From contig OY987302.1 of NCBI GenBank assembly GCA_963920635.1, positions 28,867,278 to 28,931,277 on the forward strand: a DNA stretch of 64,000 bases, given 5' to 3'. The DNA comes from Pseudeuparius sepicola. Taxonomy: Eukaryota > Arthropoda > Insecta > Coleoptera > Anthribidae. Below are positions 1 to 64,000 of the stretch, piece after piece (positions within the stretch are counted from its first letter, which is position 1; each line of letters starts with the position of its first letter). The translations under genes and the position numbers were made by a program. The notes under the pieces were generated by a model. It was not told the origin of the DNA. It saw only the letters and a list, made by a program, of their open reading frames with translations, and did not search any database.

Positions 1-270
1 AATTTAAGTGCACTGTCACTTTACCCACACTTCACCAATTCAATTTTCTTAGTTGCCGTAGACTGAATAACCTTCAAAACTCGAAATTTCCGATATCAGG
101 TCGCGGCGAACGACCACAAAAAATATCGCAAAACCTAGAGTCCGCCCAGCCAAGTTATAAGCGTCCTACTAGCCCGGCCGGCGGCAATAACGCACGGGCC
201 CACGACCCGAAAATATCAAGTATAACACCTTCAAAGCCATCTAGACGGCAACTTTACGCTTGGTAGCTAG

Positions 271-474
271 TTCCGCGCGGACAGGAACGAGAATGCTGTG
301 CTATGGGCATTGGAGACTATAACTAGACAAAACCTAAGGTAAGTTAGAGGCTGGTTTTTTCCCAGATAGGTTGGCTAATCTTCTTGTTCTTATTTTAGGA
401 AAGCGGAGCACCGTCGACTGCCACAGAGGGACATTCTGGTTCGGCAGGAAGGTTCGTCAGTGCCCCAAAAGTGA
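271..474 (+). CDS. possible 3'-terminal exons of an unrecognised spliced gene
   Basis: An open frame entered at 271 runs to a GT donor (AAG|GTAAGT, intron 339-398, 60 bp, ending TTTTAG) and continues in frame after the junction to a TGA at 472-474. The joined peptide is charged and basic (for example WALETITRQNLRKAEHRR) and I do not recognise it. An AATAAA lies at 574-579, about 100 bp past the stop, as expected for a 3' end. Just upstream, about 54-264 is open in another frame (Ser/Pro/Arg-rich), which could be an earlier exon or the same exon after a 1-base shift. It could be host or transposon-derived. The splice phase and poly(A) signal are seen; the function is unknown. Confidence 0.35.
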
Positions 475-771
475 AAAGTGAAGTGCCACGAGTGATAATG
501 CAAAGTGCGTAATCAATTTCCACTCAGGAGTGCGTTGACCTTCGTAGAAATGCAAGTACCTAGACAAACACCAAATAAAGCATCGTAAAATGCTATCTCG
601 CAGTTTCATTTATTATTATTTCTACGGCCAAAATTAACCTTTACAGTATTACTCCTGGTTCACCTATTTCGTAATTGTTTTATTAAAAGAATTGCAGTTT
701 TATGAGCTCAATTTAACGTGCCTTATGGATTTTTGTAAAAAGGCATAGCTTACTAGATATATTGAAAAAAG
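475..771. other. non-coding stretch, candidate 3' UTR and flank
   Basis: Holds the AATAAA at 574-579 and a T/A-rich sequence after it. I see no gene, repeat unit or RNA here. Confidence 0.4.
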
Positions 772-1354
772 AAATTTTGGCGGTTTATTCTAATCCATCT
801 AGCTTCGTTGTTACTGATTTAAGACAAAAAGTGTAAATACCAAACTTGGTGGGAATTGTGTCCCCAATGCGGTTATCATGTCCTACTTTCTGTGACAGAT
901 GTCATTTTCCAGAAGACACAAACTTGTTTTTTAATGGAAACCATAGTTGGCCATGGTCTCAAAAAATCAGGCATTTTTAGAGCTTTCCAACGATATAGTT
1001 GATATGGTTATTCAGAAAAATAACAGAAAATTAAATTTGAAAAATATTACTTTCAAACGTAATTTATTGCCATTAAATGAACCACAGTTCACAAAAAAAC
1101 TCATTTTTTATTTTTATGTAATAAATATAAGCAATTAAAAACTGCATAATTCAAATCATTCTTGTAACGCACCCTCCTTGGTTGTGACGTCAAGTAGCTC
1201 GTTGGTGGTATAAACTAATATGGGCAGCACATGCATAAAAACTGCAGCACCACGCAAGCTTTGTTTAGAAAGAGCAACGAGAAAGTCCCATCCTTGTCTA
1301 TCCATTATTATAGTCTATCTCTTTGAAAAAGTGTGCTGAATTAAATAGTTATTT

Positions 1355-1472
1355 ACATTGCGAGATGCGTAAGCACACTTTTTTCGCCGAGGAGGTTGTT
1401 TAACGTCCGTGTTGCCTCGGGTCTTAAAACTCTCTCCCGAGGCCAAAAAGAGCTTACGCATCGAGCAATGTA
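1355..1472. repeat. short palindromic element (MITE-like)
   Basis: ACATTGCGAGATGCGTAAGC at 1355-1374 is matched inverted by GCTTACGCATCGAGCAATGT at 1453-1472. The inner part carries CCGAGG palindromes. A diverged relative lies at 37184-37280, and both are followed by a TACCGACAAT block, so the repeat extends beyond the palindrome. No clear target duplication was found. Confidence 0.45.
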
Positions 1473-1826
1473 TTACATTTTTTGTGCTACCGACAATTTC
1501 ATATTAGATAGGTAAATACTTTGAATTTAAATACACTATGGAGTAGATTGTGAGTAATAATCTTCATAATAACCATTTTCCAATTATTACTAAAAATGAT
1601 AATCAGTGATAAATATAAGAGGTATAAAGCAGTAATAATTGAAGAGGCGCCTCTAATAACGTTGTAACCGACAATTTCTCGATATCGGGTTTTCAATGGA
1701 ATAACGTAGGTACATTAAGTAATACGAATGGCACTCAATTCGGTTTGTTTAAATTCGGCTCGGAAGATGGAGCTACGAGACTAAGAACCGGAGCATCGGT
1801 GGAATAACGTTGTATATTCATTGAAC

Positions 1827-4552
1827 ATGGCGGATGAACAGCAGGTTCACCTTTCGCCGAGCATTGTAAAAGGCAAACGTAAAATATTAAAACAAAGTGG
1901 TAAAGAATATACAAGTCGAAATGGCACATAATATCCTACAAAACAACCACCAAAAGATGTAATGAAATAACGTTGTAAGTGATTTTAAGTGTTTACTAAA
2001 TTTAACGGTTTCTTCTAGGTTAGAGTATGTAAATGCAAAACTACTAAATGTGATGTATTAGATTATGGTAGAATGCTCACACTTTTTAATAAATTTTACA
2101 AATTGTCCCATTCAGAACAAACTGATTATTTAATAAGAGAATGCATTGTCCTGAGTGAAGTTAATCGTCGAGTGGTTTCTGAAAATGTATCCCGGAGACA
2201 TTGCACCATAGGCGGTTCTAGACCTTTTGTTTTGGGGGGGCTTAAGCCCCTGGACCCTGGCATATAGCTAAGGTGACCATATTTATGATTATTATTATAC
2301 GAAAGAAATTTTGTTAACAAGTAACAGGATTGTTTCATATACTTACTATAAAAAAACCTAATATTGATTCATAAAAAAATACTACCTACCTACTTATTCT
2401 TAAAAAAAACTTTTAATAATTTAACACAAAAAAAAGTGCAAAAATAGTAAGTATTTTTTAATGACTATTTCCCTCGTCTTAATTTCCACCAATCACAAAC
2501 ACGCAATTTTGAATTACAAATGGTTTCTAGATGGAAAAAATGTATGACAGCACCTGTCAGCAATTTTTTCGAGTTTACCCGTGGCAAAACTTGACAGCTT
2601 TGGTATAATAGGTAGTATGTTTTGTAAGCTATGTGTATGCAGAATAATCTGTTACATATGAACTAGTCTTGTCAAATACCATTCGGGCATCTAATTTTTC
2701 CTGTGAAAAAAATCCAAAAAAACACAATGCTAAGTAATATTTTTTTAACAAAATGCATTCGTGCAGGTGCAAAAATCCTCGTCTTCGACTCGGATTTTTA
2801 TTGCCACCAGCACTCATGCTTCTTGTTTAAATATTACTTAGCAACGTGTTTTTTCGATTTTTTTCGGAAAAATTAGATGGCCTTATGATAGTACTTACGA
2901 AAAAAATGTTAATGTTAACAATGTTTGACCCCAGTGGGAGCTCCAACCAAATGATTGATGATCCAGCCTAATAATTTACCAATGAACTCAGTACAAATCC
3001 CCACTAACTTAAAAATTATAATCCTTCTAAGTTGTGTCAGTAGGTAGCGTTTTGGTAGCGAAGAATAAATTTTGGGGGGCTATTTTAAGATTTGGGGGGG
3101 CTTAGCCCCCCCAAGCCCCCACCTAGAACCTCCTATGCATTGCACATTCAAATATTTTGTTAAATCCGATGGGGTAAAAGTTCAAATTTGCTTGAAAACT
3201 CTTTGTAATATTTTTTCCATAACGCCAAGGCGCTTTCAGATGATACAAAACAAAATGAAGCAATCTGATAAATGCACAAATGATCTAAAAGGAAAACATA
3301 GGAATCACCCTCACAAAATTCCAAATAATGTAAAAGATTTAATTCGTGAGCATATTAAATCATTTCCTGCTCAGGAAAGCCACTACAGCCGACAAAAAAA
3401 TGAAAACATAAAATTTCTCTCCCCTGATCTCAGTATCCAAAAGTTGCATGAGTTATTTCAAATTAAATATCCGAATGAAAAAGTCACATATCACCTGTAT
3501 AGAGAAATATTTAACTCTGAATTCAAGCTTCGATTTGGAGCTCCCTGAAGTGACACATGTCCTAAGCCTTTTATGTGCAGTTAGTAAATACAGAGAGTGA
3601 ACAGGAGGCAAAAAGAATCCACTGTGAAAGTGAGCTGCATCACCGAAAGGCTGAAACTGCATATAAGTCTTTGAATGATGATACAGAATATGCCAAAAAT
3701 AATGGACATATTGTAGTTTTATGTGTTGATTTACAAGTTTTATTTTGACCAACACTTACCCACTCGAATGTTTTTTATCAAAGGCAGCTCTCAAATTACA
3801 ACTTTTGCATACATGACGTTGCGACAAATGAAGCCACCATGAATTTCTGGGATGAAACCACTGCAAAACGCGGATCTGCTGAAATTGCATCGAGTTTGCT
3901 TGCCTATATTTTGGATAAGTATGTGCCGTTACAGTCAGGATTAAGTAAAAAGCTGATTATTTGGTCTGATCGGTGTGTGGGTCAGAATAATAATTTCAAA
4001 ATTTTGACTTTACTTCAGCATTTGGTTATATGGGGTTACTTCACTGAAGTTTAACAAAAGTTTTTATGCAGCGGCCATAGCTTTCTCCCATGTGACCGCA
4101 ATTTTGCGCTCATTGAGAAAAAGAAAAAAATGGCCAGAGTACTGTATCCTTTTCAGTGGGTCGAGATAATAGCTAATGCGCATTCAAGTAATCCTTTTAC
4201 AGTTAAAGTAATGAAACAAGCTGATTTCCGAGATATTTCTGGCTTAGAAAAACAAAACCAAAAGCCCAAAAATTTTAAAATAACAGAAGCGATGTGGCTT
4301 CTTATCAAGAGAGATGGCCTTACATCAGTTCATGTAAGAAAGTCACAGAATACCTTTCAACCTTGGATCATATATTTTCTTAGAAAGAAAAGTTCACTTA
4401 ATTCTATTATGATGCCAACAATGTTGCCTTCATTGTATCAGGACCTCATTCCTCTGAAAAAAGCTAAAAAAGATAGCCTGTTAGATATGGTAAAATATAT
4501 AGATAATAAAGAAATACAAGAGTTTTATATTTTATATACGTTTACCTGTTGA
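1827..4552 (+). pseudogene. broken transposase of the 1637-4895 element
   Basis: A start at 1827 (MADEQQVHLSP) opens a short basic exon; a Cys cluster (VCKCKTTKC) follows a TTCTTCTAG acceptor near 2019. The frame continues through 2073-2206, is cut by the 931-bp element at 2207-3137, and resumes in frame (HCTFKYF) to 3546 (LYREIFNSEFKLRFGAP). Further pieces in shifted frames are 3549-3745, 3839-4054 (NFWDETTAKRG; WSDRCVGQNNN, a likely catalytic Asp region) and 4130-4552. Insect genomes carry many relatives of this protein, usually annotated as uncharacterised, with an RNase-H-like SDxCxGQN core. Frameshifts, stops and the insertion mean no product is made. Not a gag/pol protein: there is no zinc knuckle or RT motif. 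Confidence 0.6.
2207..3137. mobile_element. hAT-like non-autonomous element with perfect 8-bp TSD
   Basis: CATTGCAC stands on both sides (2199-2206 and 3138-3145). The ends are CATAGGCGGTTCTAG and, inverted, CATAGGAGGTTCTAG, followed by G/C runs (GGGGGGGCTTAAGCCCC). The 931-bp interior has no transposase. Removing the element and one TSD copy restores the transposase reading frame across the junction, which shows that this insertion is secondary. Confidence 0.8.
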
Positions 4553-4902
4553 AAATGTGCCTTAATATGTACCTCTGCCTCTATTTAAATATATGTTTTA
4601 AAATAATAAATATTTCATTATTTATAAATAAAAAACATTAAAAAGGTAAAAAATCATGCAACGGAATAACATTGCAAGTACAAAATATACAACGTTATTC
4701 CATTCATTGCAACAAAACGTTTCAATAACAATCTTGGTTACAAACTTAAGTGATTGTAATGCTTTTACTTTTATGTATCAACATATTAGTGGCTCATGTA
4801 AATCATAAAAAAATCATAATTTATTTGTGTAGATATTACAAAACGTTTTTTTCTTTTCTCTTGACAGTTACGTTATTCGAGGCGCCTCTTCAATTAAAAA
4901 AA

Positions 4903-4973
4903 ACTTCATGTGGGATTGAACCCGGGATCTACGAATTACTAGTCCTGTAGCCTCATCATTCAGTTAAAGAAGT
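4903..4973 (-). tRNA. tRNA-derived sequence (degenerate, Thr-AGT-like), probably pseudogene or SINE head
   Basis: On the minus strand a 71-nt stretch starts ACTTC and ends GAAGT (5-bp acceptor pairing). It holds a B-box-like GGGTTCAATCC and an anticodon-like loop CTAGTAA. The T-stem and D-arm pair poorly. No CCA or downstream T-run terminator was recognised. It abuts the right terminus of the 1637-4895 element. A functional tRNA is unlikely. Confidence 0.3.
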
Positions 4974-5375
4974 GCTTGTTAAATTTGGACTTTTAGGAGG
5001 TTCTTATTTTTGACCTACATCAGATCCCTCTGGAAATGGGTCGCCGAACTGTTTATTTTAACGTTCAATTTTCATTCTCCCCTCTCTAATTCTGTGTAGC
5101 TGTCACTCCTGTCACTGCCTTCCAATCGATCGAGCTGCGTGAATGAATAGCTTGCGGTCACAACTTTGATTATTTTTTGCAAGTTAAATATTTCGATTTG
5201 AGGGCTGATATTTGGTATGTGCTTTTTCTATAGATAGGCAAATATATTAAAGAAATAAAAAAATTGTTCAAGTTCCCCATTGCCACCAACTTTGGTATTT
5301 ACACATTTTATCTAAAATCAGAAACAACGAAGCTAGATGGATTACAATATGTCCCAAAATTTTAAAGTAAAATAT

Positions 5376-5437
5376 ACGGGGTGTCTCAAAAAACTGTGAC
5401 GCTTACTTCTGGCCTAAGCTTTTTTGAGACACCCTGT
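5376..5437. repeat. tiny inverted-repeat insertion with GGGTGTCTC ends
   Basis: ACGGGGTGTCTCAAAAA and TTTTTGAGACACCCTGT face each other across about 27 bp. CAGGGTGTC-type ends recur at 10265, 30858, 32223, 32891 and 33828, so this is probably a shrunken element of the same broad type. Confidence 0.4.
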
Positions 5438-5460
5438 ATCTTTTGCGCAATTTAATTTTC

Positions 5461-5575
5461 GATCCAATGTTATTCGACCAAATGTCTTTCGATCAAATGT
5501 TTTTCAAATGACTTTTGGACCAAATTTTTTTCGGTCAAATCTTTTCGACCAAATATTTTTCGACCAATTTTCCAC
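5461..5575. repeat. degenerate minisatellite, TTCGACCAAAT units
   Basis: About six units of 15-20 bp built on TTCGACCAAATNTTTT (variants GATCAAAT, GGACCAAAT, GGTCAAAT) lie head to tail. Confidence 0.55.
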
Positions 5576-5785
5576 GAACCGGCAGATTTAACTTTTCTTT
5601 TCATACTCCATTTTGAAGACAATTTTATCTTCTGCAACTCCGTTCATGAGAACTATTGCTTTAAATAAAATTGTCTGTAAGGTTAAAAACTGTGATTGTA
5701 ATATAAAAACTGTTTTCAATTATAAGGGAATCTTGACTTTTTAAAAGTAAATTTCGATGTATTTAAGTATATTGTTGAAGCGTGT

Positions 5786-7746
5786 ATGTGCAATAGTAAT
5801 TCCTTTAACACCTATACGACTTATGCTCACAAAAAGTTGTCATTTTTAAAAAATTTGCGTGCTAATTGGAGCACAGCTGACTTAATCGAATTAATTGTTT
5901 ATGGAATTAAAGAACCTAAAATCCAGGAATCGGTTACAATGCGAAATTTTGATTCTATTGCGGATTTGTTCGCATATTTAGGCACTTTAAGCAAACAAAC
6001 TTCGGGTTATGATGTAATGGTAAAATCAGACACAGAAGCACCCGGTATAAAGCGGCCTCGATTAGAACGGTCTGCTGTGATGAATAGGTCGACTTGTTTT
6101 CGTTGTGGCCGCGCGGGTCACGTCCAGCGAAATTGTACATCGAAACAGCTTCCATCACAAATTGTAAATAAGAATAATGCAGCAACACAATCCAATAATC
6201 GATTGGATATTATTAATATGCCCGAGGCTTCAAACAAATGCACGTTCTGTTTCAAAACAGGACATACGGAAAGCAAATGTTTCCTTAAAAATTCCATAGA
6301 ACACCGTCGCGATGCCGTGCGCTTCACACGTCTGCCGTCTGTCAAAATTATAGTGCCGACAGAAGTTAAAATAAACAACCAAAGTTATATGGGTTTGATT
6401 GATACTGGAGCGAATATTTCTTTGATGACGGATAAATACATCGAACGCTTTCGTGCTGATCTGATTAGATGCAAATGCTTTATTGCTGGTATTACGCCAG
6501 GCGAAATTTTAGCTAAGCATAAATTTAGTGCAGCTGTTGAGAGCACGGGCCAACAAACCAGCTTAACATTTTTGGTAGTTCCGGCTATACATTTAGATTA
6601 CGATGTTATTATTGGCTGTAATTTATTTACTAACACTAATCTAGCTGCGGTGACCGACTGTGATGGCACTCGCGTTATCAGTAAACAGCTTCACAGAGTT
6701 TTGCGTATATTTCATGACGAACAGTTTCATGTAGGTACCGATAAAACCTTGAAGTCAATTGCAGCGCACTTTTGGTTTCCACGCTTGAGACAATTTGTCC
6801 AAAACTATGTTAGGCATTGTCTCGTCTGTGCTGTCAAGAAAACACGAACTGGTCCCTTGCAAGGATCCATACTACTACCAGAAAAGATCCCTATCCCGAT
6901 GCATACGGTCCATGTAGATTGCCTTGGACCATTGCCTGTTTGGTATTAATAATTGACTCTTTCACTAAGTATTGTAACCTGATTCCCTTAAAAACTGTCA
7001 AAGCTGATGAGAACAAGAGCACTGCAAACTTTTATTTCATGTTTCGGTACGCCAAAGTTATTTGTAATGGACAGCGGTACAAATTTTCACAATTTGTCGC
7101 TTGGTAAGTTTTTTGATGAATGGAACATTAAGTGACGCCCAACATTCATAGAGCAAACGGGCAAGTCGAGCGCTACTTGAACTTGATTCGCATTGAAACA
7201 CGATTAAAACAAGAATGGCCAAACGTACTTTGGAAAATCCAGCTGGTTTTGAATACCACAGTACAAAAGACAACTAATATTAGTCCCTTACATGCCCTCA
7301 TTGGGATTGAATCGGCAACGCCACTAATACAGGCGGTTTTAAATGACCTGTCGCATGATATAACACCAATACGAAATTTGTCACTCGATAGACAATGAGT
7401 GAAGGAACGACTTGCACCGAGCGAATCTCTGAGGGAGAAATTAAATAGAAACAGATGAAACACCATTCAATATTCAGTTGGGGATTTTGTATTGGTACAT
7501 AGGGCAAGCAAGTTGCATGTTAGCAAGTCGAATTTTGAATTTGTGGGCCCCTACGAAATTATGAACAATACCAAAGCAGGTCGCTATGAATTGAAACGAG
7601 TCGGTACAAGTAAACATAAAATTATAAAAGCTGCTAAGGAGCAACTAAGGTTGTGGCCAACGAGCTGGTCGTTGGCAACTGAAATGTCCGACTTGTTGGA
7701 TTTTTTGGAGAGTGAAACTACAGCAACTACGAATGCTGGCAAGTAA
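5786..7746 (+). pseudogene. gypsy gag-protease-integrase remnant with internal deletion and frameshifts
   Basis: The first ORF (5786-6949, 387 aa) has two CCHC knuckles (C104-C107-H112-C117; C152-C155-H160-C165), a protease LIDTGA at 204-209 with DVIIG at 273-277, then the integrase HHCC (H310, H315, C345, C348) and first catalytic Asp (HVDCLGPLP, D378). The jump from protease to integrase near residue 295 removes RT and RNase H. After 6949 the frame shifts several times. Second-Asp-like and RANGQVER (third catalytic residue) segments appear near 7070 and in 7132-7398. A C-terminal block (FVGPYEI) is in 7492-7746. This is retrotransposon relic, not a working gene; it is described only as found. 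Confidence 0.7.
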
Positions 7747-7763
7747 TATACTTTGATTTGCTG

Positions 7764-7986
7764 CAAGGTTGAAATATACCTTGGCTCTGATTTGTTGTAA
7801 GGTTGAAATATACCTTAGTTTTGATTTGCTGCAAGGTTGAAATATACCTTGGCTCTGATTTGTTGCAAGGTTGAAATATACCTTAGTTTTGATTTGCTGC
7901 AAGGATGAAATATACCTTGGCTCTGGTTTGTCGTAAGGTTGAAATATACCTTAGCTTTGATTTGTTGCAAGGTTGAAATATACCTT
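7764..7986. repeat. 34-bp minisatellite, seven copies with dimer periodicity
   Basis: AAGGTTGAAATATACCTT recurs every 34 bp about seven times. The spacer alternates GGCTCTGATTTG and AGTTTTGATTTG, so the true period is a 68-bp dimer. The conserved block is an imperfect hairpin (AAGGT...ACCTT). It lies in the 3' part of the gypsy relic. Confidence 0.85.
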
Positions 7987-8545
7987 GGCATTGTGTTATT
8001 CTTTTAATATGTTACAGAGTCTTCGTGTGCTTCCATGGAGGATGATTCCGAGAACGGAACACCTGTCAGTCTGGCCGTGTTGGATGTCCAGCGCTAGACT
8101 AAACAATGGGCTGCCGGGACCAGCCGCCGGATGACGTCTGTCTCGACCGGGGATCAGCATTCAAGATCTGACACTCGACTCTCGAGCCTGGCGCGTGTAC
8201 TTTGAATTTGTTCTGTTAGATAAACAATAAAAAAGTAGAAATTGCGCGTTCCGTTATATTTCTAACAATATTTATATTGTTGGAATCAGAAAAGCATATA
8301 GTTTTAAAATATAAAAAATATACAGTATGTTCCATATAAAAAAACATAAGTTTAGTCTATATCTCAGAAACGCGATGTTCAATAATTTTGTATAAAACTT
8401 TTTTTCTAACTTGAAAAATAAAAAACTTAGAGGGGGAAATCTTGTTTGGATGACCCAGTACTAAGGCTGTTAGTTTTTCATGCAGTTAAGAATTCAAAGC
8501 GAAAAACTATAGTACGGGTACTTTAATTTTAACTGGTTTTGTTAC

Positions 8546-8941
8546 CTTTAAGGTCTTGAATACTGTTGTGTAAGCTTCTTCTTTCTTCATTTGACTTGTA
8601 TAGTTCTTCCTTCAGCTTTGATATCAATATCTCCTGTTCATTGCATTTCATGTTTGAACATTCTAAACTTTTACTCAAAGTATTAATTTGACATGCAGAT
8701 TCTTTATTTTGGAAACATAATGTTTCATTTTCATTTCTAGCAATATTGTGTTGGGTTTTTAAATTATCATAATCTTGGCATAAAGTTTTATATAAAACTG
8801 CAATTTTTTCTTTTTCTTCAAAATTAGCTTGTTCCTTCTGTATAAGAATTTTATTTTCCTTTTGTAATTCATCTCTTTCTTTACGGAGATTAGATTCTTC
8901 TTTTTCCAGCAAAGCATATTTTTTTTCTATATCACCAAATT
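8546..8941 (-). CDS. kinesin-14 (Ncd/KIFC1-like) exon: coiled-coil stalk and neck
   Basis: Kinesin-14 motors move toward microtubule minus ends and bundle spindle microtubules. This 396-bp exon has an acceptor ATGTTACAG at its start and a donor AAAG|GTAAC at its end. It encodes 131 full codons of heptad-rich Lys/Glu sequence (coiled coil) ending KLKEELYKSNEERR, then LHNSIQDLKG. In kinesin-14s that last motif sits immediately before the motor's first strand (IRVFCR), so the motor must be in exons left of the window. The exon begins in phase 1 and fits exactly onto the exon ending at 34793. No stop or frameshift was seen. Naming to subtype (ncd or KIFC1) is inference. Confidence 0.75.
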
Positions 8942-9160
8942 CTGTAACATTCCAATGGAAATTTCATTAAATATGTTATTTCATTATTGTATTATCCTTG
9001 TTTATGGATACTCTAGTAGTTAACCAATGTCTGAGACTGACAAAGATATGACAAAAATATAGCATACAGAGACAGAATTTACAAAAAATATATATATTTT
9101 TTTATTATTTTATAATACTTGAAAATTGGTAACCAATTATATGTATAAACTATTACCTAC

Positions 9161-9481
9161 TTAATAAATAATACAAATAAAAAAAATTAAATGTAAAAAA
9201 ATTTCATCTAAACCCTTGCCAACTAGAGAAGCAAGAGTCCCCAACACAGAAGCAGCATTGCCCCTTTGAATTGCCAATCCGATCCTTTGAGTAATAAAGC
9301 TTTTAGATTTTAATTGTGTAAATTTAGAACATAAATCTGAAATAAAATGTTTAGCTTCACAACCCCAAGGACCGAAAGTTTCAACGGCAAAAGGAACAAA
9401 AATAAAGCGATCTTCCAACTCTTCATATTTTTTATGTTTGCTTTCACCCAATATTGCTGTAGTAATATCCATATTACATTT
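9161..9481 (-). pseudogene. fragment resembling the C-terminus of retroelement-encoded proteins
   Basis: A 103-codon frame (MDITTAILGESKHKKYEEL, then FVPFAVETFGPWG and QRIGLAIQRGNAASVLGT) resembles a C-terminal segment found at the end of many invertebrate RT-containing retroelement proteins, where it follows a PD-D/E-type nuclease strand ending in D-I-T-V. Only this tail is present; nothing upstream on the minus strand continues it. It lies inside the kinesin intron, on the same strand. The assignment is from memory of the motif and could be wrong. Confidence 0.4.
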
Positions 9482-10412
9482 TCAGCATTGTCTAACTAGA
9501 ATTTCCATAAACAAGGGTATTAAGTAGCTTTAAAAATTATATTATGTTCTTGGAAATATCATACAGGCTAGAAGTTGTAAATATCTGGTTTATTGGAGGT
9601 GCCACAGGCACCGGAAACTGAAGGAGGCCTCTCATGGAAATGGAGAGGAATTTTGAACTTGTAAATGGTTGATTGGCTGGTTCTGTGTAATTTCCAGCAT
9701 GCTAATTGCAAACTTAACTTGGTTTAGCTTCAGTATTCTGAAAATAACTAGTTCCCCCTGTTTCAATTGTTTTGTAAAAAAAATCAATAATACATGGTGA
9801 ACTAGAAATCTTACTTTATTTAATATAAAATTAAATACTAAAATATTTATTTATTTGCTCAGGAAAATAACTTGTAATGTTTTCAATTTTCGCCTTCTGA
9901 CCCATAGTGCGTTAGCTTTAAAGTGTATGCTTTCATTCCACATTATAGGTGTTTCGAAAGTAACTGAGAACATTTTAACCACATGATATCTAACTCATCA
10001 AAACTGATATTCTTTTCAAAATTTTCAAGATATATATTTTTTAAATTTTAATCTTTTTTTACCCATCACTGGAGCATAAGTCAAAACTCTTGGCTGATTA
10101 AAGAAAAACACATAAAATCACACAAAAAATCATCAAAATCATGCAGTGCATCACACTATTATAGGGATGTTCCGGATCAAATCTAAACACCAGGTATATT
10201 TAAATTTGGAACTTATTTCAGGGACATCCTGTTCAGTGTAGTTTAAGCCCCCCCTTTTCCTTTTCCTTTTTGAGACACCCTGTATATTTTTATTTTTATT
10301 CATGTTGAATTGAGTGAAACAAAAGACAAAATACCTGTACAGCTCCAGTTAATTATTGGTTTAGGACGACCTGAACCGATTTCTCGTCGATTCTGGGCTA
10401 GCTCCCACCCAG
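9482..10412. other. intronic stretch without recognisable genes
   Basis: AT-rich. Contains an isolated TTTTTGAGACACCCTGTATA end at about 10262 like those of Tc1/mariner-type repeats in this window. Nothing else supported. Confidence 0.4.
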
Positions 10413-12801
10413 CTGGCAACAACGCACATGGCTGGTAGGTATGGCGTGGTGTCAGTGCGTTATCGACCGGCTTATCTGTTGTAAGACCATAAACTTTGCG
10501 GTTTCAGCTTCAGCATATTTAAATATTAAATACCACATAAGATTTAGGCCTATAGTATTTTAATTACCATTTATGTTTAAATCTGCCCATTCTAATTATC
10601 CCTAATCTAACCAGAGAACAGGTAAATCTAGGTATTAGTACATATTATAGGTAACTTTATTACTGTTTTTTTTTTTTTTGACATATTGGTAGAGAAGGTG
10701 AGTTTTTTTGATTACCAATATGGGGATCTCGGAAACTAACAGAGTTAGAAGGAACGTTAAATGGGAAAAGATTTTACATTTTCTGGGCCCAACTCAATGC
10801 AAGTTTCGAAGTAATTCTGTGGCACACTTGACTCGCCAGATGCCTAATTCCTAATTTTATCAACTTTGGCACCCTGAAGAATAGAAATTCCTGTATAGTT
10901 TTTGTCCTAATCTAGTATATGATGGTCTTGAGGTATCCTGATTTACGTTGTAGTGTCAGGATTTTAATAAAAAATTGATTGATTCTTCCTCCTCCCTCCT
11001 CCGTAACTACACTTTACATACTCACCAGCATGCCCGAAAGCGTAAGTCAATTTTCGAGGTGCCCTGTTATTTTAGTTGCTGGCTGTGAAAGTAGTTGCTA
11101 GGTACAAAATGTATTGTCTAGTAACCCTTACGCAGCAAGAACCTTAAAACCAATAATAACATATATGTAGCAATGCGAAACTTGCGGCATTTTTAATAGG
11201 TTTCACAATGATCATTTTCCAAACTGGTTTCGATCAGAAAGACACGAATTATGCAAAAAAAATTAATAATATCAATGTCAATGTTTTGTGACAAAATGAT
11301 TAGTGAAATAATTTCTAAACTATTACTGGCAAAATAATTTTTAAATAATTATTAGTAAAATAATTTTGCCTAAATGATTGACCAAAAAAGGAAAAATGTG
11401 TTTTTTTGCTAGACAAATTACTTGCTTTAGTAAAATAGTTATTTATGTACCGAGACACTGAAGTTCAACTTTTTATGATTCATGTGAAATTTAGTTGCCG
11501 AGGCCTCTGGCCGAGGCCAGAAGTACATATTATATTTTTTTTTAAATCGGGAAAAAAGTTTTATTAGGCGAAAGAATAATCATAAGGGATCCACCCGTCC
11601 ATGAACCGATTACGCGCGGCGTTGCTCGACTTTGATGATTGCTCTACCTAGGCCAAGTATGACGAGACACTGACAGAAAATTCAAACCGCTGCCTGTTGT
11701 GCAGCCTCCATGTAAAATAGATTAATATTCAAACCTACTAAAATATTTATACTGAAAGATTGTGCTGCTATAGGTAACAATTTCGCAATGTGTATGAAAA
11801 GCTAAATGGGATTTATTGGCCTGGTTTTGAATATTTGGTCCCTTTTGACGGGCAATGGCTCCGCGTCTGACGGTTGATGTATGCATCTCGCCAAGGCCTA
11901 CGTAATGAAAAAATCGTACAATAATGGGCTACTCCAGTGCCGATTTCTGAGCGATTTGACACGATTTTGAGACACTTTACTGCCGATTTCAAGAAAAATA
12001 ATTTTAGAAACTTTTCCAGTGGCGCAGACATATGCAAACGTGGGATAAATTTTGAGATTTAATTTACCTAAATCCATTTGATATTGTTAGTTTAATCTTT
12101 AGTGTTAACTAAATGTAAAAATGACCCGTCATTCTCACCCTTTAATATTTTTACATTTAGTCGATACTAAATGTATGAATAATACCTTTAAGATTTTTAC
12201 ATTTAATTAACACTAAATACAAAAATATTAAAGGTGTGAGAACATTTTTAAATTATTTAGGTAAATTAAAATATATGAAATTAATTCCATGCTTGCTAAA
12301 ATTATTTTTTAGAAGAAGCGAGTAATTTGCATAAAAACACATCTTGCCGTTTTTGGTCAAATTTTTAGGCAACATTATTTTACTAATCATTTACTGGCAA
12401 AAATTGATGGAAAAAATTACGGAGGAATGGAGACAGATACAAAAAATGACAAGAGGCACTTTTTTCCAATGTTGAATTCCCTGTTTAAAAATGACTTTTC
12501 GACTTATTCTGCTCAGGGCTATACTAAATTTGTTATCCAATTAGTGGTACAGTTTACGCATGGTTGAATATCTTTAACAGTAGAAAAATTAAAAAATAAA
12601 AACCTTTTCTTTTCGAAACCTTTACTATAATGCGTGTCCTAAACAAACCTAAATAGTAATTAAAAGGCTAGGCCCAAACCTTATGCGGTATTTAATATTT
12701 AAATACGCTGAAACTCAAACCACAAAGTTTAAGGTCTTATAGCAGGTACGCCGGTGAAAGATGCACCACCTCTGCACCATCCCCTCGTGCGTTGCTGCCA
12801 G
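10413..12801. mobile_element. long-inverted-repeat element, about 2.4 kb
   Basis: About 190 bp at 10413-10600 (starting CTGGCAACAACGCAC; including TTTAAATATTAAATACC) recur inverted at 12615-12801 (ending GTGCGTTGCTGCCAG). Identity is roughly 75-80%. No coding frame or clear target duplication was found. Inside, 12060-12270 is a second AT-rich inverted repeat (TTTTTACATTTA blocks) and 11426-11470 resembles the repeat at the right end of the window. Confidence 0.55.
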
Positions 12802-13010
12802 GTAGTATAAAACATCTTATAACATTCATATGTATCAGTTGTTTGTTGCTTTTGGAGCAAAAAATGATGTTTTTGATGAGTGATTGTACAACTTTTGTGT
12901 TTGTTAATGAATTGACTGCCTCCAGTGTACGTAAAAAAACACGAAACACTTTATTGAATTCTCATAGAATATATTTTACTATTACACAAAATAATAATTT
13001 TAGCCTATAT

Positions 13011-13045
13011 GCCTGATGATGTAATAAAATTATTACAAAACCGGT
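13011..13045 (+). ncRNA. hammerhead-ribozyme-like motif, core mutated
   Basis: CTGATGA at 13013-13019 is followed by a perfect 7-bp stem (GTAATAA/TTATTAC), then AAAACCGGT where the consensus is GAAAC. The conserved G of GAAA is therefore A and activity is doubtful. The context (AATAAA just downstream) resembles Penelope-like element ends, which are known to carry hammerheads. Confidence 0.4.
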
Positions 13046-13184
13046 AACAAATAAAAATTGGGATTGTGTGAACAGACTTCAATTTTACAGTGTTTCCATT
13101 TAACCCTGTAAATAATATTTAAATATGGACTCACACGGGCTCTTACACAACCAATTACACAACTACTCAACACAACTATATTCT

Positions 13185-13250
13185 CCACCATAATATACTT
13201 TATTGACCACCATAATATACTTTATTGTCCACCATAATATACTTTATTGT
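13185..13250. repeat. 22-bp tandem repeat, three copies
   Basis: Three near-identical units of CCACCATAATATACTTTATT plus GA or GT lie head to tail. Confidence 0.85.
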
Positions 13251-13723
13251 CAATGTTATTTACCACTTCTTTGTATATCTAGTGGTTGCCAAACTACAAA
13301 CTAGGGCAGAACCTTCGCTCCTTTTTCTTATGTTCGACGTCGACGATGAAATTTGATAAAAATAATTTGACAGTTTACGTAGGTAATGCAACTCTTCGCA
13401 TATTTCATTTTTGAAATAGATGAGGAGCTATTTAATTTTTAATTGGGTTTTTCGCCACCAAACTGATTGAAAGACAACTTTTTCAAGTTGCCTCGAAAAT
13501 TCATAAATTCTTAACACTAAATGAACGAAACTTTAAACGTGTAACTCAAAAAATAACTTCAACAAATTTGTTTTCTGAGCTTTCTGAGAATAAATCTTCC
13601 TCCTTTCTCAAAGATCATGCCACGTCAAAGTAAAGTGACAGATTAATAAATTTCAGGTTAAAATGGCATGACAACAGAAACAATAGCCTAGCCACCTGCC
13701 TGATATTTTTCCCTGTGTTCTAT

Positions 13724-15680
13724 CTAATTATCTAGACTAACTTCTCTTTGAATAAGTAGCAATAATATTTTACTGAATTCCACTGAACATTCAGCAACAC
13801 AGTTGTCCGTATTTCCTAGAATAAATGCAGATTCTTTAATTTTTCGTCTATCTCATACTTCTTCTTTGAGAATTGGTTTGGACCTATCCCACAATATCCT
13901 ATGATTGTTATTAAAAGAATGTTCACATATTTTTGACTTAGAAATTTGATTTTGCCTGATATAATTTTTATGTTCTTTTAAATGAACAAGCCCACAAGCT
14001 TACAAGTCTCCCCAACATAGAACTTTCCACATTCACAAGGAATTTTATAAATGCAATTTTTTTAACTTTGTACCTCATTAAATGGTTTCGTTTTAACTAG
14101 CATCGATCTTAGTGTATTTTTGGTTTTAAATACTGTTCTGAGATTAAAGGCCTATGCGTTTTAGCTTATCTGATAGTCCAGGAATATAAGGAATAATTAA
14201 ATTTACTGGTCGGTCCACCAGATTTATTTCTCTAATTCTATTAGCATTGTTATTTTGTTGGCAATCCTGAAAAACTTGCTCAACAATTTCAATAGGATAA
14301 CTATTCTTCTCAAGAACATATTTTATATGTATAATTTCCTCCTCAAATTTTGTGTTATTACAACTAATCGTTCTAGCCCTGTCATACAAACTTTTAATTA
14401 CTCCTTTTTTAACACTAATATGATTATTGGAGTTGAAATGGAGATATCTATTAGTATGTGTTGGTTTTCTATAGACACTAGTTTCTATACTATCTGATTT
14501 CAGTATAGAAACATCTAAGAAAGGTAATTGATTATTATTTTCAATTTCTAAGGTAAACTTAATAGAAGGTTCTTGTGAGTTTATAAAATTTAATAATGAA
14601 TTTAAATCATATACTCCATGTTCCCATATAACAAATACGTCATCTACATATCTCCACCAAACATTAGGTTGGTGAACATATCTAGTCAATTCATTTTGTT
14701 CAAAATCTTCCATGAATAAATTGCTTATGAATGTTGATAAAGGAGACCCCATAGCCATTCCAAATTCCTGCTGGTAAAATTCATTTCCTAGTTGAAAATA
14801 AGTGGTTTTAACACATAGTGTCGTTAGTTCTAATATTGCATCTATATTCAAATTCGTCCTACTAAAGTCTGATCATTTTCTAACTTTCTGCGTAAAATAT
14901 TCGATGATTTGTCAACAGGGACATTTGTAAAAAGACTAACCACATCAAAGCTAGCTAATATATAATTATCCGGAAATTGATGTTCCCTAATTTTTTCTAC
15001 TGTTTCTGATAAATGAATTTGAATTTCCCACTAACGGATTAACAATTTAATAAAAGTAAAAGTAAATATTTTGCTAACGAATGACATGGCGAATTTATTC
15101 AACTTACAATGGGGTGAAGAGGAATGTTAGTTTTGTGTATTTTTGGTAATCCGTATAAGTGTGGAGGTTTTGAATGATGCGGAGTTAAGAGTGTCCTTTG
15201 TCTCTGTGTTATTTGTTCAAGGTATTTATACAGTGTTTTGTATATTTTAGTTATTATTGAAGTTGAAGGGTCTTTGTTTATCCTCTTGTAAGTTCCTTCA
15301 TTTAATAAATCATTTAATTTTTTATCATACACAGTTTTTTCTAAAATAACAGTTGCATTTCCCTTATCTGCTGGTAATATTTTAATTATCCTATCTGATT
15401 TAAGTGATCTAATTGCTACTTTTTCTTCCTTTGAAATATTTGGCTTTGGTTTAAAATAGTTTTCTAAGATTATTTTTGACCTGACTCTAAATTCTTGACC
15501 TGATTCCTCGGGTAATGCTTGAGCTGTTTCCTCTACCGATGCTACTATGTCAAGCTTAGAAATTTTGTTGTCAACAACAGAAAATTTTTACCCTTTTGCC
15601 AAAACTAACTTTTCTGAAATGGTAAGTTCTCTGTTAGATAAATTAATTACTGTTCTGTTGACAAAATCAAGACTATCAAG
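13724..15680 (-). pseudogene. Penelope-like retroelement: RT and GIY-YIG remnants
   Basis: Reading right to left: an N-terminal block (NRELTISEKLVLAKG, about 15650-15600), LPADKGNATVIL (about 15390), YGLPKIHK (about 15130), RT motif A FDVVSLFTNVP (about 14950), then the 14144-14851 frame with MAMGSPLS, WWRYVDDVFVIW (catalytic YVDD), FLDV and VYRKPTHTNRYLHF. A GIY-YIG-type endonuclease follows (CIYKIPC...FYVGET near 14050; CEHSF, HRILWD near 13890), with a stop at 13724-13726. The order RT then GIY-YIG defines Penelope-like elements. At least four frame breaks (near 15600, 15100, 14850, 14140) and several stops make it dead. It abuts BEL/Pao pol sequence at about 15670. Confidence 0.8.
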
Positions 15681-16931
15681 AGGTGTCGATCCTCATCAAA
15701 TACAAAATTTGCCATTATGGTGGCATGGTCCTTCGTTTTTAATGGATGAATCAGATTTATGGCCTACTATATAATGCTGGACTTAAATATGTAGAAATAC
15801 TTGAAACAAGAAATAAAATTTCGTTAATATCAGTAACTGATTATACAAATATTATAGAAAGATATTCTTCATTTAAAAAATTAACACATTTTTTGGCATA
15901 TTTACTTCGTTTCTTTTTTAACTGTAAAACAAACAACGTGTCCGATCGAAAATTGGGAATTTTATCATTAGAAGAAATTGATAATGGTATTAAAACTGCA
16001 GTTAAAATTGTTCGAGGTCAAGAATTTCTAGTTGAAATTAAGTTGTTACGTTCAAGACGAACAGTGCACAAATCTAGTAAATTATATAATTTACATCCTT
16101 TCTTAGATCAGTCAGATATAATTTGCGTAGGAGGTAGATTAGAAAATTCAACATTAACTTTTGAGTCAAAATATCCTATGATTATTCCATCAAAACATCA
16201 TTTTACCACTATTATTATATGACACGAACATTATCGTAATTTGCATGCAGGTTCTCAAATAGTTTTAAGTAGCATACGTTATAGTTTTTGGCCTTTAAAC
16301 GGTAAAAAGGCTATCAAACGTGTGTTACGTAATTGCGTAATATGTTTCAGAAGCAATCCTCATCATCATCACCAGGTGATGTCTGATTTACCATCAGCTA
16401 GGGTGACACCTTCTCGTCCGTTTTTAGTGTCGGGAATAGATTTCGCTGGTCCATTTTTCATTAAAGAACGCAAATTGAGGAACAGGAAATTGTTAAGGGC
16501 TTATATGTGCATATTCATTTGTTTCTCCACCAAGGCAATTCATATTGAGGCAGTGAGAGACTTAACAACCGAACCATTTCTAAATGCACTCACACGTCCT
16601 AAGGCTGTTTATACCGAGAATGCCACCAACTTTGTGGGTGCAGAAAAACAACTGCAGTCCGAATTTTTAGAAATCTTGAAAAGTACGTAGTCATATTAAA
16701 TGGTATTTCAATCCACTACGTAGTCCTCATTTCGGTGGTTTGTGTGAAGGTGCTGTACGTTCGGTTAAATATTACACAAAACGCATTTTGCGAAATAATC
16801 ATTTAACATTCGAGGAGTTTTACACTTGTCTATCACAAATTATAGGCATCCTCAACTCTCGACCAATGTATCCACTCACAGAAGATCATGAAGATTTAGA
16901 CCGTCAGAGAGTGACAGATTTTCCTTACTGA
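15668..16931 (+). pseudogene. BEL/Pao pol fragment: RNase H end and integrase
   Basis: Begins in the RNase H-integrase linker (SRGVDPHQIQNL, LWWHGPSFL) next to the Penelope relic. The integrase zinc-binding region follows (HEHYRNLHAG..., NCVICF), preceded by an in-frame TGA at 16220-16222. The core has GIDFAGPF and AIHIEAV. About ten residues are missing before VYTENATNFVGA, where Glu stands at the usual catalytic Asp. A stop and frameshift near 16690 precede SPHFGGLCEGAVRSVKYY (third catalytic Glu) and LNSRPMYPL. The similarity ends at about 16931, where inverted-repeat sequence begins. The missing C-terminal domain type appears at 25946-26161. Confidence 0.8.
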
Positions 16932-16934
16932 TTT

Positions 16935-17165
16935 TCTCATTTATGCCTTGGAGAGGGTTGAAAGGTAAATCGATGCTGAGTCGGAAAATAGTAATTTTAA
17001 GTTTGGCCCCCGGTTAAAACATATGGAAAATTCGATTTTTCAAAACAGAAAAAAAAGGTACTAATTCTCACTTATGCCATATTCACCATATGATTTCTAT
17101 ACTATTCCGACCTCGAAAACCCAAAGGCATAAGTGTAGCGTGTGGAAAAAGGGTTGCATTAAGGC
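16935..17165. repeat. foldback-type repeat, inverted copy of 25795-25930
   Basis: TTTTTCAAAACAGAAAAAAA, then ACTAATTCTCACTTATGCC and CCAAAGGCATAAGTGTAGCG at 17035-17150, recur in reverse complement at 25795-25925. Both copies sit exactly where the BEL/Pao coding sequence breaks off, so they look like the two edges of a roughly 9-kb insertion or rearrangement. Confidence 0.6.
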
Positions 17166-18514
17166 GCTACGATACCCCCCATTTTCAAGGGTTTCGTAGT
17201 TAACATCTCCTACTTGCATTTCTTAATATTTTCTCTTGATTTTTTTTGTGGCTTAGATAAAACTATGAAGAATCGTCGTCGTGTATCACGAACTGTGCAG
17301 GACTAATGCGACACTGTGAAAAAAAATTATAAACATACCCGAAATTCGGCTATATTCGGTTAAGAATTTCGAGTATTTTCGCCGCTCAAAAATAATTCGA
17401 CAGACACAACGACGATTGAGGCATTCAATAACATTATTTTAAGACTACTTTCAAGTCGATACGTTTGTTCGTTTGGCTATGATTTGAAAACTACGAACCC
17501 ATTGCCCGGCAATAAAATGATCCGTGAATTGGCCATCCGAGCAGGAATTAGACGTACGGAGATCGGCGGGCTGGCGGGCGTTCGCTGGAACTCGTGGTTC
17601 CCCTACTTCCCCCTACTTCGGTCTACCTCACCGGGCTCGGGAACCACGGCAGGGGAACTTTCAATCGATATCAGATGTTTCATTTTATTAGTCTCCCGTA
17701 TTTGTGTTTCGCTTGTTTTGAATGTTAGCAAATTATTCCGAGGACCCGAAGGTGAAGAAAATATTTTCTACTTTCTTCTAAATAATTATTATTCACAAAG
17801 TACTTTTTGCTTTTGTGTAAAATGGTTTGTTTGCGCTTGATGTTTACTTTAAAAATGTGATAGGTAAAAGTAGGTAATATTTTTGTCAAATAAATGGGTC
17901 ATGTGAAGCATTTTTTGAAAACGAATAGGATATCGTATGTAATACGATTATTTTGTCAAATCGCTGCATAATAAAATCTAATTTATATACTTTCCAGAGA
18001 GAACGATAATAATCTATTTATGACTCCCGTTCATTTTTTGAAACTTCTTCGTTAGAAGATTATTCTAAAGTCATTGGAGTTGAAAATCGGGCAAAATAAA
18101 AATAGTACATTTTATTGTTCCAGTCAGTTGAATTTATGACATTTTAATACATTTTCTAGGAGGTTCGATAATTCAGATTTGTCAGAAGGTTCTGAAACTG
18201 AACGGAAGTCAGAGTAAGAATACCTAATGTTTGATAATGATATGCAACAGTCACAGTGAAACCAATAGCAGTAATTTGTGCGCTTGTGTGCTTTTATTCT
18301 CGTAATAGGGTTCCCAAAATTTGAGACAGGGCTGGTAGGGTATTACCACATATTTTGCACACTTATTATTAGGATTTAGGTATAAGTAGTGTAGTGCAGG
18401 TGCATAGGGTTTGAGAAACAAACTTTCTGGGAAAAATAGGGCTTTGAATGGAACATTTACAAGGGATTAGAAATTAATAGCTCCTATTATCTCACAACTA
18501 TTACTTTATTTAAA
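17166..18514. other. non-coding; GC-rich patch at 17540-17665
   Basis: No supported gene. The GC-rich patch holds a short inverted repeat (CGTGGTTCCC...GGGAACCACG). ORFs here have no recognisable domain. Confidence 0.35.
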
Positions 18515-18562
18515 AACGGAGACCGGTTTCGTAACTCTATAAATTTATCTACATCCTCAGGG
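18515..18562 (-). ncRNA. hammerhead-ribozyme-like motif (Penelope-type end)
   Basis: On the minus strand CTGAGGA (consensus CUGANGA) at 18560-18554 is followed by a stem-loop region closed by GTAG/TTAC, then GAAACCGGTC. The core is intact. Stem III would be only a few base pairs (CCGG), as in Penelope-like and retrozyme hammerheads thought to work as dimers. An AATAAA-like AAATAAAG follows. Activity is not shown. Confidence 0.5.
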
Positions 18563-20022
18563 CAGGTAGTAGGTAGGTATATGTATAAATAAATAAAGAA
18601 CCTTTACTTACCTACCATTTGAAATATATACATTTAGCCACAAGTCAAAGTTGAAACAATCAAAAACATTTACATCATTATCATCTTTTTCAAGTATCTC
18701 TTCCAAATTTCCTGCAAGCTCTTGACTGATGTAATTTTATAGATTAACGAAACCGCTTACTGTTTTTAAATAAACAAATAATAAGTTGTGATATAATAAT
18801 AGGGCTTATTCACTATTCCCTCTAAAATGAACTCTTATACAGGGTAGAAAGTTTTCAATTAGATTTATTTATTATTACACAAATGTAAATATGGAATACT
18901 AGGTAGGTATATAAAACATTTTATAGAAGTACACTTTATACACTTTTCTAGTATTATGCAGAACAATTATCCAATCAAACATTGATAGATGTTCAGCTGG
19001 CCCTAATGTGGTTCAAGAAGAATTGGGTAATCGAATCGTAAATTTAGATTTTATAATTGAGCAATTACAGTTTTTTATACACGAAACGAACCCTTCATAA
19101 TATGCACCTTAATTGTGAAATAATAGTAAAATTGCCTCGACGCCAAGAAGCTATGCAGTATGTTGCCAACGAAAAGTTAATGCCCCGAATGACTCCCAAA
19201 AAATATCATTTTTGCTATAAAGCAAACAGGCCACCGCCGTTTTTTAAATATATATTCGCGCTTCTTGATCGGCACCGGCGAGACTCATGGCACTCGTGTG
19301 ACCCGTCGGCGGCGGCCGGTGGCGGCCCTCCCCTGACTTATTTCATATTATTATCTACACAGAAAAAAAGACTGTTGTGATTTTAGTGAGTTCGTGTATA
19401 TAGTCACTTTTCCATTACTTATATACCTACAAACCAATCCACGTGGTCCCATATAATCTATACTTTTGACGTAATTGCAGATGAACCAATACGATTCAAA
19501 TAGTTTAAATTTCCGTTAAGCAAGACGTATTGTCACTTCGATACTAAAATTAGCATACTACAATGAAAACATAGCCTCGGTTTTAAAATGTCTCATGTTT
19601 TATTTAAAAAATTAAATTTATTTTATTTAAATAATAATAATAATTCTCAAATTCTCACCCTCAGACTACTCCAAAGTATATAAGAGTACCCCAGGAGCAA
19701 CTGACAATACATTATAATTCATTGGATGAACAAAACAATTCTTCCAATAAGAAGTTATAATCATGATTTAATAAAATCTCATTTTTTCTTAAGTGCAACT
19801 TTTATATTCATCAATATAATCAGTAAATCATGTTTTTTAAATTTTTATGATATTCAAGAAATTATTAGAATTATGAGAATGCATGTCAAATACATAGTTA
19901 TATTGAATCAAGTACTTTTTACTCGACTGAACAAAATCTCCTATTACAAACACGTTAGTAAAAAGAGCCATGACCTTGACTGAGCAATTTACCAAAACGA
20001 ATGATCGGAAATATCTCAGTTA
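18563..20022. other. non-coding intronic stretch with dispersed repeats
   Basis: 19621-19705 (AATAATAATAATAATTCTCA, CACCCTCAGACTACTCC, GAGTACCCCAGGAGCAACT) is a direct relative of 33088-33160. A GC-rich patch at 19260-19335 has no domain. Otherwise nothing supported. Confidence 0.4.
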
Positions 20023-20134
20023 AGGTTTTGAATCAGCCCTACACTCTATATCGCTCGTAGTCATAATGAATGGCAATAGAAGAGCTATTAACAAACTGGG
20101 GGTTAATCCGCTAAAATTAAATGTTATTAATTGT
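20023..20134. repeat. dispersed repeat, direct copy at 24611-24718
   Basis: The segment beginning TTTTGAATCAGCCCTACACT and containing CTCGTAGTCATAATGAATGG is nearly identical at 24611-24718, with only one difference noticed in about 105 bp. The two direct copies bracket the LINE block at 20.5-23.6 kb, so a duplication or recombination is possible. Confidence 0.75.
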
Positions 20135-20559
20135 GTGAGCAATCCACGAATACGGTCAAATAATTCGGGTTTATTTCATTATTTGTTGATTATATGTACA
20201 GCAACAGCATAATCTTCAATTCGCGCACACTGCAAACTTGATGGCTCTCTGTCTTCTATATTCCACAGCAGCCTGATGTTTTTTATATACATTAAGTACA
20301 GGGTGGCCCATCCAAGCGGAAAAGTGCATTACGAGAGACAGGTTAATATAAAATCTTCATTCAAAAAATTATATTGTAAAAAATTAAGACGAATTCGATG
20401 GTGTACTCGGATTTTATATACGAGGGTCGGTAAGAAAGTTATCGCGAAAAAAACATTTTTTACTTTTGTTACAGTAACTTTATATATAATATGCTTGCTC
20501 TTGAATGATGATCTTCTTTCTCAATATTTTGCTGCTCTTGATTCCTTGCCTTTTTATTG

Positions 20560-20910
20560 TGGAGCTTCTTAAATTTGTGAAAGGTAATCTACATGAATTC
20601 ATCAACTTAAATCAATATCACGATTACAACACCAGACATGGTTCAGACTTACAATACACAGCTCACAGGCTAACACTCTTCGAATCCAACCCTTACTACA
20701 GTGGTGCAATTCTTTATAATAAATTACCGAATTATATAAAGAATAAAGAGTTTAAAACATATGTTAAACTGATAAAATCGGTGCTCCTAGAAAACGCCTT
20801 TTATACCATAGATGAATATATGCATTTTGATTTTACAAATTTTGTACATGATTAATCTACTACTGCACTGACTTGTCATATATCCCTGTCTGTGATAACT
20901 GTGATCAATA
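20560..20910 (+). pseudogene. 3' end of a non-LTR retrotransposon (Jockey/CR1-like)
   Basis: The frame to 20855 reads HDYNTRHGSDL, HRLTLFESNPYYSG, LYNKLPNYIKN and LLENAFYTIDEY. This matches the extreme C-terminus of insect LINE ORF2 proteins (YNTR... LYNxLP... FY). A short tail with AATAAA at 20903-20908 runs into a TTA/ATT microsatellite, as in LINE 3' ends. The rest of ORF2 is absent (5' truncated). The clade is not certain. Confidence 0.6.
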
Positions 20911-20940
20911 AACTATTATTATTATTATTATTATTATTAT
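20909..20940. repeat. (TTA)n microsatellite
   Basis: About ten uninterrupted ATT units directly after a LINE 3' tail. Further TTA runs lie at 21065-21090 and 21140-21163. Confidence 0.9.
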
Positions 20941-21139
20941 TCTCTGTTATCCTTATGGCATGTTTTGTATATTATATTGTTTATTATTTATTTTTAACAT
21001 CTTTCTTTATGGCCTTAGTGGTTAAATGTAAGAATAGCCTTGGCTAAACTTCGCCACTTTGCCATTATTATTATAATTATTATATTAATGTATTATACTT
21101 TTAATAGGTGTAATCATTACCTAATGTTACAAATAAAGT

Positions 21140-23625
21140 CCTATTATTATTATTATTATTATCTCGACTTAGCCAAAAGGCATTTGCACTCCCTCTACGG
21201 GGAACATTCACTCAGATCCCGGGTATCCCGGATACCAAAAGGATCTGGCTCGGACGAGACCCTTGCCATGTTATCGGGCCTTAGGTGACATTGATGTTGT
21301 TGGACGATCCTGCACTCCTCATGAACTTCCTGACGGTTCGGGCTGTCGCAAGTAGTACCGCTTTCTGCATGGACCTGTAAAGACTATCAGTTAGACCCAG
21401 CTCCTTGATGTTTCTCAGCAAACTTTTTGGTATAACACCAGTTGTTGACATGATGATTGGAATCGTCTGGACGTTCTCCATTTCCCATTGCCTTCTAATT
21501 TGTTCTTCTAAGTCTCTGTACTTCGCGATCTTCTCGACTTGCTTCACACGCAGGTTGTTGTTGTTCGGGATGGACACATCAATCAGAGTTGTCTTCCTAG
21601 AAATTTTATCAACTATTATAAGGTCCGGTCTGATATGGGCAACTCGTTGATCTGTCAGAACTGTACGATCCCAGTACATCTTGTAGTTGCTGTTCTCAAG
21701 AACAGGCTCAGGTGTGTAGCTGTAATATGGGATCCTCTCTGCCTGCACAAGCAGCAGCTTTTCCGCCAGTTCCTGGTGCAAGATCTTGGCAACCGAATCG
21801 TGTCGTTCCTTATATTCCGTTGATGCGAACATCTGACATCCTTCTGTTATGTGCTGGATTGTTTCTGAAGTTGGGCACCCGTATCTGCATCTGTCATCCA
21901 CTACCGATGCATCTCCTACAATGAATTTTAGGTAGTTGCGAGTTGGTATAACCTGATCTTGTATGGCCAGTAAGAAGCCTTCTGTCTCGGGGAACATTCG
22001 ACCCGAGGTCAGCCAATAGTACGACGCTAACTTGTCGACATGTTCCTGGTTAACCTCATTAGGATGCCCCTCGTGCAGCGGCTTTTCTAACCACCTCTGT
22101 AGTTTATCGTTGGTGGTGATTTTGATGCTCGTGTTCCGTCAGACGTAGCGGTGTTGAGACGTCTGCTCCGCATATAGCTTTATGTAGTGTGGAGCTGTTG
22201 GCCTGTCTGTGGAAATAATTACGCAGATTTAATATTTGTTGGTCCAATTGCTTGCTGAGGTCTGCCAATCCTCTGCCTCCTTGTTGACGTGGCAGAGTTG
22301 TTCTTTCTACGGCACTACGAGGATGATGCTTATGAGCTTTTGTCAGTAGTGTCCTAACTTTTCGTTGCAAGTTGTTGATGTCCGTGTTGGCCCAATTCAC
22401 TATTCCGAAGGAATAGCTGAGTACAGAGCACGCATACGTGTTTAGGGCCTTAAACAAATTCCTGCTGTTAAGAACAGTTTGCACTACTTGTCTTACTCTC
22501 TTGATGAATTCATTAGCGATGGTCTATCCTTTGAGCTTGCTTCATCCCGAGGTACTTGTATGTATCTCCCACGCTCATTGCTTCGATCTCCTGGCCGTCC
22601 TGCATTTCGTGTGCGCCTTGTTCGAGCTTTCCCCGGACGATGTTGAGGGTGCGGCACTTGTCCAGTCCAAACTGCATTCCGATATCCCTGGAGAACTCCT
22701 CTACAATTTTAAGCATTTGCGTTAGTTGGTTTTTGGTTGCGGCCATCAGTTTTAAATCATCCATGTATAACAGGTGATTCAACTTGAACGCTTCTGCGCT
22801 GTTGCTTTTGATAGCGAAGCCATATTTCGTAGAGTCCAACCGATGTGATAGAGGGTTCATCGCCATGCAGAACCACAGTGGACTGAGTGAATCTCCTTGG
22901 AAAATTCCTCTTCGGATGTTGATTGTGTCGGTCTTGATGTTAATGCTTGCGGTTCTGAGTTGTATCTTAGTGCGCCAGGTTGTCATAACGTGTTCTAAAA
23001 AGGAAACTGTATGATGATCTATTTTATACAGCTTTAAGATACCTATGAGCCAGTCGTGAGGTACGGAATCAAATGCTTTTTTGTAGTCCACATAAGCCAT
23101 GTATAGGTTTCGTTGCTTGGAATGAGCCTGGTTGCAGATGACAGAGTCTATGATGAGTTGCTCTTTGCATCCCAGTGCGCCCTTCGCGCAGCCCTTCTGC
23201 TGCATTGCCATGATGTTGTTCCGCTCGCAGTGAGCATATATTCGCTGTGTAAGGCAAGATGTGACTATCTTGTACAGCGTAGGCAAGCAGGTTATTGGGC
23301 GGTACTTGGCAGGGTTATCCGTATTCCGCTGGTCTTTTGGTAATAAGTAGGTGGCACCCTGTGTAAGAAACAATGGCATTTTCTAAGGATCGAGCAAGAC
23401 TTCATTAATTAAGGTAGTTATTTGTTCATGCGTGCACCACAACTTCTTAATCCAATAATTTTGGAGATGATCTGGACCTGGTGCCTTCCAGTTGTGGGAA
23501 TTCTTGATGACACTGGAGACCTCATCGGTTGTGAATTGCTCGTGTTCCATCGGGCTATAGTTCCGGCCCATCTCGCGTTCTTCACTGATCCAGCTTGCAC
23601 TATTGTTATTATTATTATTGTTATT
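21140..23625 (-). mobile_element. 5'-truncated R4/Dong-like LINE inserted in TTA repeats
   Basis: The minus-strand element is flanked by (ATT)n on its 3' side (21140-21163) and by TTATTATTATTATTG on its 5' side (about 23600-23620). The Dong family of silk moth is known for insertion into TAA repeats, so the flanks fit. Domain order (RT, then CCHC, then restriction-like endonuclease at the C-terminus) fits the R4/Dong group. Confidence 0.7.
21281..23590 (-). pseudogene. R4/Dong-like LINE ORF: RT, zinc knuckle, restriction-like endonuclease
   Basis: N-terminal part at 23571-23383 (KAPGPDHLQNYWIKKLW) starts inside the RT domain. The main RT frame (23379-22513) has KYRPITCLPTLYK, VDYKKAF (residues 97-103), GIFQGDSLSPL (158-168) and YMDD (205-208). 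A frame break leads to 22484-22104 (post-RT). The last frame (21997-21281) has C37-C41-H49-C54 and then RPDLIIVD...TLIDVSIP, a PD-D/E nuclease core (P124-D125, D140). These elements reverse transcribe at a target nick made by this nuclease. Frame breaks near 23380, 22500 and 22050 make it a pseudogene. Confidence 0.75.
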
Positions 23626-24449
23626 ATAATTAAATTAAAAATGTTTGCATTTTTTAATTCAGGATCTCCTCTTCTACTTATTCTGGGCCAGGCCAAATAA
23701 GTGGGTCAATCTGCTGGCAGTATACCGTACATGGTACTGCATCTAAAACCATATAATCCATTTACAAACAAATAAGAACTATCAAATAAAAACATTACTT
23801 TGACCAAGCAAGCAAGGGTGCTTCGCAACTTAGCCGTTAAGTTTGCCTGGTCAATTCCACAAAGTACATAATCCTAAGGTACTTCTTTTTTCATCAATAT
23901 CCTCACCCTCAGTGGGCAAATGTTGGTCGTACGCCTAAAAACATGTTACACTATTTCGCATACCTACTTTCAAAACTAAATTAATTTTAGCCCTTCTAAC
24001 CTGTAATGTTGCGGTCCTAGTGCACTACATAGTAAAAAGCCTGGGGTTCAATTAATTGCAAAATAGCTTTAAAACACCAAAATACACAAATACGGGAAAA
24101 TATCGCCGAAAATTCAGAGGGATACAGGGAAACGTCGAGTAAACATCGGCCGAAATACGATGATTCACCCGCGCGTGCAGGCAACCAGACCAGCGCAACA
24201 ACTATTCTGAAGTGTGCAGGCGTAGAGATGCGACGTCGAACAAAACTATGTATCAATTCGATACGCATCGACGTTCTGTCTGTATTGCAAAGCGTTCAGT
24301 CCAATAACGCCGGCATTAAGAAATCACAGAATTATTTTTGTTTAGTTTAGATAGATTTTCAATAAGTTTTCTTATGAAAATTATTTTTTTGGAGACGCAA
24401 TCGACTAATCTAGCATTGACATCGATAATTATTACTCACCACCCCAACC
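23626..24449. other. non-coding intronic stretch
   Basis: A minus-strand 83-codon frame at 24017-24268 has no recognisable domain. Nothing else supported. Confidence 0.35.
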
Positions 24450-24613
24450 TCTACTGTTTTTTTAGTAAATTTTTTTGAAAAAAAAAATGCTTAATATGGC
24501 TTTTGGATTTTTAGCCTCGTTTGTGGCATCGCAGGTGGCTTTGACTTTGGAGTAGGCAACTAATTTTTGGAAATAAGTAGGCAACAATGCCATCTACCTT
24601 TGGTAAAAATTTT
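24450..24613. repeat. dispersed repeat, inverted copy at 42055-42220
   Basis: GTGGCATCGCAGGTGGCTTT, GGAGTAGGCAACTAATTTTT and CAACAATGCCATCTACCTTT recur inverted at 42055-42220 with high identity. It directly precedes the 24611-24718 repeat. Confidence 0.75.
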
Positions 24614-25367
24614 GAATCAGCCCTACACTCTATATCGCTCGTAGTCATAATGAATGGCAATAGAAGAGCTATTAACAAACTGGGGGTTAATCCACTAAAA
24701 TTAAATGTTATTAATTTATTGATCTCATCTGCATCATTTCTGTTTTGTCAATTATAAGTTACTAGCAGCTTGATTTGCATTTTACACATCATTTGCTTAT
24801 TATTCAGACAATAATATGATATATTACTAATAATTATACCTAATTGATATTAGTACCTACAATAATTATTACAAATCCAGCAAAAATTCAATGACAGTAG
24901 TTATAATTTCAGTATATTGAACCCCCTATTCACTTCAACAACATGAGGCCTCAAATGAAACGGTATGTTGTTCTGACAAAAAAATGTGCTTAGAAAAGAA
25001 GTATTATAGAATCAATTCCAGAACATGGTATTGATTGAAATGAAATATTACATTTAAATTATTCTTTTGAATTCAATATCAATGGTAATTGAATTGATTA
25101 GGTATTGTTAGTTATAAAAAAGCTTCTGCTTGAGTTTGAGGAATAATATCTCACAAGGAATTAAACAGGGTTATTTTACAAAGTGACGTTTTTTTCTCAG
25201 TGTAGTACGCACCTATTCTGTGGCACTGTGAAGGGGCAGGCTGGAGTGGGGAGTCGTGGGGACTAGAGGAAGGAAAAGTATAGGCCTATCTATTCGAGCG
25301 ACGTTTGTCCTGAATTGAGTCGGGCACTTCAGCTGGATTTTATAAGTATCGTAGCCTCTTAAGGCTT

Positions 25368-25787
25368 TGGCAGATCACACAAAAAATGACTTGGTTTACT
25401 GACTCCATTAGTTATGCCGTTGGAAATGGTGAAACTTATATCCTCACTAGCCCAAAAATTGATTGGCAGAAGTGTCGCGTGGGGAAAAATGCACTTTTGG
25501 GTCGGAAAATAAGTCAGAATTTTTTTTTTTTTCGTCAACTGATTTCTGCACTTATGCCTCTGAAACTATAGAAAGTTTTATTGCAATTCATTTTATCCCT
25601 GACAAAATCAGTTGACGAAAAAAAAAATGTTCAGACTTTTTTTCCGACTCAAAAGTGCATTTTTCCCCACGAGTCACTTCTGCCAAACAAATTTTCGGGC
25701 TGGTGAGGATATAAGTTTTCACCATTTCGAACGGCATAACTGACGGAGTCAGTAAACCAAGTCATTTTTTGTGTGATCTGCCAAACC
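25368..25787. repeat. 410-bp near-perfect palindrome (foldback element)
   Basis: GGCAGATCACACAAAAAATG at about 25370 pairs with CATTTTTTGTGTGATCTGCC at the right end. The arms (about 25368-25560 and 25597-25787) also share CTCACTAGCCC/GGGCTGGTGAG and GTGCATTTTTCCCCAC. The centre is a poly-A/T stretch. No coding capacity. Confidence 0.8.
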
Positions 25788-25794
25788 CTTAATT

Positions 25795-25930
25795 CAACCC
25801 TTTTTCCACACGCTACACTTATGCCTTTGGGTTTTCGAGGTCGGAATAGTATAAGAAATCATACGGTGAACATGGCATAAGTGAGAATTAGTACCTTTTT
25901 TTCTGTTTTGAAAAATCGAATTTTCTAAAA
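25795..25930. repeat. foldback-type repeat at the right edge of the BEL/Pao break
   Basis: Reverse-complement partner of 17020-17160. It ends about 15 bp before BEL/Pao coding similarity resumes. Confidence 0.6.
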
Positions 25931-25945
25931 ACAGTTCTGGAAGAA

Positions 25946-26161
25946 ATGGTCAACAAATTATCTCCATGGCTTGCAACAGAGTTGCTCGGTTCTTTGGTGC
26001 TCATTAACGACGAAAATTTACCAATTATATATTGGAAAATTGGACGCATAATCGCGCAGTATCCCGATAGTGACAATAAAATCAGAGTGGTTTCAATAAA
26101 AACTTCCACCGGTGAAATTAAACGTGCCGTGAATAAAATAAGCATTTTACCTGTGGAATAA
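25946..26161 (+). pseudogene. BEL/Pao pol C-terminal domain (DUF5641-like)
   Basis: The frame LLGSLVLINDENLPIIYWK, IGRIIAQYPDSDNKIRVVS, TGEIKRAVNKISILP matches the conserved end of BEL/Pao Pol (G-x-L-V-L-I...LPxxxWKxGRI...RxVxxKT...KRxVxK). It lacks the preceding integrase core, which lies 9 kb left at 15668-16931 in the same orientation. The simplest reading is one element split by inserted DNA. A purine tract (AAAGGGGGCGG, about 26238-26252) followed by TTATGTTTGGG may mark the PPT and LTR start. Confidence 0.7.
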
Positions 26162-26251
26162 TGTTGTAATGTGTATGGTGATAACTGTATACTGATAGTT
26201 CTGTATTTTTACAGTATGTTTCTTTTTTGAAAGCCATGCCTTTCAAAGGGG

Positions 26252-26690
26252 GCGGTTATGTTTGGGTTTCATATTGTACATATAACAAAAAATTATTATA
26301 ATCAATGTCATAATAAAAGGAAAAAAATTGTATATGTGTCAAAACTAAATTCTAAATTATTTGCAAGAATTAAACAGTACCTACACAGTAGTAGGGCTAT
26401 TTCAAGTACCAAATACAGGGGCAAAGCGAGTACAAGCAAAGAGTACACTTGGACCCCACACCATCCTTATATTATTTAAATTCCTGGAAATAATTGCAGG
26501 AAACCAAATTCAAATATAAAATAAATTTGATACATTTGGCACTTGCCATATTCTGTGTTTGTTGACAGAACATTGTCAAGTCTAATTTTTAGAAATCATG
26601 GAAACCATTATTAATTTTTACTAACAATCAAAGTATCTGTTATATTCATAGATTCTCCAATAAAATGGCATACTTGGCATCATTGAGACC
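26252..26690 (+). other. possible BEL/Pao 3' LTR
   Basis: Follows the purine tract after the Pol end and contains AATAAA at 26660-26665. No second copy was seen in the window, so the LTR call is tentative. Confidence 0.3.
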
Positions 26691-26691
26691 G

Positions 26692-27870
26692 TTAAAATGA
26701 GGAAAGAAACGGCCTCAGTTTGAAAAATATAATGCTGGGTCCCCTTACTTTAAAGGGTCCCTGGTTAGGATTATTAATGCTATTATTAGAAGTCACAGTC
26801 ATTGGTGCATTGAAGTGAAGCATGGTATGATGACGGTGATGGCAACGATGGCAAGAGCTCCCGGAATTACATTTCAAAGTCGGGTGTTTTGCACTAAAAC
26901 AATTGACACACAGACAATGTTCTTTTCTTACATTGTAACGTTCCTGTGGTGACTTTGATGTTAATTGCGGACAAGAATAAATAGAATGAGAGTTTTTGCA
27001 TAAGACACATTTTAAATTATTACTAGAAGTAGCTACCATAAAGCTAAAGTCGAATGTGCTTTTTTAAAGTTTGATGCATTGGTTTTAACCACTCTTTTTG
27101 TCTGACAAGTATCTGAAACAACTTTTCGCAATAAAAAAGAAGCTAAAGCTTTGCATCGACTTTCTAGAAATGAAATCAACTGGTTATAAGTTGGGATTTC
27201 AAATTCACCATGCTCCAATTCAAATTTCATAATTGTATCTTCATCTAATTTTTCTAACAAAATGTTAAATAAAATAAAATCCCAATGTTCCATCGGAAAT
27301 TCTAAAACTTTCAAAGCTGACACATTTTCAGTAAATATATTGATCACATTTACTGCTCTTATTACAGAAGAAGCATCTCCGACAAGCTGGAAACTAGATA
27401 TTGGAATTATTCTTGCTTAGACAATTTAAAATTGTTATGAATTAAACCATTATAAAAACCAATAAAGCTAGGCCATATTTTTAAATCTCCATTAAATGAA
27501 GGCAAAGAAATTGTTGGCAACTTCACATTAGATTCGGAGGAAACAATTTCTTTATGTAAAGTTTCAAAATATTTACTGTAAAAATAACGTTAACATTAAA
27601 AAAACATTGTTCAAATTCAGAACGAATGGTATCTTCTAAATTTAAATCTGTATCTGGGGAAGCTGACAACAAGGATACAATATTTACATGCGTGTCTAGA
27701 AATTCTTTATGTAAACTTTGTAAATTTTCTGCTCGAAGTTTTAATTTTACAAATTTAACTTCATCTGATTCAATACAAAGATCTTTCGCGATACACTCAA
27801 TTTCTATAACCCTGTTGATAATAATATTGCGTGTGCTTCTTAAAGCTTTTATTTTGTTGCTGTTAGACAT
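26692..27870 (-). pseudogene. BEL/Pao Gag remnant
   Basis: From 27870 leftward: a helical N-terminal frame (MSNSNKIKALRSTRN), then LPTISLPSFNGDLKIWPSF (27520-27460; the BEL Gag core F-x-G-D...W), LVGDASSVIRAVNV, the 27347-27033 frame, and zinc knuckles CVLCKNSHSIYSC, CVNCFSAKHPTLKC and CHRCHHRHHTMLH in 27039-26692. That Cys/His pattern is characteristic of BEL/Pao. Frame breaks lie near 27520, 27420 and 27035, and no protease follows. It is on the strand opposite to the Pol fragment at 25946-26161, so it is a separate or inverted copy. Confidence 0.75.
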
Positions 27871-28457
27871 TTTAAACTCAAAAAATTTTCAAATTGGCAA
27901 AGAGTTCCACAAAATTGGAGGAAACTAATAAAATTGACACTAAAGTACCTGTGACAACAGGTAACAACAAAGGTTAAAATAATTTTAAGGTAAAAAAATA
28001 ATTTTCTTTGGTTCAAGCAAAATAATTCTAAAATCCGGCTCGAATGAGGCCAAATTACTGTATGGAAACAGTGATGCGGTTATTTATAATGATCGAGTAA
28101 AAAAATATATCCACAAGGATTAAACAAATAATCACACGACAAATAGTACAGGAGCATAATGTATTCCGTGGGACCTTTTGTGAAGGGAGGTTGCGACTAT
28201 GTGGAATCTCTTTATTATATGCTACTTAATGCTGAAGTACCGGGTGTTTACCTTCGAGTTGTTGTGTTTGGTTTTTATGACATCATAAATCTAAGATGGC
28301 CGCCATACAAGACATTTATTCCTTCCATCAAGAATAACTCCTTCCAGAGGGCTCATACGCAAAATGTGCAGAGAACATTTTCTATTCTGCCTGAGCAGAC
28401 GAACAAATTTAGTTCTTATCGATTTTTCCGTATCTTCTACCGTTTACGAGTTATATA

Positions 28458-29214
28458 CAGTGCCCGCCAAAAAGTTGGAAGCATATGGGATTTTTTTTTA
28501 TTTTTGGGCTAAGATGAAACTACTCTGGGGCGATCATCTCTGCTTCTAAAAAGATTCGAAATGAGATCATTAAACGCCGTGACGTCATTTGACATAACTG
28601 TCAAAAATGACATTTAATTTAATAAACGGTCAAAATACGCTTTATTTGTGATTTTATCGAAAAAAGTTATTTAAAAAAGTTGCTTGGAATTTTATTCTAC
28701 CCCTATGTGCCAATTTTCAGACAAAAATTCTGACTGATAAATTTTGATTTTTTGAAAAAACAAACAAAAACTAATAAATTTCATTTTTTTGTGCCATATT
28801 TGACTATAGAATTGTTTGCCAATCATCCAAACGTGATATTTTTTAGTTATGGACCCTTTTTGGGTCATAATCGGCTAGTTTCAAGAAAAACTAAACTAAC
28901 AAGGTGCAATTTTTATATTTTTTCAAAAAATCAAAAATTTATCATTGGCAGAATTTTTGTCTGAAAATTGGCACATAGGGGTAAAATAAAATTCTAAGCA
29001 ACTTTTTCAAATAACTTTTTTCGATAAAATCACAAATAAAGCGTATTTTGGCCAGTTATTTAATTAAATGACAAGTATCTCAAATGAAGTCATGACGTTT
29101 AATAATAATATCATTTCGAATCTTTTCGGAAGCAGAGATGATCGCCCCAGAGTAGTTTCATCTTAGCCCAAAAATAAAAAAATCCCATATGGTTCCAACT
29201 TTTTGGGGGCACTG
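28458..29214. mobile_element. Tc1/mariner-type MITE with TA duplication
   Basis: Ends are CAGTGCCCGCCAAAAAGTTG and, inverted, CAGTGCCCCCAAAAAGTTGG, flanked by TA on both sides. The 757-bp interior is itself an inverted repeat (GATGATCGCCCC / GGGGCGATCATC). No transposase is present. Confidence 0.75.
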
Positions 29215-29381
29215 TATGTCACCGTCGGTTTAGAACCATCGGTTATTTATTAAGGGTGAAAAAATAGTTATTGTGCTGCTATTTACTCACAATAACTTTT
29301 AATATCACAATTAAATGCAACAAGCATTACAAGTAGTCATTAAAATGGTATAAAACACACTTTAATAAACACATAATGAGA

Positions 29382-29530
29382 TTTTTTATAAACAAATGAT
29401 AATATTACATTTATATAGCAAATTTAAATCATTTAATAAATTTATATTAGCAGTAGGCTCTACTACAAATTTATTAAATGATTTAAATTTGCGATATAAA
29501 TGTAATATTATCATTTGTTTATAAAAAAAA
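29382..29530. repeat. central hairpin, about 65-bp arms
   Basis: TTTTTATAAACAAATGATAA...ATTTAAATCATTTAATAAAT pairs with its near-perfect inverse after a loop of about 25 bp (TATTAGCAGTAGGCTCTACTAC). It marks the axis of foldback copy 1. Confidence 0.85.
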
Positions 29531-30059
29531 TGTCATGTATATGTGCCAATTTTCACACAAAAATTCTGACAATGATAAATTTTTGATTTCTTGAAAAAAT
29601 ATAAAAATTGCGCACCTTGTTAGTTTAGTTTTTCTTGACACTAGCCGATTATGACCCAAAAAGGGTCCATAACTAAAAAATATCACGTTTGGATGCTTGG
29701 CAAACAATTCTAAAGTCAAATATGGCACCAAAAAATGGAATTTATTAGTTTTTATATTTTTTCAAAAAATCAAAATTTATCAGTCAGAATTTTTGTCTGA
29801 AAATTTGCACATAGGGGTAGAATAAAATTCCAAGCAACTTTTTTAAATAACTTTTTTCGATAAAATCACAAATAAAGCGTATTTTGACCATTTATTAAAT
29901 TAAATGTCATTTTTGACAGTTATGTCAAATGACGTCACGGCGCTTAATGATCTCATTTCGAATCTTTTTAGAAGCAGAGATGATCGCCCCAGAGTAGTTT
30001 CATCTTAGCCCAAAAATAACAAAAAATCCCATATGCTTCCAACTTTTTGGCGGGCACTG
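29530..30059. mobile_element. second, truncated copy of the 28458 MITE (opposite orientation)
   Basis: Reverse complement of about 28458-28970, ending CGGGCACTG next to TA at 30060. The distal terminus is missing where it meets the central hairpin. It sits at the mirror-image position in the right arm. Confidence 0.7.
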
Positions 30060-30857
30060 TATATAACTCGTAAATGGTAGAAGATACGGAAAAATTGATA
30101 AGAACTAAATTTGTTCGTCTGCTCATGCAGAATAGAAAATGTTCTATGCACAATCTGCGTATGAGCCCTCTGAAAGGAGTTATTCTTGATGGAAGGAATA
30201 AATGTCTTGTATGGCGGCCATCTTAGATTTATGACGTCATAAAAACCAAACACAGCAATTCGAAGGTAAACACATGGTACTACAGCATTACGTAGCATAT
30301 AATAAAGAGATTCCACATAGTCGCAACCTCCCTTCACAAAAGAACCCACGGAGTAGGTAAATGTGCATTATGCTCCTCAACTAAAACCTTTAAACCAAAA
30401 TTTAATAAAAATTGTACCTTTTTATGGATCGTAATGCTTTTGGCAGGCCTGCCGGGTGGAATCCTTTGTAGCTAGCGTGATACAGGACAATAATAATTAT
30501 TCTTGAAAGTAAAATATTTTCTTGAAGACAATAATTTATCTTTTAATTTTGCTTTATCTTTTAGAAATAACCAATGGCATTTGTCTCCTGATTTGAACTG
30601 ACCAATGACATTTAGTAAAGAAAAATTAAAAGATAAAGAATCTGTATGAACCAGGCTTTCTCAATTCCAAAAAATATTCTATCTCCTTGACAATCCTTCT
30701 ATTTTCAATGGCACTCTTCTTTCTTGAAACTTTTGGTTTTTAAAAGAAAGTCATGGCGAATTGTAGAAAAGAAATAATAAATCATTTACAAAAAAAGTGA
30801 ACCGGCTTTAGAAGATTAATGCTTTCAGAAAAAAAATTGAAATGAAAAGATGAAACG

Positions 30858-32223
30858 CAGGGTGTCTCAATAAGGACTTCCGTCACTGATATCTCCGGAA
30901 CAAAAAAATATATTTTAATTCTGCAAACGCCGTTCGCTAGGACGTGAAGAGGACTTTATTCCTAACTGATAAACGTTCATTTTGACATTGGCGTATAGAT
31001 GGCGCTGCGGTGCAAAGAAACTTTTTGATCCTAGGAACGTTGGAGCGCATCTGAAAGACTGAGTAATTTGGAGAAACTTTTGTTCTATGGATGATTTTCC
31101 TATTGTTACTAGTTTCTGAGATAACCGCTCTACAATGTCGTTTACAAAAAATGTGCTAACTCGCTTATAGTTAACTTTAGAGGAAAAAGTTATTAAAAAT
31201 ATCTTTGTAGTGCACTAGGACGAAGAAAATAGCGGCACGTGTCAAATTATTACACATCCGGTTTGACCGGAAGTACCGGAAGTGACCCATTTTTCAGTTC
31301 AAAATGAACATACTGTACAATTTTCCCTCAAAATTGGAAAAATACACCTACCTGATAACAATAACACCTTGTAGGTACCTGTAGACAACGACAACTTGGC
31401 TGAATTTATTTTTATTAACCGAAGGTGACATTATAGAAATTAAACATGTCCTATGTTTACAATAAATATGTTCAACTTTATTTCCAAACCTAAATACAAG
31501 CGGCTACAGCACTGTTTTTACCGCATTCTCCATAAATTAATACCATATTTAATTTATCCTCATTACTATGATTAACCATTATTACAAAAATTAATAAACT
31601 AATCAGGCAAGAAACAAATTGACACTGATAGAGTATTACCTGGGCGTTTGAAGCTGCTAAATATCATATTGAAACAATGGACAGAGGACAGAGCCACCTT
31701 CGGTTAATAAAAATAAATTCAGCCAAATTGTCGTTGTCCAGATAATACATGGTGTTATTGTTATTATATGACACTGAAAATTACCTTTTTTCACTTTTGA
31801 GGGATACATTATTATACAGTAAAATGGGTCATTTCCGGTACTACCGGTCAAACTGGATATGTAATAATTTGATACGTACCCCTATTTTCTTGTTTCTCTA
31901 AAGTTAATTTTAAGCCAGTTAGCTCCTTTTTTGTAAATGACATTGTAGAGTGGAACTCAGAAACTAGTAACAATAAGAAAATAGTCCATAGAACAAAAGT
32001 TTCTCCAAATTACCCAGTCTTTCAAATGCGCTACGGTTCAACGTACCTAGGATCGAAAAATTTATTTGCGCCGCAGTGCCATCTATACGCCAATATCAAA
32101 AAGAACGCTTAGCAGTTGCAAATAAAGCCCTCTTCCCGTCCTAGGGAACGGCGTTTGCACAATTAAAATATATCTTTTTGTTCCGGAGATATCGGCGACG
32201 AGAGTCCTTATTGGGACACCCTG
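30858..32223. mobile_element. foldback element with CAGGGTGTCTC ends, 1366 bp
   Basis: Arms of about 550 bp (30858-31430 and 31690-32223) are inverted copies at roughly 85-90% (for example AACGACAACTTGGCTGAATT and its inverse, GATATCTCCGGAACAAAAA and its inverse). The spacer is about 260 bp. No ORF of note and no clear target duplication. Confidence 0.75.
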
Positions 32224-32384
32224 TATACTACACAGGTTGTTCCTGAATCGTCCGGTGAGGGTGAGTCTAGTACAAAAATTAATTAAATTAGTTATTAAAA
32301 TCAATTAAGGCAATGTTCTCATGTTATGTTGTTGATCCACTAAAGTTGCTCAACTAAAATCGGATCGTGAGAACCCTATAGTCG

Positions 32385-34305
32385 AGGAGCATAATGCACA
32401 TTAACCTACTCCGTGAGTTTTTTTGTGAGGGGAAGTTGCGACTATGTGCAATCTCTTTATTGTATGCTACCTAATGGCGTAGTACCCGTTGTTTACCTTC
32501 GAGTTGTGCCGTTTGGTTTTTATGACATCATAAATCCAATATGGCCACCATACAAGATATTTATTCCTCCCATCAAGAATAACTCCTTCCAAAGGGCTCA
32601 TACGCAATATGTGCATAGAATATTTTCTATTCTGCTTGAGCAGATGAACAAATTCAGAACTTATCAATTTTTCCATATCTTATACCGTTTAAAAGTTATG
32701 ATCTATTATATATATTCATATATATGAATTATGTCACCATCAGTTTAGAACCATCAGTTATTTATTAAGGGTCAAAAAATAATGATTGTGATGCTATTTA
32801 CTCAGAATAACTTTAATATTACACTTATATGCAACAAACATTACAAGTAGAGTCATTACGATGGTATGAAACACACTTTAACAATACATACAGGGTGTCC
32901 GGTTAATAATTGTTAATATAGCAACTACACTACACATATTTCGGACCAAAATATAACGATTGAGGCCAATACGCCTTAATAGAAATGTTGTTTGTTTCAG
33001 AAATTTTTTGAAATTCAATTATGATTACATCTCCCAAAATAAATCAAGCTGCTGAACTGAAATTTGTCACTGTTGTATTTTTGGGAACGAATAATAATAA
33101 TAATAATTCTCACCCTCACAATACTCAAAACTAGGAGTACCCCAGAAGCAACTATATGCTTGTGTGGGGGAGGAGGGCAATTACTATTATTTTGTCTTCG
33201 TTGCCATTTGCGGCTAAGCTGAAGATACCAATTTCTATGTATCTCACAGAGGGCGTCACTTGCGCTGTTTTTGAATGGAGCTTTTACTCGTAACTTTTTT
33301 GTGGTTTCCTTTTTGTTGTTGCAGATCTATCATTTTAGTGCATCTTTTCAATCTGCAACAAAAAGGTACTCTTGATTCATAACGGTAAAATAAACTGTTT
33401 AAGTTGAAATTGGCAAAATGTGTCACAAAACACCTACATATGTTAACTCCAACATTCGAAACATAAAATTTTCAGCTACAGCTTTTAAATGTTTCAGATC
33501 AATTGTACATTCAAAATAAACAAAAAAATTGCAAAATGTGCATTGGTTAAAACACCATTTGTTTTCTTGAAATAGTGTTCAAATTTTGCCGAGTTTCAAT
33601 CCGTTCCGTTTTGAAAGCGAAATATTTTTGGTACATTGTTCATATTTTTTTTCTCACTTTAAATGGTACAGTTTATCTGTAACATTGAAAAGTGGTAGGT
33701 AGAAATTTTATTTTTCGAATGTTGGAGTCAACAGGTGTTTTGGTGCACATTTTGCCAGTTTCAACGCAAAGGGTTGATTTTATCGTTATGAAAGTTGCTA
33801 TTTGGACAATTATTAACCGGACACCCTGTATGTACTATTAAAGTGTGTTTCATACTATTGTAATGACTTAATTTGTAATGATTGTTGCATATAAGTGTAA
33901 TATTAAATTTATTGTGAGTAAATAGCAGCACAATCATTATTTTTTCACCCTTAATAAATAACCAATGGTTCTAAACCGATGGTGACATGTATAATGGATC
34001 ATAACTGGTAAACGGTAGAAAATATGGATAAATTTATAATTACTAAATTTGTTCGTCTCCCCATGCAGAATAGAAAATGTTCTATGCACATTTTGCGTAT
34101 GAGCCCTCTGGAATAATTTATTCTTGATGTAATGAATAAATGTCTTGTATGGCGGACATCTTGGATTTATGACATCATAAAAACCAAACCGCGCAACTCG
34201 AAGGTAAACAGACGGTACTACGCCATTACGTAGCATACAATAAAAATATTTCGCATAGTTTCAACTTCCCTTCACAAAAGGTCCCACGGAATACATTATG
34301 CTCCT
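32385..34305. mobile_element. foldback element, copy 2
   Basis: Same family as 28150-30377: AGGAGCATAATG termini, arms with CATCAAGAATAACTCCTTCC, and CAGTTTAGAACCATCAGTT. It is interrupted at its axis by the TA-flanked element 32891-33828. Confidence 0.7.
32891..33828. mobile_element. TA-flanked inverted-repeat element inside foldback copy 2
   Basis: CAGGGTGTCCGGTTAATAAT at the left and its inverse at the right, with TA on each side (32889-32890, 33829-33830). Inner arms also match (CGAATGTTGGAGT / ACTCCAACATTCG). No transposase. TA duplication points to Tc1/mariner-type mobilisation. Confidence 0.75.
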
Positions 34306-34311
34306 GTACTA

Positions 34312-34792
34312 TTAACCATGCCAGCCCCAGAGCCCCAAGCCGAAATAACATTGCCACATATTCAGAATAAATTTAGGATTTCATAAAAAAATTTTAACAT
34401 TTTCATTTAATTTTATTATATTGAATTGTTCTTTTACAAAAATTAAGCATTTAAATGTTGAAACAAGTTTTACCCAAATGAAAATATTGTATTACGTATA
34501 TTAATACTTTTCCTTTTTTTTTTCGCTTTTAGTAACTCTAGGGCATCTAGTTTAGGACACCCTAACAATTACCATTTTTTGTGAAATTCTGTCATGTTTA
34601 TTTACTTACTACAAAATACACGTTAACACTTACCAAAAAGTGACTCTAAATGCTGCCGAATTTTTTAATTTGCTTTGAATCAAAGCAAGTTATAATTTAA
34701 AATTTCGTTACGATTTTTTTATTTTTTGTGGTAGAAATATAAAAATACCTCATAAACATTTATTAAACCATATCAATAATAATTTTACATAC
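34312..34792. other. kinesin intron, 5' end
   Basis: AT-rich intron sequence between the palindromic complex and the donor GTATGT of the first coding exon. Nothing else seen. Confidence 0.5.
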
Positions 34793-35165
34793 CTGCCAGT
34801 TTGTCTTTCGTGTCTTTGAAATTGTTTATCAATGTAACATGTTTCTCCTGAAGCTGATTAAATCTCCCTTTGTAGTCCCAGTCTGGTATCTTTCTAATTT
34901 TTGATTTACTGGCTTCATTGGTATTCCCATCAGCTGGTCGTTTTTTCACAGTTCTGGATATTGAATGCAAATCTGTCACTGATTTAGATCGTCTACCTAG
35001 CCTACTTTGTGGATGTCTTATTAAAGGCTGTAGTAGTTTTGTTGGATTTAAATCTATTGTACTTCTCAGCGTTTCTTTATTGTCTTTATAGGTAGGAAGC
35101 ACTTTCAACGTATTTGTTTGAGTTGGCCGTAAAGTTGAGCTCAGGGGTTTTGGTAGTTTCGACAT
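34793..35165 (-). CDS. kinesin-14 (Ncd/KIFC1-like) first coding exon
   Basis: Starts at an ATG (MSKLPKPLSSTLRP) preceded by an acceptor-like TTTCATTTTTAG one base upstream, so a non-coding 5' exon probably lies to the right. The 124 codons are Ser/Thr/Pro/Lys/Arg-rich (SRLGRRSKS, VKKRPADGN, KSKIRK), typical of the microtubule-binding tail of kinesin-14. They end IPDWDYKGRFNQLQEKH, then NNFKDTKDKLA, the start of the coiled coil. The exon ends in phase 1 at GGCAG|GTATGT, matching the stalk exon at 8546-8941 (G+AA gives Glu). The tail itself is poorly conserved, so identity rests on the DYKxRFNxLxEKH block and the match of phase and strand. Confidence 0.65.
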
Positions 35166-38100
35166 GCTAAAAATGAAATAGATTTAAATACCTACTGGGG
35201 CAAGTTTACTTTCATTTCTTCTTAATTTTTGTCAAAATTCTTGAAAAATCCATTTGAAAAAACAAGGTTTTTTGGAAGTGGGGAAAGTAAGGAGTAAATT
35301 CGTTTTTCTTCAACCATTTAATAAACAGGGACGCTCACAAAAAAAAGATAGGCTATGGGGCTACCAGCACAGCAACCTCGTCAAAACGAGGGTGCATTTG
35401 GTTGACAAATCTGATCTAGCCCCCAAGGGGTGCACGAAGAAGGCCGAAGGGTGTACGAAGACACACAATTCATTTTTCGCTTAATCTGACTCAGCTCGAG
35501 GGTATTTATCAAATCATCAGCCCCCGACGACATATCAACCTCCAAGTACAATCAAGCTATTATCATTAGCCCGAGGCCAACGATAAAGACAGGCCACGGC
35601 GCTAACGCATAATCGCGTAGTCACGTGACCAACTTAGTTCTATATAATGAAAGGCATTTTTGGAGATAAGTAGAAAAAACAAATTTCGTAACAATTTGGC
35701 AAGTTTTCTTTCATCTATTACATTATTGGTTTTGTACATCCAAGCTTTCTCTAATTGTTTTTTCAAAATTTTCAACCTGCCTCAGCTGTTTTAGGCTGAG
35801 AGTTAAACGGCACTGCACTCACAATATTTTGGCACATTCTCAAAAATTGTTGGGACATCACCTTCCTTTAGCTTAGGTGATATTCTCTATAGGTATTTTC
35901 CTCCCACAACACATTTGTCCACTTTTAATTATTGTTTGACTTTCTTGAAAATGTGTTAGCCACACATACTTAAGGGTTTTTTTAGAAATTAAATCTCAGT
36001 TGGGATTTGACTAATCCATTTTTGGCGGAAATTTTCATCCCGAGGCAAAACAAATGTTTGTTATGGCGACACTTTCTTCCTGGCTTTTGTAATATGTATA
36101 AATATAATATAAACAGACCCAATATTTGGTATTTAGGTTATTTTTTACGAAATAGCGTGAAAGACCGAATAGAAACCATATCAGGGCGTGGGTGGACAAC
36201 GAAAATCCTCGAGTACGTTACAAGACTGATTTATTTCGCACAAGGTGAATGGTGAATACAATAAATACACAAACCCGAACGTGGTCAACGGGAACGGCTT
36301 CCAGCCACCCGGACCGTCTGAACTCGCGGATCTCCCGTAAGCAGTTCACCCCTCTGTGTCTCAGGCTCAGGTATAATAGTCCATTCCGGGTTCCCTATTC
36401 TGTGGTTCGGGGGAGAATTCCCTTACAGCGCTCACGCGTCGCGTCGGTGCGAGCGGCACCAATACTCTTGGACGATGGAGGGCACGACTTCCACCCAGAC
36501 ACCCAGATGCCATATTAACACCTGGGCGGTTCCCCTCCGCCAGGACACATGCGCACTAGACACAAACTTGTTTCTAAAATATAAACTAAGGCGTTTAAAA
36601 ACACTTTAAACATTGAAAACTTCTCAAAACCCAAGCTTTCAGTTATGTGACAAATGACATGTAACGTCTGACTAAGATGGTCACATGATTTTTGTGTGCC
36701 AGGGCCTGTCTTTATAGTAGGCCTTGCATTAGCCCCATCCATCGTACTTGTCCAACATGGTTGGGAAATACAAAAAGTCTGACAGGTCACAATAAACAAA
36801 GCAACCTCCCCTGATCGAGGAAATATTGGTTATTACGCCACGTGTATACAAGTTTAATAATTGAGAAGCCTGAAACTATGAATTATGACTTCTTTATATA
36901 TAAAGGTGAAAAGAATAAGTCTACCATCTGTCATATTGTAAAAACAAAATACAATAATTGTCAGGGCCGGTGCTATTGTTTCAGATGATGAAAAACATGT
37001 TGCTTTTTATAAAATAATAATAACAACTCCCAGGCACCCTTCTTTACTGAAACTTATGCAGGGACCTCGAAGGCCTGGCCATTGCGGCGGCTTCGCCGCT
37101 GCCAAGTTTGGCCGCTTCGCAGCCTCACGTCCCCCTCGCAACAGATCCACCTTTACACCGTGGCGCGTGCTTAGAATACTTATTTACATTGCAAGAGGCG
37201 TAAGTGCACTTTTTTGCCAAGGAGGTTGTATAATAAGTGCCGAGGCAATGCATTAAATTTTTCTTGGTACCGACAATATTTCAAACATTTGAAGTACATC
37301 AAAGAAAACGAAAGTCTTTATCTTTAACGATAAAAAAATTACGACAGTTTCTAAAGCGGATTGAGATAGTGGCCGTTTGGCTTACACCTGTCAATATTTC
37401 GTTCTATTTATTTGTAGTTTTTATTTCTAATAATAAAAAGTCGTGGATTTCTATGGAAAAAGTGTTTGGTTAAACTCCCTTTGATAGTATTAATCGAATG
37501 CAATTTAATTTTTTTGTTTGCACCATTCGATTTTACTTTTTTTATATTACACTATTTTTTCAGAATTTTTGGGCTACCGTCGACAAAATAAAAAATATTT
37601 GTTAGAAACTAAGAATGGCGTGATATTTCTTAAGAAAATATTTTGATTTGTTCTAACTGAATGAATAACCATCTAAGGTACGGTAGGCGTGTTTTACCTA
37701 CTTCACTATCCGTTCCAACTCAATCTTTTATCGTTCAAGGATAGTTCACATCTTATTCCAACACAATATTTAATCATTTGGGAATTGTTTCTTGACAGTC
37801 AAAAGAGTTCATGCTTTGGAGTATGAACCGGATGTACTGACCTGCACAGTTGATTGTTTACACGATTTATAAACGTTTATTATTTATGATATAAATATGT
37901 ATTTGCGAGTTGGGAATGCTCTATGTATCTGAAAATATGAGCGATATGGAAGGGAACAGAGACTTAATCTACAACAACTCTAAATTATTATATTCACGGG
38001 GAGTACAAACTCATTCCAGTTTAGGAGGTTTAAAGAAAAATATGATCTATCAATTATATTTTTGTTGTAAGTACTTCTGTAGATAAGAAATAATTTATTT

Positions 38101-38590
38101 TAAATTATTTTATAGAAAATATCATTGAACTGAAATTAAAGTAAGTATATTGTGGATTTTAAGTGATAGGTTTAAAATCATTATTAAATGTACGCAAATT
38201 TTAAAAAAATTTGATTTGTTTTTGTAGATGCTGCATTTGATGCTCTTTACATCCCTGAAGGAACCAAGTTTTTCTCTTTGAAAAGTTGCAGGCGTTTCCT
38301 GGAAAATCAAGTGGGCCGAGGACAAATCTTTTCAGGTAAAATGTACAGGGTGTTTCGAGATAGTGAGCTTGCAATTTTCCGATTTTTTTCTATCTCTGAA
38401 AATTACAAAGTTTTAATTGTTCTCTAAAATCAAGTGGGCAGGGAAATTTTTTTTGGAAGGGACCATCCACTTTTTCTTATTTTCGTATACTCTTTGCAAC
38501 AAAAAAGCAAGTTCCTGCTCCCTTTTATATTTCTCATGCAAGCAATAGACTGGAATAAACGGATTGGAATTACCCGAGGGGTCATCAGGT
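35166..38590. other. intergenic/5' intron sequence without recognised genes
   Basis: 35330-35640 and 36250-36560 are GC-richer than the surroundings but carry no recognisable domain; 36250-36560 could be an LTR or UTR fragment. 37184-37280 is a relative of the 1355 repeat. 38345-38360 has an isolated CAGGGTGTTTCGAGAT element end. The kinesin promoter and 5' UTR exon may lie here but cannot be placed. Confidence 0.35.
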
Positions 38591-38676
38591 TCTGCAGTAC
38601 GTGTACAAATTTGTATGCAGTGGTCACCAGTGCAGGACCCTGCAGTACATGTGCAGGACTCTGCAGGAGGTACATG

Positions 38677-39961
38677 TAGGGTTCCCAGCCATCCCGGATT
38701 GGCCGGGATTAACCAGGAATTCAAAGTGCCTTCCCGGGGAAATAAAATCCTTCTCTGGGAAGCTTAAAATCCCGGATTTCAACAATTATAAAAATCAGGC
38801 ATTTTTTAAATAAATCAGCAGCAGTGGCAACATTGTAGATATATTACGATTTAGGCAACACCGGCTGCCGAGCCGCACCGCGCCACTCCAATCATTCGTC
38901 ATTCAATACGTTTGGACAAGGTTAAATTAAATTTTAATTTAAAGTGTGAACAGTTTTTAGATTTTTTTGTACAAGAGGACAAAAAATTGATAGAAGCGGC
39001 TCGCTTTAAAAAAATAAAGGTAAGTAAAACTTTTGTTCAACGAATGTTCATACCTACGTCACAACTCCCATCCTTGTCTTACTCATGAATATATTATGGA
39101 TATCGGTCATATATTCACGAGTCAGACAAGGAAGGGAGTTGTAACGGTGACGTAGGTATGAACATTCGTTGAACAGAGTTTAAGTACCTACCACTTAAAG
39201 AATAGAGGTACGTAGATACTCACACTTACTACATAGTTTATAAAAAGTTTCGTAACAGACCTTGTAACCATGCTCATGACACTCGCAGTATTGATAATAT
39301 ATGTCTACCCATAAGTACCTAAAAGTTCCCTAACAAAAAACTCCATAATATATGAAAGCATTAAAATGTGTAATCACCTGCCATCAGAACTGAGAAATTG
39401 TTTCATATTTTGGAAACGCAGTAAAGGAATTCCTGGTAGGGCAAACCATATTAGTCTGCAAGAATTTTACGATGAAGCATTTTAATGTTTACCCTGTATT
39501 TACCTTATGGTATTTTTAGTCTATGAGTTTAGTGTGTTTGATCTTTAAATTAATATGTTGTGCTGTTTCTTGTCTTCCTTATGTCAACCACTGTTGTGGT
39601 TGTTACTCCGGATGATAGCTTTGTCAATGAGACTCATTGTATTCGTCAGACAATAAAGCATGTTTTTATTTATATTACCTATTTTTTGTGATGTTGATTT
39701 GTGACTAAGACGTTCGTCATATTTCAGAGTTTTATTTTTTTAATTTTATTTTTACATATTTATGCTGAATATTGTATATTTTAGTTGCCTATTTAAAATG
39801 AATTAAAAATTTATTTTATGTTAAGAACTAGGTATACTTATCTGTGACAACACCTAATTTTAATTTGGAGACAGACTGAGCAGGGTACCTACATTTTCAT
39901 TTTGAAATTTATTCCACGAATGGTAGTCCCGGAATTGAGCATGCTTGAGTTGAGAACCCTA
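38677..39961. mobile_element. hAT-like element, 1285 bp, 8-bp TSD
   Basis: Ends TAGGGTTCCCAGCC and GAGAACCCTA. Flanks are GGTACATG (38669-38676) and GGTACAGG (39962-39969), 7 of 8 identical. The left end has CCCGGATTGGCCGGG repeats, common in insect hATs. No transposase frame. A frame at 39369-39485 (NHLPSELRNC, SLQEFYDEAF) resembles a LINE C-terminus and may be a nested relic. 39029-39176 is a separate palindrome. Confidence 0.65.
39029..39176. repeat. palindromic MITE, relative at 55750-55925
   Basis: TTGTTCAACGAATGTTCATA and CACAACTCCC face their inverses (GGGAGTTGTAAC, GAACATTCGTTGAACAG). A diverged copy with the same outer and inner blocks (ATATCGGTC, ATATTCACGAG) lies at 55750-55925. 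Confidence 0.7.
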
Positions 39962-40085
39962 GGTACAGGACTCTGCAGGACCTTGCAGTATTTATGCAGG
40001 CAGTATTTGAGCAGGACCATGCAGTACCTACTGATGCAGGACCTCCATATTTACTAGGTACTGCAACTTTCTGCAGTAGGTGTAC

Positions 40086-40845
40086 AAAAAATTAAGTCGA
40101 TACCTGAAGATCCCTCGGAATTACCTATATATCTATATATATCAGTGCTTGCTAGGTGGCCCCGCCGCAGTCATCGAAGTCGTTGGTCCATGTTAATCGT
40201 ATTATACTGATCGTCTAGACTTAGAAGGTCGTGGCTTCGTTGTTTTTCGTGTTGTGAGTGACGAAACGTGGCCCAATTTAAATTACTATTAATAGAATTA
40301 TGGGGGTTGGGACATTACATTGCCGTCTTTGAGGATACGCAAAAATTAAGATTTCAATACTTAATGTCCGCTTGGTATAGCACATTATCATTATATTATA
40401 CATAATCTGCACCCAACTTAATTGGGGCAGCTAGAAAACGGCATCTTGTATTGTAGCACAGATTGTAGTGATGAATGTAAAATTTAAAATTGATGTATAT
40501 AATATTATCTACACTTGTACATAAGTAGGTATATCTATAAGACAGCTCGTTTTATTTTATTTTATTGTGCCATCTTTACAATTGTATTGTATTTTACTTA
40601 GTTATTTGGGTTAATATTTTTTTTACAACTTAAAATAGGTTCTAGATTATATCAGGTTAAGTTATAAGTTGCTCTTTATAATAATTTCTATAGGTATACT
40701 CGTATGGTTGTATAGGAGCAGCTAATGATTGGATATCGCCACCTTTTTCTATATGCATGCTTATAATGTAATTTGAAATGATCTAAATAAAGGCATCATT
40801 ATTATTAACTAAGTTGGGAATCAGGAACCTTTGGCACTTAGAAAA
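40086..40845. other. non-coding, possible LINE 3' UTR
   Basis: Ends with AATAAAGG and a short ATTATTATT run at about 40785-40806, resembling a LINE tail. No frame supports it. Confidence 0.3.
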
Positions 40846-41083
40846 TACTTTTTTTGCTTAACTCCACACACCAAAACTTTGTTTTTTTTTGCACTCGAAG
40901 TGCGTTACGCCAACCATGTTAGCATCACCAGGAGATGATTAAGTCTTAATCATAATTAAGTAATGGTAATAATTGCTTAGCTACTCCAGCAAATATATTA
41001 GCTATTGCTAATGAGTTTTATAATAATAATGATACTTATTTTGCTTAGGTAACTCCACACACCAAAACTTTGTTTTTTGCACT

Positions 41084-41121
41084 CAACGTGCGTTTCGCTA
41101 ACCATGTTAGCATCATCAGAA
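41084..41121 (-). ncRNA. hammerhead-ribozyme-like motif (left arm)
   Basis: Minus-strand CTGATGA at 41119-41113, a perfect 6-bp stem II (GCTAAC-ATG-GTTAGC), then GAAACGCACGTT with AACG/CGTT able to pair as a short stem III. Core residues are intact. Mirror image of the motif at 41178-41215. Confidence 0.5.
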
Positions 41122-41177
41122 GATGATTAAGAATCATATCCTGATTAAGAATCATCTCCTGATGATTAAGAATCATC

Positions 41178-41215
41178 TCCTGATGATGCTAACATGGTTA
41201 GCGAAACGCACGTTG
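41178..41215 (+). ncRNA. hammerhead-ribozyme-like motif (right arm)
   Basis: CTGATGA at 41180-41186, stem II GCTAAC-ATG-GTTAGC, then GAAAC at 41203-41207 and GCACGTT. Same core as its mirror copy. A third, mutated relative is at about 40892-40920 on the minus strand (CTGGTGA, GTAAC). Confidence 0.5.
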
Positions 41216-41345
41216 AGTGCAAAAAACAAAGTTTTGGTGTGTGGAGTTAAGCAAAAGAAGTATCATTATTATTGTAAAACTCATTAGCAATAGCTAATAT
41301 ATTTGCTGGAGTAGCTAAGCAATTCAATTACCATTACTGACTGGA

Positions 41346-42646
41346 CTCATTTACAGACAAAAATTAATACAACCACAAATAAATTATTTGCTATGGTAGG
41401 TAAGCAACTCACTTGTGGTGAGTGATTAACTTAATTATCATTAATGAGCTGCTTCAATTGCAGCAACAAAACCTACACAACCACAATCAAATTATTATTT
41501 GTTATGGTAGTTAAGCAACTCACTTGTGGTTAGTGAGCTGACTCACTTGCCTTAATACAAGGGTTGAATTATCACAGCATAGTGATTTTCAACAAATCTG
41601 CTTACTTACTGCAATTGAGTTCTCTTTAGCAAAGCGTGCTTCGCTGCGGTAGCAAAGTAACTCACTCGGCGCCTATTTAATGCAGATATTTTGCTGCGGT
41701 AATTGAGTTCTTACTAACCGTAGCAAAGTAATTCTTTCAGTGTAGTTATTTCTGCCAAATATTGTGGCCGGCAACCAAAGAATAAAGTTTTTACAGAAAT
41801 TTTTATTTTGAATCGCCTAGTATATTTGTGGCTGGCTGAACCGAGGCACACGGGATAGAAGGCCTGCAGCCATCCCCTCTCCTCCGCTGCAACGTCGCAC
41901 TGTCAGGCTCATGCCAAAGCCAAATATGTCACGTTCACGCTCTCAGTTCTCAGTCGAGGCGTAGCGAGGCTTTACGGCACGGTGTTTGTACATACAGAGT
42001 GTCTCACTTAAGAGTGAAACAACCCTATAACTCCTTTAATTTTTAACCGATCAGAATGAAATTTTTACCAAAGGTAGATGGCATTGTTGCCTACTTATTT
42101 CCAAAAAATTAGTTGCCTACTCCAAAGTCGAAGCCACCTGCGATGCCACAATCGAGGCTAAATATCCGAAAGTCATATTAGGCATTTTTTTTCCAAAAAA
42201 ATTTACTAGAAAAGGTTGTTCAGAATCGATTCAGAACCCTAAATCCAAAATTTTGTCAAAATAAAAAAATATTAATTTAAAAAAATTAAATTCCAAAAAC
42301 AGCAATTTAATAATTTAAATGTTTAGCGCAATTTAGGTATTCAGGCTGTATATCATTTAATTGAAAAAAAACAGGGGCAGTACCTATTTACAGATGTGTT
42401 AAACTACTGGAAATTTGTCTCAAAATTCTGCAAAATATGTTGTTGTTAACAGAAGGAAGTAATTATTCTTGCGATGTATCCTATCATCAGTTAATTGTAA
42501 AATGTTTGGCTACACTGGCAAACATATATCTAGATAATTATCGAAAGATTCAAAATGATAGAATAATGGCGCAGAAGGCTGAGAGAAAACAAAAGAAATT
42601 TGTGAGTAAGTGATATTTTTCTTTTCATTCATTATATTATATTTAT
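41346..42646. other. non-coding; dispersed repeat copy at 42055-42220
   Basis: 41380-41720 has diverged direct repeats (GTTAAGCAACTCACTTGTGG). 42055-42220 is the inverted copy of 24450-24613. No gene. Confidence 0.45.
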
Positions 42647-43593
42647 GGAAGTGGCTATTTATACGTCTGACGTATATAACAGTCGCTATACGTCTTGTGT
42701 TCTCATTGGTGGATTGAGTCACGTGAGCCATAACCTTATTTCTACCGTTCGATGGATGATGAATCGGCTTGTTTACTAAGTCGATTGGATGATGTCCGAG
42801 GTTATTCAGACCTATCTTGTCTCATATTTTATATTGCGTATGCCCTCCTTTTTCGGCGATAGGCACTGCGGTATGAAAAATGAAGTGGTAATTATTTACA
42901 ATGGTGTAACCCACCGACATTCGGCGCCGGGCTGAATGTCGGGAGGTAGCCAAAATTTCAAGAAAATTGGGGGTGGGTTACAATGCCGAACGTCGGGAGG
43001 CCTAGTCAAAATTTCAAGAAAAACGGGGGTGGGTTACACCATTGGAAATGATTGCTACTTATTTTTCCATAAGGCAGCGCGCATCGCTGCCGACTGCCAC
43101 AATATGGTGCGAATGCCCCCTTCTTTTTTTCATACGGCAGCGCCTATCTCCCAAAAAGGAGGACATACGCTCCTTATTGCAAAGATGCTTGAGAAAAATG
43201 CACTTCCAATAACGGTTTCAGACGTATCTAAATAAGTTTACTTCGGATGTGTACGGAGTTAAATGTACGTCGAATTACTACTTCTTTTTCCATAAGGCAG
43301 CCCGCATCGCTGCCGGCTGCCACAATATAGTGCGAATGCCCCCTTCTTTTTTCATACGGCAGCACCTATCTCCCAAAAAGGAGGGCATACGCTCCTTATT
43401 GCAAAGATGCTTGAGAAAAATGCACTTCCGATGGCTCCCGACGTATCTAAATAGGTTTACTTAGGACGTGTAGGTAAGGAGTTAAATGTTAAATGAACGT
43501 CGAAAGAAGTCACGTGACTCAACTCGCCAATGAGAGCGTAAGACGTATACCGATTTTTATACATATACTTCGGACGCATAAATAGCCACTGCC
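42647..43593. mobile_element. Mutator-like foldback MITE, perfect 9-bp TSD, copy 1
   Basis: TATATTTAT flanks both sides (42638-42646, 43594-43602). Ends GGAAGTGGCTATTTATACGT and, inverted, GGCAGTGGCTATTTATGCGT. Long terminal arms share CTCATTGG, GAGTCACGTGA and GACGTAT blocks. A 9-bp duplication with long arms fits Mutator-like elements. No transposase. The interior holds a roughly 210-bp tandem duplication (43056-43265 and 43266-43475; CATACGGCAGCGCCTATCTC). Confidence 0.8.
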
Positions 43594-45102
43594 TATATTT
43601 ATTTCTACATCGAGAAGCAATTTGCGTTAAGTGTTTTTTTTTTATTTTCATTGAGCTTATTAGGTTTATTTCTAAGTATTATCACTTCACTGCCGCTTCA
43701 TTATCATTAATAAAAAGATAAATGTTCATAATGTTGCTTTTTGCACAAGGTTTTTATGCAGTTTTCATTTCCTTAAAATTTCATTATTATCTCACTAGAA
43801 AATAACCCACTTTTATATTTGTAATCTGCTCTATAAAATGATAATGGAGTGATAAAGAAGCGAGAATAAGTGCTGCATAAAGCCACCTTTAATAATTGTT
43901 GAATTTCATTGAGTTTATTATGTTTACTACTACGAACTTAATTGTTTAGAATGGTTTATTTTCTGTTGTACGTAATGTTTTTCGGTTTTCTATGGTATGC
44001 GTTAATAAATAATCTGGAAAATAAAAAAAATGGCTCTAAAACTCGCCAAAACCGCAATGCGTAGAATATCTTAGAATAGGCCTGAATGTGTGACGTCATC
44101 GATCGAGTCTGCAGGCCTTCTATCCCATGTGCCTCGGAAAACGCGGTGGCTGTCTTCACACCGACATTGAAGGATGCTAGGTATATATATAATCTAAATG
44201 TAAACAAAAAGAAAACATGGAAAATTGTACTTTGCTTTTGCAAGTTAACCCCTATCACCCACCTTTTCGATCATTGAAAACCGTCTGGTACTTTTTATTT
44301 GTGAATTATTTATCAATGTCAATCTTTTATTCGAATGCAAGACAATTTAAGATCATAAAAAACAAAATGTTTCATGTAAATGAAAATGGATTTTCCGAAT
44401 TTTCGAACAGGGAGCAGGCATTAAAACCACCCTTATTTTCATCAGCTGACTAGCCACATTCAGCCCTCAAAATGCCAGACAAAAAAAATTACTCCACTCA
44501 ACAGTGCCCCTATCTCAGGGTCTATAATTAAGGGCAGCAGTTTTTTTACAGAACTCTGTTTCTTGCGTTGTACCTACATACCTAAACCTGGAGAAGACTC
44601 GAGGGTTTGGAGTGCGGACGCCGTTCTGCACGCCTCTCCTTACAATAATTAATTATTGTTATTATTCTACAACAAAAACCTACCTTTTACTTATCAAAGG
44701 GTTGATTATTTATTAAATTTTCCCTTTATCGGAAGTCACTACACTATGAGTTTCAATCTGCTCTATATGCTGTCTTATTATTAGGATAATCCTGTTTTCA
44801 AATAAATTAATTTATATTTATTTATAACAGAAATTATTATTTATTGAAACAATAAATGCTCGTTAGATTAGCTACAACTACCACACAAACAAAAGATCCC
44901 ACACTCAACACCAGTAGTTTTTCAGTTCATTTTTATTATTTTATTAGAAAAATAAACTCTAAACGCCTGTTTAGTGTTTAGTGTTTACCGTTGGAAATTT
45001 TAAATTTGGCCACAAAATATATACCTAGGTTAGATTAAGTTTGGACCAAAAAATATAAAAATTAGGTTAGATTTAACCATCGAATAGAGAATCCCTTTGT
45101 AA
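43594..45102. other. non-coding flank
   Basis: No recognisable coding or repeat structure apart from AT-rich runs. ORFs here (for example 43956-44258 minus) have no domain I know. Confidence 0.4.
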
Positions 45103-45277
45103 AGGTGCGTCCTGACCTGAACATTTTACTGCGAACGAACCGAACGCGCAGAGCGCGCACGAACGAATAAAACAAACGGACTGCGCAAATGTTCGCTGTG
45201 TTCGGAGCATTTGCTGTATTCGCCGTGTTCCCGCTCACTTTACTTTCATTCATTCAGTATTCTCGCAGATTTGAAGC

Positions 45278-46260
45278 ATGGATGATGTTATAGTGGTAGC
45301 TAGAGATTCATGGCTTGACATGATATTCAAGCTACTTGACTTGACTTGACTTGAAATCAAGTCAAGTTCAAGTCAAGTAGTAATTTTCCAATATCAAGTC
45401 AAGTCAAGTATTGATTTCTCAAGTAATTGAAAAATCAAGTTTTTCTTGAAGCTACTTGATTACTTGGTTTTTTATCAGTTTCAAATTTTATTATCAGTTA
45501 GGACAATTAGGTAAATAATAATAATAAACCTTTGCATTGTACACTTTTTTTTGCAAAACTAGGAAACAACAAAAATAAACTATTTTAAGTCCGTACCAAA
45601 ACTATGTGTATATTCACAGAATAAATAGGAAGCTATTTATTCTGTGGTATAGTCAACAAAAACTTCTATTTGGGTGTCTGTGTTTGTGTAACATAGATAA
45701 CAAAAACTTCTATTTGTTTCACGTTAACACCGTTCAAAGCACTTTTTTTTCTTAATATATAAACATTTTTCTCGGAAACTTGGTTCTTATTTTGTGTGTT
45801 AATAATAAATAAACATGTTCACAAGTAAAAGTAAATTTTATTTTATTGCCAATTATGGCTTGACTTGATATTCTAGCTACTTGACTTGACTTGAAATCAA
45901 GTCAAGTAGTAATTTTCCAATATCAAGTCAAGTCAAATATTTAATTTGTCAAAAGCTTGATTTTCAAGTCAAGTCAAGTAGTTTGTTAAAATGTCAAGCT
46001 ACTTGACTTGATGAAACCCTAGTGGTAGCTGGTGCTGTTTCCTAATTCATTCCCTAGTTTCAAAGAGGAAAAAGAAAATGAAGAAAATATGGGTGAGGCG
46101 TCTATTTTCAAGGCGTGAAAACAATGCATTGCTGAGAGACATGGACAATGGGCATTTGAAAAATTTTACACGCATGACCGCAGAAGACTTTGAAAGATTG
46201 ATAATCCTTGTGGGTTGTAGGTCCTAAAATATCAAAAATAGATACAATTCACTCATGTTA
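45278..46260 (+). pseudogene. Harbinger transposase N-terminal fragment, split by a hAT-like MITE
   Basis: ATG at 45278 gives MDDVIVVA, then the hAT-like element enters within codon 8. After it, KKIWVRRLFSRRENNALL, DNGHLKNFTRMTAEDFERL and ILVG lie at 46070-46215, followed in a shifted frame by PKISKIDTIHS. This matches the N-terminus of Harbinger DDE transposases (W-V-R-x-x-x-x-R ... F-x-R-M-x-x-x-x-F-x-x-L). A stop and shifts lie near 46042 and 46216. The DDE core is missing. Confidence 0.6.
45301..46021. mobile_element. hAT-like MITE rich in CTTGACTTGA, perfect 8-bp TSD
   Basis: GTGGTAGC flanks both ends (45293-45300, 46022-46029). Ends TAGAGATTCATGGCTTGACA and, inverted, TAGGGTTTCATCAAGTCAAG. 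The 721-bp body contains two clusters of TTGACTTGA/TCAAGTCAA repeats near its ends and a hairpin CACAGAATAAATAG/CTATTTATTCTGTG at about 45616-45647. Confidence 0.8.
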
Positions 46261-46934
46261 ATTGCGAACAGTGCGAACGGTACGAACGCTACGAATACAC
46301 CGTCCGCTGCACAGCATATAAAATACAAATATACAGGGTTAACTATGACTTAGTACAAAAATTTTTACCACGTGCGCAGGGTGGCTTAAGAAAACATAGA
46401 AAAATATTTTTAGATTTTTTTTACGATCTTTAAAAAAACGGGTAAAGACCCCTATTTTCCCTGTAAATCGCCGCCTTTAATGACGTCATCCAATTTGGCT
46501 TCTGAAGGTACTGACAGCTGAAGTGATTTTCCGCGGTGTTGCCGTTGATTTAGGAACGGTGAAAATACCTTTTTACTCAAACAAATTTAAAAAATACATA
46601 AATAACAATCGATTTGAATCTGTACAGATGCAGCGCTATTAGATTCCCCTTACCTTAGCTCGTATCCGGACCGGTTCCTACTCTCGCGGAAAGCTCATTA
46701 CCGCGACACCACAAGCCGTCTCCCTTAATACCCCCGGAGCTCCTCTGATGAATTCTTGTCCACCATCTAACCTCTTCTGAAGCATAGATAAAGGATTTAT
46801 TGTTCTGAAGCCTCGGCGGTATGAATTAAGCGACGTATCGGCCCGGTCGAGTCTATGAAACGTTTTTTCGACTGCTCCGCGTTGCCCCGTTCGTCATTTC
46901 ATAACTTCCTAGCTAGGCAACTAACTGTACATAC

Positions 46935-47915
46935 AAGGTTTGTTCCAACAGGGCCAATAACCGTGCTCAAGCACGTTCAGCGCATGCGCACTACCCCACT
47001 GGCTGTTCCAACTGAATTATGTACCTACCGACACGGGACGATACACGCACTGTTCCAGCCGATTTATGGATCATTTGTGTATCGTCCTTGTACGATAAAA
47101 ACGGTGCCTGGTCTAAAGCAATAACCGCGTGTACTGACATGCGCAGTGTATGGTCGTGTGACAGAGATAAACATTAACATCATATTTTTGTTTTTACGTA
47201 GATAGGTTTAAATCGATGGCTGGGATCGTGTTTTTTATTTCTTGTTGGTTTTTGGCTTGTTGGGTAGGGCGGGGAATCGTTGAACAATTTTTCCGTTCCA
47301 TCTGAAATTTTCTTTGGGATCATTTGTTCCAACTCGAATTTACGTACCGTCACAGAACTGTACATGAACTAGATGATAACCCTTAAAGAACGCATGCGCT
47401 AGTTTTGCACCGTTCATGTGCGATCCCAAAGAAAATTTCAGATGGAACGGATTGTGAATCAAATCGACCAAATCACGTTTTGCGACCGCACCTAACCTGC
47501 GTGTTTAATATGTGGCTAACCGAATGTTCGGTGGGCTAACCTCACTCTTCACTCTAAAAAATTATTGTTCAACGATTCCCCGCCCTACCCAACAAGCCAA
47601 AAACCAACAAGAAATAAAAAACACGATCCCAGCCATCGATTTAAAACCATCTACGTAAAAACAAAAATATGAGGTTATTGTTTATCTCTGTCACATGACT
47701 ACATTGCGCATGTCAGTACACGCGGTTATTGCTTTAGACCAGGCACCGTTTTTATCGTACAAGGACGATACACAAATGATCCATAAATCGGCTGGAACAG
47801 TGCGTGTATCGTCCCGTGTCGGTAGGTACATAATTCAGTTGGAACAGCCAGCGGGGTAGTGCGCATGCGCTGAACGTGCTTGAGCACGGTTATTGGCCCT
47901 GTTGGAACAAACCTT
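46935..47915. mobile_element. foldback element inside the DD41D transposon
   Basis: AAGGTTTGTTCCAACAGGGC at the left and its inverse at the right. Arms of about 350 bp are nearly identical, and even the inner spacer carries a smaller inverted pair (CCATCTGAAATTTTCTTTGG and its inverse). Coding frames in both arms are mirror copies, not genes. No target duplication identified. Confidence 0.75.
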
Positions 47916-48022
47916 TTCAAGTTTGGCTAGTAGCCGACGGAGGGCATTTGCGAATGTAACATGGCGTTATTTCCCAGTTTTGTCTTGATTTTCGCGGCAA
48001 ATCGTTCAGCGTCTTTGTGAAA

Positions 48023-49334
48023 ATGCCGGAGTATTCGAACGCCGAGTTAACGGACATGGTTATAATGTACGGGAGATGCGATGAAAGTGCACATCGAGCT
48101 GCAGCAGAATACCGTATTCGTTTTCCTAACAGGGCAAATATGCCTAACCCACGTACTTTCGTGAACATTGTATGCGAAACACTGGTGTTTTGCAAGCTCG
48201 AAGGGGTGGGCCTGGAGGGCAAATGAACATGGACGATGTTGAGTCAGTGCTTGATTTGGTGGAAGAGCAACCTTCCATAAGCACTACAGCTATTGCAAGG
48301 AGATTGGGAATATCTCAGAACAAGGCAAGTAAAATAAAACCAATAAAACTGACTTCTACCAAAGACTATCCCATGTGATGGGATTGTCTTTGCTTGCACC
48401 TAATACCTACATAAAATTTAAAATGTAACAATACAATTATTTACAGGCATGGAGGATTCTAAGGGAAAACGGCCTTCACCCTTATCACATACAAAAGGTC
48501 CAAGCATTAGAAGCAAATGATTTTCCGGTGAGAATGACCTACTGCACTTGGCTACGTGATCGAATCGCCCAAGACCCAAACTTTGTTTTCAACATTCTTT
48601 GGACAGACGAATGCTGCTTCACACGTGCTGGGGTTTTAAACACGTATGTAAATTTTTACTTACTTATAGCTTTCTCTCCTCCATATTATCTTTTTTATTT
48701 ATTATAAAATTGGCTATGTCAATCCTAACGCCTTCGCCAAAATTGTGAATATTTCTAATTTTTGGTTTTTTTTTTTAGACACAACAGCCATATTTGGTCC
48801 GATGAGAACCCACATGCTGTTCGGCGGTTTAATTTCCAACGTCGGTTTTCCATCAATGTTTGGGCTGGAGTTTATGGAGATCGATTAATTGGACCATACA
48901 TTCTACCGGAAAATTTAAACGCTGAACGATACTTGTATTTTCTGACAAATGTTTTGTTTGATAATTTGCCACTACAAGTACTGCATGACATGTGGTTTAT
49001 GCACGATGGTGCACCAGCCCATTTTGCGAGACCTGTTCGTGCACTTTTAGACGACCAATGCCCCAACCGTTGGATCGGAAGAGGAGGGCCCATTGCATGG
49101 CCGCCGCGATCACCAGACTTGAATCCAATGGATTTTTGTATTTGGGGATTCATGAAGGCGATTGTGTACGAGCAGGAAATCGACAACGAGCAGCAGTTAC
49201 GTGAACGAATTGAAGGTGCAGCTGTCCAAATCCGGAATAATCATGGACTTTTTGCACGTATCCGGACTTCTTTAGTTAACCGAGTGAATTTGTGCATCGA
49301 AGTTAACGGCGGCCTCTTTGAACAGCTACTGTAG
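48023..49334 (+). CDS. DD41D transposase gene, two introns, one frameshift
   Basis: The transposase cuts and joins the element's own ends. ATG at 48023 (MPEYSNAELTDMVIMYG). A 1-base frame break near 48170 separates PRTFVNIV from RNTGVLQARRGG. Exon 1 ends at 48324. Intron 1 (48325-48446) begins GCAAGT and ends TTACAG, a GC-AG intron. Exon 2 is 48447-48643 (AWRILRENGLHPYHIQKVQ; first Asp in LWTDECCF). Intron 2 is 48644-48778 (GTATGT...TTTTAG). Exon 3 is 48779-49334 (HIWSDENPHA, second Asp MHDGAPAH, third Asp SPDLNPMD). The last two Asp are separated by 41 residues, the spacing of the rosa group. An HTH region lies in STTAIARRLGISQNKA. Apart from the frameshift it looks complete and recent. A sequencing error could explain the shift. 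Confidence 0.75.
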
Positions 49335-49907
49335 TGCTTTGCATGTGCATTTGTGCAATGTGTGCTAGTGCAGTTGTGATTTTTCGGTTACCCTTCGGGG
49401 TTTTCCTGGCGGAGGGGATCTACCTCGTCGTGGTCGTCAGGCTGAGTACCTCGCTTCAAACAAAAGGAATAGCAGAGGGAAACCAAGAGATCCCCAACAG
49501 ATTTAAAAAATGTGAATGTTGTGTTGTGTGACTTTTAATGTAAAAAAGCAAGAAAACAGAAAATGGTGCAAACAATCCTGGAAATGTCAGTAAGGTAGGT
49601 GTTTCATAGGCATTCTACATGTTCCTCAGAAAGTAATCGTTTTTAAAAGGAAATCGAAATTTTGTGGTGAATCCTCGGATAAATTGATAGACGTGGCAAC
49701 GCCGCGCTATTGACATATGCGAAATTTTTAGACATGTCGCGCGGGCGTCCATAGGCGGCGTTTTTTGAGGGGTTTAATACAATTTGAAAAAAAATTTTTT
49801 TAGGCTTAAGACAAATGTTAGAAAATTTTTGAAAATTTATTTTAGCAAGTCTAATTTTTCTTTATCTGCCATAAAAAATTTTGTACTAAGTGATAGTTAA
49901 CCCTGTA

Positions 49908-50044
49908 CATATAAGGGAAACGTCAATGTTATCGTCCGAGAACTTTTGTAGCGCCCTCCAACGGGTGTTGTGGAAATTAATGTACTTTTTTAATTGGGCA
50001 CTAGGTGTCGCCAGCGTATTATATTTAGCGCGAAATTTAAATTA
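49908..50044. other. Harbinger internal sequence
   Basis: Short non-coding stretch. 46300-46333 plus 49906-49920 matches inverted sequence at 53878-53910 (GCTGCACAGCATATAAAAT), so it is subterminal Harbinger sequence interrupted by the DD41D element. Confidence 0.45.
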
Positions 50045-50052
50045 ATGATCAC

Positions 50053-50200
50053 ACTGCCCTTTTGCTTTATTTTGTTAAACTAGGATTATCTGTAATCCAG
50101 GATTTTTATAGAAATCATAGTTCTAACAATCATTTCTATAAAAATAATAATCCTGGATTACAACTAATCCTGGTTTAACAAAATGTCGCAAATGGGCATT
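50053..50200. mobile_element. 148-bp hairpin MITE with perfect 8-bp TSD
   Basis: ATGATCAC on both sides (50045-50052, 50201-50208). Arms ACTGCCCTTTTGC...TTTTGTTAAACTAGGATTAT pair with the right arm across TAATCCAGGATTTTTATAGA and its inverse. Folds end to end; hAT-type duplication length. Confidence 0.75.
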
Positions 50201-50663
50201 ATGATCACATGCAACGAACTGTTCACTACCAATTTTATGCAATACCTATATATGCAAAATTTTGGAACATGACATACCTTTTTATATTATAGATATTATA
50301 AAATAATTTGTCTTTATTTTTGACCGCATTTTACCGGTGAAAAAATGGAAGCGAACAATTCTGTCATGCCATCATACCACTTCGACATTTTAATAAACAG
50401 TTTTACTCGTATTCTACAGTGGTGGGATTTGCACTGTTTCTTATTGCTGTGTAAAGAAATCAAAGAAGCGACTGTCTTCATTTACACATTTATTACATTC
50501 ATATTTATAAAAATACAAAAAAGCACATTGACGATGTTGTAATAATATGCACTACTATAAAAACAAAACTATAAAAGCATGCAAAATAGAAAGCATAAAA
50601 CAAAAAAGTGCTAGGTATACAAATTAAATATAAAACAAACAAGAATGATAGGTATGAGTTAAG
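50201..50663. other. non-coding, AT-rich
   Basis: A 65-codon frame at 50345-50542 has no recognisable domain. Confidence 0.35.
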
Positions 50664-51240
50664 TTACTTACGTTTTTTTTGTCGGGAAATATACTTCTTA
50701 TAGGCTAGTACCTTTATTGGATCTATCCCGGGCGAATTATATATAATAATACATCGAATAATCAGATTTTTAACATTCGTGCCTAAATTATTATGGGTAT
50801 TACAATTTAAAACAGAAAAATTTATATTGGCGGAAAGTACCACACTTAGCAATTTTGAAATATTATTTTTGAAACGCAACCTCGGAAGCAAATAAAACAA
50901 GTGAGATATGCTTTGTCTAACGGCAAAGTGAAGAAACCCTCGAGCTTTCACCAAATTCTGACGAACATTAACAAATTCTGAATAGCTGAGATTTGTACCA
51001 ACATTTGCCATTAGGTTAGCCTTACAAGTATCACAAGCATTAATGAATATAGTTTTTAACTTACTAGCCACATAACTTGCTATACACCAGCAACCTCTTC
51101 CCTCGTTAAAAAACACCTCAAATTGGGGCATTTTTAGAATTGGCATTGAGGCTATGAAACAATTTGTCGAGAAACAAAATCAACTGTGCAGCCTCTACAT
51201 CCAGTCTTAAACGATCGTTTATAGCTGAAAGAAAGTAAGC
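50664..51240 (-). pseudogene. P-element/THAP9-like transposase C-terminal fragment
   Basis: After an acceptor CTTTCTTTCAG (about 51233) comes INDRLRLDVEAAQLILFLDK, then LFHSLN, then a frame shift into the 160-codon frame with CWCIASYVASKLKTI, ACDTCKANLMANVG and SYSEFVNVRQNL. P/THAP9-type transposases end with an LFDxLN block, a Y-x-A-G-Y-V/CxxC segment and a helical tail, which this resembles in order. The resemblance is moderate and the stop and shift mean it is not functional. It lies inside the Harbinger element on the opposite strand. Confidence 0.4.
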
Positions 51241-53050
51241 AAAATATTTAATAATTCACAAAAAAAAAACAAATAATAGTACTACTAACCCCAACTTGAA
51301 ATTCTCAGCATCAGTATCAGTAATAACTCCCATATCTTCATATCTTCTTGGAAATTTTCAACAAAGGATATCACAAGTTTTTCGCATCAAAAATAATACC
51401 ATCGAATTGATAAGTACAATGGAAGTCACACAGGTACAACTTTCATTGTTGTTTGGGGCAGCCAACTCTAGAAAGAGATAGGTTTCAAATGGCAATAAGT
51501 AAGACAAGGACGCCTAATGAACGTGTCAGCTGATTCAGGCAAAGGAACTATACAGGGATGTTGCATATTAATGGGCGAATTTAATGGGCATGTTCCGTAA
51601 TTCTCTTTATTGTATGATCTGTATTCCGAAATTCGGGGCTTGTTTGTAGGAATGAGAATTTTTCTATATAACCACAATTATGTAAATATTGCACAGAAAA
51701 AAGTAGTGAATTGATTTAAAAAATTACCTACATGGCAATTTTATGTACCTGGAAGTAAATTGAGACAAAAAAAATACAAATTACAAAATAAAAGTTTATT
51801 TTAAAATAAATTACAACAAAATATCTAGGATAATGGTATACATTTTCAACTTTCATTACTTATCTTAATTGATTTATTAATTTTAAAATTCGATTTATAA
51901 AACGAAAAACATGTAAGACAGGTAGCTTTTACATATTTTTATGTATATTTTATATTGTTTAGGCATCTAACAAAAAGAATTACAAATAATTACCTTATTA
52001 AAGGGACCAGAACCTCAATATTAATTCCATCTTTGACTACGAAGAGCAGGGTTCATTAGCACAATATTTTGCCAGTTTTCCCCTTGATATTGATAGTTTC
52101 TATCATGACTCGGAAAATAAAAAACTGTAGTAATTACATACTTTTTAAATTTGCGCTGCCCAAAATTCTCTATGAAATTGCTCTCAATAAATTGTTGATT
52201 ACAAATGCAAGTAAATACTTGTAGACAGTACAAAATTTTTCCTTTTTATTGCTGCAATCCACTTGTCTCTAATATCACCTTATCTCTTGGAAAACTGCAA
52301 AGTTATTAGCAAAGATTTTTAAGACATTGGTACATCCAAATACACAACAGGAGTTGACCCTCTTTTTTGTAATTTACAACAAACAGAAAGAATATAGCCA
52401 CATAGCTAAATTAAATTTTCTCTTCGATCTAAAAATATAATATTAAACCAAACACCAACTAAGAAAACTCAACGCCGTTTTATACGAAACTGCCGCCACG
52501 ACACGAACTCAAATCAAATATAAATAATACAATAATTAGGTACTCCGTACTCCTATTCGTATTGGGACTTGGGACAGAAGGAAAATTAAAATGACGTTTG
52601 ACAACGGAACTCGTTTGAAGCACAGGACACAAAAATAGAAAGTTAGGACAAACACCTCTTTTGTGTTAAGTGGTTTTTGCCGGAATCAGCTGATTTATTT
52701 ACTATTTCACTTGCTCAAGTTTGGCTGCCAGTTTCTCTCTCTACACTCCTTCCATCTACTTGTCAATTCAATGAATAATACTTCATGACGACTCTGCACT
52801 TAGATTACCACGGGCCAGCCTTATCTCCAGATAATCATTTAATAAAAACTTAAAACTTAATAAATTATAAGGAAAATTAGGTATTTTCCTTTTGTTTTTC
52901 TGCCGCCAAATATAACCTAACTTACTAACCTAATTTATTGATTCATATACATAAAGATACATTATGTATATGTATTGATTTCTTTACATTTAACATCTGT
53001 CAAATATAAACTAGCTACAGCGCCACAAGTGGTTGTTGTGTGAAATATAA
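51241..53050. other. Harbinger interior without recognised genes
   Basis: May hold upstream exons of the P-like fragment on the minus strand (an open stretch with EDMGVITDTDAENFKLG near 51345-51295 precedes a GTTAGT donor), but no domain is clear. Confidence 0.3.
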
Positions 53051-53058
53051 CATCGTTC

Positions 53059-53852
53059 CAGAGAAATGGAGGAGGAATGGAGGAGGGAGAATGAGCATCA
53101 AACATGCGCAAACTTTCTAATCAAGAATCCGCCATATTATACACATTTTATTTTTAAATAGGTATTGAGAATATCGAACAATTCATATTTGCACAGTACT
53201 AAGTTAATTTTCTATATAATTTGTAGATATATTTCTAAATAATCGCGATTTTCATTGGCAGTGGTTTGAACACAAAGTTATCGGAGTTTGAACGGTACCT
53301 ATCTATTTTATTGTGCATTTTTATTCTAATAAATGGTAATAATTTGTAATAACAAAAATAACAATAACATTGCATTCTACATATATTTAAAAACTATTTT
53401 AACTACAAAAATATGTTATTAAGACAAACACAAAAATCATCATTGATGGTGAAATAAAATGAATTTATGTAGTTCTCTCCTAACTAAGGGTCCTTGAATT
53501 TTTGCAGTATACTTTTTTGATAAATTATATAGTCTAATTTTTGTATAGGTAGGCTGCTACTATTTCTTTTATTAAATTGTAACTATGATTTTCTTCATTA
53601 GGCGATGACACAATATGTTCTAACTCTGGGACAAAGGGTCGCTACCAACTTGGAATTCTAAAATTTATCTGCATTACTATTGGTCAGATTTGAAAATCGC
53701 GCAAAAAAATCTACCAATAACATTCCGACATGCTCATCTAAAAATGTAAGTTGGCAACATAAGTGTAGAACATGGCTTCCATTAAATTTGCCTGGAAATA
53801 GGATGCGCAGTAGGTCAAAGCGCGTTCTCCTCCTCCCTCCTCCATTTCTCTG
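53059..53852. mobile_element. 794-bp element with perfect 8-bp TSD
   Basis: CATCGTTC flanks both ends (53051-53058, 53853-53860). Ends CAGAGAAATGGAGGAGGAAT and, inverted, CAGAGAAATGGAGGAGGGAG. hAT-like by TSD length and CAG start. No transposase frame. Confidence 0.75.
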
Positions 53853-54045
53853 CATCGTTCAAGGTCGTCCACTTAACTTTCCCTTATATATTTGTATTTT
53901 ATATGCTGCACAGCAGCGAGCAACTGCGCGCCTTTGGCGCGTTCTGTTTGGCGCGGAGACACGTCCGACTAGCCGAATTCGTTCGTGCGCGCTCTGCGCG
54001 TTCGGTTCGTTCGGAGTAAAATGTTCAGGTCAGGACGCACCTTAA

Positions 54046-56067
54046 GGAAGGAGTTAATGATCTATGCTTATTATAAAATGGGTGAAACGGAAATCGCCTT
54101 GAGTAGTGACCAATTTTTGAAAAAATATTTTGATATCTGACAGAGTGATAATAATTATAGGTGTCAATATTCGAAATATGCTGTGCGGCTGGTGGCACTT
54201 CCCTGACCGCCAAAACTAAAACGTTTGAGAATAATAATCCATCGGTAAGTTTTTTTAATGTATATTTACTTTTGAGGTCATGCACAAAAGTGGCATAGGC
54301 GTGTGCGAAGTTATCAATAACTTCTTCATCATTGAAAATTTAAAATTAGTATTGCTGTATTATCAAGGATTCCTAAACTTAAAGACATAAACGTGCCTCA
54401 TAATATTTTGCCTGTATTGTAGCAAAGAAAATGATATGCGTAGTATCATTTTCTTTGATTGTAGGTAGGTACCTACTGATTTTACGAAAAATGAGGATTT
54501 CTTCCTCGAGTAGTTTGTCGAAACAACTCAAAGGTGCGCGCTACTGGCTACTCTAAAAACGGAAACGGCATCTCGCCATATGCATAGACTATCCCGGCCG
54601 ACCGTTAAGCCCATGTCTGATGTTTGATCCATCCTGGTTTTCTTTATTCAAATTACTAGGGGTAGGGGAGCCCAAAAGGTGATTTTGGGATTTACTCAAG
54701 CGCGACAGATTAACATATGGGGGGATACCTTGCACCCTGTTGAGTACCTCCACCAATATCTAAGCCCTCTATACAGGGCCGCGCGTGTAGGGCAGCCGAT
54801 CAGAATAGTAAAAAAAAATCGATAGGTGGATATACGTAAGGGGGCGGGAGGGTCACAAACTTGCAAAAACCGTTACCTCGACTTTCTCGAGCGCGGTCGA
54901 ATATTTTTTTATTTTGAAGGAAATAATTCAAGGATAACGGGAAAAATATAATCTGCCGATTTCCACAAGCCGAAGTAAAATCGTCGATAAAGTTTAGCGC
55001 AGTGAAGCATGTATTCCCCACTCCGCGCCTCTCTCTCCATTTCACTCTTTCCTCGCACCGTCCCCACACGCCAGCCATCACGCCATCACAGCTGATCACA
55101 GCACTCGTGGTATTATATTATGTACAGGGTTATTCAAACTCGATGTCCCTGGCCTATTGTGGGCAAACGAAAAGAGAAAAAGTATATCTGCTCCCGGGGT
55201 TTTAAATGGGACCAAACGAAGACTAAACTAAGATAAAATTGAGAATATTTGACAAACGATGCTCTGCGTCGCGACGCCCTTCGAATTTTTTTTGTAACGA
55301 ACGTCCATTTTTATTTGATATTTGGATAGACCTGCTTTTTATCTATAAGTTTTATTTTAGACGTTTTTGTCAAATTTTGTTTAGTTTAAGAAATATAGGT
55401 AATACAATACGTATTTGAAAAGCCCACGTTTAACACCCTGTAATATAGAAAATAAATTATTAAGAGCATATGTTTATAGACAATAATTCCTTAATTTTTA
55501 ACAGACAACATATTTTTCTTAGAAAACGCAAATATTCATAAAAAAAAATCATGAAAAAATTTTTTTCAAACCGTCAGATTAAGAAAATCCTTCCAAATAA
55601 TCGTCAGATTATGAATGAGCACGACCAGGACATCAAGCTGAACCGTCTATATGAAAATCTGACGCGCTCGAGTATTTCAAAATGGCGATTTTTTTTGCAT
55701 TTTCAAAAAGCCGCCACGAGCTGGCGTCACATCCGAATCGTCAGTCTATTGAATGGGAGCTTCTTTCGGGTTCACTTGACTCACAACTCCCGTTCTTGTC
55801 TTACTCATGACTATACCAGAGTTGTTTTATATGCTCTGACTATACGACGGATATCGGTCGTATATTCACGAGCTAGACAAGGACGTGAGTTGTGACTTAG
55901 GGCCGAACATTCGCTGAACAAACTGTATATAGGCGAAATCAAGTTGAGAAAGAGGAAACCGCCAAAGCACCCCTCTACCACCTTTTACTTTGGTGGGTGT
56001 TCTCGCTCACTATCACTCGCGCAGCCAACAGATCGCGGGTTACACGCTCATGCATGACACAGCTTAC
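54046..56067. other. flank between the Harbinger and P-like elements
   Basis: Contains a 14-bp perfect hairpin at about 54424-54458 (CAAAGAAAATGATA / TATCATTTTCTTTG). 55124-55445 has weak TACAGGGT-type inverted ends. 55750-55925 is the relative of the 39029 palindrome. ORFs at 54800-55099 and 55551-55895 carry no known domain. Confidence 0.4.
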
Positions 56068-56246
56068 CCTAAACCGTTGATTGAAGAAGGGGAAGATATC
56101 CTCCCTTAGGGTAGCATGCGAATATGATCCTTATGGTCTGTCTATCACATTCCCACTTGTTACTAAATGTTTCTGTCTCGTTCTCTTACATTTCACCGAC
56201 ACGCGTCCGTACGGTGGCGCCAAATTCCGAAACCACCATTCGAGTC

Positions 56247-56277
56247 GGTCGATGGAGAAAGGAATCTTCAATCAACG
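56247..56277. repeat. terminus-to-terminus scar E
   Basis: GGTCGATGGAGAAAGGAATC joined to TTCAATCAACG, i.e. the right and left ends of the 56075-63007 element fused. Flanking duplication is weak (ATTCGAG / GTTCGGG). Confidence 0.5.
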
Positions 56278-56727
56278 GTTCGGGCAAAAGGTCACTCCAT
56301 CGACGACGGAAGAGCGCAGAAAATTACGCGGTCAGCGCACCGCCACCTATGGACAAGGCCATACAACTACTGTCGTCCGACGCGACGACGTCCAGCTGTT
56401 TTTGTTTTTGATCTGTATCTGTTCCTCGTTTTCCTCGTTTACTTATTTTTATTTCCACTTATATTATCGTTACTGGGTAATCTGTGATTGTTATTACGTG
56501 TATTTGGTGGATACAGTAGTGTGCAGAGGACCAGTGGTGTTCTAGTCCGATAATTAGTGTGTGCCTATCAAAAACATTTCATGTTTGAGCCATCAGATAA
56601 AGGATACCTAAATACGGAGGTTAGGAAGTGAAAGTGTGTTTTGTTGTATACAGAGACTTGCCATCAAGGCAAGTCTCTCATTGTATGTATAATATCAAAA
56701 TGGGTGTTTTCTTGTGTTTTCTCAGCC

Positions 56728-56915
56728 ATGCCCGAGAAGTGTTGTGTCCCAAATTCGTCGATGAAGGAACGAATTAATCGACGCCCAAATTGCCTAACCT
56801 AACCGAGCCAAAGCCAAAAGTGTCCGTTTTTGCCTTTCCTAAGGATCCGGTTTTGAGCGCAAAATGGGTGCAGGCCATAAAAAGGGCTGACTTTGTAGTC
56901 AAGAAACATTCTAAG
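56728..56915 (+). pseudogene. THAP-domain exon, interrupted by scar D
   Basis: THAP domains are C2CH zinc fingers that bind DNA and start many P-like transposases and some host regulators. ATG at 56728 after TTTTCTCAGCC gives MPEKCCVPN. The 28-bp insertion at 56756-56783 with its 8-bp duplication then breaks the motif; without it the codons read CCVPNC, the expected first zinc ligand pair. In another frame come KPKVSVFAFPKD, LSAKWVQAIKRADF and KKHSK, the THAP core (F-x-x-P, W-x-x-x-x-x-R), ending at a donor AAG|GTAAGT (56916). A further 1-2 base shift lies between the two parts. The second half of the zinc finger (C-x2-H) would be in the next exon, not found. Confidence 0.65.
56756..56783. 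repeat. terminus-to-terminus scar D, perfect 8-bp duplication
   Basis: CGTCGATGAAGGAACG...AATTAATCGACG lies between two copies of CCCAAATT (56748-56755, 56784-56791), inside the THAP exon. Confidence 0.7.
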
Positions 56916-57023
56916 GTAAGTTACATGTTACATTTTTATATATTTTTCATAAAGCTTTGGGTTATTGTAGGTCTGTGAACAACACTTTTAACACAAGACA
57001 TTGAAAGGGAGACTACGTGTGTT

Positions 57024-57045
57024 CGTCGATGGTCCTCAATCAACG
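57024..57045. repeat. terminus-to-terminus scar C, perfect 7-bp duplication
   Basis: CGTCGATGG joined to TCCTCAATCAACG between two copies of GTGTGTT (57017-57023, 57046-57052). Confidence 0.7.
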
Positions 57046-57136
57046 GTGTGTTGTAGAATCGACTGGTGAAACTTTACGTGCACCCAGAGTTGCCACCCGT
57101 CCCGTATTTCAAGGGACAGTCCTGTATTTAAGTAAA

Positions 57137-57736
57137 GGAAGTGGCTATTTATACGTCCGACGGATACAAACGTCAGTATACGTCTTGTGCTCTCATTGGC
57201 GGGCTGAGTCACATGACTTCTTTGGACGTGCATTTAACTCCGTACACGTCCGAAGCCGAAGTAAACTAATATTTAGATACGTCGGAAGTGCATTTTTCTC
57301 AAGCATCTTTGCAATAAGGAGCGTATGCACTGCTCCTTTTTGGGGGATAGACACTGCCGTATGAAAAAAGAAGTGGTTAATAATTTCCAATGGTGTAACC
57401 CACCCCCGATTTTCTTGAAATTTTGGCTAGGTAGGTACCCCGTATTTTCGCCCGATGCGATGTTCGGCGTTGTAACCCACCCCCGATTTTCTTGAAATTG
57501 TGGCTACCCCCCGACATTCGGCGCGGTGCCGAATGTCGGGTGGATTACATCATTGTAAATAATAACCACTTCATTTCTCAATCTCGGACATCATCCAATC
57601 GACTTAGTAAACAAGCCGATTCATAATCCATCGAACGGTAGAAGTAAGGTTATGTGTCACGTGACTCAATCGACCAATGAGAGCGCAAGACGTATACTGA
57701 CGTTTGTATCCGTCGGACATATAAATAGCCACTTCC
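57137..57736. mobile_element. Mutator-like foldback MITE, perfect 9-bp TSD, copy 2
   Basis: TTAAGTAAA flanks both sides (57128-57136, 57737-57745). Ends GGAAGTGGCTATTTATACGT and, inverted, GGAAGTGGCTATTTATATGT. Same family as 42647-43593 (TTGCAATAAGGAGCGTATGC; CGACATTCGGCGC). 600 bp, no transposase. It interrupts a GTCCCGTATTT-rich block typical of a hAT end. Confidence 0.85.
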
Positions 57737-57745
57737 TTAAGTAAA

Positions 57746-59853
57746 ATGTCCCGTGTCCCGGCAAACATTCATACGGGACGCTATAAATCCCGTATTTTCA
57801 AAATTTAAGGTCACAATCACCACCATCTAGAGTCCAAGCCGCGACTCACATGTGAACACAAAATTTACTAAATTATAGTCCTTCATGCCTTCATTGGGGC
57901 CACACTACAATTTTCGTAAATGTCAATTTCTTGTGTGTTATGTGATATATCACAAAAAATGTTCTGTGATTTCTTTTTATTTTTAAAGGATTTATTTATT
58001 TTTGGTTAGTCGTGATTAGCCAGCCATGATAATTTGTTTTTGGAAGTTTATCCCTTCAAGAAAAAAAAACAAAAAATGTTCTGGTTTTTTTTTATTTTTA
58101 AAGAATCTATTTAGTTTAGTTTCATAATTTGTTTTGTTTTGTTTTTATGTTATCTTCAAGAAAAAACAAAAACAAAAAATAGTGGTTTTCTTTTATTCCT
58201 TTTCATTGGCCTTTTTCAGTAAAACATTTTGTAGCCCCCTCCCCCCCCCGAACGCCCGTCACGTCCCGTATTTTAAAATTGAAAAGGTGTCAAAAGGAAA
58301 TTTGAAAATTCATTTTCTCGGAAACTACGTCCGGCCTCAAAAAACTGAGGTTAGATTCTTGGTCAGGGACCTCGAAAATAGGTGGGTAGCCAAAATTTCA
58401 AGAAAATTGGGCGGTGCATATACTACGTTCCATAATTACCTCAAAAATTTGTTATATTGCCTAGTGGGATAGTCGCTGGTTGAAGGCGAAAGGAAGCGAA
58501 GGAAGGGTCACATGTAGAGTAGTCACTGAAATGTTTATTCTCGTAATAATTTTTTTGTTGTGATATTTTTATTGTTGAATTGTCATTTATTAAATAACTT
58601 AAATTATTGCTCTATTAAAATATTTTTGTGTTCCACAAATTAGTTGCTAAGTTATGTTTGAAATTGTAGTAGTATTTTACCTGGACACAAAAAAACGACA
58701 AACTTTGCAGAAATTTCAGTTATTATGTGTTTTTAAGATGCTAGTTGAACGTAAATAAAAATCGTTGGTATCGTACTGTCATGCTTGAAGATGTGCCTCA
58801 AAATGCATAGCTAATATTAATATTATCTATTATACAGTGAATAAAAAATGCGAAAGTGTGATTTTTCTTCTTCTTTTGGATAGGTGGCTGTGAATTCATA
58901 TTTGACATTTTCTTGGAATTCCAAACAACTTTTCTTAGTGCTATACTGCTGTAGTTCTAAAAATAAGACTCTTGAGGAATTTTCATATTTTTCAACCTTC
59001 CCTGTATACGAATAGAAATTTTAAAATTTTTACAGGCCGATTTTGAGTTTAAGCACAAGCACTAACTTTTATCAAGAATAATTTGTTTTGAGAAACTTCA
59101 AATAAAGAAAATTCCCATTTGTGTCCAACTTTCTGTCATTATTATTATTATCTCGAAAACAGGGCGGTATTGGAAAGTTATACCGTAAAATAGTCTTAAG
59201 ACACTGTATACAGGGTGTAACTGAACTGATGGTCAAAAATGAAACCACGTATTCTTGGAGTCAAAATAAGGGCACTTCTTCATATATTTTTTTCTTCTAC
59301 GGGCCTTAGTTTTTTTTATACAGAGCATAGAAGTTTAGAGAAAAATACACGTATTTTTTAGTATCTCTAGAATTATACGAGATAGTTTCTTCAAACTTGG
59401 CGTGTCACATGATCGGATGAGCCGTCAAACTTAAGGTTGAAATGAAGCTTCTGAGGCTCACAGTTGCGGAGATACAGGGTGTTATTAGAATTTATTACTT
59501 CAGAAAAATGTTTAACAAAAAGTATCTCTTAGTATTTTTTCATATTCGCAGCCGATGGAGGAAGGGAACAATGACGTATCTGTTCTCCAAAGTTCTACAT
59601 CAACGCTTTGATACCTTTAATCCTTGTTTATAATAGGTATATAATCAAAGTTTATATCGTCGGTTCTCAAACAACGGAATATACTTATAATATTATCTTC
59701 ATGTTTTGTTATTCGGTTATCGTCGATCGATAGCGTTTATTATACACAATATTTCATAAGCATAAGTATTAACACTGACATACCTAAGTATAAAAAATAT
59801 TATGTCTAGCTAAATTTATATAGTTGTCATTCATACAGAAAATTTGGTTTAGA
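57746..59853. other. interior of the P-like element, no recognised genes
   Basis: 57746-57800 and 58260-58285 repeat GTCCCGTATTTT, a hAT-end signature. 59210 and 59470 carry isolated TACAGGGTGT ends. No P-type transposase exon was recognised. Confidence 0.4.
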
Positions 59854-59877
59854 CGTCGATGGAAGATTCAATCAACG
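59854..59877. repeat. terminus-to-terminus scar B
   Basis: CGTCGATGGAAGA joined to TTCAATCAACG, flanked by GTTTAGA and GTTTACA (6 of 7 identical). Confidence 0.6.
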
Positions 59878-60224
59878 GTTTACAGCATAAATAATATAAC
59901 AAAACTTTAACGAAAAAATTAAAACCGACTTCAAAAATTTGCCCGTATGCACATTTCAACTAAAATTTTAGAAATATTTTTCTCTTTCTAAATTGAGTTA
60001 CCTTTGGATTTGGTGACAGTCAAGGCAAAGAATTTACATCTATTTAGATATGAATACATCATATCCTACATACATCATAACCAGGGCCCCCATGGGAGAC
60101 CCCTCCGGCAGGGCGCCAAACGTTGGTCCACCCTGTACTTAAAACTTATAGTTTTTTTTAAATGTTTGTTTCATACTTTACTTTTTGTAATATTTTTTAT
60201 AAATTTTATATAACTGATCAACTT

Positions 60225-61270
60225 ATTTTTTATATACAGGATGATTATTTTAGAACTATACCACCGCGATTTTCTCACTTATTTTGCGCCCTACAATAAA
60301 AAATCGTGAAGAAACACAAATGTGGCAATTTTGGACAGCTAAGTGGTGCTGCAAAAGAAATCGGCAGCCATAGCCAACTTGACGCGCAATATAAAAAATA
60401 CCTCAAATTGAGCAAAACAATTTAATAGCCCTAGCATATTTATTTTAAGAGATAGAGGAAAACTATCATATTGAAAATTGATGGCACTAAGAAGCTTTAT
60501 GCAACTGGGTACTCAGATAGTTTCAGAAAATTACACAGGGTGTTCGGCTCTCTTGAGGCTATGCATTTTTTGTTTATTTCTTATTAAGCGATTTTCTCGG
60601 TTATTTTAGGCCGCACAGAAAATAGATAAGAAAATAAAATATGGCAATTTTGGCCAGCCAGGTGACGTTAAAAAAGAAATGGGCCTCCATGCCCAATTTT
60701 TCGCGCTGTGCTGAAAAAACTTCAAATCGACAAAAATGTTCATGCCCTCAAGAGAGCCGAAGACCCTATGTAATTTGTTAAAACCCAATTAAAAGTTACC
60801 ACCTGGTACCAAATTTTGGAAAGATGGGCTAGAAGTGGCTTCTAAATACAAGGTATCGAAAAATTTTATGAGAAAAAGTTGTTTAGAATTAAAACTTATT
60901 GCCGTGTACCAAATTTTGAGACAATCAGCCTACTTAATTTTTTCATTTTTTCTTTAGCGCCTTAGAAAAAAAAGTGGGAAAACAAAGTAGGCCGATCTTT
61001 CCAAAATTTGGTACCCTGGAGTAATTTTAATTGGGAACAACTTTTCTTAATGAATTTTTTTGTTATCTTTAAAGGAAAAGGCACTTCACCTACAATGAAA
61101 ATAAATAAATGGTCGCTGTCGACGCCATCTTGATTTTTCAAAAACGAAAATATGCTAAAAATTAGTTTCCAGTCATAAGTCAAGCAAATCAGAACCACAA
61201 ACAATCAAATTTAAACGCGAATTTTTTTTTCTTTTACACATATTGGCTCACTTATCCTGGGCCACCCTGT
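60225..61270. repeat. cluster of diverged direct and inverted repeats
   Basis: 60270-60390 and 60590-60710 are diverged direct copies (GCGATTTTCTC, ATGGCAATTTTGG, CAGCCA). 60530-60776 has inverted ends (TTCGGCTCTCTTGAGG and its inverse). 60808-60830 and 60993-61017 are inverted (GGTACCAAATTTTGGAAAGA). These look like several small nested elements. Confidence 0.5.
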
Positions 61271-61491
61271 ATATTGTAAACAGCCAGTATTTGTTTTTTT
61301 TTTAATTTATGTACCTGTGGCTTTGAGTTAAATTTTTGTTATATTACTTGATCACAAATTCTTTTTTGTTTCCCTTGGGTGGTATTTATTGGTTAATAGC
61401 ATGAACTAGATCAATAATTCTAACAAAATCATAAGTTGATTAAACTACAAAACTTGACAGTTGCATATTATAGGTAAAAAATAGCTAGGTA

Positions 61492-62323
61492 CAGGGGCGG
61501 ATGGACTTTACCTAACCAGCCCGGGCATTTGTCTCCCAAGCGGCCCCTAAACATCTCATTTGGCTTTAGATTTTTCTTTTCTTAATTATTATCATAATAA
61601 CAATTAAAAAACAAACAATGTAGATAATGTATTTTTTTAATAAAACAAAATATACATGTTTTATGAAAACATAAATAAAATCATAACTCTCGTAAAACAA
61701 ATAAAACTTTTTTCTCTAAATATAAAGATATAATTTATTTTTATTGAATTCGAAATTCCGACTTTTAAAGTCGAAGGCCAACTTTGAAGTCAAAATTCCG
61801 ACTTTATAAAGTCGAAATTCCCACTTTTAACTCGAAATTTCGACTTTGAAATTCGAAATCCGACTTTGAACTCGAAATTCCGACATTGAACTCGAAGTTT
61901 TGACTTTATGAACTTCCAACTTTCAAAGCCGAAGTTCAAAGTCAAAATTTTGTGTTCAAAATCGGCATTTCGACTTCAAAGTCAGACTGCGACTTTAAAA
62001 GTCGAAATTTCGAGTTCAATAAAAATAATGGTGTGCCCCTTCTACATTGCCGTAAAACACGTAAAGAAATAATAGAACAAAAATAACAAAACAAAAATAA
62101 TTAATTAAGGCCAGTTGCACCGTCCTATCTTAAATTAACTACCTACTTACAACAATTATTGTAACAATGATTGCCTTTTGTTTTGTCAAGTAGTTAAGAC
62201 TGTCTTAAAATTTAAGATGCGATGGCCGATGAGCCTTCGAGCCTGCGGCGGCCCTCCGGGGCCCTTCGAATGACCGGCCCACCGGACATTTGCCCAGTGT
62301 CCCGGTGGTCCCATCCGCCCCTG
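61492..62323. mobile_element. hAT-like element, 832 bp, perfect 8-bp TSD, GTCGAAA repeat core
   Basis: GCTAGGTA flanks both ends (61484-61491, 62324-62331). Ends CAGGGGCGGATGG at both sides. The core 61745-62015 is built of alternating inverted units (TTCGAAATTCCGACTTT, AAAGTCGAA), able to pair in many registers. No transposase. Confidence 0.8.
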
Positions 62324-62397
62324 GCTAGGTACCTAACTACTGTCCCGGTTTTCGTCAGCCAGGAGTTGGTCACCTTGTTGTATATGAATATTATAAC

Positions 62398-62425
62398 CGT
62401 CGATGGAGGAAGGAATCAATCAACG
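62398..62425. repeat. terminus-to-terminus scar A, perfect 7-bp duplication
   Basis: CGTCGATGGAGGAAGGAAT joined to CAATCAACG between two copies of TTATAAC (62391-62397, 62426-62432). Confidence 0.7.
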
Positions 62426-62469
62426 TTATAACCACAGAAAATATAGCGTATATTTTCTGTGGTTATAAC
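62425..62469. repeat. perfect 21-bp inverted repeat hairpin
   Basis: GTTATAACCACAGAAAATAT plus A pairs exactly with its inverse across a 3-nt GCG loop. It begins at the right edge of scar A. Confidence 0.9.
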
Positions 62470-62727
62470 TCCATTATAAAGAGATTATTTTAAAAAGACT
62501 CGAGAAATTTGTTGTTAACAATTAATAACGTTACTCGCTACTTTAAAAAAACCGCCTCCATAGGCAAAGAGGGGGGCGGGGCCGCGGCCGGGCGACTCGA
62601 ATCGAACGCTGGAATACAAAATCTAAAATATATCTTTCAGCTGTCGATCGATGGCGATGACTCATTCGTACCAGCACAAAAAACGCAAACAACCAAGGTC
62701 AAATCAACAGATTTGGCAAGCCGCGAA

Positions 62728-62870
62728 GCGCGCCATCTGCCGAACAAAAGTTCGTCTTGGGAAGCCGCATTACAAGTGCGCAGTGCGCCATCTACCGGAC
62801 AGAAGCCTCTCTTCCACCTCAACGCCGAGACGTAATCCGAGGATGGTGCAAGTGCGCCATCTACCGAACA
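62728..62870. repeat. three copies of GCGCCATCTNCCG near the right end of the P-like element
   Basis: GCGCGCCATCTGCCGAACA, GTGCGCCATCTACCGGACA and GTGCGCCATCTACCGAACA lie at about 62730, 62780 and 62850, within 300 bp of the right terminus. They could be subterminal transposase sites. The core also resembles the insect CTCF motif. Confidence 0.6.
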
Positions 62871-63262
62871 ACCGTGTCGGACTGGGAAGCCTCGTTTCCC
62901 CCACCGCGCCGAGAAGTATTCGACGGTGGCTCCATCTTCTTCCGAAGAGTATTGAGTCAGTCGGTATTTCGCATTAGGAAACTAATCTTTACCTTCCTCC
63001 ATCGACGCCTAAACATACTCATGGGGTCAAACGGAGTCGGGGAAGACGAGGGCGGACTGGGCGGAGGATGGTGGGTATGAGGGGAATGAAAGAGAAGAAT
63101 CGATTATTAATTTATGCTCCCTACTCTCACCCCCACCAGAAACCCTGCCATCTGCCATTGGCCATTGGCCGCAACAACATGAGAGTCACCAGTCTATTCG
63201 GGCATGCACATTCGGGTAATAAAATAAAATAATACTTGTTACACTATTTTAAATAAAAATAT

Positions 63263-63356
63263 TTGGAAAAAAAAGTGTCCCGATTTTTTCGTCTGATCCC
63301 GATTTTTTTAACAGTATCCCGATTTACCAAAACAATGAGTTGGCAACCCTACACGG
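63263..63356. other. probable hAT element right end
   Basis: GTCCCGATTTTTT, GATCCCGATTTTTT and TATCCCGATTTACC in series, then GAGTTGGCAACCCTA, which is a typical hAT terminus. The matching left end was not found in the right place. Confidence 0.4.
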
Positions 63357-63785
63357 CATACGTCACAAGAATGCTGGCTGATCATCGGCGTCCATATTAT
63401 CACATATTCCTATTTGGTGTTCGGCGTTTTCTTGCTTCGCAGTGTTTTGATTTCGATTTTCGGCATTTGTAGCGTTATATTTGTTGAAGTTTTTCATTAT
63501 TTTGTTATTTATTTGTTATCAACTGCCGTTGTAAATTCATATTGCGAATCGGTAAGTGTATTAATACATACCAATAACTATGTATAACAAATCCTGCATC
63601 TAGGTACAGACTGAGTCATTTTCGATGGTTTTATGGGGTATCTCCGTTATTTGTATAGATAGAAAAAAACAAGGTAGGTGTTCATGAGTTAATTTTTTGA
63701 GATATTTACGATGCTCAAAACAGATCTCTGATATCTCCAATACTTTAGGAGATACAGGGCGTTTTTGAAATTTTTGCAATTGTCA

Positions 63786-64000
63786 TAGCTCATTTGTTTT
63801 TAAACCTATATATTTCGTTGAAAACGCTTTATACGCGCTTTTTTACGTAGAATCCATTGGAGTAAACAGTTTTTCTAAAAAATAGTTATTTTACTGGCAC
63901 TGAAGTTCAACTTAATAATTCAACTTCAGTGCCTTGGTAGGTAAAATAACGATTTTTTAGAAAAACTGTTTACTCCAATGGATTAAAAACAAATGAGCTA
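63786..64000. repeat. large palindrome running off the window end
   Basis: CACTGAAGTTCAACTTAA at about 63898-63915 meets its inverse at the axis (about 63916). Arms share TAAAATAACGATTTTTTAG, CCATTGGAGTAAACAG and AAAAACAAATGAGCTA. The left arm has an extra 48 bp. The AATAGTTATTT-type sequence links it to repeats at 1345 and 11430. Confidence 0.75.

Follow-up and report, generated by a model that had tools for sequence, protein, structure and literature searches.

Fused-end insertions, most probably excision footprints, in a P-superfamily transposon family of the beetle Pseudeuparius sepicola

Copies of a P-superfamily transposon in Pseudeuparius sepicola, and many unrelated places in the same genome, contain short insertions (called scars here) in which the outermost nucleotides of both transposon ends are fused at varied junctions and set between duplications. 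The stretch analysed (64,000 nucleotides of contig OY987302.1, called the window) holds one transposon copy with five scars, S1 to S5 (Table 1). With high confidence, we take these insertions for footprints that a P-superfamily transposon left on excision. To a further reading we give an even chance, namely that copies of the family are the preferred targets of its own re-insertion, which takes place in opposite orientation and leaves a heritable scar of 20-31 nt with each abortive cycle, and that the scars record both transposition history and germline end joining at about a thousand natural junctions in this single genome (extrapolated).

All five scars had been listed as insertions in an earlier note on this DNA, and were found again with the starts and lengths given in Table 1 (S2 by eye). 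The four duplications it described were reread from the sequence, with matches of 8/8 at S2, 7/7 at S3 and S5, and 6/7 at S4. The mismatch at S4 is probably later decay, since the pair in a diverged relative (L092) is GTTTAGA/GTTTAGA (7/7). At S1 the best pair of flanks found by eye, ATTCGAG/GTTCGGG, agrees at 5/7 positions, with two extra bases. The orientation of all five is the reverse of that of the host element, which escaped the earlier note, as did their presence in other copies.

Table 1. Coordinates of the element copy, its scars and related features in the window
Feature	Position	Strand	Remarks
Left target-site duplication CCTAAAC	56068..56074	.	7/7 against 63008-63014
P-superfamily element copy	56075..63007	+	6933 bp; imperfect terminal repeats CGTTGATTGAAGAAGG / CCTTCCTCCATCGACG
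Scar S1	56247..56277	-	31 nt; no clean duplication; inherited; 20/21 copies
Transposase first-exon remnant, THAP type	56728..56915	+	Interrupted by S2; gtaagt follows; exon bounds by eye
Scar S2	56756..56783	-	28 nt; CCCAAATT at 56748-56755 and 56784-56791; within THAP exon
Scar S3	57024..57045	-	22 nt; GTGTGTT at 57017-57023 and 57046-57052; 20/21 copies
Possible decayed scar	59551..59576	-	2 mismatches to right end; no duplication seen; weak
Possible decayed scar	59658..59676	-	No duplication seen; weak
Scar S4	59854..59877	-	24 nt; GTTTAGA at 59847-59853 and GTTTACA at 59878-59884; 19/21 copies
Scar S5	62398..62425	-	28 nt; TTATAAC at 62391-62397 and 62426-62432; 14/21 copies
Empty target CTGGAAT (S6 site)	62609..62615	.	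L009 has a 29-nt scar and a second CTGGAAT here
Right target-site duplication CCTAAAC	63008..63014	.	Pairs with 56068..56074

The element copy is one member of a multi-copy P-superfamily family. Its 16-nt ends and the CCTAAAC duplication lie where the earlier note had placed them, the two ends being identical, as inverted repeats, at 13/16 nt. The copy matches the majority sequence derived from 16 copies at 99.6% identity, and its exact left end has 251 matches in the whole genome (769 Mb). Full copies have the same ends with 7-bp duplications flanking them, as the note had suggested looking for; among 21 copies examined, the target duplication was 7/7 in 16/16 complete ones. The note had expected duplications of 7-8 bp: 7 bp is usual and 8 bp occasional, and an 8-bp rule, as in Drosophila, was dismissed on the mostly 7-bp duplications of full copies and scar sites. 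Together with a THAP exon remnant and the family of copies sharing these ends, the 7-bp duplications bear out the P-like assignment.

The remnant was recognised in an open frame (56778-56975) that matches the Pfam THAP profile PF05485 (E 1.9e-5; 25.8 bits against a cut-off of 23.9); a shorter THAP piece of 37 residues scored 23.3 bits, slightly under that cut-off. It is disrupted by S2 and, as judged by eye, by a frame change. No catalytic domain, including the RNase-H-type domain with a GTP-binding insert, and no transposase gene were identified in the 20 open frames profiled, out of 34 of at least 55 aa in the window copy. Nor was there a long foldback-like inverted repeat linking both ends among the longest 25 of 46 pairs (at least 20 nt) in 55900-63200.

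Chance matches were dismissed on control scans. Of 158 motif pairs found in 334,637 bases (with six overlapping loci left out and four short overlapping ones kept), 68 had a duplication matching at 6/7 or better, against 0-18 pairs and no duplication for seven control motif pairs; most of the 68 were inherited scars seen again from copy to copy. In a generic scan, six-base motifs yielded 96 pairs, of which 63 were flanked by a duplication, while eight controls yielded 0-2 pairs and none with a duplication. When one mismatch per motif was allowed in the window only, 71 pairs were found, three with a duplication (S3, S4 and S5); six controls for this looser scan gave 38-101 pairs, a single one of which, in one control, was flanked by a duplication (1, 0, 0, 0, 0, 0). 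Genome-wide, the exact scar pattern had 1954 matches, inherited copies counted, versus 2 for a reversed control.

More scars with varied middles, for which the earlier note had proposed a search, were found elsewhere in the genome. A sample outside known copies, taken from 24 Mb of one contig, comprised 60 stretches, which reduced to 36 distinct sites carrying 31 different scar sequences. With the best member of each cluster considered, 26 sites had a 7/7 duplication, three 8/8 and four 6/7, as compared with 0.24% (7/7) and 2.3% (6/7) among 1260 mismatched flank pairs; the remaining three sites lacked a good 7-bp duplication, one of them (L111) fitting 7/8. Scar length at the 36 sites was 20-31 nt, though 20-50 was permitted, and none exceeded 34. 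The family's target is a palindromic NTNNNAN within the 7-bp duplication: T at position 2 was found in 24/26 scar duplications and 15/16 full copies, and A at position 6 in the same proportions (24/26 and 15/16). Other repeats, including a tandem array, also carry scars along.

Among 86 left-end matches examined by eye, three were solo scars in which 17 or 18 nt of that end survive, and four further ones stopped at nt 16-18, being continued by other DNA in three cases and by the element interior in one (L034). Filler-free junctions numbered 8/36 (7 direct joins, 1 overlap) when the left end of the element itself was used and 19/36 (17 direct joins, 2 overlaps) with left-end variants that were themselves inferred from the scars; under the assumed variants, two junctions would retain 18-19 nt. 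A 17-nt limit agrees, indirectly, with scars of 20-31 nt and with left ends stopping at 16-18. Junctions of excised circles were dismissed, because the end tips point outward to the duplications. On the footprint reading, an ancestral copy would have received an insert, either another copy or a relative whose ends are similar; the transposase would have re-excised the insert, so that the host DNA kept 3' tails of about 17 nt from each end; end joining would have trimmed and sealed these tails into a scar; and the scarred copy, presumably still mobile, would have multiplied.

Comparison among copies dates most of these events. S2 was present in 8/8 loci first compared and in 15/16 aligned copies, the remaining one having a deletion there; locus L019 has a variant form that differs from the window at 4/28 positions. 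(With up to six substitutions allowed, the S2 pattern also matches S5.) L019, the 21st copy with respect to S1, has that scar in decayed form, and keeps both S1 and S2 even though identity falls to about 85% in places within its left part. S1 to S5 date from an ancestral copy, as they are present in most sampled copies, which excludes them as events private to the window copy. The earlier note had read the footprints as repeated self-insertion and loss within one element; scars of the kind that same-family excision leaves are supported, but 'within one element' is not, the sampled copies sharing S1-S5. A sixth scar, S6 (29 nt with a 7-bp duplication), is private to L009, and its empty site was found in 14/15 other complete copies, a count that rises to 17 loci with partial and later copies added. 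The search revealed no empty site for S2-S5, and no full element was found at a scar site as an intermediate.

It is very improbable that the scars are tiny mobile elements of 20-31 nt transposing as such. Target duplications flank them as in insertions, a 27-mer and a 24-mer each occur at three sites with differing duplications, and a 28-mer recurs outside known copies, at 18/60 stretches with a few small variants. A 28-mer with an invariant middle had been named in the earlier note as evidence for a micro-repeat, and it does recur; but the 18 places have common flanking sequence, so that the 28-mer is most simply one footprint copied within another dispersed repeat. Given these shared flanks and the sequence diversity among distinct sites, a mobile micro-repeat was judged unlikely; P-type transposition, moreover, requires more than 30 bp of sequence. 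Functional internal sites under selection, for example for transposase docking, in place of neutral leftovers, would account for the terminal sequence in the scars and for their retention in most sampled copies, S1 and S2 even in L019. This is extremely unlikely: the scars have duplications and vary in length and junction, S2 has changed between the window and L019, some copies lack scars (S5 is present in 14/21), one scar lies within the THAP exon, and similar scars occur in unrelated DNA.

Excision footprints being the preferred reading, the place of the scars within the element agrees with self-insertion. Three exact-pattern scars lie in 7.6 kb where 0.011 were expected (262-fold), or 0.019 (154-fold) if all 1954 matches are independent, with the background density taken from a single contig stretch of 24 Mb and the window chosen for having scars. 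Such a density, 150-260 times that genome-wide, suggests self-insertion, and 6/6 scars have the same orientation (two-sided p 0.03). The choice of window and the single-stretch estimate favour, on the other hand, real footprints of a family with no preference for itself, in a lineage exposed for longer or in open chromatin, as does the presence of inherited scars in other repeats; set against the excess and the uniform orientation, this reading is quite possible, if short of an even chance. Under preferential self-insertion, the family may enter its own copies more than other DNA, a freshly excised copy perhaps reinserting into the one carried by the sister chromatid. Mainly inserts in opposite orientation might then end as a scar within an otherwise undamaged host copy, because with an insert in the same orientation, pairing between an outer left end and an inner right end would become possible and part of the host would be lost.

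Excision of the Drosophila P element, as described for the P{wa} assay, leaves 17-nt 3' tails that are repaired by blunt joins, by 1-3 nt of microhomology or with fillers (PMC2895639). As in the scars here, the outermost nucleotides of both ends are joined between target copies; those events were induced in the laboratory at an 8-bp target (PMC2895639), whereas the present ones are natural, heritable, usually at 7 bp and partly in the family's own copies. Galileo, of the P superfamily in Drosophila, makes mostly 7-bp duplications (8 bp in three copies) with the consensus GTANTAC, and shares with the present element the 7-bp duplication, a palindromic target and a THAP domain, but has long terminal repeats in place of an imperfect repeat of about 16 nt (PMC4168063). 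Anopheles gambiae has several P subfamilies and short derivatives (P-derived MITEs) in one genome, as here; the abstract of that study does not mention self-excision scars (PMC1562414). The open-licence literature searched, mostly titles and the beginnings of abstracts, held no description of inherited self-excision scars of a transposon family.

Laboratory assays have made P-transposase footprints familiar; the present ones are natural, passed on within a transposon family and dispersed over a genome. If the sampled stretch is typical, 36 distinct sites per 24 Mb correspond to about 1,150 in 769 Mb, which would supply a germline catalogue of end-joining outcomes at an apparently defined, 17-nt-tailed break. 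Scars of 20-31 nt are easy to overlook, and one here disrupts a coding exon. Those common to several copies allow insertions and losses to be ordered, and the scars as a whole permit a test of self-homing by a P-type transposon.

The genome (769 Mb in 16 contigs) holds 251 exact matches to the 16-nucleotide left end of the element, the P-superfamily copy in the window, versus none for the reversed control. Among the 86 matches inspected, out of 100 listed, element sequence continued past the left end in 79 (one of these, L085, being a diverged form), three were solo scars, and in four the left end stopped at nucleotide 16 to 18, followed by other DNA in three and by the element's own interior in L034. 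Twenty copies were fetched as stretches of approximately 10 kb, giving a sample of 21 with the window copy. A right end with a 7/7 duplication lay within the stretch in 15 of the 20 (in L011, as one of two candidate right ends) and was not seen within it in the other five. The complete copies, 16 with the window copy counted, were 97.1 to 99.6% identical to their majority sequence.

Coordinates of the element, its scars and other P-like features (window positions unless a locus is named)
Feature	Location	Description	Target duplication
Element copy	56075-63007	6933 bp; ends CGTTGATTGAAGAAGG and CCTTCCTCCATCGACG	CCTAAAC on both sides
Scar S1	56247-56277		
Scar S2	56756-56783		
Scar S3	57024-57045		
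Scar S4	59854-59877		
Scar S5	62398-62425		
Empty site of scar S6	62609-62615		
Second P-like short element (by eye)	L022:3610-3789	~180 bp; ends CGTTGACTGACGTATTA	GTACCAT, 7 bp
Second P-like short element (by eye)	L015:9493-9670	~180 bp; ends CGTTGACTGACGTATTA	fits only with a one-base shift
Footprint of CGTTGACTGACGTATTA ends	L022:8235	32 nt, palindromic	GTTGAGT 7/7
Footprint of CGTTGACTGACGTATTA ends	L009:56	31 nt	6/7
Footprint-like scar, other end sequences	L017:58	28 nt	6/7
Footprint-like scar, other end sequences	L027:9554	22 nt	7/7
Footprint inside tandem array	G000:C1:15767034-15769290	149-bp period; same 22-nt scar in 16 units among the matches listed	

Scars, in which the outermost nucleotides of both ends are fused between target-site duplication copies, were searched for with the exact pattern CGTCGATG-N(3..33)-CAATCAACG, which gave 1954 genome matches versus 2 for the reversed control; the total also counts scars lying within element copies, those copied as part of other repeats, and the units of an array. 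From 100 listed places (contig C1, first 25 Mb), 60 stretches were fetched, the rest being 23 within known copies, 15 further tandem-array units and 2 others. Duplications were 7/7 in 29 and 6/7 in 17 of these stretches before clustering by flanks, which left 36 distinct sites carrying 31 scar sequences. The best member per cluster had a duplication of 7/7 at 26 sites, 8/8 at 3, 6/7 at 4 and a weaker one at 3 (one fitting 7/8), and the background from 1260 mismatched-flank comparisons was 0.24% for 7/7 and 2.3% for 6/7. The scar targets had T at position 2 and A at position 6 (24/26 each), matched by the full copies (15/16 each). Additional solo scars, each with a 7/7 duplication, were found in L029, L035, L073 (two) and L094.

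The scars are of the same type as the Drosophila P excision junctions described in sections of PMC2895639 (including Table 1), where excision leaves 17-nt 3' tails and end joining yields blunt joins, short microhomologies and fillers between target copies; a passage in PMC7776569 likewise gives a 17-nt stagger. Scar length at the 36 sites was 20 to 31 nt (the pattern permitted 20 to 50). The element's own left end accounted for 7 direct joins and 1 one-nucleotide overlap, and two left-end variants, derived from the scars themselves, brought these to 17 and 2, respectively; judging from these junctions, several scars seem to come from relatives with a slightly different inner end sequence. A limit of 17 nt kept per end is supported by the total length never exceeding 31 nt and by the four left ends broken off at nucleotides 16 to 18, but falls short of proof because of these apparent relatives.

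The earlier note had held that a 28-mer recurring genome-wide with an invariant middle would be a fixed micro-repeat. The 28-mer does recur, but the 18 stretches out of 60 with this sequence or a near variant have common flanks; the simplest reading is one footprint copied as part of a different dispersed repeat. Another footprint lies in a repeat that is also found as an array of 149-bp period. In the window, positions 28142-34313 contain several repeats of ~150-815 bp with 78-96% identity, in both orientations.

The five scars S1 to S5, which the earlier note read as repeated self-insertion and loss within one element, are common to the sampled copies rather than private to the window copy. 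S1 and S3 were each present in 20 of 21 copies (the 21st holding a decayed form of S1), S4 in 19 and S5 in 14; S2, which falls outside the pattern used for this count, was found in 15 of the 16 copies that were aligned, with the place deleted in the remaining one, and in 8/8 of the first loci. Absences, where inspected, coincided with truncated copies or gaps extending past the scar, and no empty site for S2 to S5 was found among the loci fetched, with three substitutions tolerated. The scars were also visible in two more full copies, L030 and L031; L019 has S2 with 4 of 28 positions different in surroundings only ~85% identical, and in the diverged L092 the S4 duplication is GTTTAGA/GTTTAGA. 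Adjoining S5, and sharing its target TTATAAC, is a perfect 21-nt inverted repeat (62425-62469; arms GTTATAACCACAGAAAATATA, 3-nt spacer). A sixth scar, S6 (CTGGAAT, 29 nt, CTGGAAT), occurred only in L009 among the scanned loci, its 29 nt being made up of 17 right-end and 13 left-end nucleotides that overlap by one. CTGGAAT was single at this place in 14 of 15 other complete copies (the place is deleted in L020), and the empty site was seen in 17 loci once partial and later copies were added.

At the density of the 36 distinct sites, which lie within 24.06 Mb of a single contig, 0.011 exact-pattern scars were expected in the 7649-bp element and three (S3, S4, S5) observed, a 262-fold excess (p 2.5e-7), or 154-fold (p 1.2e-6) with all 1954 matches taken as independent. 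These p-values overstate the case, since scars were the reason for choosing this window and only that one contig stretch supplied the density. All six scars S1 to S6 lie opposite to the host element (two-sided p 0.03). Contrary to this trend, a left-end remnant in the diverged copy L095 and a lone right-end tip, CCATCGACG, at 56297-56305 just after S1 have the host's orientation; no partner or duplication was seen for the tip.

Similar products were seen with other P-like ends. The 32 nt at L022:8235 correspond to 17+17-2 with a TA microhomology (by eye), and the Drosophila P table in PMC2895639 lists the same product type, with (TA), in five isolates; a 32-nt palindrome of CGTTGACTGACGTATTA ends in L094 had no matching duplication by eye. 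The scars at L017:58 and L027:9554 are perhaps from further P-like families in the same genome.

The window copy looks non-autonomous: it has 34 open frames of at least 55 aa, and the 20 examined yielded no catalytic domain, their matches being THAP and two weak ones below cut-off (CaM-KIIN, Med27). Elsewhere in the window, positions 48759-49331 hold a fragment of a DDE_3 transposase, matched at E 4.2e-6, just under the Pfam cut-off. Target length and motif are similar to those given for Galileo in PMC4168063, but the long terminal repeats of Galileo were not seen here: of 46 inverted-repeat pairs of at least 20 nt in 55900-63200, the 25 longest included none that joined the two ends. Given its THAP domain, 7-bp duplication, palindromic target and footprint type, the family belongs to the P superfamily.
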